Source: Helicobacteraceae bacterium (GTDB lineage: Bacteria > Campylobacterota > Campylobacteria > Campylobacterales > SZUA-545). From it: 54,519 nucleotides of DNA. Each line of letters opens with the position of its first letter. Positions within the stretch are counted from its first letter, which is position 1. Shown in pieces: positions 1-54,519 of this stretch. The DNA lies in the NCBI GenBank assembly GCA_031260125.1, contig JAIRKM010000016.1, positions 1-54,519 of the forward strand, written 5' to 3'. The notes beneath the pieces were generated by a model. It did not search any database and was not told the DNA's origin. It saw nothing but the letters and a program-made list of their open reading frames with translations. Made by a program: the position numbers and the translations under genes.

Positions 1-481
1 CAGCTACTCCACAGGAAATATCAGCGGAACGCAATATATCGGCGGCATTGTGGGAGAGGCTGATTCTGGCTCCTCTATTACCAACAGTTACGCCACAGGA
101 GATGTCAGCGGATCAGAAAAAGTCGGCGGCATTGCGGGATATACTTACGGCCTTACCATTGAAAACAACGCCGCTATTAACCCGTCGGTATCCGCAAGCA
201 GTAGTGATGTCAATAAAATAGTCGGCTACATTTACGGCTCCCCAACCATCAGCAACAATTTCGCGTTAGAGACAATGTCAATAACGCCTAACGGAAGCGG
301 CAACGCCGGAACCACTAAAACCATAGTTGAGCTTAAAACGCAATCGACCTACGAAAGCGTCATAAGCGGCGACGGTTTAGGCGGCTTGGGCTGGAAATTT
401 GGAAACGACGCTTTGAACCCTTGGAGGATTGACGCAAACAAAAACGACGGTCTGCCATATCTCTACTGGGAGAATCGGTAG
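1..481 (+). CDS. GLUG-repeat surface protein, C-terminal fragment
   Basis: The reading frame is open from the first bases of the window (frame of position 2) to a TAG at 479-481, so only the C-terminus of a larger protein is present. It shows tandem repeats of the GLUG type: stretches such as NSYATGDVSG followed by VGGIAGYTYG, each about 25 residues, then a C-terminal block rich in Trp and Gly that ends PYLYWENR. GLUG repeats occur in large secreted or surface proteins, often adhesins or IgA-peptidase-like passengers; the function here is unknown. The end PYLYWENR resembles the usual terminus of GLUG proteins that lack an autotransporter domain. It is followed by two hairpins. Family assignment is fairly firm; the role is not. 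Confidence 0.7.
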   Translation, partial: SYSTGNISGTQYIGGIVGEADSGSSITNSYATGDVSGSEKVGGIAGYTYGLTIENNAAINPSVSASSSDVNKIVGYIYGSPTISNNFALETMSITPNGSGNAGTTKTIVELKTQSTYESVISGDGLGGLGWKFGNDALNPWRIDANKNDGLPYLYWENR

Positions 482-488
482 TTTAGTT

Positions 489-516
489 ACTCGCGGGAGC
501 AGATTGCCCCGCGAGT
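489..516. terminator. hairpin after the GLUG gene, possible terminator
   Basis: ACTCGCGGG (489-497) pairs perfectly with CCCGCGAGT (508-516) around a 10-base loop. It starts 8 bases after the stop of the GLUG gene and lies between two convergent genes. No T-tract follows, so factor-independent termination is possible but not proven. Confidence 0.5.
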
Positions 517-539
517 GAAGCGGCATAGCGCCACTTCAC
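515..539. terminator. second hairpin overlapping the end of hsrA
   Basis: GTGAAG (515-520) pairs with CTTCAC (534-539), with an inner GGC/GCC pairing and one mismatch, loop ATAGC. The hairpin overlaps the stop codon of the minus-strand regulator (536-538) and the right arm of the previous hairpin, so only one of the two can form fully. It may serve transcription from the right. No T-tract is visible on either side. Confidence 0.35.
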
Positions 540-1258
540 TTGTCCATTATTGTCTGACCGCTACAGTTGGGAAAACAGAAACGGTAGCCGCGCCTTCTGA
601 CGGTTTCTATGGTGTTGATACCCAGCGGTTTGTCCATCTTTTGGCGAATTTGATTGATTGCGACTTCAATCACGTTGGGCGTAACCAGCTCCGGCTCTTC
701 CCATATAGCATCAAGCAACTGCTCTTTGCTGATGATCTGATCTCTGTGGCGCGCAAGATGTGTGAGTACCTCAAAGGGCTTGCCCTTTAGCTCGATCTCT
801 CTTTGCAGATAGTATATCTTCTCCTCGTCGGGATCGATCAGCAGTTCGCCGACATCGATTATATTGGTGCCGCCGAAGCGCAGTCTCGCCTCCGCCCGCG
901 CCATAAGCACGCGGTAAAGCGTTTCGTCAAACTCGGCGCCGATAAACGGCGAAGCGCAGTAGTCGTCCGCTCCTTTCGACAGCGTGTCGATCAGCGCTTC
1001 CTTGTGGTAGTCCGCGGTGTATACCACCAGCGAGGCGTTCTTGTGCCCGCTTTTAATGGCGACGGCAATCTCCGTAATGTGTCTTTTGATCAGATCGTAG
1101 TCCGCTATGAGCAGATCGACTCCGTCATTTTGAACTATTTCGCCCGCGCGGTTAATGTCGCTGACAAAGGTGCAGACGTAAGCGCGGCTGTTTAGTTTGG
1201 ACGAGAACCTCTCTATGTGAGACTCTGTGTCGGTAAGTATCAACAGATGTTTTGACAT
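536..1258 (-). CDS. hsrA: HsrA/CosR-type orphan response regulator
   Basis: This 240-residue OmpR-family regulator has a receiver-like domain (about 1-125) and a winged-helix DNA-binding domain (about 135-235). The DNA-binding half, with RHRDQIISKEQLLDAIWEEP and the RRRGYRF wing, is close to identical, as I remember them, to Helicobacter HP1043/HsrA and Campylobacter CosR, essential regulators of metabolism and oxidative stress that act without phosphorylation. The receiver is degenerate: one acidic residue (Asp10) replaces the usual acidic pair, Asp53 is present at the phosphoacceptor position, and the conserved Lys-Pro is Ser103-Pro104. No sensor kinase gene is nearby. The ATG has AGGA six bases upstream. 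The gene is divergent from the nuo operon, and a palindrome overlaps its likely promoter, suggesting autoregulation (inference). Confidence 0.88.
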   Translation of the reverse strand: MSKHLLILTDTESHIERFSSKLNSRAYVCTFVSDINRAGEIVQNDGVDLLIADYDLIKRHITEIAVAIKSGHKNASLVVYTADYHKEALIDTLSKGADDYCASPFIGAEFDETLYRVLMARAEARLRFGGTNIIDVGELLIDPDEEKIYYLQREIELKGKPFEVLTHLARHRDQIISKEQLLDAIWEEPELVTPNVIEVAINQIRQKMDKPLGINTIETVRRRGYRFCFPNCSGQTIMDK

Positions 1259-1288
1259 AAGCTTCCTGTGAGTTTCTGGACTTGAAGC

Positions 1289-1304
1289 GTTATGTTATCA
1301 TAAC
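1289..1304. promoter_or_regulatory. inverted repeat, candidate operator of hsrA
   Basis: GTTATG (1289-1294) and CATAAC (1299-1304) form a perfect inverted repeat with a TTAT spacer. On the minus strand the sequence includes TATGAT (1302-1297), a good -10 candidate for hsrA about 40 bases before its ATG. The same CATAAC half-site recurs at 1375-1380, just before the predicted -10 of nuo. An operator for the regulator is plausible, though Helicobacter HsrA sites are described with a different, AT-rich consensus. Confidence 0.4.
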
Positions 1305-1357
1305 TTATGCCAAAATTAAGCCTAAAGCTGATCGGAAATTGTTCAGAACCTCATAAT

Positions 1358-1387
1358 TTGAGTTTTTAAACGCTCATAACATACAAT
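1358..1387 (+). promoter_or_regulatory. predicted promoter of the nuo operon
   Basis: TTGAGT (1358-1363) and TACAAT (1382-1387) are spaced by 18 bases and lie about 40 bases before the nuoA start. A CATAAC half-site abuts the -10. This is the only good sigma-70-like match in the gap, judged by eye. Confidence 0.45.
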
Positions 1388-1426
1388 CGTTTCAGGATTT
1401 TCCTAAACCGCAATTAAGGGTATCGC

Positions 1427-1816
1427 TTGGAACACCAGTACTTTGGGGTTGCTTTTTTGCTCGTCTTGACATTTGGCGCGTTTAGCGCGACTGTGATCCT
1501 ATCCGCGTGGTGCGGCAACACGCTTGCGCGAAGGGACGATCTCAAGCTCAAGCTGTCGATTTACGAATGCGGTCCCGAAACGTCGTTGCAACCAAACCGC
1601 CTAAGCCCTCAGTTCTACCTCTTCGCCCTCCTGTTCATACTGTTTGACGTTGAGATCATCTTTATGTTTCCGTGGGCTGTCGGGTTTAGGGAGCTTGTCG
1701 AGAGGGGCAGCGGGGCGCTTGCCTTTGGAGGAATGGTCGTCTTTTTGCTGATTCTCGCGGTGGGCTTTGTATATGAATGGAGAAAGGGAGCGCTGAATTG
1801 GCACACCATCAAATAA
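1427..1816 (+). CDS. nuoA: NADH-quinone oxidoreductase subunit A
   Basis: NuoA is a small membrane subunit at the junction of the membrane arm and peripheral arm of complex I. The 129-residue protein has three hydrophobic segments (about 8-30, 63-85 and 96-118) and the conserved loop YECGPE that takes part in quinone-site rearrangements. The start is a TTG with AAGGG six bases upstream; no ATG fits. It opens a 15-gene operon in which nearly all junctions overlap or are a few bases apart. Its end overlaps the nuoB start. Confidence 0.95.
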
Positions 1817-2307
1817 ACTATCTGAAGGATTTTGGGTTTCCCGTCGCTCTGACGACGGTCGATCGGCTTGTCAATTGGGGGCGGAGCAACTCGCTGTGGT
1901 TTTTGACCTACGGCTTGGCATGCTGCGCGATTGAGATGATGGCTTCCGGCGGCGGGCGGTTTGACTTTGACCGCCTCGGCACGATCTTCCGTGCCTCTCC
2001 CCGTCAGGCGGAGGTTATGTGCATAGCCGGTACGGTGAGCAAAAAGCACGCTCCGCTTGTGCGCCGCCTGTACGATCAGATGGCGGAGCCAAAGTGGGTA
2101 ATTTCGATGGGGAGCTGTGCCAACACGGGCGGAATGTTTAACACATACTCTACCGTGCAGGGCGTCGATCGGATCATTCCCGTCGATATCTACCTCCCCG
2201 GCTGTCCGCCGCGTCCCGACACGTTGATCTATGCTACGATGATGCTTCAACGCAAGATCAGAAGCGAGTCAAAAAACCGCAAAAAAAGCGCAAAAAGGTT
2301 TATCTGA
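1798..2307 (+). CDS. nuoB: NADH-quinone oxidoreductase subunit B
   Basis: NuoB carries cluster N2, the last iron-sulphur cluster before quinone. The tandem cysteines of [10 protein letters not shown] and the later GSCANTGG and PGCPPRP motifs supply the ligands. I chose the TTG at 1798, giving a protein that begins [10 protein letters not shown], because Campylobacter NuoB begins similarly; an in-frame ATG at 1777 would add seven residues inside nuoA. The protein is 169 residues with a basic tail ([10 protein letters not shown]). Its TGA overlaps the ATG of nuoC by one base. Confidence 0.96.
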
Positions 2308-3101
2308 TGTTCAGACCCTATACCCCAAAAGATAACGTACAAAAACGCTCCTATCATACCGATCGCTTCTACGTGCCTAAGGAGATAGAAAAAACGCAGA
2401 TCGAGGATACGATCGTAAGCGCCGATGTGGAGGCGCTCGGCGGACGGCTTTCGATCGTTGAAAGCTACTTTATGCGCAACGAAGCGGTGGTGATCGTCAA
2501 AGCCGCCGACAACAAGAGGGCGCTATCGTTCTTAAAGTCGATCGGCTATACGGAGCTTATGGAGATGAGCGCGATCGATCTTCTTGCCGTGCGGGGAGAG
2601 TTTGAGATATTTTACGAGCTTCTTAGTATCTCCAAAAATCGGCGCCTACGCCTCAAAACGGCGATCAAAGATGGAGAGTGTATAGAGAGCGTCGCCGATC
2701 TGTGGCGATCTGCCAATTGGTCAGAGCGCGAGTGCTACGATATGTTTGGGATCATCTTCAACAACCACCCGCACCTGAAGCGTATTTTGATGCCGGACGA
2801 CTGGGTGGGCTTTCCGCTACGCAAAACCTACCCTTTGCAGGGCGACGAGTTTGCCCGTTGGTATGAGGTGGATAAGATTTACGGTCGGGAGAACAGGCAC
2901 ATTGTCGGCGAGGAGAACCGCGACGCCGGCAGGATCGATCGAGACGATACGAAAAATTACGGGCGGCTTGGGTACGAGGTGCCATCTGGTTTCCCGCCGA
3001 GCGACGAGCCTACGCCTATTGTCTATCTTGAGCGCCGCCGCCCCATTCTGCACAGCGACTTCGATCCGCGCAAGCAAAAAGTGCTGGATAAGAGAAAGTA
3101 A
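2307..3101 (+). CDS. nuoC: NADH-quinone oxidoreductase subunit C
   Basis: NuoC is the 30-kDa-type hydrophilic subunit of the connecting module. The 264-residue protein has the signature [12 protein letters not shown] followed by H-P[11 protein letters not shown] and [10 protein letters not shown]. The N-terminal 30 residues and a C-terminal extension after about residue 175 are not part of the core fold; the tail is rich in charged residues ([17 protein letters not shown]). NuoC and NuoD are separate genes here, unlike the fused form of Escherichia coli. Five bases separate it from nuoD. Confidence 0.96.
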
Positions 3102-3106
3102 CGGCT

Positions 3107-4336
3107 ATGACACAGACGCCCAACAGACTTAGACCCTTTTATGACAACATATCCTTTGAGCGCGATAGCAACCGAATGATCTTAAACTTCGGTCCTCAGC
3201 ACCCCAGCGCACACGGTCAGATGAATCTGATCTTGGAGCTAGAGGGCGAGATGGTGGTTAAATCCAGCCCAAACATAGGCTTTCTTCACCGCGGCGTGGA
3301 GAAGATGGCGGAGAATATGATCTACAACGAATTCCTGCCTACAACCGATCGCATGGATTACATCAACGCCACCAGCAACAACTACGGCTTCGCTTTGGCG
3401 GTGGAAACGCTGCTTGGGATCGCCGCGCCGCGCCGCGCTCAGGCGATCCGCCTTGTCCTTTTGGAGTTGAGCCGTATAGCAAGCCACCTCTTTTTTCTTT
3501 CCACCCACGCGCTTGATGTTGGGGCGATGAGCATGATGCTCTATCCATTTCGCGAAAGAGAGTTCGCGCTTGATCTATTTGAGGAGTATTGCGGCGCTCG
3601 AATGACGCATAACTCCATGAGAATAGGCGGCGTTCCGCTGGATTTCACGCCGGAGTGGATCAGGCAGTGCGAGGCGTTTTTGGATCATATGCCCAAACAG
3701 ATTGAAATGTACGACGCGCTTTTGAAGGAGAACCGCATCTGGCGCATGCGGCTGGAAAATGTCGGAGTGATCTCTGCTGAGCTTGCGCAAAGCTGGGGAT
3801 TAAGCGGCGTGATGCTGCGCGGAAGCGGCTTTGAATGGGACTTGCGCAAGGAGCAGCCCTATGAGCTTTACGGCGAGGTTGATTTTGACGTGCCGGTAAC
3901 TGATACCTGCGATTGCTACGGCAGATACCGCCTCTACATAGAGGAAATATGGCAGTCGATCAAGCTCGTGCGGCAGGGGCTTAAAATCTACGCGGACACG
4001 CCGCCGGAACTGATGGCGGACGAACCGGAGTATATCAGCGCGTCCAAAGAGCAGTTGATGACGCAGAACTACTCATTGATGCAGCATTTCGTTCTGGTAA
4101 CGCAGGGGATGCGCCCACCGAAAGGGGAGGTCTATGTCGCCACAGAATCGCCTAAGGGGGAACTGGGATTTTTTATCTCATCGCTGGGCGATCCGTATCC
4201 AAACAGGGTGAAGGTGAGAGGCTCAAGTTTCTTTCACTGCGGAATTTTGGAGGATATGCTCATCGGATCGCAGCTTGCGGATGTTGTGGCGATTGTGGGC
4301 AACACCAACGTCATCTTCGGCGAAATCGATCGGTAG
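3107..4336 (+). CDS. nuoD: NADH-quinone oxidoreductase subunit D
   Basis: NuoD is the 49-kDa-type subunit that forms the quinone-binding cavity with NuoB. The 409-residue protein shows the motif [11 protein letters not shown] near residue 30, with the quinone-site His pair, then [12 protein letters not shown], and ends GEIDR as is typical. Length matches the family. There is nothing unusual in the residues seen. It is followed after ten bases by a small gene in the NuoE position rather than by true nuoE. Confidence 0.97.
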
Positions 4337-4346
4337 GGAGAGCGCA

Positions 4347-4580
4347 ATGAAACGTTACGATTTAAGAGAGCTGAAAAACGACTTCTTGGAGCGAATGATA
4401 GAACTGATAAACAGCGGCGTTGAGGCTGGCGAAAGCGCCGTTTTTATATTTGAGATCGGTGATTTTTTATCTGTCCAGCGGAGCGCGGAGGCGATCAAAG
4501 AGAGCGGTTTTGAGCTGCTTAACTCGCTTAAATACAACGAGGTCGATTGGATACACGTCGTAAGGAAAACCGGCGAATGA
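4347..4580 (+). CDS. small NuoE-position protein of Campylobacterota complex I
   Basis: This 77-residue acidic, soluble protein (MKRYDLRELKNDF...VDWIHVVRK) sits where nuoE would be. It has no cysteines, so it cannot hold the NuoE [2Fe-2S] cluster and is not NuoE in function. Campylobacter and Helicobacter have similar small proteins at the same place (Cj1575/HP1264 type). The ATG at 4347 is preceded by GGGAGAG; the open frame extends upstream into nuoD but that part is out of context. Its stop overlaps the next start by four bases (ATGA), implying translational coupling with the flavoprotein. A structural or adaptor role is likely; none is proven. Confidence 0.8.
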   Translation: MKRYDLRELKNDFLERMIELINSGVEAGESAVFIFEIGDFLSVQRSAEAIKESGFELLNSLKYNEVDWIHVVRKTGE

Positions 4581-6565
4581 GCGCTCCCTGGTTTAGCACG
4601 TGGCGCGGCGAGGTGCTGGATAACCGCGATCGCGCCGACAGCGATTATGTAAAGTGCGATCTCAAAATGCCGCAGACGTTCGATCTCAATCAGGCGGTAC
4701 GGGCGTTTATTGGCTGGGGCGGCGTTTCGATCTTTGATGGCTCGATTGACGTGCTGACGCTTGCGCTGGATTACGTTTTTCAGTATCAAAACTACGCGGA
4801 GGCGTGCGGGCGCTGTGCGCCTGGCAGAGCGGGCGGGCGGATATTGTTTGACATTCTCGACAAGATAGCAAGAGGCGAAGGCGAAAAGGAGGACATAGCG
4901 CGGCTCAAGGCAATCTCAGGCGTTATGCGATCCGCCTCTAAGTGCGAGATCGGACGTACGACGCCAAACGCCGTTTTACATCTGCTTGAGTATTTTCCAG
5001 AGAGTTTTGATAGTTGCATATCGGGACGACAGCAGAGCAGGGACTACGCGAAAAACCGGAAAAACCGCGCGCGAATTACCGCGCCGTGTATAGACGCCTG
5101 CCCCGATCGTGTCGATATTCCCGCTTATGTAGAGGCTATCAAGGATCGTCGTCCGATCGAAAGTTTGCGGGCGGTGCGCAGGACGATGCCGCTTGCGCAC
5201 GTCTGCTCGCGTGTCTGCCCGCACCCGTGCGAGGCGGTTTGCCGCAGGAAGGATATAGACGAGCCGCTGAACATTATGGAGTTAAAGCGCGTGGGCGCCG
5301 ATTATGAGTTCAGACATCGTATGGAGTTTACACAGCCGTTTGAGAAAAAAGAGACGGCGGGCAAAAGAGTCGCCGTTATCGGCGCGGGTCCGGCCGGATT
5401 GACGGCGGGCTATTTTCTGTCCGTAAACGGGGTGGAGTGCGATATATTTGAAAGCCTGCCCGTCGCCGGCGGGGAGGTGATGGTAGGCGTGCCTGAGTAC
5501 CGTATGCCGTACAGACAATACCTCGCCGACATCGAATTCGCCAAATCGTGCGGCGCGAAGATTCACCTAAACAGCGTGATCGACAAAGATAAGATGAGGG
5601 AGATCGAAAGAAGCTACGACGCTATCTTGCTTGCTACGGGCGCTAGACTCTCCAAAAAGATACGGTGCGAAAACGAAGACGAAGGGCTAAACGGGTACTG
5701 GGGGGCGATCGACTTTCTCGATCGGGTGAATCTCTGGGAGAAGTTTGGCATTGGCGAAAAGGTTGATCTCTCCGGCAAAACTGTCGTCTGTGTGGGGGGT
5801 GGATTTACCTCTATGGACGTGGTGCGCTGCGCGATCAGGGCGAACGCAAAACGGGCTATTATGCTCTACCGCCGCGACGAACAGACGATCGTGGGCAACA
5901 CTTCACTAGAGGAGTATAAGGAAGCGGTTGAAGAGGGGGTGGAGTTTATCTTTCACTCGGCGATCAGCCGCATTGAGGACGAAGAGGGGACGATCAAAAG
6001 GCTTCTATGCAGCCGTTACGAGCTTAGGAAAGAAGCCGATGCTAGAGCGCAGCTTTTCAAGGTAGAAGGCGCGGACTTTGAGATTGAGTGCGACTATCTC
6101 ATACCCGCCGTGAGCCAGTCGCCCGATCTCTCGTATATCCCCGAAGAGTGGGAGATTGCCATGACAAGCTGGGGGACGATCAAGACCGATGGCAAGACCT
6201 ATGCCACCACCAAAAAAGGGGTATTTTCGGCGGGCGACTGCGAATACGGGCCGATGACGATCGTCAATGCCGTAGGGCAGGCGCGCCGCGCCGCGAGCGT
6301 GATTGCGCGTTTCCTGCGAACGGGCGAGATCGTACGGGATAACGATGAGATTATGGACGAGCTGCTGCGTACCTTCCGCGTCTATCACAAGGGGGAGGTA
6401 GAGGGGTTTTTGGGCGGTATTAAACGGCTAGAATCGGCAAAGCTGCCCGTTGACGAGCGCAGAAGCGGCAATAGAGAGATAAGCCGCGGTCTTATGGCGC
6501 AAGAGGCGTTTGACGAAAGCGAACGGTGTATGCGCTGTTATTACATAGCGATGGTGGCATTATGA
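4577..6565 (+). CDS. GltD-type flavoprotein fused to a NuoF-like Fe-S segment
   Basis: This 662-residue protein occupies the nuoF place. Residues about 60-145 resemble the C-terminal cluster domain of NuoF, with C77-x2-C80 and C123, but the third Cys of the usual CxxCxxC is Gly83. Residues about 165-235 match the N-terminal cluster domain of glutamate synthase small subunit (GltD), with C171, C175, C210, C214, C218 and C222. An FAD-binding fold follows (GAGPAG at 269-274), then an NAD(P)-binding fold (CVGGGFTSMD) and the closing FAD motif (GVFSAGDC). The NuoF FMN domain is absent. It probably passes electrons between NAD(P)H or another donor and NuoG; the donor cannot be read from sequence. 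The C-terminus ends CMRCYYIAMVAL. It overlaps its neighbours by four bases at both ends. Confidence 0.85.
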   Translation: MSAPWFSTWRGEVLDNRDRADSDYVKCDLKMPQTFDLNQAVRAFIGWGGVSIFDGSIDVLTLALDYVFQYQNYAEACGRCAPGRAGGRILFDILDKIARGEGEKEDIARLKAISGVMRSASKCEIGRTTPNAVLHLLEYFPESFDSCISGRQQSRDYAKNRKNRARITAPCIDACPDRVDIPAYVEAIKDRRPIESLRAVRRTMPLAHVCSRVCPHPCEAVCRRKDIDEPLNIMELKRVGADYEFRHRMEFTQPFEKKETAGKRVAVIGAGPAGLTAGYFLSVNGVECDIFESLPVAGGEVMVGVPEYRMPYRQYLADIEFAKSCGAKIHLNSVIDKDKMREIERSYDAILLATGARLSKKIRCENEDEGLNGYWGAIDFLDRVNLWEKFGIGEKVDLSGKTVVCVGGGFTSMDVVRCAIRANAKRAIMLYRRDEQTIVGNTSLEEYKEAVEEGVEFIFHSAISRIEDEEGTIKRLLCSRYELRKEADARAQLFKVEGADFEIECDYLIPAVSQSPDLSYIPEEWEIAMTSWGTIKTDGKTYATTKKGVFSAGDCEYGPMTIVNAVGQARRAASVIARFLRTGEIVRDNDEIMDELLRTFRVYHKGEVEGFLGGIKRLESAKLPVDERRSGNREISRGLMAQEAFDESERCMRCYYIAMVAL

Positions 6566-8595
6566 TAACGCTGACGGTGAACCGCAGGACGATCAGGGCG
6601 CGCAAAGGAGCGACCATACTAGAAGCGGCGCGGGCAAACGGCGTGTATATTCCCGCGCTGTGCTATCTCCCACAGGCGAGCGCAAGCGGTTCGTGTGGGC
6701 TTTGCCTCGTCAAAACAGACCGATCCAGCGGTTTTGTCCGCGCCTGCCAGACAAAGGCGATCGACGGCTTGATCGTAGAGACCGATTCGCAGGAGCTGCG
6801 CGAGATACGAGGCGAAGTGATCAAGATGCTTTGCGTCAACCACCCGCTTCAGTGCGGCGTGTGCGACAAATCGGGCGAGTGCGAATTGCAGAATAAGGCG
6901 CTGGAGTTCGGTTTGCGCGAACAGCGGTTTTTCGCCAGAGAGCCTAAGCGGACGGTCGAGGAGTGGGCGGAGTTATCCTACGATCCCGCGCTGTGCATCA
7001 TGTGCGAACGGTGCGTCCGGACGTGCAACGAAGTGGTTGGGTTAAACGCGCTGTCAATTGCGGCAGGCGGATACAGATCCAAAGTTGTATTCGATGAAGA
7101 TCGGTGCCGCGACTGCGGCGAGTGCGCGGCGGTCTGTCCCGTCGGCGCGATCGTTACGAAGGATTTCAAATACCGCGCCAACACTTGGGAGCTAACTAAA
7201 ACGCCTTCAACGTGCGTGATGTGCCCATGCGGCTGCGATCTCTTCTATGAAACCAAGCGCGATCGGCTTATGCGCGTTACAAACGACGTGGAGAAGAACG
7301 CGCTGTGCGCGCTTGGGCGCCGCGCCGTCTTTGAGTTAAACGGCGCTCCTTCCATCAAGGCGCTGCGCGGGATCGTCGAGATCGACGCCAACAGCAGCAA
7401 CGAAGAGGCGTATCTGCTCACCCTGTTGTCGGAAAAACTTGGCTTTACGATCGCCAACGACGACGTACGGGCGTTTCAGAGTTTTCTGCGCACATACGGC
7501 GCGGCGTGTGGCGAGCCGCTTTACAGCGCCGATATGGATACGGTGCGGACGAGCGGTACGATCCTGATCGTCTCCTCAAGCCTTATGACGCAAGCGCCCA
7601 TGCTTTACAGCGCGATCTACCGCGCTATGCAAAACGGCGCGGAGGCGATCACCATCTCTCCAATCGATCGCGCCGATTGGGTCAGTACGCAGAGGATTCG
7701 CTGCGAGGCCGGCGCGGAAGAGGGGGTGTTGGCGCTGATCTTGAGTCTTTTCGCCGATCGTGCGGGCGTTCACAAGTGGACTGACACGCTTGATTATGGA
7801 AATATCTACGCCGAATCGAACGTGAGCGAGGAGGAGATAGAGATGTTAAAGGATAAGATCACCCTCAAAACTACGCTGATCGTGGGTAGCGAGATATATT
7901 CCCACGCGCGAGCGGAGGCGATCGCCGCGATTGTTGGATTTTTGCGCAAGGCGGGCATGGAGACGCTGATGATCCCGCCGTCGGCTAACGCTTTGGGTAT
8001 CGCGTTGCTGTGCGATCTCGTTCCAGCGGGAGATGCCGCCGTAAAGCTGCCGTATATCCCCGCAATCTATCAGGAGGGAACGATTACGACGCTCAATAAG
8101 GAAGTCAAGCCGCTCCACGCCGCGCTGACCTATAGCGGCGAGACGCTCGGCTTGATCGCCAAAAAGCTCGGCGAGAAGATCAGATGGACGGTCGATTGCA
8201 CAGAGAAACTGCCGCCTCAAAGGGGATTTAAGCCGATCGCCTTCGATCGCATAGAAGCGTACGCGCTTAAAACGCGGCGGTGCGCTACGAGCCTCCACTC
8301 TCCGGAGCAAGTCTCGGAGATCGGAGAGTTTAACGGGACGGTGGTGCATTTTGTCAATCGCGGGCATAAAAAAGAGGGTTTTCTGCGCGGTTCGGCTCAA
8401 TTTGCAACCTTAGGCGGTATCAGCGACGGCGATCTAGTTACGGTAAGGACAAAGAAAAATACTTTCAACCGGCGCTTTATTGTGGATAAGAATTTAAAAG
8501 GCACGATCGCCGATCTGGAGGTTTTCGACCTGCCGGAGTACGCCCAAAACGGTTATGGGTTTGAATCGGTGAAGCTATCAAAAGCGGGAGATTAA
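6562..8595 (+). CDS. nuoG: NADH-quinone oxidoreductase subunit G, first copy
   Basis: NuoG carries the iron-sulphur chain of the input arm. The N-terminus has a ferredoxin-type [2Fe-2S] domain (C34, C45, C48, C62), then HPLQCGVCDKSGEC for a His/Cys-ligated cluster, two [4Fe-4S] motifs (CIMCERCVRTC and CRDCGECAAVCP) and a molybdopterin-type cluster motif (CVMCPCGCD with a later LCALG). The remaining part is the molybdopterin-oxidoreductase-like fold, which in NuoG has no cofactor. At 677 residues it is shorter than many NuoG. I start it at ATG 6562, which overlaps the flavoprotein stop by four bases. A second complete copy follows one base later. Confidence 0.93.
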   Translation: MITLTVNRRTIRARKGATILEAARANGVYIPALCYLPQASASGSCGLCLVKTDRSSGFVRACQTKAIDGLIVETDSQELREIRGEVIKMLCVNHPLQCGVCDKSGECELQNKALEFGLREQRFFAREPKRTVEEWAELSYDPALCIMCERCVRTCNEVVGLNALSIAAGGYRSKVVFDEDRCRDCGECAAVCPVGAIVTKDFKYRANTWELTKTPSTCVMCPCGCDLFYETKRDRLMRVTNDVEKNALCALGRRAVFELNGAPSIKALRGIVEIDANSSNEEAYLLTLLSEKLGFTIANDDVRAFQSFLRTYGAACGEPLYSADMDTVRTSGTILIVSSSLMTQAPMLYSAIYRAMQNGAEAITISPIDRADWVSTQRIRCEAGAEEGVLALILSLFADRAGVHKWTDTLDYGNIYAESNVSEEEIEMLKDKITLKTTLIVGSEIYSHARAEAIAAIVGFLRKAGMETLMIPPSANALGIALLCDLVPAGDAAVKLPYIPAIYQEGTITTLNKEVKPLHAALTYSGETLGLIAKKLGEKIRWTVDCTEKLPPQRGFKPIAFDRIEAYALKTRRCATSLHSPEQVSEIGEFNGTVVHFVNRGHKKEGFLRGSAQFATLGGISDGDLVTVRTKKNTFNRRFIVDKNLKGTIADLEVFDLPEYAQNGYGFESVKLSKAGD

Positions 8596-8596
8596 A

Positions 8597-10831
8597 ATGG
8601 CGGAGATTACACTGACAATCAACAATAGGCAGATAAAGGCGAACGAGGGCGAAACGATCCTTTCGATTGCCCGCGCCAATGGCATATATGTACCGGCAAT
8701 CTGCTGCCTGACGCGCTGCTCTCCCACGCTTGCCTGCCGTCTTTGTATGGTGGATGCCGATGGCAAGCGGGTCTATTCCTGCAACGCCAAGGCGAAAGAT
8801 GGAATGGCGATCGTTACGGACAGCGAGGAGATGAGCAGGGATCGCGCCGCGATTATGCGGGTTTATGCGATCAACCACCCACTTCAATGCGGTGTGTGCG
8901 ACAGATCGGGCGAGTGCGAATTGCAGGATAACACGCTTTTTCAAGAGGTGAGCGATCAGGATTATGCGATTAAAGACACCGAAAAAAAGGCGGTTACTTG
9001 GGGGCGCACACGCTACGATCCCGCGCTGTGCATCGTCTGTGAAAGGTGCGTTACGGTTTGCAAAGATAAGATCGGAGCGGCGGCGCTTGCCGCGTTGCCG
9101 CGTGGATCGGAGGCGATTGCGGAGTGTTATAAGGAGTCTATGCCCAAAGACGCTTACGCGGTGTGGAACAAGCTGAACAAATCGCTGATCGCCCAATCGC
9201 CCAAGTACGACAACTGCGTCGATTGCGGCGAGTGCGCGGCGGTTTGCCCAACGGGGGCGATGATAACTGCCGATTTTCAATACCGCTCCAATGCGTGGGA
9301 ACTGAGGCGCGTCGCCTCAAGCTGCGTTCACTGCCCCAGCGCGTGCCATATATTTTACGAGGTTAAGCAAGGCGGCATAGACGATCCAAGCGATACGATC
9401 TACCGCGTTACCAACGACTTTCATTTTGAAAGCCTCTGCTCGGCGGGACGCTTCGCGTTTAATTACTCAAACGGCGCCAAGAGGGACAGCGGGGCGTTTA
9501 AGAGGGCGATCGAGGCGCTTAAAAAGGCGGGAACGATCCGCTTTTCATCGCTTATCACCAACGAGGAGGTTCTGATCCTCAACAGGCTCAAGGCGCTGCT
9601 TGGCGTAAATCTTGTCAATAAAGACGCGTTCGCCTATAGGCGTTTTTTGCGGTTTTTTACTTTGTCGTCGGGACGATCGCTTTACAGCGGCAGCAAGCGC
9701 GATCTGGGCGATTTCATCATTTCGATCGGATGCAGGCTTGGTAGCGACAATCCCGCGCTGCGATCGGCGGTGGTCAATGCCGTTATGGTCAAAAAGGCGG
9801 CGGCGATCGACTTTCACCCCGTGGGAGACAAGCTGCTCGATTCGCTTCACAAGAACTTTTTGCCTATGCGCGCCGCGCCGCTGGGCGAGGAGGAGATACT
9901 TTTCAAGATACTAAACCGCTTTGCCGACGGAGAGAAAATTCACGATTTCGGCGGCGATGGGATCGTATTCAGCGGCGAGGAGCTGGAGGCAATCGACAAG
10001 CTGGCGGAGGGTAAAGAGCGATGCACGCTGATCGCGGGAAGCGATCTGATCTTTCACCCGCGGTGGAAGAGCATCGCCACGCTGCTTGGGGCGATCGAAC
10101 GCGCTACGGCTTTTCGCGTGATCATCTCTCCTAGCTTTGTAAATTCTTTAGGCGTGGCGCTACTGGCCGATCTTGACGAAAACGCCGAAGGCTTTACGGT
10201 CGGCTACAACGCGGAAGGGGATTTTACGTTGAGCGCGCTCGGCGGCGGAGACCTTGACATGCCGTCGCTCAACCAGCAGGAGGGAACGGTTGTGAATATC
10301 GATCGGCGCGTTCTGCCCATCGCGCCTGCCTTGCCGTATAACGGCTATACGCTTGCCGATCTGGCAAACGAGTTTGGATGCGAGATCGAAAAAACGGTAG
10401 ACCTAACCGCCGAATTGCCAAAAGGCGTCGCATACGACGATCTGAAAAATGGCTTTGGTATGGACGGAGATGAGCTTAGGGGATACGCGCTGGACATAGA
10501 GAAGGTAGCGATCAAAAACACGTCGGCGTCCATCTCCAACTTGCCGCCGCTTACGGGAAGCGTGCTTTACCGCGCCAATCCTAACGGCGCTTTTAACTCC
10601 TTTGGCGCGAAGGCTTTGAACGTTCAGCCGGCGCTGTACGCAAGCGCGGAGTTTATAAGCGCCAACGCGCTGGAGGAGGGTAAAACCGCCACGATCGACG
10701 GGGAGGACATTAAGACGGCGCTACCGGTTGTGCTTGAGAGATCTATCGGCGGTAGCTTCGCCTTCCTTCCGGATTTTGATGGCAGCGCCGATGGATACCG
10801 CTTTATTTCAGTGAAAGTTGCAAAGGGATAA
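8597..10831 (+). CDS. nuoG: NADH-quinone oxidoreductase subunit G, second copy
   Basis: This 744-residue protein repeats the domain order of the preceding gene: [2Fe-2S] domain (cysteines near 35, 47, 50 and 64), HPLQCGVCDRSGEC, CIVCERCVTVC, CVDCGECAAVCP and a CVHCPSACH cluster motif. It differs by an insertion of about 30 residues between the two [4Fe-4S] motifs and by a diverged C-terminal half, so it is an old duplication rather than a recent repeat. Every cluster motif is intact, so both copies could be redox active. Whether both enter one complex or define alternative complexes cannot be told. It starts two bases after the first copy ends. Confidence 0.92.
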   Translation: MAEITLTINNRQIKANEGETILSIARANGIYVPAICCLTRCSPTLACRLCMVDADGKRVYSCNAKAKDGMAIVTDSEEMSRDRAAIMRVYAINHPLQCGVCDRSGECELQDNTLFQEVSDQDYAIKDTEKKAVTWGRTRYDPALCIVCERCVTVCKDKIGAAALAALPRGSEAIAECYKESMPKDAYAVWNKLNKSLIAQSPKYDNCVDCGECAAVCPTGAMITADFQYRSNAWELRRVASSCVHCPSACHIFYEVKQGGIDDPSDTIYRVTNDFHFESLCSAGRFAFNYSNGAKRDSGAFKRAIEALKKAGTIRFSSLITNEEVLILNRLKALLGVNLVNKDAFAYRRFLRFFTLSSGRSLYSGSKRDLGDFIISIGCRLGSDNPALRSAVVNAVMVKKAAAIDFHPVGDKLLDSLHKNFLPMRAAPLGEEEILFKILNRFADGEKIHDFGGDGIVFSGEELEAIDKLAEGKERCTLIAGSDLIFHPRWKSIATLLGAIERATAFRVIISPSFVNSLGVALLADLDENAEGFTVGYNAEGDFTLSALGGGDLDMPSLNQQEGTVVNIDRRVLPIAPALPYNGYTLADLANEFGCEIEKTVDLTAELPKGVAYDDLKNGFGMDGDELRGYALDIEKVAIKNTSASISNLPPLTGSVLYRANPNGAFNSFGAKALNVQPALYASAEFISANALEEGKTATIDGEDIKTALPVVLERSIGGSFAFLPDFDGSADGYRFISVKVAKG

Positions 10832-10833
10832 AT

Positions 10834-11829
10834 ATGAGCGATTTACTTTTCTTCGTAATAGAAACCGTCATTAAAGCGATTGCAGTAGTTTTGGTCTTCT
10901 CCGCGCTGGCGGGGTACGGCACCTATTTCGAGCGGCGGCTGCTGGCGTTTATGCAGCGGCGCAAAGGCCCTATGCACGTAGGCCCGTTTGGGCTTTTGCA
11001 GATCGTAGCCGACGGGATCAAGATGTTTACCAAAGAGAACATCATTCCACGCCACGCGATCAAGCCTATCTTTTTTATCGCGCCGATCATCACGGCTTCT
11101 ACGGCGTTCATAGCGATGGCCGCCGTGCCGTTCTTTGCGCCCTTTGAGGCGTTTGGGCATACGATCAAGCCGATCGTGGCGGATATAAGCGTGGGCGTTT
11201 TGTTTGTGATGGGCGTAATGGCGGCGGGGCTTTACGGCCCGCTGCTCGGCGGGATCGCCTCGGCAAACAAATACTCGCTACTCGGCGGAGCGCGTACGGC
11301 TATTCAACTGATCAGTTACGAGGTGGTAAGCGGGCTTGCGCTGCTCAGTCCTATTTTGCTGGTCGGATCGCTTTCGCTTATACATCTAAACGACTATCAA
11401 GCGGGCGGGCTGCTAGACTGGATGATCTTCAAACAGCCGCTGGCTTTCGTGTTGTTTGTGATGGCGGGCTACGCGGAGACCAACCGCACGCCCTTTGATC
11501 TGCTAGAACACGAGGCGGAGATTGTCGTGGGTTACGCGACGGAGTATTCGGGCATTCATTGGGGTCTGTTTGCCATCGGCGAATACGCCAATATGTTTAC
11601 GATCAGTTTCTTGATCTCGCTGATATTTTTGGGCGGGTACAACGATTTTTATATTGTGCCGGGGACGCTCGCCATATTTTTGAAGGTGGCTTTTTTCTTC
11701 TTTATGTTTTGTCTTGCACGCGCCGCGTGGCCCCATATTCGCCCCGATCAGCTTATGTGGCTGTGCTGGAAGGTTTTGATGCCGCTGGCGGTTATCAACA
11801 TCTTGATCACCGCTTTTGCGATAATGTAG
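10834..11829 (+). CDS. nuoH: NADH-quinone oxidoreductase subunit H
   Basis: NuoH is the membrane subunit that forms the quinone-entry channel and links the peripheral arm to the pumps. The 331-residue protein has about eight hydrophobic segments and the conserved motifs RRKGPMHVGPFGLLQ near residue 40, ADGIKMFTKE, and the acidic loop AETNRTPFDLLEHEAEIV. Length and motifs are typical. It begins two bases after the second NuoG and ends eight bases before the nuoI start. Confidence 0.97.
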   Translation: MSDLLFFVIETVIKAIAVVLVFSALAGYGTYFERRLLAFMQRRKGPMHVGPFGLLQIVADGIKMFTKENIIPRHAIKPIFFIAPIITASTAFIAMAAVPFFAPFEAFGHTIKPIVADISVGVLFVMGVMAAGLYGPLLGGIASANKYSLLGGARTAIQLISYEVVSGLALLSPILLVGSLSLIHLNDYQAGGLLDWMIFKQPLAFVLFVMAGYAETNRTPFDLLEHEAEIVVGYATEYSGIHWGLFAIGEYANMFTISFLISLIFLGGYNDFYIVPGTLAIFLKVAFFFFMFCLARAAWPHIRPDQLMWLCWKVLMPLAVINILITAFAIM

Positions 11830-11838
11830 GAGATGACA

Positions 11839-12414
11839 ATGAAAGATGGATATTTTCAGATTGAGTCGGCGGCGTATCCAAAGAGCGGCTTTGAGCGTTT
11901 CAAGCAGGTAATCAGACGATCGCTAAAGTTTGAGTTGTTCAAAGGGCTGTGGGTTGTGTTTAAGGTTTTTGCCAGCGATCCCACCCATACGACCGTCTAT
12001 CCGCAGGAACGTCTGCCGCTGTCCAAACGCTACCGCGCCATTCACAAGCTGCTCCGTCTGCTTGAAAGCGGCGCCGAGCGCTGCATTGGGTGCGGTTTGT
12101 GCGAGAAGATATGCCCGTCTAAGTGCATCAGAATGGACACGGGTTTAGGCGGGGACGGACGCAAAAAAGTATTCGACTATACTATCAACTTTGGGCGGTG
12201 CATCTACTGCGGGCTGTGCGCGGAGGTCTGCCCAGAGCTTGCGATCGTGCATGGAGATCGCTTTGAAAACGCCGGCGAACAGAGGGCGCATTTCAGCGTG
12301 AAAGCCGATATGCTCACAAAAAAAGAGGCGATCAAGCTGCAAAAAGAGTTTGAGGGTTTCGGCGCGATCGATGGCGCGGACAAAAACGTCAAAAAAACCC
12401 CGCTTGCCTACTGA
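11839..12414 (+). CDS. nuoI: NADH-quinone oxidoreductase subunit I
   Basis: NuoI holds two [4Fe-4S] clusters (N6a and N6b) that lead to N2. The motifs CIGCGLCEKICPSKC and CIYCGLCAEVCPE are present with all eight ligands. The protein has an N-terminal extension of about 60 residues before the ferredoxin fold. Two in-frame ATGs lie at 11833 and 11839; the AGGAG at 11828-11832 touches the first but stands six bases before the second, so I use 11839 (191 residues). It is followed by nuoJ after 11 bases. Confidence 0.96.
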   Translation: MKDGYFQIESAAYPKSGFERFKQVIRRSLKFELFKGLWVVFKVFASDPTHTTVYPQERLPLSKRYRAIHKLLRLLESGAERCIGCGLCEKICPSKCIRMDTGLGGDGRKKVFDYTINFGRCIYCGLCAEVCPELAIVHGDRFENAGEQRAHFSVKADMLTKKEAIKLQKEFEGFGAIDGADKNVKKTPLAY

Positions 12415-12425
12415 AGGAGAGAGAA

Positions 12426-12944
12426 ATGTTTGAAACGGTTGGTTTTTATATCTTTGCCGCTTTAACGATCGGCTGCTTTACGATCACGGTGATGAGTCGT
12501 CAGATTATCTATAGTTTTAGCGCGCTCGCGGCGGGCATGATCTTTATCAGCGCGTTTTTCTTTATGCTGGACGCGGATTTTATGGGCGTGGTTCAGATCG
12601 TCGTATATACGGGCGCGGTGGTGGCGCTATACGCCTTTGGTATGATGTTTTTTGACACGTCCAAGCCTCTCTATGAGGAGATCGCGGCGCAACGGCTCGT
12701 GTTTGTGCTAAGCGCTCTTACCGCGCTGACAGCGGTGCTGATGATCGCCGCGCCGTCAGTCCTGATCGAAGGCGGCGGTATTGCTGGAGAGGACAACGTG
12801 AAGACGCTCGGCGTCGCGCTTTTTACCACATACCTGTTGCCGTTTGAGCTTTCGGGGCTGCTGCTGCTAACGGCGATGATCGGGGGCATTCTTCTGGCAA
12901 GCAAAAAGATGGAATATACGCACAGCGAGGAGAGAAAGAAATGA
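12426..12944 (+). CDS. nuoJ: NADH-quinone oxidoreductase subunit J
   Basis: NuoJ is a small membrane subunit with five hydrophobic segments across its 172 residues. The conserved pattern FMGVVQIVVYTGAVVALYAFG marks the third segment, which forms a pi-bulge region linked to coupling. It has GAGAG two to six bases before ATG at usual spacing, and its stop overlaps nuoK by four bases. Nothing unusual is seen. Confidence 0.95.
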   Translation: MFETVGFYIFAALTIGCFTITVMSRQIIYSFSALAAGMIFISAFFFMLDADFMGVVQIVVYTGAVVALYAFGMMFFDTSKPLYEEIAAQRLVFVLSALTALTAVLMIAAPSVLIEGGGIAGEDNVKTLGVALFTTYLLPFELSGLLLLTAMIGGILLASKKMEYTHSEERKK

Positions 12945-13243
12945 TCACTCTGACGCACTATCTGACGCTTAGCGCGATTTTATTCGCGATCGGTTTGGTG
13001 GGGGTTATGCGCAGGCAGAATCTGCTTCTGCTTTTTTTCTCTACCGAGATTCTGCTAAACAGCGTAAATGTAGGGCTTGTCGCCGTTTCGCGCTATATAG
13101 GCGATCTGACTGGGCAGATATTCGCCTTTTTTATAATCGCGATCGCCGCGTCGGAGATAGCGGTGGGGCTTGGACTGCTGATCTTGATGTATAAGCGCAA
13201 AGGATCGCTCGATCTCAACGTTATTAAGAATATGAACGGGTAA
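12941..13243 (+). CDS. nuoK: NADH-quinone oxidoreductase subunit K
   Basis: NuoK is a 100-residue antiporter-like subunit with three transmembrane segments. The acidic residues needed for proton transfer are present in STEILLNSVN and in AASEIAVGLG. Length equals that of the family. The ATG lies within the overlap with nuoJ (ATGA), and eight bases separate it from nuoL. Confidence 0.96.
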   Translation: MITLTHYLTLSAILFAIGLVGVMRRQNLLLLFFSTEILLNSVNVGLVAVSRYIGDLTGQIFAFFIIAIAASEIAVGLGLLILMYKRKGSLDLNVIKNMNG

Positions 13244-13251
13244 GGGGCAAT

Positions 13252-15123
13252 ATGGAAGCGTTATTGCTAATCGCGTTATTTTCCCCGCTGGTTGGTTCGC
13301 TCTTTGCGGGGCTGTTGTTTGGCGCGAGGGAGAAAAGAATCGTCGCGGGGCTCATTCCGACCGCGCTGTTAGCGCTCTCTTTGTGCGCTTCTTTGGCGCT
13401 AATGTATTTTGTCTTTGTCGGCGGCGAGAGGGTGAGCGTATCGCTGTTTGATTGGATCGTCTCTGGGCGGCTGGAACTGAAGTTCGGTTTCGTGGCCGAT
13501 CAGATTAGCGTCGTGATGATGTGCGTCGTTACGATCGTATCGACGGTGGTGCATATATATTCGATTGGCTATATGGCGCATGACAAAAGTTTTAACCGCT
13601 TCTTTAGCTATCTAAGCGCCTTTGTGTTCTCAATGATGGTTTTGGTGATGAGCGACAACTTTCTGGGGCTGTTTATCGGCTGGGAGGGCGTGGGGTTATG
13701 CTCTTACCTGCTGATCGGCTTTTGGTACAACAAACCCTTTGCTTCGTGGGCGGCAAACGAGGCGTTTATCATGAACCGCGTCGCCGATCTGGGAATGCTG
13801 CTGGGTATTTTCCTGATCTACTGGCAGGTTGGATCGCTGCGCTACGACGAGGTTTTTGCTTCGTTGCGCTTTGTTGAACATGGCGTTTTGGTCTGGATCG
13901 CGATTTTGCTCTTTATTGGCGCGATGGGTAAATCCGCGCAGTTTCCTTTGCATACGTGGCTTGCCAACGCTATGGAAGGCCCCACTCCCGTTTCGGCGCT
14001 GATCCACGCCGCAACGATGGTTACGGCGGGCGTTTATCTGCTGGTGCGCGCCAATCCGCTTTATAGCGCGGTGGGGGAAGTGGGCGCGTTTGTGGCGTCG
14101 CTGGGCGCGTTTGTGGCGTTTTTCGCCGCGTCGATGGCGCTCGTCGCAACCGATCTCAAGCGCATTATCGCCTATTCGACGCTCTCGCAACTTGGTTATA
14201 TGTTTGTGGCGGCGGGGCTTGGTTACTACTGGGTGGCGCTCTTTCATCTGACGACGCACGCCTTTTTCAAGGCGCTGTTATTCTTGGGCGCGGGCAACGT
14301 TATGCACGCCATGCATGACGAATTGCATATTGGCAAAATGGGCAAGTTATACGCGGCGATGAAGCCGACGGCGATTATGATGACAATCGCTTCGATCGCG
14401 CTTGCCGGCATCTATCCGTTCGCGGGCTTTTTCTCCAAAGACAAGATTTTGGAGGTCGCCTTTGGAGACGGGCATTTCGTTATCTGGGCAGTATTGCTGA
14501 TCACGGCGGCTATGACGGCGTTTTATAGCTTCCGCGTCGTTATGCGCGTGTTTTTCGGCAAAGAGGCGCATTACGAAAAGTTGCATATTCACCCGCACGA
14601 GGCGCCGAAATTTATGCTGATTGCCATGTCGCCGCTGGCGATACTGGCGATCATTGCGGGCTTTTTTGAGCATAGCTTTACCGAGCTTGTCTCCAAAATG
14701 CTGCGCGTGGACGCGCCGTATATTGAGCATGCGGTTGAATACGCGCTAATAGGCGGGACGCTCGCGCTGGTTATTTTAAGCATAACGTTCGCCGTTTGGA
14801 AATACGCCAAAGGCGGATTTAGCCCCAATTGGCAAAACAACTTTGTCTATAAGTTTTTGAGCCGCGAGTGGTATATCCCTGCGCTGTATAAAAAGGCGAT
14901 CATTGCGCCCTATACGGCTATAAGCGATTTCTTGTGGCAAAAGATCGATCTTAGGATCGTCGATTTCGTAGTCGATCTAATCGCCAAATCTACTTACGCG
15001 GTGAGCGCGAAGTGCCGCGGGATGCACAACGGCAGTCTCTCGCCTATGTTGCGCTGGATGACGGCGGGGCTGATCGTCTTGCTGCTGATAGCCTATATCG
15101 GGCTACTGATACAAGGAGCGTAA
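13252..15123 (+). CDS. nuoL: NADH-quinone oxidoreductase subunit L
   Basis: NuoL is the distal proton-pumping, antiporter-like subunit. The 623-residue protein has about 16 hydrophobic segments, the motif GWEGVGLCSYLLIGFW with the key Glu, GAMGKSAQFPLHTWLANAME with the key Lys, and HATTHAFFKALLFL-like sequence near residue 340. The C-terminal amphipathic lateral helix follows at about 520-570, ending in a last membrane segment (AGLIVLLLIAYIGLLI). It begins eight bases after nuoK, preceded by AAGGGGC. Confidence 0.97.
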   Translation: MEALLLIALFSPLVGSLFAGLLFGAREKRIVAGLIPTALLALSLCASLALMYFVFVGGERVSVSLFDWIVSGRLELKFGFVADQISVVMMCVVTIVSTVVHIYSIGYMAHDKSFNRFFSYLSAFVFSMMVLVMSDNFLGLFIGWEGVGLCSYLLIGFWYNKPFASWAANEAFIMNRVADLGMLLGIFLIYWQVGSLRYDEVFASLRFVEHGVLVWIAILLFIGAMGKSAQFPLHTWLANAMEGPTPVSALIHAATMVTAGVYLLVRANPLYSAVGEVGAFVASLGAFVAFFAASMALVATDLKRIIAYSTLSQLGYMFVAAGLGYYWVALFHLTTHAFFKALLFLGAGNVMHAMHDELHIGKMGKLYAAMKPTAIMMTIASIALAGIYPFAGFFSKDKILEVAFGDGHFVIWAVLLITAAMTAFYSFRVVMRVFFGKEAHYEKLHIHPHEAPKFMLIAMSPLAILAIIAGFFEHSFTELVSKMLRVDAPYIEHAVEYALIGGTLALVILSITFAVWKYAKGGFSPNWQNNFVYKFLSREWYIPALYKKAIIAPYTAISDFLWQKIDLRIVDFVVDLIAKSTYAVSAKCRGMHNGSLSPMLRWMTAGLIVLLLIAYIGLLIQGA

Positions 15124-15124
15124 A

Positions 15125-16660
15125 TTGGATCACATTCTCTCAATTCTTATATTTTTTCCGCTTATAGCGGCGCTTATCGGCTTTGGAATCTCCCAAAACC
15201 GCATACGGGTTTACGCGATCACGGCGGCAGCGGTTGAGCTGGCGCTTGCGCTTCTGGTCTGGTATATGTTTGACTCCGCCGATGCGACTATGCAGTTCTA
15301 CGTCAGCGTACCGCTGATCGAATCGCTCGGCGTCTCCTATACGGTTGGCGTGGACGGATTTTCGCTCTTTATGGTTCTGCTGAGCGCTTTTATCACGCTG
15401 ATCGCCCTGATCGCGCTGGGTGATGTAAAAAATCTAAAGAATATGATCGCTTCCATATTTTTCCTTGAAATGACGATGATCGGCGTCTTTTTGGCGTTGG
15501 ACGCGATCGTTTTTTACTTTTTCTGGGAGTTTTCGCTCGTGCCGATGCTCTATATTATCGGCGCGTGGGGCAGCGGCAACAGAATCTACGCGGCGGTGAA
15601 GTTCTTTATCTACACCTTTAGCGGCTCGCTTCTGCTACTTTTGGGAATCTTGTATTTCGCGTGGCTTTACTATCAGCAGACCGGCATTCTTACTTTCAAC
15701 ATCGTGCAGTGGTTTATGTTTCGCATCGGCTTTGAGCATCAGCTCTGGTTGTTTGCGGCGATGGGGATTGGTTTTGCGGTGAAAGTTCCTATGTTTCCTT
15801 TCCATACGTGGTTGCCATACGCGCACGGGCAGGCGCCCACGATCGGCTCCGTGCTGCTCGCGGCGGTGCTGTTGAAGATGGGAACATACGGCTTTGTGCG
15901 CTTCAGTCTGCCGCTTTTTCCGGACGCAAGCGTCTATTTTGCGCCGTTTATGGGCGCGATCGGGATTATTATGGTTATCTACGCGGCGATGGTGGCGTTC
16001 GCGCAGAAGGACATAAAACAGATCATCGCCTATAGCTCGATCAGCCACATGGGGGTGATTATATTGGGGACGTTTGCCCTAAACGCGGAGGGGATCGGCG
16101 GGTCGGTTTTCTTTATGCTTAGCCACGGAATCATCAGCGGCGCGCTGTTTATGCTGGTGGGCGTCATCTACGATCGCCGCCACACGAAACTTATGAGCGA
16201 GTTTGGCGGGATCGCCTCGGTGATGCCGATCTACGCGGCGATCTTTATGTTTATGGCGATGGCTTCGGCGGGATTGCCGCTGACGATGGGCTTTGTCGGC
16301 GAGTTTTTATCGCTTTTGGGATATTTCCGCGCAAATCCCGTTATGGCGTTGCTGGCGGGAACGTCGATCATCTTAGGCGCGGTTTATATGCTCAATCTAT
16401 ACCGCAAAACTTTCTACGGCGCGGTTACGATCGAGGCTAACAAAACCTTGAGCGATCTCAATAGACGCGAGCTTGCCGCGTTGATCCCGCTGGTATTGGT
16501 CGTCGTGTGGTTGGGCGTGTATCCAAAGCCCGTTTTGGCTCCGATCGATCTTGCCTCAAAGAATCTGGTTACTTTTATGGCGGATAAATCGCTTATATCG
16601 AGAGGCACGACAGAGAGGCTGAGGTATCTGACTACCCCGGGCGAAAGGAGGGGGCGCTGA
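15125..16660 (+). CDS. nuoM: NADH-quinone oxidoreductase subunit M
   Basis: NuoM is the second antiporter-like pump subunit. The 511-residue protein has about 14 hydrophobic segments and the motifs FFWEFSLVPMLYIIG (key Glu) and GFAVKVPMFPFHTWLPYAH (key Lys), then ISHMGVIILG. The only start at the proper place is TTG 15125, two bases after the nuoL stop, with AAGGAG at 15113-15118. Its last base overlaps the ATG of nuoN (TGATG). Confidence 0.97.
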   Translation: MDHILSILIFFPLIAALIGFGISQNRIRVYAITAAAVELALALLVWYMFDSADATMQFYVSVPLIESLGVSYTVGVDGFSLFMVLLSAFITLIALIALGDVKNLKNMIASIFFLEMTMIGVFLALDAIVFYFFWEFSLVPMLYIIGAWGSGNRIYAAVKFFIYTFSGSLLLLLGILYFAWLYYQQTGILTFNIVQWFMFRIGFEHQLWLFAAMGIGFAVKVPMFPFHTWLPYAHGQAPTIGSVLLAAVLLKMGTYGFVRFSLPLFPDASVYFAPFMGAIGIIMVIYAAMVAFAQKDIKQIIAYSSISHMGVIILGTFALNAEGIGGSVFFMLSHGIISGALFMLVGVIYDRRHTKLMSEFGGIASVMPIYAAIFMFMAMASAGLPLTMGFVGEFLSLLGYFRANPVMALLAGTSIILGAVYMLNLYRKTFYGAVTIEANKTLSDLNRRELAALIPLVLVVVWLGVYPKPVLAPIDLASKNLVTFMADKSLISRGTTERLRYLTTPGERRGR

Positions 16661-18123
16661 TGTTTGATCTGTTGAATTTTGGGGCGCTTCTGCCCGTTAT
16701 TGCGCTGGTTGTGGGCGGCGCGGCGATACTTCTGCTGGAACTCTTCTCAAAGCCCAGCCGCGCTTTGCTGGTGGCATTGACCGAAATATCGCTCATAGCC
16801 GCGTCCTTGGTCTTGATCTATGGGAACTTTGACGAGGCTGGGTTTTTTAATATGGTGCTTGTTGATGGGCTTTCTTTAGCCTCGCTCGGCATCATTCTAT
16901 GCGCCTCGATCTTCTTTATTCCGCTCGCGCTTACCGGCATGCGCTTTATTGAATATCAATTCGCCGAGCTGTACGCGCTCTTTTTGTTTATGGTGGCTGG
17001 TTTTGCCGTGATGGTCAGCTCCAACAATTTGATCGTGATCCTTCTGGCGCTGGAGACCGCTTCGCTGGCGCTCTACACGCTGATCAGCATGCACCGCCGC
17101 GACAAATCGTTGGAAGCCGCGATCAAGTACTACACGATGGGGGGCATGGCGGCGGCGATGATCGCTTTTGGCACGATGCTTCTTTATGCGGCGACGGGTA
17201 GCGTTGATATCGCCGAGATCAAGCTGGCGTTGGCGGCGAGCGACTTTGCAAACCTGCCTCTCACGCTGGCGGCTTCGGCGTTTATAATCGCGGGGCTTGG
17301 CTTTAAGCTCTCGGTCGTGCCGTTTCACACGTGGACGCCGGATGTTTACGAGGGTTCCAGCGCGCCGATGGCGGGCTATATGTCGATCGTGCCGAAAATC
17401 GCCGGCTTTGCCGTAGCGATCAGGCTCTTTGATTTTCTCGCGCAAAGCCCCGATCGCGTCGTTTACTGGATGCTCTTCGCCGCCGCTGTCGCCACGATGA
17501 CGCTGGGCAATCTGCTGGCTCTGGTGCAGGTTGGGGTAAAGCGTATGCTCGCCTACAGTTCGGTCAGCCACGCCGGTTTCGTGATGAGCGTGCTGGTGAT
17601 TGGCACGACAGACGCCCATATCGGGCTGTTTTTGTACTGGACGCTCTTTTTGTTTACAAATCTCGGCGCTTTCGTCATGCTGTGGATTTCGCGCCACCCA
17701 AGTAAGGTGTGGGACATCCGCTACGATCACCCGTACACGAAGTTTGCGGGTATGGCGCGGCTTAGCCCTATGGGCGCGATAATCATGGCGATCTTTATGC
17801 TTTCGCTTGCCGGCATTCCGCCGTTTGCGCTCTTTTTTGGCAAGGTATTTTTAATCAGCGAGGCGATCAAGAGCGATCATCTGGCGCTGGCGATCATTAT
17901 GCTGGTCAACAGCGCGATTGCCATCTACTACTATTTGAAGCTGATCATCTATATGTTCCTGCACGATCCTGCGGACAACGACGGCACGATCTACTATCAA
18001 AACGGTACAACGGCGATCAAGGCGGTTTTAGGCGTCGCCGCCGCCGCCGTTACCATTGCGGTTTTCTGGATCGATCCGCTGATGCGGATGCTGACCCCGC
18101 TTCTGACATCCAGCGGCTACTGA
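16660..18123 (+). CDS. nuoN: NADH-quinone oxidoreductase subunit N
   Basis: NuoN is the third antiporter-like subunit and closes the operon. The 487-residue protein has about 14 hydrophobic segments and the motifs LLALETASLALYTLI (key Glu) and GFKLSVVPFHTWTPDVYEG (key Lys). Length is normal. A perfect hairpin follows its stop at 18131-18154, and the next gene is on the other strand, so transcription of nuo probably ends here. Confidence 0.97.
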   Translation: MFDLLNFGALLPVIALVVGGAAILLLELFSKPSRALLVALTEISLIAASLVLIYGNFDEAGFFNMVLVDGLSLASLGIILCASIFFIPLALTGMRFIEYQFAELYALFLFMVAGFAVMVSSNNLIVILLALETASLALYTLISMHRRDKSLEAAIKYYTMGGMAAAMIAFGTMLLYAATGSVDIAEIKLALAASDFANLPLTLAASAFIIAGLGFKLSVVPFHTWTPDVYEGSSAPMAGYMSIVPKIAGFAVAIRLFDFLAQSPDRVVYWMLFAAAVATMTLGNLLALVQVGVKRMLAYSSVSHAGFVMSVLVIGTTDAHIGLFLYWTLFLFTNLGAFVMLWISRHPSKVWDIRYDHPYTKFAGMARLSPMGAIIMAIFMLSLAGIPPFALFFGKVFLISEAIKSDHLALAIIMLVNSAIAIYYYLKLIIYMFLHDPADNDGTIYYQNGTTAIKAVLGVAAAAVTIAVFWIDPLMRMLTPLLTSSGY

Positions 18124-18130
18124 TCTCTTC

Positions 18131-18154
18131 CGCGTACGGGCTACTCCGTACGCG
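18131..18154. terminator. hairpin between convergent nuoN and ATPase gene
   Basis: CGCGTACGG (18131-18139) pairs perfectly with CCGTACGCG (18146-18154) around the loop GCTACT. It lies in the 39-base gap between two convergent genes, a usual place for a two-way terminator. No T-tract follows on either strand, so its strength is uncertain. Confidence 0.6.
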
Positions 18155-18162
18155 CGGATCGT

Positions 18163-19197
18163 CTACGCCCTGAGCGCCCAATCCCAGAAAGGAGCGGCTT
18201 CGGCAATTTTGTATTGCGCCTCAAAGCCCATCGTTACAAACTCGATCCGTCTCGCCTTATGTGCGATCCGTTTTGTCCGTTCGATCATCGCCTCTTTTGT
18301 GATGAAAGGCGCCGCGATCACAGCGGTAGCGCTCTTTGGCAGGAAGAGATCGATTCCATCGTCGTAATAGATCGTCTCGTTGTGCTTGAGCAGTTCTAGC
18401 GCAATCATCGTTTCAAATGTTTTTAACAGCGATTTATCAAAGGTTACGCCATCGCGCAGAGCGTGATCGAAGGCGTAAAATTTGGCTGGCGCGCCCGCCA
18501 AATCCCACTTGTGCGCCGTGAAGAGAATTTCGCGATCCAGCGCCTCGCGCAAAAAGGCGTACAGCGTGTCTTTGGAGATTTTTACCCTCTTTTTGAGCGC
18601 GCTGTAAACTTGATGCGGCGTCAGCCTATCGGCGCTGTGAAGCACCATAAACTCCATAACGGGCGGCTGGCGCTTCGCAATCCTCTCTAGCAGACGGCGC
18701 AGCGCGACCGTGCGATGAGGTTCATCGTGCGGCTCAAAGAGCGCGCCGCCGCGCAAAAATTCGTTAAACGCAATCTCTGGATCGGGAGTTTTTGATACAG
18801 CCAAAAACTCCTCAAAATCAAACGGGGCGATCCTGTGCGGCTCAAATCCGGTGAGGCTGCTTTTTTCGTGTTGGGCGATCCATATACGGGTCAGATCCGT
18901 AGGGAGAATAAGCCGCTCATTGTAGTTATCTACCGCCAAAAAGGCGATCTTGTTACTCTTTGCGAATGCGGGCAGCTCCCTGTTGAGCGCTTCGATCGAC
19001 ACGCGCCTATCCTCCAAATCGACGTACAAAAAAGGCTCGTTTTGCGCGCCGCTTAAAAGCAGCGATGTTTTGCCCGATCTCGGCGCTCCGTAAATCGCCA
19101 CCCGATCTCCGTGCGGCGCGTTCTTGCGCGGCAGTATGTCCTGCTTTTTGAACTTTACGGCGAACAGATGAGAGAGTGTTTCCATAGTGTTTGACAT
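18163..19197 (-). CDS. AAA-family ATPase with DUF4143-like C-terminus
   Basis: This 344-residue protein has a Walker A motif GAPRSGKTS (37-45), a short hydrophobic strand ending FLAVDNYNE at the Walker B place, and a winged-helix-like region (LTPHQVYSALKKRVKISKDT). The layout fits AAA_14/DUF4143-type ATPases, found widely in Campylobacterota and of unknown function. I start at ATG 19197 because AAGGA stands about nine bases upstream; an ATG at 19206 is too close to it and a longer frame reaches 19290. The gene stands alone between the nuo and ribosomal operons. The predicted protein has no signal peptide and no membrane segment. Confidence 0.65.
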   Translation of the reverse strand: MSNTMETLSHLFAVKFKKQDILPRKNAPHGDRVAIYGAPRSGKTSLLLSGAQNEPFLYVDLEDRRVSIEALNRELPAFAKSNKIAFLAVDNYNERLILPTDLTRIWIAQHEKSSLTGFEPHRIAPFDFEEFLAVSKTPDPEIAFNEFLRGGALFEPHDEPHRTVALRRLLERIAKRQPPVMEFMVLHSADRLTPHQVYSALKKRVKISKDTLYAFLREALDREILFTAHKWDLAGAPAKFYAFDHALRDGVTFDKSLLKTFETMIALELLKHNETIYYDDGIDLFLPKSATAVIAAPFITKEAMIERTKRIAHKARRIEFVTMGFEAQYKIAEAAPFWDWALRA

Positions 19198-19401
19198 TGT
19201 AGCCATTTCCTTATGCAAAGGAAACAAAATGTCTAAAGAAAGTTGTAATTTCGTAATTGTGTGATAGTATTCCGCTTTCGTTTTTGGCAATAATTTTACG
19301 TTATTGACATTTCAGGGGCGTTTGCGTGAAGCAGTAAGGCGGGCGCGGTTGCCGCCATCGCGGGAGGCGTGGCGCTATCAATTTAGAGTAAGGAAAAGCC
19401 G
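19198..19401. promoter_or_regulatory. divergent promoter region and S10 leader
   Basis: This gap must hold promoters for the ATPase gene and for the ribosomal cluster. I see an inverted repeat CAATAA (19288-19293) and TTATTG (19301-19306), a TTGACA at 19304-19309 with no good -10 at the right distance, and a GC-rich hairpin GGCGG/CCGCC (19338-19356) in the likely S10 leader. In other bacteria the S10 leader can mediate control by L4; nothing here proves that. No gene is visible. Confidence 0.4.
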
Positions 19402-19740
19402 TTGGAAAAGAAAAAAGAGTCGCTGGAGAAGATACGATTGAAGCTCAAGGCTTACGATCACCGCGTTCTTGATAAATCGGTTAAGGCGATCGTGGATGCG
19501 GTTAGGCGTTCCGGCGCGAAGCTGATCGGTCCAGTTCCGCTGCCTACGAAGATCAGACGTTACACCGTTCTGCGTTCTCCGCATGTGAACAAGGACTCGC
19601 GGGAGCAGTTTGAGATTCGCGTCCATTCGAGAATGATCGACATCACGTTTGCCACGGGCGACACTGTTGAGTCGCTGATGAAGTTAGACCTTGCTCCCGA
19701 AGTGGACGTCGAGGTGAGATCGATGAACCAAAAGGCGTAA
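19402..19740 (+). CDS. rpsJ: 30S ribosomal protein S10
   Basis: S10 is a 30S head protein and the NusB partner in antitermination. The 112-residue protein has the motifs [14 protein letters not shown] and [15 protein letters not shown]. It starts at TTG 19402, which has AAGGA seven bases upstream; no ATG exists, and the result is an N-terminal extension of about nine residues (MEKKKESLE) compared with usual S10. It is the first gene of a long ribosomal series. Confidence 0.96.
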
Positions 19741-19743
19741 TTG

Positions 19744-20319
19744 ATGGAATATATAGTAGAAAAAATTGGGATGAGCCGTACGCTGACAAGCCCCTCTTTC
19801 GTGGTAACGTTGCTGCGGGTACGCGCCGCTAAGGTGCTAGAGGCGGACGCAAACAGCGCGCTGATCGCCTACGCGAACGGCAAGAGGCGCAACAAGGCGA
19901 TCGGCGGCAATCAAAAGAAATACACTTTGAGCAAAGAGTTTAACCGCTTCGCCACCGTCAGCGCCAAAGGGGCTGTCGTAGGAGATCAGGATTATTCGCT
20001 CTTAAAAGAAGGCTCGATCGTAAAGTCGGTGTTTCTTACCAAAGGGCGCGGATTCACCGGTCTTGTCAAGCGGTGGAAATTCCAGGGCGGGCCTGGCGCG
20101 CACGGCAGCCGCTTTCACCGCACCAGCGGATCGATCGGCAACAGGGAAGAGCCGGGCAGGGTCTTCAAGGGTAAAAAGATGGCGGGTCATTACGGAGTCG
20201 AAAAGGTAAGCGTAAAGAGCGAGATTTACAGCTTCGACGCCGACAGCCAAGTCGTCGTTGTCAAAGGAAGCGTTCCGGGGCCAAACGGCGCGCTAGGACG
20301 CATTAAGGTTGCGCAATGA
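19744..20319 (+). CDS. rplC: 50S ribosomal protein L3
   Basis: L3 reaches toward the peptidyl transferase centre of the 50S subunit. The 191-residue protein contains the conserved loop [14 protein letters not shown] near residue 120. I use ATG 19744, giving [10 protein letters not shown] as in Campylobacter; a TTG at 19741 would add one Met. AAGG stands nine bases upstream. Its stop overlaps the rplD start by four bases. Confidence 0.97.
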
Positions 20320-20930
20320 GTAAAGCCGTAACGTTAAATGAACAATATGAACCGGCCGGCGATTTCGCGCTACCGGAGGCGTATGAGAGTATCAGCGAAC
20401 AGAACCTCTATCTCTATGTGAAATCTTTTCTTGGCGCGATCCGTCAAAACGGCGCTCACACCAAAACCAGAGCGGCAGTCAGCGGCACGGACAAAAAGCC
20501 GTTTGCGCAAAAAGGCGGCGGGCGTGCGCGGCAGGGTTCGCTTAAAGGGCCGACATTCGTAGGGGGCGGCACGGCGTTTGGCCCAAAGAACAGCCGCAAC
20601 TACGTCCAAAAGGTCAACAAGAAGCAGAAGAGGCTGGCGCTCCTATACGCGCTTAACAAGAAAGCGAGCGAAGGCTCTCTGCTGGTAATCGACTCGCTTA
20701 AAATCGAAAGCTCCAAGACGAAAGAGGCGTTTAAGATCGCGGCGAAACTCGCTCCAAGAGATGGGCTGTTCGTTGTGCTGAACATCAACGAAAACAGTTT
20801 TCGCGCGTTTAGAAACCTGCCCAACCATTATCTAATGGAGGCGGGCGAAATCAACGCTTACATCGTAGCAAGCTACCGCGTTATCGTAATAGAAAAAGCG
20901 GCGCTTGAACAGATTATAAAAGAGGGCTGA
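20316..20930 (+). CDS. rplD: 50S ribosomal protein L4
   Basis: L4 lines the peptide exit tunnel; in some bacteria it also represses its own operon. The 204-residue protein carries the tunnel loop with [11 protein letters not shown] near residue 70 and FGPKNSRNY. Length is typical. It overlaps rplC by four bases and is one base from rplW. Confidence 0.97.
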
Positions 20931-20931
20931 T

Positions 20932-21213
20932 ATGGCGGACATCACCGATATCAAATCGATTCTTTACACAGAAAAGACACTTGCCCTTCAGGAGAAGGGA
21001 GTTGTCGTCGTGCAGACATCGCCGAGAATGACGAAGAACACGCTCAAAGAGGTATTCAGAGAGTATTTCGGCGTTTTACCAAAGAGCATAAACTCCACAA
21101 GGGTGCATGCGAAGACAAAACGCTTCAGAGGCGTAACCGGCAAGAGAGACGAGCTGAAAAAGTTCTTTGTAACTCTGCCGGAAGGCGCGGCTCTTGAAAC
21201 GCTGGCGGTATAA
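20932..21213 (+). CDS. rplW: 50S ribosomal protein L23
   Basis: L23 stands at the exit of the peptide tunnel and is the docking place of trigger factor and the signal recognition particle. The 93-residue protein shows [12 protein letters not shown] near its start and the basic region [14 protein letters not shown]. It starts with ATG one base after rplD and is followed by rplB after nine bases. Confidence 0.95.
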
Positions 21214-21222
21214 GGATACGAG

Positions 21223-22062
21223 ATGGCAATAAAAACATACAAACCATACACCCCATCGCGCCGCTATATGACGACGCTGGAGAGCAAGGATATCACGGCA
21301 AAGCCGAGTGTTTCCAAACTGCTCGTGAAGCTGCCGGTAACGGCGGGGCGCAACAACAGGGGGCGAATCACGTCGCGCCACAAAGAGGGCGGGGCGAAAA
21401 AGCTATACCGGATCATCGACTTTAAGCGCTCCAAGTTTGGCGTGCCGGGGAAGGTGCAGGAGATCGAGTACGATCCGTACCGCAACGCGAGAATCGCGCT
21501 GATCAGTTACGCGGATGGCGACAAACGCTACATCATTCAGCCCGAAGGGTTAAAGGTGGGCGATAAGGTCGAAGCCGCGGAAGCGGGGCTGGATATTGTT
21601 ACGGGCAACGCCCTCAAACTCAAATCGATCCCCGTAGGCACGATCATCCACAACATTGAGCTAAAACCCGGCAAGGGCGGGCAACTCGCTAGAACGGCGG
21701 GCGGGTACGCTCAGCTTATGGGCAGGGAAGATAAATATACGATTGTCCGTTTGCCAAGCGGCGAGGTGCGCTATATCCTTTCGGAGTGTATGGCGTCGAT
21801 TGGGCAGGTGGGCAACGCGGATTTCGCAAATAGAGTGATCGGCAAAGCGGGCAGGGCGCGGCATCTGGGCATACGCCCGCAATCCAGAGGGAGCGCAATG
21901 AACCCGATCGATCACCCTCATGGCGGCGGCGAAGGCAAATCCAACGGTCACAGACCGCCAGTATCTCCCTGGGGACAGCAGTGCAAAGGGTTGAAAACCC
22001 GCAGTAAAACAAAAGCGTCGAACAAATACATCATCACTCGCCGCAAAAAAGGTGTAAGGTAG
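21223..22062 (+). CDS. rplB: 50S ribosomal protein L2
   Basis: L2 binds 23S rRNA domain IV and is needed for subunit joining and peptidyl transfer. The 279-residue protein has the strongly conserved [17 protein letters not shown] region (about 226-242) with the functional His, and a basic C-terminus. GGATACGAG precedes the ATG. Length is typical of the family. Confidence 0.98.
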
Positions 22063-22065
22063 GAA

Positions 22066-22347
22066 ATGGCACGATCAACAAAAAAAGGTCCGTTTATTGA
22101 TGGGCACCTTCTGAAAAAGGTGTTCAAGGCAAAGAAAGAGAACTCAAACAAGCCGATCAAAACATGGTCGCGCCGTAGCACGATCAGCCCCGATTTTGTG
22201 GGCTTGACGTTTTTGGTGCATAATGGACGCGATCACGCCGCCGTATATATCACCGAAAATCACATTGGCTATAAGTTGGGCGAGTTTGTTTCAACCCGCA
22301 CCTTTCACGGGCACAAGGGAACCGTGCAGAAGAAGATAGGAAAATAA
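22066..22347 (+). CDS. rpsS: 30S ribosomal protein S19
   Basis: S19 belongs to the 30S head near the A site. The 93-residue protein begins [12 protein letters not shown] and contains [13 protein letters not shown] and [18 protein letters not shown], all conserved. It has AGGA three bases before ATG and lies three bases after rplB. Confidence 0.98.
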
Positions 22348-22348
22348 T

Positions 22349-22681
22349 ATGAGCAGAGCATTACTTAAATTCGTCCGCCTCTCTCCAACAAAGGCGCGCC
22401 TCATCGCCGGCGAGGTGAGCGGCATGAACGCCGAAAAGGCGCTTGCAAGCCTCCAATTTATGCCCAATAAGGCGGCGCGGCTGATCTACAAAGTGTTAGC
22501 AAGCGCGGTGGCAAATAGCGGGCAGGACGCGGCGAAGATGACGGTCAGCGGCTGCCGCATCGATAAAGGTCCCGCTTTGCGGCGCTTCACTCCGCGGGCG
22601 CGGGGCAGGGCGACGCCGATACGAAAGCCGACTTCCCATATTTTAGTCGAGGTTGAACAGGTGAAAGAAGGTGATCAGTAA
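22349..22681 (+). CDS. rplV: 50S ribosomal protein L22
   Basis: L22 extends a beta hairpin into the exit tunnel, a site linked to macrolide resistance. The 110-residue protein has [15 protein letters not shown] near the start and the hairpin region [19 protein letters not shown]. Length is typical. The TAA overlaps the ATG of rpsC by one base. Confidence 0.97.
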
Positions 22682-23421
22682 TGGGTCAAAAAACAAATCC
22701 GATCGGTCTGCGGCTGGGGATCATCACGAATTGGAAATCGCGCTGGTTTCCAAGCAGAGGTCATAGAGTGGCCAACGTTGGCGAGGACTACAAAGTTCGC
22801 ACTTTCCTGAAGAAAAAGCTCTACTACGCCGGTGTCAGCGAAGTGGTTATTGAACGGACTATCAGAAAACTTAAAGTGACTCTTTCCGTTGCGAAGCCCG
22901 GCGTCGTGATCGGCAAAAGAGGCGGCGAGATCGACAAGATCAAGCAGGAGGTTGCCGATCTGGTCAACAAAGAGGTGATCATCAACATCAAAGAAGAGCG
23001 CAAGCCGCAGCTTTCGGCGCAGCTTGCGGCGGAGAATGTTGGCTTGCAGCTTGAAAAGCGCGTCGCCTTTCGCCGCGCGATGAAAAAGGTGATGCAGGCG
23101 GCGTTAAAGAGCGGCGCGAAGGGCATTCGCATTCAGGTGAGCGGTCGTCTGGGCGGCGCTGAAATCGCACGGCGCGAATGGTATCTGGAGGGGCGAGTTC
23201 CCCTGCATACGCTTAGAGCGCGGATCGACTACGGATACGCGGAAGCGCACACCACCTATGGAGTGATTGGAATCAAAGCATGGATCTTCAAAGGCGAGGT
23301 GCTTCGCAAAGGAGAGAAGGAGAGCCAGCACGAGAGCGACGCGGTTGTCAGTGAAGAGCCAAAAGAGGAGCAGCCAAGAGCGCGCTCACGACGTAAAAAA
23401 ACAGAAGATAAAGGGGAATAA
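22681..23421 (+). CDS. rpsC: 30S ribosomal protein S3
   Basis: S3 forms the mRNA entry site with S4 and S5. The 246-residue protein starts [13 protein letters not shown] and contains a KH domain with the GKRG loop ([16 protein letters not shown]). After about residue 210 there is an extra charged tail ([20 protein letters not shown], then SRRKK) of the kind that varies between groups. It starts at an overlapping TAATG. Confidence 0.97.
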
Positions 23422-23427
23422 CCGATT

Positions 23428-23850
23428 ATGTTAATGCCCAAAAGAACCAAATATCGCAAACAGATGAAAGGGCGCAACCGCGGCGCGGCGACGCGCGGGG
23501 TTGATCTGTCGTTTGGCGATCTGGGGCTGAAGGCTCTGGAAAACGGCAGGATCAATTCACGTCAGATCGAGGCGGCGCGGGTCGCGATGACAAGGCATAT
23601 CAAGCGGCAGGGAAGGGTGTGGATAAGAATTTTCCCCGACAAGCCGCTGACGAAGAAACCGCTTGAAACCCGTATGGGTAAAGGTAAGGGCGGCGTAGAG
23701 GAGTGGGTGATGAACATTCAGCGTGGACGGATACTTTACGAGATGGCGGGAGTAGAAACGGCGCTGGCGAAAGAGGCGCTTTTGATCGCGGCGAGCAAGT
23801 TGCCGCTGAAAACGAAGATCGTGAGCGCGGGAGGCGAGTATGAGTACTGA
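23428..23850 (+). CDS. rplP: 50S ribosomal protein L16
   Basis: L16 binds near the A-site tRNA on the 50S subunit. The 140-residue protein begins [19 protein letters not shown] and contains [17 protein letters not shown] and [11 protein letters not shown]. The ATG at 23428 is preferred over 23434 because the family begins MLMPK. It overlaps rpmC by 11 bases. Confidence 0.97.
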
Positions 23851-24073
23851 AAAAAGCGGCAAAGAGTATCTGACTAAACGGCAGAAACTTAACGCCGAAA
23901 TGCGGGCAAAGGGCGAAGAGGAGCTGACAAAAGAGTTGAAAGAGAAGAAAAAACAGCTCTTTTCCTTGAGAACAAAACTCAAAACGATGCAGTTGAGCAA
24001 TTCCAATGAGATTGGCGCGAAACGCAAAGAGATTGCGCGTATTTTGACGGCGATCAATGCTAAAGGGGAGTAG
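23840..24073 (+). CDS. rpmC: 50S ribosomal protein L29
   Basis: L29 sits beside L23 at the tunnel exit. The 77-residue protein is a helical hairpin, rich in Lys and Glu, with [15 protein letters not shown] and a C-terminal [10 protein letters not shown]. An N-terminal stretch of about ten residues is longer than usual. Its start lies inside rplP, 11 bases before the rplP stop, so translation is probably coupled. Confidence 0.92.
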
Positions 24074-24346
24074 ATGAGCGAGATAAAACAGCCGCGCAAG
24101 CGGGTGATCGAAGGGATCATGGTGGGTAAAAGCGGAGATAAAAGCGTAAAGATACGCGTCGAAAAACGAGTGCTTCATCCGCGCTATCACAAGATCGTAA
24201 GAAGATTTAAGAATTTTCAGGTTCACGACGAAAAGAACGAGTTGCAGACGGGCGATAGGGTTACGGCGGTTGAGTGCAGACCGCTTGCTAAAAACAAGAA
24301 CTTTAGGCTCAAATCTTACGTTCGTCCGGAGGAGGTGGTCGTATGA
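24074..24346 (+). CDS. rpsQ: 30S ribosomal protein S17
   Basis: S17 binds 16S rRNA early in 30S assembly. The 90-residue OB-fold protein contains [20 protein letters not shown] and [19 protein letters not shown], conserved blocks. It begins immediately after rpmC and overlaps rplN by four bases. Confidence 0.96.
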
Positions 24347-24711
24347 TACAGAGCTTCACGCGCCTGAACGTCGCTGACAACAGCGGAGCGAAGGAGATCA
24401 TGTGCATCAAAGTGCTAGGCGGCAGTAAGCGCCGCTACGCGACTCTCGGCGATGTAATTGTGGCGAGCATAAAAAAGGCGATTCCCAACGGCAAAGTTAA
24501 AAAAGGGCAGGTGGTCAAGGCTGTGGTTGTGCGTACCAGCAAAGAGGTACATCGCGACAACGGTTCTTTGATCCGCTTTGACGACAACGCCGCGGTGATC
24601 ATAGACGCGAAGAGAGAGCCGATCGGAACGCGCATATTCGGACCGGTGGGACGCGAAGTGCGCTACGCGAACTTTATGAAGATCGTTTCGCTCGCGCCGG
24701 AAGTATTGTGA
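24343..24711 (+). CDS. rplN: 50S ribosomal protein L14
   Basis: L14 forms an intersubunit bridge. The 122-residue protein begins [19 protein letters not shown] and has [20 protein letters not shown] and GPVGRE, all conserved. Length is exact for the family. The ATG lies in an ATGA overlap with rpsQ and has GGAGG upstream. Confidence 0.98.
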
Positions 24712-24720
24712 GGAATGTCA

Positions 24721-24951
24721 ATGGCGAAATTTAAGATAAAAAGAGGCGATAAGGTGGTGGTGATCGCCGGAGACGACAAGGGCAGGGAGGGCGAGGTGCT
24801 GCGCGTACTGCCCAAAAAGTCCCAAGTGATCGTAAGGGGTTGCAATGCGGCGAAGAAGGCGGTAAAGCCCAGCGAAAATAACAAAGAGGGTGGATTCATC
24901 TCAAAAGAGCTTCCCATTCACATCTCAAACGTCAAGAAAGCGGAGGGCTGA
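24721..24951 (+). CDS. rplX: 50S ribosomal protein L24
   Basis: L24 starts assembly of the 50S subunit. The 76-residue KOW-fold protein has [18 protein letters not shown] and ISNVKKAEG. Two ATGs are in frame; GAGGA touches the one at 24715 but stands six bases before 24721, and the family starts MAxxKIK, so 24721 is used. Lies between rplN and rplE in the usual order. Confidence 0.95.
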
Positions 24952-24954
24952 TCG

Positions 24955-25497
24955 ATGCTGCAATTAAAAGAGCGGTGGGTCTCCAAAAAAGCCGAGTTGA
25001 TGAAATCGTTGGGTTTAGCAAATCAGATGCTTCTTCCGAAACTTGAAAAGGTCGCCATCAGCGTGGGAGCGGGCGAGGGGAGCAAAGATCAGAAGTTGCT
25101 TCAGAATATCGCCGATACGATCACGCTGATCGCGGGGCAGAAGACGGTGATCACTAAAGCCAAAAAATCGGTTGCGACATTTAAGATACGGCAGGGCATG
25201 AACGTGGGCGTGCGTGTAACGCTGCGCGGCAATCAGATGTACAACTTTCTTGAGAAGCTCATATCGATCGCGGTTCCTAGAATCAAGGATTTCAGAGGGT
25301 TTCCCAGAAGCGGTTTCGACGGGTCGGGAAACTACAATTTAGGTTTGAGCGAACAGCTCATCTTTCCAGAGGTAAATTATGACGACATCGTCAAGATTCA
25401 TGGCATGAATATTTCGATCGTTACAACAGCCAGAAGCGACAAGGAGGCATTTTTGCTTCTCGAATCGCTCGGCTTTCCGTTTGCGAAGAAGGGTTGA
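24955..25497 (+). CDS. rplE: 50S ribosomal protein L5
   Basis: L5 binds 5S rRNA and contacts the P-site tRNA. The 180-residue protein has [33 protein letters not shown] and RDFRGF-like sequence ([14 protein letters not shown]), as in the family. Length is typical. It starts three bases after rplX and is three bases from rpsN. Confidence 0.97.
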
Positions 25498-25500
25498 TAA

Positions 25501-25686
25501 ATGGCAAAGAAATCGATCATCGTTAAGGCGTTGCGCAAGCCAAAATTCGCCGTCAGGGCATATACCCGCTGTCAGATATGCGGCAGACCCAAGTCCGTTT
25601 ACCGCGACTTTGGCATATGCCGCGTGTGTCTTCGCAAGATGGCTAACGAGGGGCTGCTTCCGGGTGTCAGAAAAGCAAGTTGGTAA
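25501..25686 (+). CDS. rpsN: 30S ribosomal protein S14, zinc-binding type
   Basis: S14 is a late-assembling 30S head protein. The 61-residue protein is the short type with two Cys pairs (CQIC and CRVC) that bind zinc; the motif [16 protein letters not shown] is conserved. A longer frame that starts at 25481 in another phase is a shadow. It is followed by rpsH after nine bases. Confidence 0.97.
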
Positions 25687-25695
25687 GGGAAGAGT

Positions 25696-26088
25696 ATGAA
25701 TGATGTAATTGCGGATTCAATTACGCGGATCAGAAACGCCGCGGGACGGCGCAAAGAGTCGGCTAAACTGGTTTATTCTAAAACCGTCGAAGCGATTTTG
25801 AGCGTGCTGGCGGCAAAAGGCTATATAGCGTCGTATAAAACGGACGAGGCTGATACCAGACGATATATCGACGTATTCTTGAAGTATGACGATTCGGGGC
25901 GCTCAGTTATATCGGAGATTAAGCGCGTCAGCAAATCGGGGCGCAGGGTCTATCGATCGGCAAGTCAAATCAAGAAGTTCAAGCACGGCCACGGCACGAT
26001 CATCATCACCACGTCAAAGGGCGTCTTAAGCAACGACGACGCGCACAACTTGAACGTGGGCGGCGAAGTGCTGTGCACCGTGTGGTAA
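25696..26088 (+). CDS. rpsH: 30S ribosomal protein S8
   Basis: S8 binds the central domain of 16S rRNA and in some bacteria represses the spc operon. The 130-residue protein begins [15 protein letters not shown] and ends with [20 protein letters not shown], both conserved. GGAAGAG precedes the ATG. A strong AGGAGG for rplF overlaps its stop. Confidence 0.97.
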
Positions 26089-26098
26089 GGAGGCGCAA

Positions 26099-26638
26099 TT
26101 GTCAAGAATAGGAAAGCTGCCGATCGTCCTTCCAAAGGGCATTGAGGCAAAGATAGAGGCGAATACGATCGAGTTTAAGGACTCAAAGCGTTCCGCGAAA
26201 CTCGACACGCTGGGCAACGTAAAGATGGCGATCGAAGAAGGAAAGGTAATTTTTTCTCCAAAAGACGACTCCGCACGTTCCAAAGCCTTCTGGGGCACCT
26301 ACCGCGTGCTGGCAGACAATATCGTTACGGGGCTTACGCAAGGCTTTGAAAAGAGGCTGGAAATTACGGGCGTCGGCTATCGTGCGTCGGTGAAAGGCAG
26401 GGTGTTGGAACTGCTTTTGGGTTATTCGCATCCGATCAATTTTGACATACCGGAAGGAATTGAAATTTTGGTCGATAAAAACGTTTCGCTGGTGATAAAG
26501 GGCGCGGACAAGCAGAAGGTGGGTCAAGCAGCCGCCGAAATTCGCGCATTTAGACCGCCGGAGCCGTATAAAGGCAAAGGCGTTCGCTACGCCGATGAAA
26601 CGGTTCAGAAAAAAGCCGGCAAAACAGCCAAGAAATAA
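26099..26638 (+). CDS. rplF: 50S ribosomal protein L6
   Basis: L6 lies near the factor-binding site of the 50S subunit. The 179-residue protein begins with a TTG (26099) that has AGGAGG six bases upstream, translating to MSRIGKLPI, the family start. The C-terminal motif [17 protein letters not shown] is conserved. It is followed by rplR after 12 bases. Confidence 0.97.
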
Positions 26639-26650
26639 GGGGTAGTTATT

Positions 26651-27007
26651 ATGACAGGAAACGTTCAAAAGAAAAAAACCCAAACAAGGCTGAAGCGTAA
26701 AACAGCCATACGTTCAAGAATTTGCGGTGTTGCCGCAAAGCCCAGAGTGAGTGTTTTTCGATCGAATCGGTTTATCTACGCGCAGGCTATTGACGACGCG
26801 AAAGGCGTAACGCTGGCCGCGTTTGATGGCGCGAAGGTGGGCGCACGATCCAATAGGACGGGCGCGGAGGCGGCGGGCAAAGAGTTCGCCAAATCGCTGA
26901 AGGCAAAGAAGATCAAAGAGGTTGTCTTTGATCGCAACGGCTATCTGTATCACGGTGTTATCGCCGCGTTTGCCGACGCTCTGCGCTCAAACGCAATTAA
27001 AGTGTAA
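26651..27007 (+). CDS. rplR: 50S ribosomal protein L18
   Basis: L18 binds 5S rRNA with L5. The 118-residue protein has the conserved [18 protein letters not shown] and [20 protein letters not shown]. The N-terminus is rich in Lys and Arg ([17 protein letters not shown]), as expected. It sits eight bases before rpsE. Confidence 0.96.
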
Positions 27008-27015
27008 GGGCAAAG

Positions 27016-27474
27016 ATGCGTCAGGAAGAAAGAAGAGCGTTAAACAGAGAAGATTTTGAAGAGGTTATCGTCAATATCGGGCGTGTTACCAAAGTCGTGA
27101 AGGGCGGACGTAGATTCCGTTTCAGCGTCCTTATTGTCGTTGGCGACAAAAAAGGGCATGTGGGCTACGGCGTGGGCAAGGCAAAGGAGATTCCGGATGC
27201 CGTTCGCAAAGCGGTGGACGACGCATTTAAGAATATGGTGCTGGTCGATCTGAAAAAGACCACCATTTCGCATCAGGTTCAGGCGAAGTTCAATGCCAGC
27301 ATCGTGCTGCTAAAACCCGCCGCCGAAGGTACCGGCTTGATCGCCGGCGGCGCTGTCCGCCCCGTTTTGGAGTTAGCGGGCATCAAGGATATTCTGACGA
27401 AGTCTCTTCGATCAAACAACGCGGCGAATGTGGTGCGGGCAACCTGCCTTGCGCTGGAACAGTTGAAGAAATAA
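27016..27474 (+). CDS. rpsE: 30S ribosomal protein S5
   Basis: S5 acts in decoding accuracy and at the mRNA entry. The 152-residue protein has [36 protein letters not shown] and [19 protein letters not shown], all conserved. Length is typical. No gene for L30 (rpmD) lies between it and rplO, as in Campylobacterota in general. Confidence 0.98.
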
Positions 27475-27483
27475 GGAGCGGTT

Positions 27484-27882
27484 ATGTTGGAAAATTTAAG
27501 TCCGTCAACGGGGTCTTCCCGCGGTATCAAGCGTATCGGGCGTGGTCAGGGCAGCGGGCATGGCAAGACGGCGGGCAGAGGCAATAAAGGTCAGCGCGCC
27601 CGCGCTGGCAGTAAGCGCAAAGTGGGCTTTGAAGGCGGACAGCAGCCGCTCTACCGCCGCCTTCCAAAGGTGGGTTTCAACTCAGGCGTTGAGAAGCCGT
27701 ACGCGATCAGTGCGGATCGCTTTCCTGCCGTGAGGGAGATCGCGGAGATAACGCTAGAAGCGCTCAAAGCCGCCGGCTTAGCGCCAAAGAACGCGAAGAG
27801 AGCGAAGATAATCGGCACGGGCGCGAGCGATCTCGCCGCTCAAATCAAAGACGAGCTTGTAACGACATCGAGCAAAAAATAA
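27484..27882 (+). CDS. rplO: 50S ribosomal protein L15
   Basis: L15 is a late 50S assembly protein. The 132-residue protein has the Gly-rich N-terminal region [20 protein letters not shown] and [17 protein letters not shown]. The TAA overlaps the ATG of secY by one base. A short frame at 27542 in another phase is a shadow. Confidence 0.97.
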
Positions 27883-29141
27883 TGGACAGACAGTTAGTTA
27901 CGCGGATTCTGGTTACGCTGGGGTTTTTGTTGGTCTTCCGCGTGCTTGCCTATGTGCCGACGCCCGGCGTTGATGTGGATGTTGTAAAGGAGCTTTTTAC
28001 GGCAAACTCCGGCAACGCTCTGGGGCTTTTAAATATGTTCAGCGGCAGCGCTCTGGAGAGGCTGAGTATTATTTCTCTGGGCATCATGCCATACATCACC
28101 GCGGCGATCATCATGGAGCTGCTAGGAGCGACCTTTCCCGATCTAGGTAAGCTGAAAAAAGAGCGCGACGGCATGCAGAAATATATGCAGATTATCCGCT
28201 ATATGACGGTCGGTATCGCTTTTGTGCAGTCGATTGGCGTGGCGATCGGGTTTAACACCTTTGACAGCAACGGCAGAAGCGCGGTTATGATCGACAATAT
28301 GACCTTCATCGCGCTTGCGTCTGTCTCTATGACGACCGGCACGATGCTTCTTCTGTGGATCGGGGAGCAGATTACGCAGCGCGGCGTCGGCAACGGCACC
28401 AGCCTGATCATATTCGGCGGCATCGTGGCGGGTATTCCCGGCGCCATCAACACCACGATCGGTTTGGTAAACGGCGGCGAAATGAACTTTATCGCCCTGT
28501 TGGCAATGTTTGCAATCATCATCGCCACGGTCGGCGCTATTATATATGTGGAGCTTGCGGAGCGAAGGGTGCCGATCAGCTATTCGCGCAAGGTGATGAT
28601 CGAAAGTCACAACAAAAGAGTGATGAATTATATCCCCATCAAGATCAACCTTAGCGGCGTGATTCCGCCGATATTTGCCTCGGCGTTACTGATGTTTCCG
28701 GCGACGGTGCTACAGGCGGCTACCAACACGTATCTTGTATGGCTGCGGGACGTACTCGATCCGAATGGATATGTTTTCAACCTTCTGACATTTGTGCTTG
28801 TGATCTTTTTTGCGTATTTCTACACGTCGATCGTGTTTAATCCAAAAGATATAGCGGAAAATCTCAAAAAACAGGGCGGCTTTATCCCAGGCGTAAGACC
28901 CGGTCAGCACAGTTCGGAGTATTTGAGCGAGATTGCGAGCAGATTGACGCTTACGGGCGCGATCTATCTTGCGATCATCTCCACGCTTCCGTGGGTGCTT
29001 GTAAAAAGCATGGGCATTCCGTTTTATTTCGGCGGAACGGCGGTGCTTATTACAGTGCAGGTGGCGCTAGATACGATGCGCAAAATTGAGGCGCAAATCT
29101 ACATGAGCCGGTTCAAAACGCTCAGCGCAGTTGGTTTGTAG
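27882..29141 (+). CDS. secY: preprotein translocase subunit SecY
   Basis: SecY is the channel of the general secretion system in the inner membrane. The 419-residue protein has about ten hydrophobic segments, and shows GIMPYITAAIIMELL, RGVGNGTSLIIFGGI and the loop KKQGGFIPGVRPGQHS, all conserved. Length is a little short of the family norm (about 420-440). It overlaps rplO by one base and precedes map by two. Confidence 0.97.
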   Translation: MDRQLVTRILVTLGFLLVFRVLAYVPTPGVDVDVVKELFTANSGNALGLLNMFSGSALERLSIISLGIMPYITAAIIMELLGATFPDLGKLKKERDGMQKYMQIIRYMTVGIAFVQSIGVAIGFNTFDSNGRSAVMIDNMTFIALASVSMTTGTMLLLWIGEQITQRGVGNGTSLIIFGGIVAGIPGAINTTIGLVNGGEMNFIALLAMFAIIIATVGAIIYVELAERRVPISYSRKVMIESHNKRVMNYIPIKINLSGVIPPIFASALLMFPATVLQAATNTYLVWLRDVLDPNGYVFNLLTFVLVIFFAYFYTSIVFNPKDIAENLKKQGGFIPGVRPGQHSSEYLSEIASRLTLTGAIYLAIISTLPWVLVKSMGIPFYFGGTAVLITVQVALDTMRKIEAQIYMSRFKTLSAVGL

Positions 29142-29143
29142 CG

Positions 29144-29905
29144 ATGGGAATAGCGCTTCGCAAAAGAGGCGAGATTGCCGCCATAAGGGAGGCAAACCGC
29201 CTTGTTGCGCGTGCCTTGAAGCATACCGGCGAGATGATCGCTCCGGGCGTTACGACGAAGTTTCTCGCCGAGGAGGCGGAGAGATTTATTGCTGGAAATG
29301 GCGGTCGAGCCTCTTTCAAAGGCATCTACAAACCTCCGTTTCCGGGAGCGATATGCACTTCGGTAAACGAGGTGATCATACATGGCGTTCCATCGCAGAC
29401 GCCGCTGAAAGAGGGCGACATCGTTACCCTTGACATAGGCGTTGAGCTTGGAGGCTGGTACGGCGACGCGGCGGTAACCTTTCCTGTAGGAGAGATAAGC
29501 GAGCGGGATGCCAAATTGATAGAGTGCGCCAAAGACGCGCTTTACGAGGCGATCGGGGCGATCGAGGCGGGAATGCACTTCAAAGAGTTGAGCGAAGTGT
29601 TGGAGCGTTCGATCAGAACGAGAGGTTTCGTGCCGCTGAAGGGCTATTGCGGGCATGGCATAGGACGATCGCCGCATGAGGAGCCTTCGATTTTGAACTA
29701 TGTGGAGGGTAAACCAAAACAGGGACCCAAAATCAAGGATGGAATGGTCTTCTGCATAGAACCGATGATATGCCAAGAGAGAGGCGAATATAAACTTTTG
29801 GCGGATAAATGGTCGGTTGTGAGCGAAGACGGCTTGAACGGAAGCCACTACGAACACGCGGTTGCTGTCGTAGGCAAAGAGGCGGAAATTTTATCCGTAG
29901 CGTAG
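29144..29905 (+). CDS. map: methionine aminopeptidase, type I
   Basis: This enzyme removes the initiator Met from new proteins. The 253-residue protein has the five metal ligands: the two Asp in DIGVELGGWYGDAA, the His in GYCGHGIGRSPHEEP and the two Glu in FCIEPM and near EHAVAV. Length matches type I enzymes. The order secY-map-infA is the one found in Campylobacter. Confidence 0.97.
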   Translation: MGIALRKRGEIAAIREANRLVARALKHTGEMIAPGVTTKFLAEEAERFIAGNGGRASFKGIYKPPFPGAICTSVNEVIIHGVPSQTPLKEGDIVTLDIGVELGGWYGDAAVTFPVGEISERDAKLIECAKDALYEAIGAIEAGMHFKELSEVLERSIRTRGFVPLKGYCGHGIGRSPHEEPSILNYVEGKPKQGPKIKDGMVFCIEPMICQERGEYKLLADKWSVVSEDGLNGSHYEHAVAVVGKEAEILSVA

Positions 29906-29917
29906 AGGAGAATCGGA

Positions 29918-30136
29918 TTGGCAAAAGATGATGTGATAGAGATTGATGGCGTCGTGATCGAGGCTCTGCCGAACGCAACATTTCGCGTGGAGCTTGAGAA
30001 TAAGCTTGTGATCTTATGTCATATCGCGGGGAAAATGCGTATGCACTACATACGGATACTTCCAGGTGATAAGGTAAAAGTTGAATTGACGCCGTACAGT
30101 TTGGACAAGGGCAGAATTACATACAGGTATAAGTAG
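29918..30136 (+). CDS. infA: translation initiation factor IF-1
   Basis: IF-1 blocks the ribosomal A site during initiation. The 72-residue OB-fold protein has the sequence [33 protein letters not shown] and [11 protein letters not shown], all conserved. The start is TTG 29918 with GAGGAGA upstream; no ATG fits. Length equals the family norm. Confidence 0.97.
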
Positions 30137-30201
30137 TTTTTAATCAAACCTGTTTTAAAATTGCGCCCTCCATTGCCGGTGTTTAAGAAAAAAGGAAAAC
30201 A
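30137..30201 (+). promoter_or_regulatory. gap before rpmJ, possible internal promoter
   Basis: The gap is longer than the others in this cluster. It holds TTTTAAAATT (about 30153-30163), a weak -10 resemblance, and AAAGGAAAAC as the ribosome binding site of rpmJ. An internal promoter is possible but unproven. No hairpin with a T-tract was seen. Confidence 0.25.
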
Positions 30202-30315
30202 ATGAAAGTCAGAGCAAGCATCAAAAAGATGTGCGATCACTGCAAGGTGATCAAACGCAAAGGGGTTGTCCGCGTTATATGCGCAAACCCAAAACATAAA
30301 CAGAGACAAGGATAA
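30202..30315 (+). CDS. rpmJ: 50S ribosomal protein L36
   Basis: L36 is the smallest 50S protein. The 37-residue product ([20 protein letters not shown], then [17 protein letters not shown]) has the zinc ligands Cys11, Cys14, Cys27 and His32. AAAGGA precedes the ATG by about six bases. It starts 65 bases after infA and ends two bases before rpsM. Confidence 0.97.
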
Positions 30316-30317
30316 AG

Positions 30318-30689
30318 ATGGCACGTATTGCTGGCGTAGACCTGCCGAAGAAGAAGCGGATCGAGTTTGCCCTCACCTATATTTACGGGGTTGGCCACAC
30401 ATTGGCGCTGCGAGTATTGAGCGCGACCGGAATATCGCCCAACAAACGGGTGTACGAGCTAAGTGAGGACGATGTCGCGTCGCTTACGAAAGAGTTGCGC
30501 AACCACACGATCGAGGGGGATTTGCGAAAAGCGGTCGCAATGAACATCAAAAACCTAATCGACATTAAAAGCGTACGCGGCATCCGCCACCGTAAGGGGC
30601 TGCCCGTTCGCGGACAACGTACTAAAACCAACGCGAGAACCCGAAAGGGCAAGCGAAAAACGATCGGCGCTAAGCCGAAAACGGCATAA
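30318..30689 (+). CDS. rpsM: 30S ribosomal protein S13
   Basis: S13 forms bridges to the 50S subunit and contacts P-site tRNA. The 123-residue protein begins [20 protein letters not shown] and has [20 protein letters not shown], then a basic C-terminus. Length is typical. It ends 12 bases before rpsK. Confidence 0.98.
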
Positions 30690-30701
30690 GGATAAGGGCG
30701 A

Positions 30702-31100
30702 ATGGCAGTATCAAAGCAGCGGGTTACAACACGCAAACGGATAAGAAAGAGTATCGCTAAAGGGGTGGCGCATATAGCAGCCTCCTTCAACAACACCACC
30801 ATCACCATTACCGACGAGATGGGCAACGTTATATGCTGGACGACAGCCGGCAGTTTGGGCTTCAAGGGCAGTAAGAAATCAACACCGTATGCGGCGCAGC
30901 AGGCGGTCGAGGCGGCGCTTTCAAAGGCGAAAGAGAGCGGCATCAGAGAGCTTGCCATCCGCGTTCAGGGTCCAGGCGGCGGCAGAGAGACAGCGATTAA
31001 GTCAGTCGGCGCCGCGGAGGGGATAAAGGTAACGAGCCTCAAAGACGTAACGCCTCTGCCGCACAACGGATGCAGACCTCCGAAACGAAGAAGGGTGTAA
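30702..31100 (+). CDS. rpsK: 30S ribosomal protein S11
   Basis: S11 lies at the platform of the 30S subunit. The 132-residue protein has [35 protein letters not shown] and the ending [12 protein letters not shown], all conserved. Length is typical. Two bases separate its stop from the rpsD start. Confidence 0.98.
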
Positions 31101-31102
31101 AG

Positions 31103-31729
31103 ATGGCACGATACATAGGACCTGTCGAGAAGATAGAAAGAAGGCTGGGCGTCAGCCTAAATTTGAAAGGAGAGCGTCGGCTCGCGGGCAAAAGCGCATT
31201 AGAAAAACGTCCGTTCGCGCCGGGTCAGCATGGGCAGCGCCGCAGTAAGCTCAGCGAGTACGGCACGCAGCTGCGCGAAAAGCAAAAGGCGCGCTATATG
31301 TACGGCATCAGCGAAAAGCAGTGCGTGAGAGCTTACAGGGAGGCGAGCCGTCTGGCGGGCAATACGGGCGAAAACTTTATGCGCCTGCTGGAGCAAAGGC
31401 TGGATAATGTCGTCTATCGAATGGGATTTGCCACGACGCGCCGCTTGGCGAGGCAGCTTGTCTCTCACGGACATATCCTCGTAAACGGAGAGACGCTGGA
31501 TATCCCCTCCGCGCTGATCAAGGCGGGATCGAAGATCGCGTTGAAAGAGAAGATGAAAGGCAACGAGCAGATCAAGCGCTCGCTGGAACTGACAAACCAG
31601 ACCGGCATTGCCGCCTGGGTTGATGTGGATCGAGAGAAAGTCGAAGGAGTTTTCACCCGCTTCCCCGATCGAGACGAGTTAAACGTACCGATCGAAGAGC
31701 GGCTGATTATCGAGTTGTACTCTAAATAA
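31103..31729 (+). CDS. rpsD: 30S ribosomal protein S4, cysteine-free type
   Basis: S4 starts 30S assembly. The 208-residue protein begins [16 protein letters not shown]. It lacks the N-terminal zinc-binding cysteines, so it is the C-minus type, and has the S4 RNA-binding domain ([20 protein letters not shown] followed by [11 protein letters not shown]). I start at ATG 31103; an in-frame start at 31070 would read inside rpsK. It precedes rpoA by 17 bases. Confidence 0.97.
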
Positions 31730-31746
31730 AAAACGATGGGACAATT

Positions 31747-32751
31747 ATGAAAAAGATCAAGACAGCACCCCATGTGCCTAGCGAGTTTGTTGTTGTAAAA
31801 AGCGAAAAAGATCGCGCCGTTTTAGAGATATATCCGTTTGAGCCGGGTTACGCCATTACGCTGGCGCATCCGATCAAGCGGCTGATCCTAAGCAGTACGG
31901 TTGGCTTTGCTCCCACCGCGATCAAAATTGAGGGCGCCGTTCATGAGTTTGACAGCGTGCGCGGGGTAGTGGAAGATGTGGCGAGACTCATCGTGAATCT
32001 CAAAAATATCCGCTTCAAAAGTAGCCTTGAACGCGCGGAGCTATCTCTGTCCTTTAAGGGACCAAAAGAGATAACGGGAGCCGATTTGGCGGCTGGAGGA
32101 GTGGAAGTTGTAACGCCAGATGCGCACTTTGCTACCATTAACGAAGATGGCGCGCTTAAACTCTCCATTATTCTGGAGAAGGGAATGGGTTACGTTCCAA
32201 GCGAAGAGATTAGAGAGATCGCGCCTGAGGGCTTTTTGCCGATGGATGCGATTTTTACGCCGATTAGAAAGGTCAACTACACGACCGAAAAGATGCTTGT
32301 TGAGGATAACCCCAACTATGAAAAGATCGTTTATGAAATATCAACCTACGGACAGGCAGATCCGATCGAAGTGTTCGCAAGCGGCGTTGCCGCCCTGTTT
32401 AAGCAGATGGAGATTCTATCCACCTCGTTTGGGATCAAGAGCAGTTCGGCATCGTTGAAATCGACCGCTGTTGACGACAACCTCAAGACGCTTTTGACAA
32501 GAGTGGAGGATATGGGTCTTTCCGCACGAAGCCACCACTGTCTGGCAAGAAGCGGTGTTGAGTTTCTAGGAGAGATTGTTTTAATGGACGAAAGCGAGCT
32601 TACCAAAGTTAAAAACTTAGGCAAAAAATCGCTTGACGAGATCAAAGAGAAACTAGAGCAGTTTGGCTACCTTGCGGGCGAAGCTCTGCCGAGCGACACA
32701 GCCGAGTCGCTGCGGACTAAAATTGCAGAATTAAAAAAAGGCGAAATATGA
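31747..32751 (+). CDS. rpoA: RNA polymerase subunit alpha
   Basis: Alpha starts assembly of RNA polymerase and, through its C-terminal domain, contacts promoter DNA and activators. The 334-residue protein has the N-terminal domain (about 1-225, with [20 protein letters not shown]) and the C-terminal domain (about 255-320, with [20 protein letters not shown] and [19 protein letters not shown]). Length is normal. The stop overlaps rplQ by four bases. Confidence 0.98.
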
Positions 32752-33098
32752 GACACTTAAAAGCGCATAGAAAACTTGGCAGGACATCTACACACCGCAA
32801 AGCGCTACTTAAAAATATGAGTATCGCCCTGATCCGCGAGGGAAAGATAGAGACGACCGAGCCTAAGGCAAAAGAGCTAAAAGGCTATGTGGAAAAGCTG
32901 ATCACGCGGGCAAAGAAGGGTGATGGCAACGCGCACAGAGCGGTTTTCAGCGCCTTACAGGAGAAGGAGATAACGCACAAGCTGGTAACGGAAGTCGCTC
33001 CGAAATATGTTGAGCGCAAGGGCGGCTACGTGTCGATTCAGAAGACTGGAATACGGCGCGGCGATGGCGCGCCTTTGGCTGTCTTAACGCTTATCTGA
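32748..33098 (+). CDS. rplQ: 50S ribosomal protein L17
   Basis: L17 lies near the exit of the tunnel. The 116-residue protein begins [20 protein letters not shown] and ends with the conserved [20 protein letters not shown]. It closes the ribosomal cluster. Ten bases separate it from the nifU-like gene, so transcription may continue. Confidence 0.98.
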
Positions 33099-33108
33099 TC
33101 CTTTCTGA

Positions 33109-33357
33109 ATGCTCTTTCCATTTTCGGATGAGGAGATGATGGGCGCTGTGGAGCGTCTGCTGGAGGGAGTGCGTCCGGCGTTGCTACGCGATGGCGGTAA
33201 TGTCGAGCTAGTAAAAATTGAGAAGGCGGTGGTTTATGTGCGCTTGACGGGCGCGTGCAGAGGCTGCGCTTCTAGTTCCGCTACGCTAAAATATCTGGTG
33301 GAGAATACGCTCAAAGCCAATATCCACCCAGACGTACGGGTAGAGGAATGCATGTGA
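33109..33357 (+). CDS. NifU C-terminal-domain iron-sulphur protein
   Basis: This 82-residue protein is a stand-alone NifU C-terminal domain, a scaffold or carrier for iron-sulphur clusters. It has LRDGGNVELVKI and the ligand motif GACRGCASS (Cys50 and Cys53). ATG 33109 is kept because Helicobacter homologues begin similarly (MFPFTDEE type), although the ribosome binding site there is weak and GAGGAG stands before a later ATG. Its end overlaps the next gene. In Helicobacter pylori a gene of this kind lies near murE, as here. Confidence 0.88.
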   Translation: MLFPFSDEEMMGAVERLLEGVRPALLRDGGNVELVKIEKAVVYVRLTGACRGCASSSATLKYLVENTLKANIHPDVRVEECM

Positions 33358-33929
33358 CAAAAGCGAAGAGTTTTATTATGAAAGCCGAGAGGGCGCTTTC
33401 ATCGTCCGATTTTGAGAGGGCTGCGCTCAATTACAACCTTTCGATCGCGCAAAAACCGGACAACGAGGAAGCGGTGATCGGCATTATGCTGTGCAGCTAC
33501 GCGAAATTGCGCCCCGATGTGGCGCTTATGATCTTTGAGCTTTACGAGATTTTGCGCAGCGATCGACCTAAAGAGGCGAAAAGCATGGTGATAAATCTTA
33601 TAGAAACGGCGGAAAAAGAGGAGATCGCCCTGCAATCGGAGGGCGAATCGATCGACCCGCAGGACGGGATCGCCTATGACGACTTTAAGCGGCTGATAAA
33701 TAGCGACACCTTCTCTTCCATTTACGAAAAGACGGTGTGGTCTACAAACGTTTTTATCTCCCATAAAAGCGAGTGGCTTGACTTTTTGGAGAGGCTCATC
33801 GATCACGGCTATACGGATATGGCGTACTTCTATCTGGAGGAGGCGCTACCGCTTTGGGGCGCGGACGAGCGCACGCGGACGCTGCTCAATAAGCTGAAGG
33901 CGAAGGAAGAGAGTGCTTTACAGCGCTAA
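33354..33929 (+). CDS. TPR-like protein of unknown function
   Basis: This 191-residue soluble protein has one clear helix-turn-helix repeat of TPR type near the start (ALSSSDFERAALNYNLSIAQ followed by KPDNEEAVIGI), then mostly helical sequence. No catalytic motif is visible. The start is probably GTG 33354, since AGAGGAA stands seven bases before it, though an ATG at 33348 is possible. It overlaps nifU by four bases and murE by 17. Helicobacter has an unassigned gene in the same position. The function is unknown. Confidence 0.7.
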   Translation: MTKAKSFIMKAERALSSSDFERAALNYNLSIAQKPDNEEAVIGIMLCSYAKLRPDVALMIFELYEILRSDRPKEAKSMVINLIETAEKEEIALQSEGESIDPQDGIAYDDFKRLINSDTFSSIYEKTVWSTNVFISHKSEWLDFLERLIDHGYTDMAYFYLEEALPLWGADERTRTLLNKLKAKEESALQR

Positions 33930-35208
33930 CGCGCCATACGAATTCATCACCGCGGATTCGCGAGAAGTAACGGAGAATACGGCGTTTGTCGTAGACTGGT
34001 ACTCTCAGAGGTTTATCGACGATGCGAAAAGGCGCGGGGCGAAGGGAATCTTATGCGCTGCCGATCTAAAGGCGCACTTTGACGTTGATCTGCCGATCGT
34101 CGGCGTTACCGGTACAAACGGCAAAACAACGACCGCCGCGCTGATCTACTCGATCTTGCTCGATCTAGGCTACAAAGCCGCCATGCAGGGAACGCGCGGC
34201 TTTTTTGTCAATGGCCGCAAAAGAGGCGAAAAACACCTTACGACGCCTATGCTACTGGACAACTACGCCCGTATTGACCAAGCGAAAAAAGAGGGGTGCG
34301 ATTTTTTTATCACGGAGGTCAGTTCGCACGCGATCGCGCAGAAGCGGCTTGAGGCGATCGACTTTGCGCTTAAAGTTCACACCAACATCACCGGCGATCA
34401 TCTGGATTTTCACGGGAGCTTCGAGAACTATCGCGGCGTAAAGAACAGCTTTTTCGTCGATGGCGCGCTCAAACTCGTAAACAAGGACGATCCCAATGTC
34501 CGGTTTAACATTCAAAATGCGCGTACCTACGCGATCGGGCAAAGCGCTACCTTTACGCTGGAGGCATACTCAAAGCATGGAGCGGTAAGCGGCGCGATCG
34601 CCTTCGCGGAGGAAAGAGGGGTTTTTCACTCGGCGCTGATCGGATACTTTAACCTCTACAACATCTTAGCGGCGGCGGCGGCGGTAAAGCTGCTTACCAA
34701 TCGACCGCTCAAGGAAATATGCGGCTGTATTGAAAACTTTGGCGGCGTAAAGGGGCGTATGCAGATCGTCAGTGAAAAGCCGCTGATCATTGTCGATTTC
34801 GCGCATACGGCGGACGGGATCAGGCAGGCTCTCTCGGCGCTTGCATCGAATAACCTTGTCGTTGTGTTCGGCGCGGGCGGAGACAGGGATCGCTCCAAGC
34901 GCCCGCAGATGGGGCGCGAGGCGGCGCGTTACGCTAGTAGGATATTTCTCACCAGCGATAATCCGCGAAGCGAAGAACCGCTTGCCATCATAAACGATAT
35001 CGCAGCAGGCTGCGGCGATCATGACGATCTGCATATAGAACCGGATCGCAAAAAAGCGATAGGAAAAGCGATAGCGAGTCTAAATAATGATGAAATTTTG
35101 ATTATACTTGGGAAAGGAGATGAGACAACGCAACAGATCGGCGATATCCTCTATCCGTTCAGCGATGAGGAGTGCGTTTTGGAGTTGTTAAAGGATCGCG
35201 TATGTTAA
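33913..35208 (+). CDS. murE: UDP-MurNAc-tripeptide synthetase MurE
   Basis: MurE adds the third amino acid to the peptidoglycan precursor in the cytoplasm. The 431-residue ligase has the ATP-binding motif GTNGKT (67-72), EVSSHAIAQKR, and DNPRSEEP; the DNPR motif marks enzymes that use meso-diaminopimelate. It starts at GTG 33913 inside the previous gene. The protein is shorter than many MurE because its N-terminal domain is compact, as in Helicobacter and Campylobacter. The stop overlaps panD. Confidence 0.95.
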   Translation: MLYSANAPYEFITADSREVTENTAFVVDWYSQRFIDDAKRRGAKGILCAADLKAHFDVDLPIVGVTGTNGKTTTAALIYSILLDLGYKAAMQGTRGFFVNGRKRGEKHLTTPMLLDNYARIDQAKKEGCDFFITEVSSHAIAQKRLEAIDFALKVHTNITGDHLDFHGSFENYRGVKNSFFVDGALKLVNKDDPNVRFNIQNARTYAIGQSATFTLEAYSKHGAVSGAIAFAEERGVFHSALIGYFNLYNILAAAAAVKLLTNRPLKEICGCIENFGGVKGRMQIVSEKPLIIVDFAHTADGIRQALSALASNNLVVVFGAGGDRDRSKRPQMGREAARYASRIFLTSDNPRSEEPLAIINDIAAGCGDHDDLHIEPDRKKAIGKAIASLNNDEILIILGKGDETTQQIGDILYPFSDEECVLELLKDRVC

Positions 35209-35567
35209 GAGAAATGGTATTTGCGAAAATTCACCGCGCAACGGTAACAGAGGCAAATTTAAACTATGTCGGATCGATCTCGATCGACGAAGCCTTGCTT
35301 GATGCCAGCGGTATATTAGCGGGGCAGAAGGTAGAGGTACTCAACGTCAATAATGGGGCGCGGTTTACCACCTACGCGATCAAAAGCGAACGGTACGGCG
35401 GCAGGGTGTGCATAAACGGCGCGGCGGCGCGGCTTGCCTGCGTTGGCGATCGCGTTATTATCGTGGCGTACGGTATGTACGCGCACAGCGAGCTTGAAGG
35501 CTACAGCCCAAACATTGTTATTGTTGACGAGAACAACAAGCTCACGCAGATGCTGCGCGAAATATAA
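35202..35567 (+). CDS. panD: aspartate 1-decarboxylase proenzyme
   Basis: PanD makes beta-alanine for pantothenate and CoA. The 121-residue proenzyme has the self-cleavage site Gly24-Ser25 (YVGSISID), whose Ser becomes the pyruvoyl group, and NNGARFTTYAI and GAAARL motifs. I start at ATG 35202, which overlaps the end of murE; a start at 35172 would lie within murE. As in Helicobacter pylori, panD is followed by a ybaB-type gene. Confidence 0.97.
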   Translation: MLREMVFAKIHRATVTEANLNYVGSISIDEALLDASGILAGQKVEVLNVNNGARFTTYAIKSERYGGRVCINGAAARLACVGDRVIIVAYGMYAHSELEGYSPNIVIVDENNKLTQMLREI

Positions 35568-35577
35568 AAGGCTCATT

Positions 35578-35898
35578 GTGTTTGAAGGCATGGATTTCGG
35601 CAAGCTTTCTCAGATGATGCAGGAGGCGCAGGCGAAGGCGCGTGCGATGGAGGAGGACAACGAGAGCAAGGTCTTTGAGGGTAAAAGCGGCGGAGGCATG
35701 ATCAGAGTAAAAGTCAACGGCAACGCGGAGCTTTTAGACCTTGATATTGACGATTCTCTCTTATCCGACAAGCAGGCGCTGATCATTTTGCTAATCGGCG
35801 CGGTAAATGACGCGATCAAACTTTCCGCCGATGCCAAGCAAAAAGCGGCGTTTGAGATGGCGGCGAGCTTTATGCCGAATCTCTCAGGCAGAGGGTAA
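35578..35898 (+). CDS. nucleoid-associated protein, YbaB/EbfC family
   Basis: This 106-residue protein has the family signature KSGGGMIRVKVNG and DLDIDDSLL, with helical N- and C-termini. YbaB/EbfC proteins bind DNA as dimers and are often encoded beside other genes without functional link. GTG 35578 with AAAGG six bases upstream is chosen; Campylobacter homologues begin MFE-x2-DF, like MFEGMDFG here. An in-frame ATG at 35590 is too close to its GAAGG. The next gene follows by two bases. Confidence 0.92.
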   Translation: MFEGMDFGKLSQMMQEAQAKARAMEEDNESKVFEGKSGGGMIRVKVNGNAELLDLDIDDSLLSDKQALIILLIGAVNDAIKLSADAKQKAAFEMAASFMPNLSGRG

Positions 35899-35900
35899 CG

Positions 35901-36899
35901 TTGAAGGCGGCGCTTTTCGTGTGCGCTCTCTTTGCCGTTATCCGCGCCGACGAATTTGCCGCCTGCCTTGAACGCCACAGCCTTTCGACAGCGGAGCAAG
36001 GGACGCTTTTCACGGTCGCAATAGACAAGGATCGCCTGCTTGCAATCGGCGATTCCCCGCTTCCTAAGGGGTGGGAGTCTCTGCGCTACGATCCGCTTAC
36101 CGGACTGACGCTGGCAAAGGCGGCGCACAATTTGCTGCCGATCGTCCTGCGCGGCGCCGATCGCATAAACGAACACAAAGAGGCGGCGTTTTTTGGCAAA
36201 AGCGGCATATCCATTGTTCCAGCGCAGAGCGTGAAGCGGCAAAACGGCGTGGAGACGGCGGGAGGCAGAGCCACCGGAACGCTGCTTACCTCTCCATGCT
36301 TCGGCGTTACCGCGATTGCGACAGACGCGGGTTTTATTGAGAGCGAATTTCTGCGGAGGTTTATCGACAGCAATCAGAGCGGACGCTTCTTCTGGGGCGA
36401 TCTGGGCGTACGGCTCAAGGGCTTTACCGTTGAGTTTATCGATCCGTTTGTACGCGCCTCTCCTCTTCTGGCGGGCGATAAGATCGTGTCGATCAACGGC
36501 GTTTCATTTGGCGGCAGTTACGAGCTGGAACGCGCCGTTTTGCTGCTGGAGCCGGAAACGACAGCGGCGATCGCGATTGAACGCGGCGGCAGGCTAGTGG
36601 AGCTTCAATCACCGGTTTACCGGCGTCTGGGCGGTTTTCTTTTTGCCGATACCTTTTTGGAGCGGCTGGGGATACGCTTTGATAAGGCGCTGTTTGTCCG
36701 CAGCGTGGAGAGCATAAATGGCAGAACGTTGCCGATCGCTTTGAATGACCGCCTAATCTCAATAAACGGGATACAAGTTGCCGACGATCGCGGGGTACGG
36801 GCGGCGCTTTCGGCGTTTAATGGTCAAATAAGGCTGTTGATGCAGCGCAGCGATTTTCAGTTTTTCATCAATGTCGATATGGAGAGCTATGGATTTTGA
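35901..36899 (+). CDS. exported PDZ-domain protein
   Basis: This 332-residue protein has a signal-peptide-like N-terminus (KAALFVCALFAVIRA, cleavage before DEF) and two PDZ-like regions: ASPLLAGDKIVSINGVSFG near 195-213 and LNDRLISINGIQVADDRG near 285-302. No protease catalytic triad is visible, so it is not a DegP/HtrA enzyme. It is probably a periplasmic scaffold or adaptor. Its place after ybaB and before ispA is seen in related Campylobacterota. The start is TTG 35901. The end overlaps ispA by 11 bases. Confidence 0.75.
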   Translation: MKAALFVCALFAVIRADEFAACLERHSLSTAEQGTLFTVAIDKDRLLAIGDSPLPKGWESLRYDPLTGLTLAKAAHNLLPIVLRGADRINEHKEAAFFGKSGISIVPAQSVKRQNGVETAGGRATGTLLTSPCFGVTAIATDAGFIESEFLRRFIDSNQSGRFFWGDLGVRLKGFTVEFIDPFVRASPLLAGDKIVSINGVSFGGSYELERAVLLLEPETTAAIAIERGGRLVELQSPVYRRLGGFLFADTFLERLGIRFDKALFVRSVESINGRTLPIALNDRLISINGIQVADDRGVRAALSAFNGQIRLLMQRSDFQFFINVDMESYGF

Positions 36900-37722
36900 A
36901 AATTATCTGAGGGCAAATCTGCCTATAGTCGAAAGCTTCCACCCTCACTATAAAAAGGCGCTGAAAGAGATGATGCTCTGCGGCGGCAAGCGTTTTCGCC
37001 CTGCGCTGGTTTTTGCCGCCTGCGCGGGGATCGCGCCCGAACTGGTCGAGTCGTCCTTTCCTGCCGCGCTTGCGGTGGAGATGCTCCACACCTATTCGCT
37101 TATACATGACGATCTGCCCGCGATGGACGATGCCGATCTGCGGCGCGGGCGCGCCACTCTGCACAAAACCTACGACGAGGTTACGGCAATTCTGGTGGGC
37201 GACGCGCTGAATACGCACAGCTTTTACGTGATCGCTTCCTCCAGCCTGCCCGATCAAACCAAAACGGCGCTGATTGAAACGCTGTCTTTTAACGGCGGCG
37301 CCGGTGGAATGGTGCTTGGTCAGGCGCTTGACTGCCATTTTGAAGGCGTAAAGCTGCCGCTCGATCGTCTGGAGTTTATCCATATTCACAAGACCGCGAT
37401 GCTCATCGCCGCCAGCCTGAAGATGGGAGCGATCGTGGCGCGGGCGGCGGAGGCGTTGCGCGGCGAGCTTTACGATTTGGGGCTGAAAATAGGTCTCTTT
37501 TTCCAGATCCGCGACGATATTATTGACGCGACAGAAGACGAAAAAAGCGCGGGCAAAAGCGTCCATCAGGACGACGGCAAGAACAGCTATGTAACTCTGT
37601 TGGGGCTGGAGGGGGCGCAGGAGCGGCTCGATCGATCCGCCGAGGAGATTAGGGACAAGACGCGATCGCTTCCGTGCGATCTGCGCGCGACGGTCTCAAA
37701 CGCCCTGAAAGGTTATCTATAA
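36889..37722 (+). CDS. ispA: farnesyl/geranyl diphosphate synthase
   Basis: This prenyl diphosphate synthase condenses C5 units to make farnesyl diphosphate for quinones and undecaprenyl phosphate. The 277-residue protein has the first Asp-rich motif DDLPAMDDADLRRG (74-87) and the second FQIRDDIID, with GGKRFRPAL near residue 32. It starts at ATG 36889 in the overlap with the PDZ gene. The short length fits IspA. It ends the run of metabolic genes before flgL. Confidence 0.94.
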   Translation: MDFENYLRANLPIVESFHPHYKKALKEMMLCGGKRFRPALVFAACAGIAPELVESSFPAALAVEMLHTYSLIHDDLPAMDDADLRRGRATLHKTYDEVTAILVGDALNTHSFYVIASSSLPDQTKTALIETLSFNGGAGGMVLGQALDCHFEGVKLPLDRLEFIHIHKTAMLIAASLKMGAIVARAAEALRGELYDLGLKIGLFFQIRDDIIDATEDEKSAGKSVHQDDGKNSYVTLLGLEGAQERLDRSAEEIRDKTRSLPCDLRATVSNALKGYL

Positions 37723-37774
37723 CCCACACCTCAATCGTAATTAAAACACCGACACGCGCTGCCGATTTACGATA

Positions 37775-37790
37775 GGGAATTAAAGTTGCT
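37775..37790 (+). promoter_or_regulatory. sigma-54-type promoter upstream of flgL
   Basis: GG (37776-37777), ten bases, and GC (37788-37789) satisfy the GG-N10-GC spacing of a sigma-54 promoter, with TTGCT (37786-37790) in the -12 element. It lies 27 bases before the flgL ATG, and flgL is a sigma-54 class gene in Helicobacter and Campylobacter. The -24 element (GGGAAT) is weaker than the consensus TGGCAC. Confidence 0.6.
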
Positions 37791-37816
37791 TATTTTTATA
37801 GAATAAGGAGAGTGCT

Positions 37817-40675
37817 ATGCGTGTCAGTACTTCGGCTATCTACAATAGTTTTATCGTCAATCAACAGCGCGCTTTAAGCGATTTGCTGAACGTCAACGAT
37901 CAGATGTCCAGCGGGTTGAAAATACATTACGGCTATGAGGAAAGCACCATCTATCAAGACGCGCTCCGCCTGATCAGCGAGCGCTCGGAACTTACGCAGG
38001 TATCGGATAACGTGCAGAAAGCAAAAACATTTTCAGATAACTCCGATACGGCGCTCTCCTCTATGATTCAGACGCTTGAAACCTTTAAGGTGAAGCTAGT
38101 GCAGGCGGCAAACGACGTTCATTCCACCACCAGCTACGCTGCGCTTGCCAGCAATCTTGAGGCGCTTATGTTTAGCATCCGCGATATTGCCAACACTTCC
38201 ATCAACGGCAATTTCCTCTTTTCCGGCACCGATGTGAAGCAGAAGCCGTTTGACGAAAACGGGAACTACTACGGGAATGATCAGCAGATCAAAGCGCAGG
38301 CGGGCGATCGGGTGGAGATCGTGTATAACATTGACGGATACACGTTGGCACAGGGCTTTGACAGCGACTATGGCAAGCGCATTACGACCAATATGCAGCT
38401 TTACAATCAGACCCTTCTGCACCATAGGACGCTTAGCGTTGACGATCCTATGGGGCTTGATGTGGAGACGCCGATCACGGTGGGCGATACGATCCGCGAT
38501 CTGATCGGGCAACCGGATAACACAAAGCCGACCTATTTTTATATCAGAGGAAGCAGACCGGATGGCGAGTCTTTCAAGTCGCGGTTTGAGCTTACAAACT
38601 ACGCGACGGTGCAGGATTTACTCGATCAGATAGGGCGTGAGATGGGCAATACAAACGTCTATCAGTCTGTGGAGGTAACCCTTAGCGAACTAGGGCATAT
38701 CGAAGTGAAAGATGTTAAGAGCGGGCAGATGCTCACCGATTTTCACCTCTTTGCCAGCGACGTTGAAACCGACGACATAAATACGCTTGGCGAGACGGAA
38801 AATGCCCATATATTCGCGTTCAACAAGAGCGGCTACAGCTATGTCCGCACGCAGGATACGATCGCTTCCGCGCAGGACTTTTACGATCAGAGATCGTTCG
38901 TATTTGAGACCACGCTGCGGCGGCAGGATACGGAGGCGAAGGCGGAGAAGAGCGATACGGCGCGCAGCATAATGGGAGAGAGTATCGATCGTGTAACTTT
39001 TACGATCAACGGCGTAGCGCATACATTCGCAGTCAGCGCGACCACGACGATGGGCAATTTGACGGATGCGATCAAAAGCGAGTTGGAGAGTTCTCTTGGC
39101 GGATCGTTTGATGTCGATTTGAGAGATGGCAGGCTTGCCGTTTTCGACAACAGCGCAAGCAGCCCGACTGCTGATGAATTTGTGCCGACTCTTTTGAGCG
39201 GCATTACAATTACCGCCGAAAACAGTTTGGGCGGGAAGGTGCTTGCCTTCGCTCCCTCTGACGCGGTAGGGTACGATCGCGCCTATTTTGAAAAAGAGGG
39301 GGCGGTGTTCACATCGGCAGTTTCTCAAGTAACGCGAAGCGGCGGCAGTTATGCGACCGCCGTAACTCAGTTGCAAGAGACGAGCGGAGCGAGCAATCTG
39401 GACGAAACGCGCCTTCATCTGGAGTTTATTGATGTCAACGGAAACCGCAAGCTGGCGGAGATTACTCTCCGCGACATACCGGACGAAAACGGCAGGCTGT
39501 CCACCTTTCAGGTGATCGAGCCTAGCGTGGGCGCGGTTTACGACATCTTTGATCAAAACGGCGATAAAACAACCGCGAGCGGATACGCATCTGAAGAGCT
39601 TGTGCCGTACAGCGACGGGCTTGTGATCAAGAACGAGGATCATAAAGGAGTAACCTATCAGCAGTTGATGAACGTGATGACGATCGCGTTGAGCGGCGAG
39701 ACGCCCGCCAGCGGCAGCTTTGAGGATTTCAACCGCGCCCTTGAGCGGGCGCAGGAGAGCGTCAGCGTCGAACTAGACAACAGCGGGCGCTTTGTGATCA
39801 AAGATAAAACCGCGAGCGAGAGCGTAATGCAGATATCTCTCTTTGACGCCGATACCGATCGCTTTGGCGACTATACATACACCACGGACAAGACGCTCCT
39901 GCAAACGTACAGCGGCGCGAAAGGCGAACCCGGATGGAACGTATTGGATACGCACACGGATCGTCCTTTAAGCGAGGTGTTCGGCTTTAACTTCAGCGGC
40001 AATCTGGTCTTGAGCGGCGATAGCATATACGGCGCCTCCGTGTCATCTTCAGCGCTAAACGAGAACAGCACGCTACAGGAGCTGATGGACGCCATTGACG
40101 CAACGTTTGGCGATGGCGCTGGAATTGGCGGGTTTGTTACGCAGATCGTCGATGGCAGGCTGATCACAAGGGACAACACCAATCCGAACTCCTCTCTTGT
40201 GTCGATTGACTTTCTCTTTCAGGGCGCTCAGATTGAAAAACCGCAAGACGACTCTCCCGCATGGACATTCAGCGCCAATAACGCCCTTACGATCGACGAG
40301 CCACGTGTAAATCTCTTTGACACGCTTCAAGAGGCGATCGACGCGGTGCGAATGGGCATGACTAGACCCGATGGCGACAGCGCCGAAGGGTCGAGAAATA
40401 TCGGCATTCAAAACTCCATAGCCGCCGTCGATCACCTGCTGGATCATCTGATCAAGATGCAGACGCAAAACGGCTCGATCGGCACTACGCTGGAATTGAC
40501 CTATGAAAAATCGCAGATGCTGATTCTCAACGTCAACACGTTAAAATCCGAAGTACTAGACGCCGACATCGGCGAAACTGTGGTGAAGATGAATCAGTTA
40601 AGCGTGGCTTATCAGGCGCTTTTAGCTACTTTGAATCGTATCCATTCAATGAGCTTGGTAAACTATTTGCAATAG
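37817..40675 (+). CDS. flgL: flagellar hook-filament junction protein FlgL
   Basis: FlgL links the hook to the filament. The 952-residue protein has the N-terminal D0/D1 helical part (MRVSTSAIYNSFIVNQQRAL) and the C-terminal helical part (about 880-952, ending SVAYQALLATLNRIHSMSLV), which are conserved. Between them, about 200-870, lies a long insertion rich in Thr, Asp and Gly that is far larger than in Escherichia coli FlgL (317 residues) and somewhat larger than the Campylobacter ones I recall (about 750). The insertion probably faces the outside. AAGGAG lies seven bases before ATG. The next gene is ftsK, eight bases later. Confidence 0.88.
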   Translation: MRVSTSAIYNSFIVNQQRALSDLLNVNDQMSSGLKIHYGYEESTIYQDALRLISERSELTQVSDNVQKAKTFSDNSDTALSSMIQTLETFKVKLVQAANDVHSTTSYAALASNLEALMFSIRDIANTSINGNFLFSGTDVKQKPFDENGNYYGNDQQIKAQAGDRVEIVYNIDGYTLAQGFDSDYGKRITTNMQLYNQTLLHHRTLSVDDPMGLDVETPITVGDTIRDLIGQPDNTKPTYFYIRGSRPDGESFKSRFELTNYATVQDLLDQIGREMGNTNVYQSVEVTLSELGHIEVKDVKSGQMLTDFHLFASDVETDDINTLGETENAHIFAFNKSGYSYVRTQDTIASAQDFYDQRSFVFETTLRRQDTEAKAEKSDTARSIMGESIDRVTFTINGVAHTFAVSATTTMGNLTDAIKSELESSLGGSFDVDLRDGRLAVFDNSASSPTADEFVPTLLSGITITAENSLGGKVLAFAPSDAVGYDRAYFEKEGAVFTSAVSQVTRSGGSYATAVTQLQETSGASNLDETRLHLEFIDVNGNRKLAEITLRDIPDENGRLSTFQVIEPSVGAVYDIFDQNGDKTTASGYASEELVPYSDGLVIKNEDHKGVTYQQLMNVMTIALSGETPASGSFEDFNRALERAQESVSVELDNSGRFVIKDKTASESVMQISLFDADTDRFGDYTYTTDKTLLQTYSGAKGEPGWNVLDTHTDRPLSEVFGFNFSGNLVLSGDSIYGASVSSSALNENSTLQELMDAIDATFGDGAGIGGFVTQIVDGRLITRDNTNPNSSLVSIDFLFQGAQIEKPQDDSPAWTFSANNALTIDEPRVNLFDTLQEAIDAVRMGMTRPDGDSAEGSRNIGIQNSIAAVDHLLDHLIKMQTQNGSIGTTLELTYEKSQMLILNVNTLKSEVLDADIGETVVKMNQLSVAYQALLATLNRIHSMSLVNYLQ

Positions 40676-40682
40676 GGATTAG

Positions 40683-42869
40683 GTGAAGAGAGAGGCTTTT
40701 TTTCTTTTAGGCGTGGGAGTGTTTGTTTACCTTTCGCTTGCGCTCTATATGGGCGGCGACGCGCCGGTGGGCATAGTTGGACATAAACTCGCCGACATTC
40801 TGACGCGGCTTTTTGGTAAGCTGATATATCTGGCTCCGCCGGCGGGATTCTGGGCGATCTATCGCGCTTACAAGTATCCGCCCACACCGCGCAGATGGGT
40901 TGAAGCGATCGCGGCGATCTTGCTTTTTGGCGCGGCGGGCGCGATCTTTGAGGCAATGCTGTTTCAGACCAGCTTGATTGGCAACGCCTTATACGAGACA
41001 ATGTATCCATACATCGGCAAGAGCGGAATTGTGATTTTCGCCTTTTTTCTGATCGTAAACGGCTGGCTGCTCTCGTTTCGCGTTACCGTCCTCGGCTTTT
41101 TGCGCTTTATGGCGGATTCGTTTCCAAACTCAAGGCTTTTCGCGCGCTGGAAGGTGTTCAAGGAGGCGACAAAGGACTCCTTTGAAAACCTGCTGAAAAA
41201 CGGCAGGGATTTACAGGAACTCGACGATATTCCTCCGTTTGAGCCTCGCGGTGTTACCACGCAGGAGATCGACGACTACCTTAGGGACAAACGGCGCGAG
41301 ATGGAGGAGTTTAACGAACAGATCGAACTCGATCCAAGCGACAAGCGGCGCATAGCAGTGCTGCAAAGCTCTATGCGCGACGATATCCACAAGGCGACTG
41401 TCGTCCGTGAGCTGGAAGAGAATACAAGGCTGCTGGAGCTGGTGGAGAAGGGCAAAACCGAGAAACCTAAGGATTTTAAGCTCCCAACGTTGGAATTTCT
41501 CGCCGTTGCGCCCAAGAAAAAGGGTGAAATCAACGAGGCGGATATAGACGCGAAGATCGCCGATCTGCTGGAGAAGCTGCGAATGTTTAAGATCGACGGC
41601 GATGTGGTGCGTACCTATACAGGACCGGTGGTAACCACCTTTGAGTTTAAGCCTTCCGCGCACGTAAAAGTTTCACGCATTATGAGTCTGGAAAACGACA
41701 TAGCGATGGCGCTTAGAGCGCAGACGATCAGGATACAAGCGCCGATACCGGGAAAAGATGTCGTAGGGATTGAGATACCAAATCAGACGATCGAAACCAT
41801 CTATCTGCACGAGCTTCTTTCAAGCAAGCTATTTTTGGAGGCGGCGAGCGAGCTTACGATTGCGCTTGGAAAAGATATTGTCGGCAATCCGTTTATTACA
41901 GACCTAAAAAAGCTTCCACACCTGCTGATCGCCGGCACGACGGGCAGCGGAAAGAGCGTGGGCATAAACGCTATGATTCTTTCGCTTCTATATCGCAACT
42001 CCCCCGATACGCTGCGGCTGCTGATGATTGACCCTAAGATGCTGGAATTTAGCGTCTACAATGACATTCCGCACCTTTTGACGCCCGTAATCACCAAACC
42101 CAAGCAGGCGATTGCGGCGCTTGCGAATATGGTGTTGGAGATGGAGCGCCGCTACTCAATGATGAGTAAAACAAAGACAAAGAACATTGAGGGTTATAAC
42201 CAAAAGGCGGTCGCGGAGAAGTTTGATCCGCTGCCGTTTATCGTGGTAGTAATTGATGAGCTGGCTGATTTGATAATGACAGGCGGCAAAGAGGTGGAAA
42301 TATCCATAGCGCGGCTGGCGCAGATGGCGAGGGCGAGCGGTATTCATCTTATTGTCGCCACTCAGCGTCCTAGCGTTGATGTGATCACCGGACTTATCAA
42401 GGCAAACCTGCCAAGCCGCATTAGCTATCGGGTTGGCAGCAAGATAGACTCTAAAGTGATCCTTGATACGCAGGGCGCAGAGAGTCTTTTGGGACGCGGC
42501 GATATGCTCTTTACGCCGCCTTCAAGCGTTGGGCTGGTCAGACTGCACGCACCGCTTAGCACGGAGCAGGAGATTGAAAAGGTTACGGAGTTTCTGAAGG
42601 CGCAGCGTCCGCCCGAATACGACAACAGCTTCTTGACGGAGGGGGGCGATCTAACACCCGCGAGCGAAGAGGGCGATCTCAACGAGCCGCTTGATGAGAT
42701 GTTTGAGGAGGCAAAGGCGATCGTTTTGAGCGAAAGGAAAAGCTCAATCAGCTACATTCAGCGCCGTCTGCAAATAGGGTACAACCGCGCCGCCCGCATT
42801 ATCGAACAGCTTGAAAAACGCGGCGTGCTGGGCGAGCAGAACAGCAAAGGTCAGAGGGAAATTTTGTAG
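40683..42869 (+). CDS. ftsK: DNA translocase FtsK
   Basis: FtsK is a membrane-anchored DNA pump at the division septum that clears chromosome dimers. The 728-residue protein has four hydrophobic segments in the first 135 residues, a linker, and the motor with Walker A GTTGSGKSVG (about 420) and Walker B IVVVIDELADL. The C-terminal winged-helix gamma domain (SSISYIQRRLQIGYNRAARI) reads polarity signals. It is a short FtsK with a small linker, as in Campylobacterota. The start is GTG 40683. Confidence 0.96.
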   Translation: MKREAFFLLGVGVFVYLSLALYMGGDAPVGIVGHKLADILTRLFGKLIYLAPPAGFWAIYRAYKYPPTPRRWVEAIAAILLFGAAGAIFEAMLFQTSLIGNALYETMYPYIGKSGIVIFAFFLIVNGWLLSFRVTVLGFLRFMADSFPNSRLFARWKVFKEATKDSFENLLKNGRDLQELDDIPPFEPRGVTTQEIDDYLRDKRREMEEFNEQIELDPSDKRRIAVLQSSMRDDIHKATVVRELEENTRLLELVEKGKTEKPKDFKLPTLEFLAVAPKKKGEINEADIDAKIADLLEKLRMFKIDGDVVRTYTGPVVTTFEFKPSAHVKVSRIMSLENDIAMALRAQTIRIQAPIPGKDVVGIEIPNQTIETIYLHELLSSKLFLEAASELTIALGKDIVGNPFITDLKKLPHLLIAGTTGSGKSVGINAMILSLLYRNSPDTLRLLMIDPKMLEFSVYNDIPHLLTPVITKPKQAIAALANMVLEMERRYSMMSKTKTKNIEGYNQKAVAEKFDPLPFIVVVIDELADLIMTGGKEVEISIARLAQMARASGIHLIVATQRPSVDVITGLIKANLPSRISYRVGSKIDSKVILDTQGAESLLGRGDMLFTPPSSVGLVRLHAPLSTEQEIEKVTEFLKAQRPPEYDNSFLTEGGDLTPASEEGDLNEPLDEMFEEAKAIVLSERKSSISYIQRRLQIGYNRAARIIEQLEKRGVLGEQNSKGQREIL

Positions 42870-43022
42870 CTCCGGCGTGTTTTAGCGGCTTTTTACAAAA
42901 ATCTTACCTTTTTACCCTTGCGCTTCTCTCAAAAAGTGTTACAACCGCTAAGGTTTACATAAACATATAGGGATGGCTTGAAATGGCGTTCCCTCGAGTA
43001 TAAAAAGGATATACTACAGAAG
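42870..43022. other. gap after ftsK
   Basis: The 153-base gap is AT-rich. TTAGCGG (about 42892) and CCGCTAA (about 42949) are complementary across about 55 bases, but the loop is too long for a clear terminator. TATAAA at 42999-43004 could serve as -10 for the small gene that follows. No open frame of note was seen. Confidence 0.35.
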
Positions 43023-43179
43023 ATGAAGAAGAGAATTGCCGATTGGAGCGAGAAAATAAGCGCGGGAGCATTCTTGGTTGCTGTTTTTTTAAGCTGAATG
43101 GATCGGCGTTATCGTAAGCCTCACCGCGTTAAGCGTGAGCTTATGGTTTACCTACATAGGGAAAGGGGAACGAAAATGA
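43023..43179 (+). pseudogene. small membrane protein gene, frameshifted
   Basis: ATG 43023 opens a frame reading MKKRIADWSEKISAGAFLVA and VFLS, then a stop at 43095-43097. In the +1 frame from 43093 the reading AEWIGVIVSLTALSVSLWFT and YIGKGERK continues to a stop at 43177-43179. Joined, they give a protein of about 51 residues: an amphipathic start, a hydrophobic segment and a basic end, like small membrane proteins I recall from Campylobacterota. The join point follows seven T residues (43084-43090) and AA. A one-base difference, a sequencing error or programmed +1 shift would each explain it. The end overlaps the next small gene by four bases, as intact genes do. Confidence 0.55.
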
Positions 43180-43277
43180 ACGCGCAATGGATTGCCCTTT
43201 TGGGCGTTTTACTTTTGATGGGTATTTATGGTTTGCTTGCCCAAAAAGCAAATCACAAACATAAAACCGAGCAATAG
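43176..43277 (+). CDS. 33-residue membrane protein
   Basis: The product MNAQWIALLGVLLLMGIYGL followed by LAQKANHKHKTEQ is a single hydrophobic segment with a basic, His-containing tail. ATG 43176 has GGGGAACG upstream at good spacing and overlaps the stop of the frame before it (ATGA), so it would be coupled to that gene. No database family is recognised. Small size lowers certainty, but the ribosome binding site and coupling support a real gene. Confidence 0.55.
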   Translation: MNAQWIALLGVLLLMGIYGLLAQKANHKHKTEQ

Positions 43278-43575
43278 TCGCTTCTCCAAAGCGTTAAACG
43301 ACATTCAGTCACTGCCAATCCGCAATCGATCGTCAGTCAACTCTCGATCGTCGATCGAACAACTTTCGCCCGATCAAACCCTTCCAACCTCTGCGCTAGT
43401 TATCGTTTCGTCTGCGGATACTAAGGTTTGGTATCGCAAGTTTGCGTAGCGTTAGCGGACGCAAGGGGCGATCTTTAGCTACGTTTACCGCAAAGAAAAC
43501 GGATGACTATAGTAGGCTATTCCTTGCTAGTCGCGCTAGGTCTCATAATCGCTGTGTCGCGTAGGCGGCTTTTGT
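43278..43575. other. non-coding stretch with clustered GATC sites
   Basis: No convincing gene is seen in these 298 bases. Four GATC sites lie within 48 bases (43328-43375), three of them in CGATCG. A hairpin TTGCGT/ACGCAA (43442-43464, loop of 11) follows. Near 43503 there is a short hydrophobic frame (MTIVGYSLLVALGLII) of 41 codons that runs into the 3' end of the helicase gene and has only a weak ribosome binding site. It is not called as a gene. Confidence 0.4.
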
Positions 43576-45582
43576 CTATCTCTCTACCAGACGTGCTTCG
43601 TATAAAAACTGGCTGGGGGCGTAACTGATATTTTTGTAGCGATCCATCAGTGCGTAACTCAAAAACAGACTTTCACGCGCGCGGGTTACGGCTACATAGA
43701 AGAGTCTGCGCTCCTCTTCTATATTGCCCGCTTGCCTCATCAGCTTGCGATTAGGAAACCGCCCATCCATCAGATCGATTACAAACACTTCGTCAAACTC
43801 CAGCCCTTTTGAGGCATGCACGGAGAGAAGATTCACGCCGCTTCCCTCGCTCATTTCGCTGCTGCCCAGCACCATGGCGTTCAAAAATTTCTCGCTTTCC
43901 TGATAGGGTTTTGAAAGCTCTTTTAGCGTTTCCGCCTTCATCAAAATCCTCATTTTCGCCTGATCGATCAGGTACTCTTCCGGCATCTTCTCCTTTTTTG
44001 ACGCGCGTCTTCTCGCCAGCGTAGAGCTTATGGTGTCAAACAGCGACGATCGTATGATGATCTCAAGCTGGCGGCGCGGAGGTTGCGATACATCAAGATC
44101 GCAAAGAAGCTGCCATAGCCGCGAAAGATATTTAGCGCCATCGCCGTTCATCTGCGGGTGCATTAAAAACGGGTGGGTTTCAAACGGCTCTGGCAGATCG
44201 TCAAACCTCTTTCCGCCCGTCGCGCCGCCGGCAAAAAGAGAACCATTTCGTTTGCCGAAGATGGGCTTGACGGTCGAGATGGGCGCGATAAACGCATTCA
44301 CCAAACTGCCGTTGCCCAGCGTAAGCGCGGCATCGTAAAGCTCCTTCGCGCTACTCGCGCCGATCTTGGGCGCGAACTCTAAAACATGGATAAACGCCAG
44401 AAGATCGCGTGGATTGACCAAAAATGTCAGCAGGTTAAGAAGCGTTCTAACCTCTTCTGACTCAAAAAAGCTACCGCTTCCTTTTCTCTTGGTGGCGATC
44501 CGCCTCTCTTTGAGCATCGCTTCAATCCCGTCCGCGCTGGAGTTATTACGAAAAAGTACGGCGATTTCGCTTCGATCAAAGTGAGAGTGGCTTATGCATT
44601 CGGCGATCTGCCTATATTGATCAAAAAGTTCGTCAAACGCCAGAACTCTCGGATGTGCCGCCGCTTTGGTTTTGACGACCTCCATCTCTTTGGGATATAT
44701 CCGCTTGTTGTGCGATATTACACGGTTCGCGAGGCTTAGTATCTGACCGCTTGATCGGTAGTTTTTGTTCAGCGTCCATACTTTTGCATCTGGATAGCGC
44801 TTGTCGAAACCGGCAATAATCTCTATCTCCGCGCCGTTAAAAGCGTATATACTTTGATCATAATCTCCCACACAGAATAGGGAAGGGGGGTTGATCGCTT
44901 CAATAATAGAGTTTTGAAGCGGATTTGTATCTTGATATTCATCTACAAGGACTTCAAAAAATGGGCTTTTTAATCCGTTTTGTAAAGATGCGCGCATCTG
45001 TATCAGAAGATCGTTAAAACCGACAAAACCAAGCTCTTTTTTCAGCGCGGTAAATTCGTTGAACATCGTGCCGTAAAGCGCCGCATAGTGCTTATGATCG
45101 CCGTTTTTTTCACAGAGCCAGAGGGCAAAATCCATATCGGCGCGGTTCTCCCAGAGCGCGTGATAGTCATAAACATATTGAGCGCTCAATATTCTTTTGT
45201 CAAGCAAGCCCTCTTTTGAGATGTGTTTGTCGTACACTGTTTTGAAGAGCGTCTTTAGCTCCGATGGGCGTTTAAGAACAATATTTTCGCCGATCGCCCT
45301 GAGCCATTTATAGCTGATGGCGTGAAATGTCCCCGCCGTTATCCCTCCTGCGATGGAGGTTCCGAAGAGCTTTGCTATGCGTCCTATCATTTCTCCGGAG
45401 GCTTTGTTTGTAAATGTAAGAAGCAGAATTTCTTTTGCTTCTTTGCCGCTTTGAAGTAGATGGGCGATCCGTCCGACAATCGTACTTGTCTTGCCCGTCC
45501 CCGCCGAGGCGATGATCAGGTTGTGTCCAAACGGCGCTTTTGCAGCCAAAAGCTGATTGTGATTTAACATCGAGAGCGGCAA
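43576..45582 (-). CDS. UvrD/Rep-type ATP-dependent DNA helicase
   Basis: This 668-residue SF1 helicase shows motif I (ASAGTGKTST), motif II region (EYQDTNPLQ), VGDYDQSIYAFNGAEI, motif IV-like LNKNYRSSGQI, and VHASKGLEFDEVFV and VAVTRARESLFLSYA near the C-terminus. It unwinds DNA 3' to 5' in repair or replication restart. The start is TTG 45582, with AAGGG upstream; an ATG at 45570 has no good ribosome binding site. It begins one base after the HTH gene stop. Which of UvrD, Rep or PcrA it replaces cannot be told. Confidence 0.93.
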   Translation of the reverse strand: MPLSMLNHNQLLAAKAPFGHNLIIASAGTGKTSTIVGRIAHLLQSGKEAKEILLLTFTNKASGEMIGRIAKLFGTSIAGGITAGTFHAISYKWLRAIGENIVLKRPSELKTLFKTVYDKHISKEGLLDKRILSAQYVYDYHALWENRADMDFALWLCEKNGDHKHYAALYGTMFNEFTALKKELGFVGFNDLLIQMRASLQNGLKSPFFEVLVDEYQDTNPLQNSIIEAINPPSLFCVGDYDQSIYAFNGAEIEIIAGFDKRYPDAKVWTLNKNYRSSGQILSLANRVISHNKRIYPKEMEVVKTKAAAHPRVLAFDELFDQYRQIAECISHSHFDRSEIAVLFRNNSSADGIEAMLKERRIATKRKGSGSFFESEEVRTLLNLLTFLVNPRDLLAFIHVLEFAPKIGASSAKELYDAALTLGNGSLVNAFIAPISTVKPIFGKRNGSLFAGGATGGKRFDDLPEPFETHPFLMHPQMNGDGAKYLSRLWQLLCDLDVSQPPRRQLEIIIRSSLFDTISSTLARRRASKKEKMPEEYLIDQAKMRILMKAETLKELSKPYQESEKFLNAMVLGSSEMSEGSGVNLLSVHASKGLEFDEVFVIDLMDGRFPNRKLMRQAGNIEEERRLFYVAVTRARESLFLSYALMDRYKNISYAPSQFLYEARLVER

Positions 45583-45583
45583 T

Positions 45584-46024
45584 CTATATGCCCTTTTGCT
45601 TTTTGATTTTAGTAATTTCTTTTAAGTACCAGCAAAGTTCTTTGCCGCTTATGTTCATTCCTACAAGCCGCCATAGGCCGTCGTTGTTTTCGATTCTCAA
45701 AGGAGCGATAACAAAGGTTTCTTCATCTTTTTTTACAACGACGTTCTGATGTTTTTTTATCGCCTTTTGAACCGTTTTGATCATACTCATATATTCGGTG
45801 ATGTTTTCCAGCTCGCAGCTTTTCAGGCGGTAGCCTTCGCCTCCTTTTTCTATGGGGCAATTCGCTTTTTTTAACCGGTTTAGATCGCGCAGAATCGTGC
45901 GTTCGCTTACGTCAAACTCCCTTGCAAGATCCGCGGGATTGAGCGGAGTGCGGTTGTAGAGCCGCGTAAGCATGGCGCTCAGGCGGATCAACAGAGAGCC
46001 GTAGTGGTGCGCGTAGGTACTCAA
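45584..46024 (-). CDS. HTH transcriptional regulator with partial WYL-like domain
   Basis: This 146-residue protein has an N-terminal HTH of the DeoR/HTH_11 kind (DLAREFDVSERTILRDLNRL at about 33-52) and a C-terminal region with NNDGLWRLVGMNISGKELCW that recalls a shortened WYL domain, a ligand- or nucleic-acid-binding module. Target genes are unknown. The gene overlaps the end of the PBP gene and precedes the helicase by one base, so all three are probably one transcript. No membrane segment is seen. Confidence 0.72.
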   Translation of the reverse strand: MSTYAHHYGSLLIRLSAMLTRLYNRTPLNPADLAREFDVSERTILRDLNRLKKANCPIEKGGEGYRLKSCELENITEYMSMIKTVQKAIKKHQNVVVKKDEETFVIAPLRIENNDGLWRLVGMNISGKELCWYLKEITKIKKQKGI

Positions 46025-48234
46025 AACAGCGGACCGCTGTCGCTGCCGGTCGCTTCGGAGGCAGTACGCTTAGGCTGTTTTGATGTGCTGGTAAATACCT
46101 CTTTTTTGCCGTTTCCCATATCTACCTCAAGTACGCCAGCGGGGCGATCAAACCGGCGTTTCAACTCTGGGCGCACTTTGATTAGCTCGCGGTAGTAGTC
46201 GCCAAACACCGGGGCGCTGAACCCCGCGCCCGTCCCCAGCGGACCCATCGAACTGTCGTCATCGTTGCCATACCACACAATCGTTTCGGTGTCGGGAGTA
46301 AAGCCGACAAACCACGCGTCTCGCGAATCGTTGGTAGTCCCCGTCTTGCCGGCGATCTCAATGTTTGCCACACGCGCTCTTCTGCCGGTGCCGCGCCTAA
46401 CAGCGTCTTGCAAAACGTTGATCATCAGATACGCCTGTTCCGGCTTAGTTACCAAAACTCCCTCCGATTCGTACAGCTTTGATGCGCCATAGCGGTCGAT
46501 CACCTCCGTAGCGACACGTATTTTCATCCTTTCGCCATAGTTGGAAATAACCGTCCAATACTCGGCAAACTCAAACGGGCTTAGGCTGTGCGCGCCCAAC
46601 GCGATCGTCATGTCATAAATCAGCGGCTTTGGCAGATAGGAGGAAAGCTGATCGAAAAGCTGCGACAAACCGATTGTCTCCACAAGGTTGATAGTCGCCA
46701 GATTGCGGGAAACCACTACCGCGTCCCGCACTGTCATTAAGCCGACAAAGTTATCGTCAAAGTTTGTAGGCCGCCAGATTTTTTCTTCTTTATCCTCGCT
46801 GTCGGCGTACTTGTAGGTGCGCGAAATATCGGCGATTGGGGATGCGGGCGAATAGCCGAGATCGAACGCCGAGAGATATATAAAAGGCTTAAATGAGCTG
46901 CCAAGCTGCCTTTTTGACTGATAGGCGCGGTTAAAAACGCTTTTGGAGTAGTCCGCTCCGCCCACTAGCGCAAGTAAATCGCCCGTCTGCTGCTTGATCG
47001 TAACCAACGCGCCGTTAAGCTGAGAAAGTTTAGCGTCCAGAAGCTCGTCATTTACAGCGTAGTTGGTGAAATTGTTATCCGCGCTGGGTTGAACGCGAAC
47101 GATAAATGACCCCAGATTGTCGCTTATTTTGTCCATCTCCTCTTTGCGCTTCGCCGGATCGATATTGCGATCGGCAAGCAGAGCGTTGTAGCGGTCAGTC
47201 TCTTTGCGGCAGTAGTCCTCAACGCGCGTCTTGATATCGTCATATCCTTTTTTGATCGCCGCCTCCGCAGTTTTTTGCATCGCTAGATCGATCGTCGTAT
47301 AGACGGTGTAGCCGCCGCTTCTTATGTCTGGAAAATCGACTGAGAGATGCTTGACAATCGCGTCGATCGCGTAAGGAGCCTTGTTGCGTGTAAGCGTATC
47401 GTCGAAGATCTCCGGCACCTGCGTGATGGCGGTTTTGTACTCATCCTCGCTGATCCAGCCTAGAAGCATCATTCGCTCCAGCACCAGATTGGCGCGGGCG
47501 ATTGAATCTTGCAGATTCTTCGTCGGATCGTAAAAGTTGGGAAGCCGCGGAATCCCCGCGAGCATAGCGATCTCCTTCATGGTCAGTTGATCGAGGTCTT
47601 TGCGAAAGTAACCCAGCGCCGCCGTGCGAACGCCGTAGTAACCATGCCCCATATAGATATCGTTGAAGTAGCGTTCCAGAATTTGCTCTTTGGTCAAACT
47701 CATTTCTACCCGCAAAGCCAGAATCGCCTCCGTCAGCTTGCGATCTAGGGTTTTTTCACGCGAGAGGAGCAAGTTTTTTACAAGCTGCTGCGTGATCGTG
47801 CTTGCGCCTTCAACCGCTCTACCTGCGAGGATCACCTTGTACGTAGCTCTGCCGATCGCCTCCGGATTGATGCCATAATGCTCAAAAAAGCTGGTGTCCT
47901 CAATAGCCACCAACGCCTCTACCATTCGCGATGGTATCTGCTCAAACGGCACGTATATGCGATGCTCATCGACAAAGAGATTGGCGATCAGCTCGCCGTT
48001 GCGATCGTAAAACTGCGTGGTCAGCTTAGGATGGAAATAGACAAGCGGATCGGTGTTTATGCTCAGGGCGCGCACAAGATATACCGTCAAAATGGTGATG
48101 CCGATAACGGCGATGCTCAGCGTGACCAATACGGAAACAAGAAAAGTTTTTTTCAGCTTTTCTAGCTTGCTGGTATGGGCGGAATCGCCCTCTTTTATCG
48201 ATCTTCCGCGAAAGAAAAATTTCAAACTCTCCAC
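46021..48234 (-). CDS. mrcA: penicillin-binding protein 1A
   Basis: This bifunctional enzyme makes and cross-links glycan strands of peptidoglycan. The 737-residue protein has one N-terminal membrane segment (about 30-55), a glycosyltransferase family 51 domain (EDTSFFEHYG and GASTITQQLVKN) and a transpeptidase domain with the active Ser motif SSFKPF, SRN and KTGTTND. Length is normal for class A PBPs. The start overlaps the ABC gene by 13 bases. Confidence 0.95.
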   Translation of the reverse strand: MESLKFFFRGRSIKEGDSAHTSKLEKLKKTFLVSVLVTLSIAVIGITILTVYLVRALSINTDPLVYFHPKLTTQFYDRNGELIANLFVDEHRIYVPFEQIPSRMVEALVAIEDTSFFEHYGINPEAIGRATYKVILAGRAVEGASTITQQLVKNLLLSREKTLDRKLTEAILALRVEMSLTKEQILERYFNDIYMGHGYYGVRTAALGYFRKDLDQLTMKEIAMLAGIPRLPNFYDPTKNLQDSIARANLVLERMMLLGWISEDEYKTAITQVPEIFDDTLTRNKAPYAIDAIVKHLSVDFPDIRSGGYTVYTTIDLAMQKTAEAAIKKGYDDIKTRVEDYCRKETDRYNALLADRNIDPAKRKEEMDKISDNLGSFIVRVQPSADNNFTNYAVNDELLDAKLSQLNGALVTIKQQTGDLLALVGGADYSKSVFNRAYQSKRQLGSSFKPFIYLSAFDLGYSPASPIADISRTYKYADSEDKEEKIWRPTNFDDNFVGLMTVRDAVVVSRNLATINLVETIGLSQLFDQLSSYLPKPLIYDMTIALGAHSLSPFEFAEYWTVISNYGERMKIRVATEVIDRYGASKLYESEGVLVTKPEQAYLMINVLQDAVRRGTGRRARVANIEIAGKTGTTNDSRDAWFVGFTPDTETIVWYGNDDDSSMGPLGTGAGFSAPVFGDYYRELIKVRPELKRRFDRPAGVLEVDMGNGKKEVFTSTSKQPKRTASEATGSDSGPLF

Positions 48235-48914
48235 TCCCTCTTTTCAAAATTTGACGCGATCAGCGCTTTGGTCTGATCGTGTTTTGGCGCGCCTAAAACC
48301 TCTTCGCGCGCTCCGCTTTCTATAATTCTACCGCGATCTATCACGGTCAGGTTGTCGCAAATGGCGGCGACGGCTGAAAAGTCGTGCGAAACAAACAGGA
48401 TATCCGCGCCTCTGTCTCTGATCGCGCCAAAAAGTTCGAGAATCCCGCGTTTGCTCTCCTGATCAAGCGCGGTTGTCGGCTCGTCCAGCAATAGAAGGCG
48501 AGGCTCTTTTGCCAGCGATATGGCGGCGATCACCCGCTGTAACTGACCTCCGCTAAGCTCAGAAGGAAACCTATCAAGCGCCCATTCTGCCAGCCCCACA
48601 ACCTCCAGCAGCTCCGCCGCCCGCCTTCTTTCCTCGTGAAACTGCGCTCCAATTTTGCTCATTGGACTTAGCGCGGTAAAGGGATTCTGCGGGATAAACG
48701 CGACCGTTTCGCCGCGCTTAAACTCAAACGGCGCGTCGATCTCTCTCGTGAGCGTCATCGCCTTTGGCAGAAGATTGAGCAGCGCCTTCAAGGTCAGGCT
48801 TTTGCCGCTACCGCTCGCGCCCACCATTCCCAGCGCGCTATCGATCGAAAGCGACAGATCGAGCAGCGTTTCTTCCTGAAAAGTAACCTTTAGTTTTTTG
48901 ATCTCAACGCTCAA
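48222..48914 (-). CDS. ABC transporter ATP-binding protein, orphan
   Basis: The 230-residue protein has Walker A (GASGSGKS), Q-loop (FIPQNPF), the signature LSGGQLQR, Walker B LLLLDEPTTALD and the His switch SHD. The sequence PFTALSP and the C-terminal part resemble the peptide/nickel transporter class (NikD/DppD). It is shorter than typical ones, and there are no permease or binding-protein genes beside it, so the partner must be elsewhere. The start overlaps dedA by 11 bases. Confidence 0.85.
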   Translation of the reverse strand: MSVEIKKLKVTFQEETLLDLSLSIDSALGMVGASGSGKSLTLKALLNLLPKAMTLTREIDAPFEFKRGETVAFIPQNPFTALSPMSKIGAQFHEERRRAAELLEVVGLAEWALDRFPSELSGGQLQRVIAAISLAKEPRLLLLDEPTTALDQESKRGILELFGAIRDRGADILFVSHDFSAVAAICDNLTVIDRGRIIESGAREEVLGAPKHDQTKALIASNFEKREWRV

Positions 48915-49518
48915 CGCTTTTCTTTCGTCTTTTCTGGAAGATCACATATACCGTCGCGATAAAAATCACGAATATGAGCGCCGCAATTATAGCAACGTAT
49001 AGATACCTTTCAATCATTTCCTGATTCTCACCGATAAAATATCCCAAAAATACCAGAACTGTCGACCAGATCGTGGCGCCGGCTGATGTAAAAAGCGCAA
49101 ACAAAAATACGTTCATACGGGCAAGCCCCGCCGGTAGCGAAATATATTGCCGCACAACGGGGATCAACCGTCCGCTAAAGGTAGAAATATGCCCGTGCGC
49201 TTTGAAATAGCGCTCGACTTTTTGCATCGTCTCTTCGGTAAAAAATACGTAATGCCCCCAGCGCAAAATCGCCTTGCGTCCCAGCGTGATCGCCAGATAG
49301 TAGTTAAACAGCGATCCAAGCAGACTTCCCAATACGCCGCAGGCGATCGCCGCGCATATATTCATCTCGCCTTTGCTTGCCAAGTAGCCCGCCGGAATCA
49401 TCGCCACTTCGCTTGGAAAGGGGAAAAAACTGCTCTCCAAAAACATCATAAGAGCTATGCCGACATAACCCATATCGGCTACAAGCTCGACGATAAAATT
49501 AACTATGTCGCTTAGCAT
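48904..49518 (-). CDS. DedA-family membrane protein
   Basis: DedA proteins are inner-membrane proteins of the SNARE-associated (VTT) family, several of which act in lipid carrier transport or membrane homeostasis. The 204-residue protein has the acidic motif FLESSFFPFPSE near residue 27 and the conserved basic motif FSGRLIPVVRQYISLPAG, with about five hydrophobic segments. The gene starts inside a short frame that follows the methyltransferase (see the remnant entry). Confidence 0.9.
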   Translation of the reverse strand: MLSDIVNFIVELVADMGYVGIALMMFLESSFFPFPSEVAMIPAGYLASKGEMNICAAIACGVLGSLLGSLFNYYLAITLGRKAILRWGHYVFFTEETMQKVERYFKAHGHISTFSGRLIPVVRQYISLPAGLARMNVFLFALFTSAGATIWSTVLVFLGYFIGENQEMIERYLYVAIIAALIFVIFIATVYVIFQKRRKKSVER

Positions 49519-49588
49519 TAGCGTCTATATGTCCTTTTGCGCGAACTTCACGAGCTTGCTCACTACTCATAGCGCGTCTTTTTGCCAC
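49499..49588 (-). pseudogene. possible 5' remnant of a restriction endonuclease gene
   Basis: After the methyltransferase stop a frame opens at GTG 49588 (one-base overlap, TAGTG) and runs 29 codons, with an internal ATG at 49570. It reads MAKRRAMSSEQAREVRAKGH then IDANAKRHS. The pattern of a short Lys/Arg start and KGHIDA is one I associate with the N-terminus of type II restriction enzymes. The frame reaches the dedA start region and stops soon after. An intact enzyme would be about ten times longer. The identity is an inference from position and a short motif. Confidence 0.35.
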
Positions 49589-50583
49589 TATCTTCTCTCC
49601 CCTATAATCAACAGCTCGTGACTTGTTTTTATATTGTCATCGTCGCCGCGTTCAATACGGTTTTTACCTATTCTTATTTCTCCTTGTCCCATAGTGTATT
49701 GCCAGCTTGGTTCTAGGATTTTGTATTCCTTATACGTGTCTCTAACAAATGCGCAATCGTTGTAGGAGAGGATAAATCCACCTTTGTGCGATCTCAGCGC
49801 CTCGCTAAGCGCTATATGGTCAAATCCGTTATGATGAATTGGAAAGTTGCGTTGAGGATATACGCCTCTAAACATCTTAGAGTCGCCGCCTAAATAGTAT
49901 GGAGGATCAAGATACAAGAAATCATCTCTGTGATTTGGAAGAATAGTTTCAAAACTTGCGCATTCGACGCTTACGTTATTTACGTTAAGCGATCGCAGCT
50001 TATTTAGCATCGCCGTATAGCGATCCGCGTCCTGATATATTTTGCTCATCCAGCCCAAAAAGCCGGGTCCATATGAAAGGTTGAAATTAAAATAGTAATC
50101 TCGCGCTAAAGTTAAAGGTTCCAGCGCCGTCTCTTTTTCCCAATGCCTTGTCAGCTCTTTTTTAACAGCGTTATAGTTTTCCCGCGTGGGTTCAAGCGCC
50201 GACAGCGCTTCATATAGCGCGGTGTTATTGCAAAGTGCCTGCCTCCAAAAATTAACCAAAATATCAAAAATATCGTAACCGATCACGGGGATATTTAATT
50301 CTTTGGCAATTGCGATCTCCACGCTTCCGCCGCCAAAGAAAGGCGACACAACCTGCTTAACATCGTTTGGCAATTGCTCTACGATCAGCCCAACCGCCAA
50401 ACTTTTTCCGCCTGGGTATCTTAGTGGCGATTTGCAGTAACGCTTATAACGATTATTAGAGCCTCTCAAACTATATAAAAATAATTCTTTCGCAACCGCC
50501 GCCGAGTTTTCTTTGGCGGCGTAGTTAAATAGAGAATCGCTTCGCAATTTTGCGCGGCTGGCGGTAGAAAACCCGAGCGTCAC
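49588..50583 (-). CDS. D12-class DNA adenine N6-methyltransferase
   Basis: The 331-residue protein has KSPLRYPGGKS (51-61), the S-adenosylmethionine motif PFFGGGS (81-87), and the catalytic DPPYY (226-230), in the order of the Dam/DpnM class that often methylates GATC. The first about 40 residues have no counterpart in the family, so the true start may be later; the GTG at 50583 overlaps the AAA stop by four bases but lacks a clear ribosome binding site. An in-frame TTG codes for residue 39, just before the conserved part. The neighbourhood has lower GATC density than the rest of the window. Confidence 0.85.
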   Translation of the reverse strand: MTLGFSTASRAKLRSDSLFNYAAKENSAAVAKELFLYSLRGSNNRYKRYCKSPLRYPGGKSLAVGLIVEQLPNDVKQVVSPFFGGGSVEIAIAKELNIPVIGYDIFDILVNFWRQALCNNTALYEALSALEPTRENYNAVKKELTRHWEKETALEPLTLARDYYFNFNLSYGPGFLGWMSKIYQDADRYTAMLNKLRSLNVNNVSVECASFETILPNHRDDFLYLDPPYYLGGDSKMFRGVYPQRNFPIHHNGFDHIALSEALRSHKGGFILSYNDCAFVRDTYKEYKILEPSWQYTMGQGEIRIGKNRIERGDDDNIKTSHELLIIGERR

Positions 50584-52325
50584 GACAAAAATCCGAGCGT
50601 TTTTTCTTCGCCAAAAGCCCCGCTTAGCTCTTTTTTAATAACGCTTTCAAAAATCTCGTTGGTAAAAAGAGCCTCTTCTTGAACAGCCGCTATCATTGCG
50701 GCGTTTTTAATGGCAAGCGAAATCTGCGCGCCTGTAAGTTGATATTTGGCAAGCGTCTCTAAATTGAAACCTGTTTCAAAAGGGGCGTTTGTCGGCATAA
50801 GTTTTTTCCATATCTCAAGCCGTTGGCTTGCATTGGGCTTCTCGAATTTTATTTTATAGTCAAAGCGGCGTGAAAAGGCTGGATCGATGTTTTCCAATAG
50901 GTTTGTAGTGGCAATTAGTATGCCGTCAAACCGCTCTATCTGTTCAAGAAATATATTCTGCATCTGATTGTGCATCTTTTCTGCCCCGCCTGAAACTGCG
51001 ACGGTACGCGACGATAAAAACTGATCCGCCTCGTTAAGCAGCAAAATTGGCTCGGTTTTGGACTTTGCGACAATATCTTTATACGTGTCGAATATGCGCC
51101 GCGCGTTTTTTTCGCTCTCCCCCACATACATTGATAAAATTTTCGAGCAGTCAAAGCTGATCACCTGTTTTTTGAGCGTCTTCGCAATTGAAACAGCGGT
51201 TAATGTTTTGCCAGTACCCGGATGCCCATGGAACATTATCTTGGAGTCGGTGGAGCCTTTTTTATCCTTAATACCCCACTCTTTCAGGCGTTTTATAACT
51301 TGTGTATCCATTCGCTTCAAAAGAAGTTCAATAATCTCCCTTGTCTCTGAATTCAACACGACATCGTCAAGGGTCGTCCTAGGATCGATCAGCTCAAATA
51401 TCTCCTGCTCTTTTATCAGCGTGTCGAGTTTAATCCTCTGATTCTTCTTCTTTTTAGAATAAACGATTTCTTTAAGTACCTCTTCCGATATAAAAAAAGA
51501 ACGGCTCATGCTGCCAAACGGAGTCAATACTTCGTCATAACCGATTATCCCCTTTTCGATCAAAGGCGCATTTTCCTCCAGCAGGCTTCTATTTTTTATC
51601 TTTTCATAATCGTCAAAACTTACTATTTCAATCAGCGTATTCATATCGCGCAGATTCTCATCGGTGCCGGAATACTCCTCTTTTAGCAGCGCAAAGAATA
51701 TAACTCTCTCTTTTTCGTTCAAATGACGCTCTTTGAAATATCTCTCCAGCCGCGGCGACTCTTTTGAAACCGCGATCCTTTTCTTGATCTGCTTTTCCAA
51801 CATCATCAAGCGGTTCTTCACGCGAGTGAAGCTCTGTGTTGAAGGATCGTAGTTTTGACGTATTTGCGCAAGCTTTTGATAAAGATCGATGCGCAAAAAA
51901 TTATCTTGGAGATATTCAAGGTGATCGGCGTATGGTTTAACTTCCGGAAGGCGGATATCTAGGTTTCCGTCTTCGACCAGCTTTAGAAAAGTGATTGAAA
52001 GTGATATGGATTGGTGAAGTAAATCGAGCAGAATAATATCTGATGTTTTACCGTGATGCTGACCGTTTATAGTAACCCACCCGAGTTCAATAAGATTGCG
52101 CACTTCAACGATGTGTGTTACGTATCCTATGCGCTCCTTTTTATAGGCTTCTGCGAGAAGCGAAAAAACGGTTACTTCTGTCGTACCGGCGAGATAGTCC
52201 GACATTAGTATCTTCAAAAGTTCCGCTTCATTTACGGAGCATTTAAGTTGACTAAAAAGCGCAGTTTGCTCTACATATTTTTTTTGCAGAAACTCAATTA
52301 GTCCGTGCATATCTATCTTCTGCAC
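50580..52325 (-). CDS. AAA ATPase with helical N-terminal domain
   Basis: The 581-residue protein has an N-terminal, mostly helical region (1-320, including winged-helix-like parts) and a C-terminal AAA module: Walker A GHPGTGKT (367-374), Walker B ILLLNEAD with Asn in place of the first Asp (431), sensor ATTN and arginine fingers SRRFD, as in CDC48-like proteins. Related AAA proteins occur in Campylobacter (of the Cj0377 kind) without known role. The start lies in the overlap with the lipoprotein gene (13 bases) and the end overlaps the methyltransferase by four. The partner and substrate are unknown. Confidence 0.82.
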   Translation of the reverse strand: MQKIDMHGLIEFLQKKYVEQTALFSQLKCSVNEAELLKILMSDYLAGTTEVTVFSLLAEAYKKERIGYVTHIVEVRNLIELGWVTINGQHHGKTSDIILLDLLHQSISLSITFLKLVEDGNLDIRLPEVKPYADHLEYLQDNFLRIDLYQKLAQIRQNYDPSTQSFTRVKNRLMMLEKQIKKRIAVSKESPRLERYFKERHLNEKERVIFFALLKEEYSGTDENLRDMNTLIEIVSFDDYEKIKNRSLLEENAPLIEKGIIGYDEVLTPFGSMSRSFFISEEVLKEIVYSKKKKNQRIKLDTLIKEQEIFELIDPRTTLDDVVLNSETREIIELLLKRMDTQVIKRLKEWGIKDKKGSTDSKIMFHGHPGTGKTLTAVSIAKTLKKQVISFDCSKILSMYVGESEKNARRIFDTYKDIVAKSKTEPILLLNEADQFLSSRTVAVSGGAEKMHNQMQNIFLEQIERFDGILIATTNLLENIDPAFSRRFDYKIKFEKPNASQRLEIWKKLMPTNAPFETGFNLETLAKYQLTGAQISLAIKNAAMIAAVQEEALFTNEIFESVIKKELSGAFGEEKTLGFLS

Positions 52326-52714
52326 TTTTTGTCCTCTAACAAGTATAATATCTCCTCTTTACGCTCTTCTAAATAATCATAGCGGTTTATGATCTCATCC
52401 TTTGTCGCAAAAGAATTATAGTAACCCACCGTAACCGACGGCATTAACAAAAATGTACCCCCGTCCAGCGAGATCGCCGAAAAACTCATAAGCGGATAAA
52501 CGCTCAGCATAATACCCAGAGAAACGATAAACAGATGCAAAGCTGTACTGCTCTCCCGCGCCTTTTCCGCCTCTTCCTTAAAGTATTCAAGGTAAAAATC
52601 CACCGATTTTTGTTCGTAGAACAGCGCCTCGCAGGATTTTGTCTGGTCAACATCGCGGTAAGCGGTGGGGGAACAGCCCAAGAGCGCCAAACAGAGTAGG
52701 ATACGCTTCAACAC
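52313..52714 (-). CDS. small lipoprotein of unknown function
   Basis: The 133-residue protein has a lipoprotein signal (KRILLCLALLGC, with Cys14 as the likely lipidated residue), a charged helical segment and one hydrophobic hairpin (LHLFIVSLGIMLSVYPLMSF) followed by a Gly/Thr-rich stretch and a charged end. It is unusual for a lipoprotein to have further membrane-like segments. It overlaps the AAA gene by 13 bases. I do not recognise the family. Confidence 0.7.
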   Translation of the reverse strand: MLKRILLCLALLGCSPTAYRDVDQTKSCEALFYEQKSVDFYLEYFKEEAEKARESSTALHLFIVSLGIMLSVYPLMSFSAISLDGGTFLLMPSVTVGYYNSFATKDEIINRYDYLEERKEEILYLLEDKKCRR

Positions 52715-52815
52715 GCCTCTTTTTTTGCCCTCATTATATTTAAAAACGGTTAAAAACGGCGATTTAATCGCAATTTCTGTACTATCCTATAAAATTTTCG
52801 GGGGAGGGCGGTAGT
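52715..52815. promoter_or_regulatory. divergent promoter region
   Basis: The gap between two divergent genes is AT-rich. It holds the inverted repeat GCGAT-TTA-ATCGC (about 52759-52771), a repeated AAAAACGG (two copies, about 10 bases apart) and TACTAT/TATAAA (52780-52793) as -10 candidates for the plus-strand gene. GGGGGAGGG is the ribosome binding site of that gene. No -35 is clear. Confidence 0.35.
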
Positions 52816-54012
52816 TTGGTTAGAGCGGTACTAACGGCCTGTCTTTTTTCCTCCGCCCTTTTCGCCAATCTGGTCAGCACGCAGGATTGGCCTGTAAACA
52901 GAAGTTTTTATGACTATCTTATCCTCAACAAAATCGATCCCATACTGATCTCCGAGCTTGACGAGGATAGCTACGTTGCGGTGCGCACGATCCTTTCCGG
53001 CACCACCTTTTACGAGCATCGCGAGGAGAAAACAGACCGCCTTTTACACGCGCTGATCCCCATAAGCGAGGAGCAGCAGATATCGCTTTACTGCAACAAA
53101 GACGGCTATAGGCTGGAGATCGTTCCAGTGCGCTACGCCATTGTCCGCGAAACGCTTGCCACCCGTATCCAGTCGTCGCTGCAAGCCGATCTGATCGGCA
53201 TAACCGGCAACAGCCGACTTGCCCACGAGATCACGGCGATATTTGACGATCGCGTTGATTTCAGGCGCGATGTTCAGAAAAACGATCCGATCGGCGCGAT
53301 CTATCTGCGCAAGGTGCGGCTTGGCAAAACATGGGGTTCTGTAACGGTGGAGTCGGCTTTTATTGAAACCAATGGGAAACGGCGCTACGCCTTTTATTAT
53401 CCTGAAGACGAAGGTTACTATGACGAAAAAGGCAACGCTTTAGCGGGGCTTTTTCTCAAATACCCTCTAAAATTTATCAAGATCACCTCCGAATATCAGC
53501 CTGCGGGCAGACAGCACCCCATCTACGGTCAACTGCGCCCTCATCTCGGCGTTGATTTCGGCGCGAGCGCGGGGACTCCCATCTACACGGTCGCCGAAGG
53601 CGTGGTGCGCTTTGCCGGCTGTCAGCGCACCTGCGCCGAAGGGTATGGCAAGCAGGTTGTGATTGAGCATAAAAACGGCTGGCAGTCGCGTTACGCACAC
53701 CTACAGAGTTTCGCGTCCAAAATAACGCAGGGCGCCAGAGTGTCGCAGGGACAGACGATAGGCTACGTGGGCAAAACGGGCGTTACCACGGGCTACCACC
53801 TACACTTTGAAATGCGTAGAAACGGGCAAACGACCAACCCGCTTGCTATCAAGAACGTACGTCAGGACGGCTTAAAGGGAAAGGACCTGTCCAACTTTCT
53901 GGCGCTGGTGGAAAAACGGCGCGGCGATCTGGACTACTACGCCGACACCGCCAAGACAGGTGTCAATCGGATAAGCCTTATTGACGCGAACGGCAACTCC
54001 AACGCCAACTGA
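52816..54012 (+). CDS. csd3: Csd3/HdpA-type M23 peptidoglycan peptidase
   Basis: Csd3 (HdpA, HP0506) trims peptide side chains and cross-links of peptidoglycan and sets helical cell shape in Helicobacter; Campylobacter has Pgp3. The 398-residue protein has a signal-like N-terminus (AVLTACLFSSALFA), an N-terminal domain with LLHALIPISEEQQI as in Csd3, and a zinc-binding LytM/M23 domain with His243, Asp247, His295, His328 and His330 (HLGVDFG, YAHLQ, YHLHFEM). The start is TTG 52816. A Cys pair (269 and 273) is an insertion not in Helicobacter Csd3 as I recall it. Its stop overlaps rsmE by one base. Confidence 0.85.
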   Translation: MVRAVLTACLFSSALFANLVSTQDWPVNRSFYDYLILNKIDPILISELDEDSYVAVRTILSGTTFYEHREEKTDRLLHALIPISEEQQISLYCNKDGYRLEIVPVRYAIVRETLATRIQSSLQADLIGITGNSRLAHEITAIFDDRVDFRRDVQKNDPIGAIYLRKVRLGKTWGSVTVESAFIETNGKRRYAFYYPEDEGYYDEKGNALAGLFLKYPLKFIKITSEYQPAGRQHPIYGQLRPHLGVDFGASAGTPIYTVAEGVVRFAGCQRTCAEGYGKQVVIEHKNGWQSRYAHLQSFASKITQGARVSQGQTIGYVGKTGVTTGYHLHFEMRRNGQTTNPLAIKNVRQDGLKGKDLSNFLALVEKRRGDLDYYADTAKTGVNRISLIDANGNSNAN

Positions 54013-54519
54013 TGCGCTTTCTATTTCATGATGGCGCGGGTGGCGATCGGCTGATCGCGGACAGCGCGGTTTTGCGGCATATTAAGGCGCTACGCATCAA
54101 TGCTGGCTCGACGCTTTTGCTACGCAACTTGCGCGATAGCCGCCTTTACTCTTATAAGATCGCGGAGTTTTCAAAACGAGCGGCTGTACTAGAGCTGATC
54201 GGCTCGGAGGAGAAGATCGTCTTGCCGCCTAGAAAGATAGAGCTTGCATGGTGCGTCGTTGACTCAAAAGCGATAGAAAAAACCGTGCCGGCGCTGAGTG
54301 AGCTTGGCGTTGCGACGCTACATCTGCTCTGGTGTGAAAAAAGCCAGCGAAACCACCGCGTCAATATGAGCCGTTTGGAACGTATAGCGGCGCTTTCGTG
54401 CGAGCAGTGCGGACGAAGCGCGCCAATCGCAATCGTGGAGAGTTGCTGCCGCGAGTTTGCTAGAAACAACCCGTCGTCTTTGCTATTTGATTTTGGCGGC
54501 GCGCTGGCGACTCCGCAGG
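54012..54519 (+). CDS. rsmE: 16S rRNA m3U1498 methyltransferase RsmE, N-terminal part
   Basis: RsmE methylates U1498 of 16S rRNA. The frame begins MRFLFHDGAGGDRLIADSAV at the overlap with csd3 (TGATG) and is open to the last base of the window; the C-terminal SPOUT knot is missing. The motif KAIEKTVPALSELGVATLHL and the sequence SCEQCGRS support the assignment. No stop is seen, so the gene continues past the window. Confidence 0.85.
   Translation, partial: MRFLFHDGAGGDRLIADSAVLRHIKALRINAGSTLLLRNLRDSRLYSYKIAEFSKRAAVLELIGSEEKIVLPPRKIELAWCVVDSKAIEKTVPALSELGVATLHLLWCEKSQRNHRVNMSRLERIAALSCEQCGRSAPIAIVESCCREFARNNPSSLLFDFGGALATPQ

Follow-up and report, generated by a model that had tools for sequence, protein, structure and literature searches.

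Complex I of Campylobacterota is encoded with nuoX and nuoY in place of nuoE and nuoF, and in Campylobacter jejuni its electron donor is flavodoxin (PMC6682613, PMC4178425). The NuoX protein of Helicobacter pylori, HP1264, binds FMN in vitro (PMC6269979). The input end of this complex has long been unexplained, with nuoEF missing and NuoX and NuoY resembling nothing known. In StnC, a GltD domain binds NADPH and FAD, carries Lys170 at its proximal cluster and is non-bifurcating, whereas NfnB has a glutamate at that position (PMC10482914). Proteins with the layout seen in a Collinsella aerofaciens protein are termed SfrB-like, and pairs of SfrB-like proteins with hydrogenases have been described (PMC3543383, PMC9888536). 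Below, we discuss a nuo operon in which the gene for a protein of the SfrB-like type stands in the place of nuoE and nuoF.

The nuo operon and its fusion protein

The window, meaning the whole 54,519-nucleotide stretch analysed, comes from a Helicobacteraceae genome of 1.64 Mb (estimated 100% complete) and contains a complete nuo operon on the forward strand, with nuoA, B, C, D, G, H, I, J, K, L, M and N together (Table 1). The nuoA, B, C and G genes were identified by Pfam, and the remainder by order and sequence. As the first-pass annotation of this DNA had described, a 77-residue protein and a GltD-type 662-residue protein take the place of NuoE and NuoF. Two nuoG genes follow, here called nuoG1 and nuoG2, and then nuoH, I, J, K, L, M and N on the same strand. 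ATGA overlaps join nuoX to the fusion gene and the fusion gene to nuoG1, which suggests that the three are translationally coupled.

Table 1. Coordinates of the features discussed (window positions unless a locus is named).
Feature	Position	Strand	Remarks and basis
nuoA	starts 1427	+	order/sequence and Pfam
nuoB	starts 1777	+	order/sequence and Pfam
nuoC	starts 2307	+	order/sequence and Pfam
nuoD	3107-4336	+	directly before nuoX
nuoX	4347-4580	+	77 aa, Cys-free, HP1264/NuoX family; PF16514, 5.5e-32
Fusion gene	4577-6565	+	662 aa; Pfam, PDB profile matches (StnC/NfnB/GltD), Foldseek, 101 homologues
NuoF-like helical domain, residues 30-165	4664-5071	+	three-Cys N3 site; PF10589, HoxF/Collinsella alignment
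Third-Cys position of N3, Gly83	4823-4825	+
Two-[4Fe-4S] segment, residues 168-247	5078-5317	+	C171, C175, C210, C214, C218, C222, K237; Fer4_20
FAD and NAD(P) Rossmann domains, residues 264-581	5366-6319	+	R309, YRR 431-433; Pyr_redox_2
C-terminal C651xxC654 segment, residues 625-657	6449-6547	+	aligns with T. maritima NfnB 4ylf_B residues 10-42
nuoG1	6562-8595	+	677 aa, extra NuoG; Pfam, alignment
NuoG1 C-terminal Fdh-like domain, residues 325-677	7534-8592	+	homologous to stand-alone NuoY; hhalign, tree
nuoG2	8597-10831	+	744 aa; PRK08493 904 bits, alignment
DNA adenine methylase-like gene	49588-50583	-	by eye
AAA ATPase gene	50580-52325	-	581 aa; compared with L159:2362-4095 and L163:7556-9292
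Hox cluster and maturation protease	L151 (G000 C83) 2419-7649	-	named by sequence reading
Orphan NuoY genes	L152:5795-6505, L153:5365-6060, L154:5575-6345, L159:4107-4877, L160:4931-5605, L163:6773-7543, L166:6792-7466

The 77-residue protein contains no cysteine, as first noted, but it is not novel. It matches PF16514 (NADH-UOR_E) and the HP1264 structure (PDB 2LXR, 1e-20), and it has the sequence features of the NuoX family (PF16514, 74-77 residues, no cysteine), which is found in 332 of 397 Campylobacterota genomes.

A true nuoE and nuoF pair elsewhere in the genome, a possibility that the annotation had raised against its own reading, is ruled out, since the only PF01512 gene encodes HoxF. 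HoxF and HoxE are encoded beside HoxU, HoxY and HoxH, followed by a maturation protease, and the cluster reads as an NAD-reducing hydrogenase rather than a spare complex I module. The genome also encodes two flavodoxins and no PntB. ATP-citrate lyase (ACL) has no match in this genome or in two family members tested, and is present in four Sulfurimonas-like and other relatives, so that ACL-type autotrophy is improbable for this organism. A tie between the input module and ACL-type autotrophy is ruled out, because the module occurs in the window's genome where the lyase has no match.

The fusion protein joins a NuoF-like cluster segment to a GltD/NfnB-like unit, in agreement with the first-pass annotation: Pfam places NADH_4Fe-4S (PF10589) at residues 74-145 (3.3e-19), Fer4_20 at residues 168-247 (1.4e-18) and Pyr_redox_2 at residues 264-569 (2.3e-25). 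The Complex1_51K FMN/NADH domain (PF01512) is absent from the Pfam scan, again as stated. Its nearest solved relatives by profile and Foldseek fold are StnC, NfnABC, NfnB and GltD, and it has the combination of Fer4_20 with an FAD/NAD(P) Rossmann pair that characterizes NfnB and GltD. The predicted structure has a pLDDT below 50 in the cluster region.

The N3 motif of the fusion reads C77-x2-C80-x2-G83 followed by C123, giving the PF10589 domain three cysteines where NuoF has four. The position of Gly83, one of the usual NuoF ligands, is a cysteine in both the organism's own HoxF and the Collinsella SfrB-like protein (both CGKCxPC). Glycine occupies it in 101 of 101 homologues, which rules out a sequencing error or private mutation and marks Gly83 as a fixed feature of the fusion family. 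Also invariant in the 101 fusions are C77, C80, C123, C171, C175, C210, C214, C218, C222, K237, R309 and YRR, together with K122 and E124, which flank C123; C651 and C654 are kept in 100, and the remaining row has a gap there. Speculatively, E124 is a candidate substitute ligand for N3.

In NfnB and GltD, a CxxC at the start of the chain contributes to binding of the first [4Fe-4S] cluster, and this motif is missing from the fusion's N-terminus. Profile alignment matches NfnB 4ylf_B from residue 44 onward to the fusion from residue 169, while residues 10-42 of NfnB align with the C-terminal segment of the fusion; StnC-type and Thermococcus NfnA chains align via the same C-terminal CxxC. The alignments indicate that the first CxxC is relocated from the N- to the C-terminus, and both flavin-side clusters are predicted to be complete because C651xxC654 replaces the N-terminal pair. 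The earlier description of the GltD unit as complete thus holds, in that both clusters have ligands, but only by virtue of this C-terminal pair. By analogy with DPD-type clusters, we take the distal cluster to be bound by C171/C222/C651/C654 and the proximal cluster by C175/C214/C218 and K237.

Distribution, the two NuoGs and the ancestry of NuoY

The search of other Campylobacterota complex I operons that the first-pass annotation proposed finds the fusion across Campylobacterales in the same operon order. Most relatives in the other families of Campylobacterales have homologues that are 55-89% identical, and the gene order nuoC-D-X-fusion-nuoG-nuoG-H-I is found in every intact locus from named organisms (Sulfurimonas, Sulfurovum, Nitratifractor, Hydrogenimonas, and some Arcobacter and Helicobacter). 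The fusion is present in 34 of 160 evenly drawn genomes (completeness at least 90%), and the best 80 loci of a scan of genome collections are all from Campylobacterota. Judged by these comparisons, the arrangement is conserved among environmental Campylobacterota and not a peculiarity of the window's genome. Some Helicobacter (L156, L157, L146, L149, L061) have a fusion with a long NuoG1 and NuoG2, and in several of them a longer linker joins the NuoF-like domain to the GltD unit of the fusion (724-732 aa, up to 962 aa).

Operons without the fusion have the order nuoC-D-X-NuoY-nuoG-H-I, with a NuoY of 200-350 aa, and belong to families f9, f11, f14 and f20, which are Arcobacter-, Campylobacter-, Helicobacter- and Sulfurospirillum-like by gene content and literature. 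In the listed fusion genomes, the NuoY profile matches inside the NuoG1 frame (508-801 aa), whereas in the listed genomes without the fusion it matches a stand-alone frame (198-351 aa); two Helicobacter fusion genomes outside this listing (L156 and L157) have full NuoG1 genes. A tree of NuoD, NuoH and NuoI requires five switches between operon types, at least three of them forced, although this and the other trees are quick ones and place the window's sequences on long branches. Because of these switches, the fusion and the Fe-S half of NuoG1 appear to have been gained or lost together several times. This joint change in presence is the main evidence that the fusion and NuoG1 work as a unit.

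NuoG1 carries the ligands of N1b, N5, two ferredoxin-type clusters and N7. The N1b and N5 ligands are found in 71 of 72 NuoG1 and 80 of 80 NuoG2 sequences, and nuoG2 is retained in all NuoX-type operons examined. The first-pass annotation had spoken of NuoG without discussing a second copy; the operon has two nuoG genes, a point of consequence for the mechanism, and the likely partner is the extra NuoG1 rather than the ordinary NuoG. In a separate observation, NuoG2 has NPHSSD where the N7-type cysteine ligands (CxHCxxxC) would stand, a loss seen in 12 of 19 NuoXY operons and in 7 of 61 fusion-type NuoG2 (loci noted for it: L052-L057, L062, L063, L161, L162, L164 and L165).

Several comparisons connect NuoY with NuoG1. 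In hhalign, the NuoY profile pairs with the C-terminal half of NuoG1 at a probability of 100 (E 3.9e-59), and with NuoG2 far more weakly (E 2.5e-20). A NuoY model (mean pLDDT 88.6) matches formate dehydrogenase and NuoG Mo-pterin-type domains. When the tree is rooted on NuoG2, a single clade (SH-aLRT 99) holds NuoG1 and NuoY, and NuoY is nested within NuoG1; several inner branches are weak, and the strong branches alone force only one NuoY origin. In the quick tree, the NuoY of f9, of f20/f11 and of f14 each lie beside the NuoG1 of related lineages. From its homology, then, NuoY is the C-terminal domain of NuoG1, which gives it an origin as the cut-down remnant of a second NuoG. Because NuoY corresponds to this domain and nests inside NuoG1, the NuoXY pair of Campylobacter and Helicobacter is best read as what is left, in reduced form, of an input module linked to NAD(P)H.

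NuoY genes are also found as orphans, far from nuo operons, in genomes without NuoX. The Nautiliaceae-like (f15) orphans adjoin heme-synthesis genes, and the Arcobacter- and Campylobacter-like (f9/f11) genomes with orphans carry a canonical complex I with NuoCD and NuoF. These copies weaken the view of NuoY as a part of complex I only; since orphan NuoY outlives the NuoX-type complex, its domain has another role as well. The window itself encodes an AAA ATPase next to a gene that, by eye, is DNA adenine methylase-like. Compared by eye over its N-terminal sequence, this ATPase resembles the one encoded immediately upstream of orphan NuoY in Arcobacter-like genomes.

Candidate electron route and competing readings

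The sequences show the architecture, the invariant ligands, the co-occurrence and the homology between NuoY and NuoG1; from these we infer a substrate, an electron path, a physical assembly and a direction of flow. The fusion is probably the SfrB-like NAD(P)H subunit of a complex I input module, with NuoG1 next in line and a flavin that is likely non-bifurcating, and the NuoXY form derived from it by loss. A hydride from NAD(P)H would reduce the FAD of the GltD-type unit, and single electrons would then pass through the two [4Fe-4S] clusters, the K237-containing one near the FAD and the one completed by C651/C654 farther away, to the three-Cys N3. From N3, they would enter the Fe-S half of NuoG1 and continue through NuoG2 and NuoI to menaquinone. 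The architecture supports the steps up to N3, and co-occurrence those beyond it. Flow could alternatively run in the opposite direction, with quinol and the proton-motive force making NADPH. Electron transfer to NuoG1 may be slowed or blocked at the three-Cys N3, which is one cysteine ligand short. An electron entry route into NuoG different from the usual one, as originally proposed, is likely given the FMN-less GltD-type fusion in place of nuoE and nuoF.

On a change to flavodoxin or ferredoxin, a lineage would have shed the fusion along with the Fe-S half of NuoG1, keeping NuoX and the C-terminal stump of NuoG1 as NuoY in the HP1265/Cj1574c slot. More tentatively, and as a possibility that we would not yet bet on, the whole can be seen as an NADP(H)-reading complex I with an SfrB-type FAD subunit, a three-Cys N3, two NuoGs in series and a longer Fe-S wire, from which the flavodoxin-linked NuoXY enzymes of Campylobacter and Helicobacter arose several times by loss of the flavoprotein and reduction of NuoG1 to NuoY.

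The main competing reading, conceivable if rather unlikely, is that the fusion together with NuoG1 makes up a soluble enzyme of its own, an SfrAB-like NADPH:ferredoxin/flavodoxin oxidoreductase that shares only the operon with complex I, the latter being fed through NuoG2 by flavodoxin or ferredoxin as in C. jejuni. SfrB-like subunits do act outside complex I, as in Collinsella next to an [FeFe]-hydrogenase, NuoXY operons manage with NuoG2 alone, and the two flavodoxins could be cited for the same reading. However, every intact locus has the fusion and NuoG1 genes within its nuo operon, in the window they are joined by an ATGA overlap, and the C-terminal domain of NuoG1 stays in the nuo operon as NuoY after the fusion is lost.

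The substrate of the fusion is probably NADP(H), as suggested by the YRR motif and by its closest characterized relatives, NfnB, StnC and GltD, which use NADPH. Both points count against an NADH-specific fusion that would simply substitute for NuoEF in an ordinary NADH dehydrogenase, with FAD for FMN. We regard this version as improbable, although the same electron route would serve it and the organism has an NAD-reducing hydrogenase to make NADH.

The first-pass annotation had noted that GltD-like proteins in some cases bifurcate electrons, and the residue at the proximal cluster disfavours bifurcation as the default reading here. Lys237 aligns with the Lys170 position of StnC, is a lysine in 101 of 101 fusions and stands where NfnB has its glutamate ligand; as StnC with the same lysine is non-bifurcating at this flavin, switching from two-electron to one-electron transfer with NADPH is more likely than bifurcation. 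A bi- or confurcating FAD that couples NADPH and a second acceptor (ferredoxin or flavodoxin) to complex I could draw on the homology to NfnB and on the conserved R309, the equivalent of NfnB R201 and StnC R239, but we consider it very improbable, also because no NfnA-like subunit is encoded beside the fusion. Degeneration of the fusion and NuoG1 to purely structural roles, with the lost N3 cysteine at Gly83 as its first sign, is scarcely credible, because decay would not fix Gly83 and K122-C123-E124, which like the other ligands and motifs are invariant in 101 sequences.

Returning to the favoured reading of an SfrB-like input subunit, environmental Campylobacterota gain a defined candidate electron-input module. 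If the fusion belongs to the complex, complex I can swap its NADH module for an NADP(H) module, a point relevant to NADPH formation in vent and sediment Campylobacterota and to the way in which complex I acquired and swapped its input parts.

Relation to known systems

Within the openly licensed literature, we found neither an SfrB-like fusion as the complex I input of free-living members, nor its coupling to a second NuoG, nor NuoY as a NuoG1 remnant; earlier mention outside that literature is possible. The closest system, the NuoXY complex I of C. jejuni and H. pylori (HP1264/HP1265, Cj1575c/Cj1574c), shares with the window the operon, NuoX, NuoG2 and the lack of NuoE and NuoF. The position that NuoY alone holds there is taken in the window by the fusion, with its FAD/NAD(P) unit, and by a full-length NuoG1. 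NuoF and HoxF share the C-terminal N3-cluster domain (PF10589) with the fusion, which, unlike them, has neither the FMN/NADH domain nor SLBB.

StnC and NfnABC (Sporomusa ovata, Caldicellulosiruptor, Thermococcus) likewise have an NfnB/GltD-type NADPH unit feeding NuoG-like Fe-S domains, and share with the fusion the lysine at the proximal cluster and a CxxC downstream of the GltD domain. In StnC, however, GltD is fused to NuoG and paired with the bifurcating, NuoF/NuoE-like StnAB, whereas the window's GltD unit is joined to the NuoF cluster domain. The operon encodes neither the transhydrogenase subunit StnA nor the FMN-bearing StnB, and HoxE and HoxF belong to the hydrogenase cluster.

The C. 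aerofaciens SfrB-like protein (L150, 610 aa; P0003) has the same order of NADH_4Fe-4S, Fer4_20, Pyr_redox_2 and a C-terminal RCxxC, and the fusion likewise carries all four in one chain. The Collinsella protein ends in RCLRC, has a four-Cys CGKCTPC and neighbours an [FeFe]-hydrogenase, whereas the window's fusion has glycine for the third cysteine and lies in a complex I operon. Geobacter SfrAB belongs to this type too, but the likeness is drawn from the Collinsella protein; by it, the fusion is an SfrB-like module that has been set into complex I and differs in one cluster ligand.
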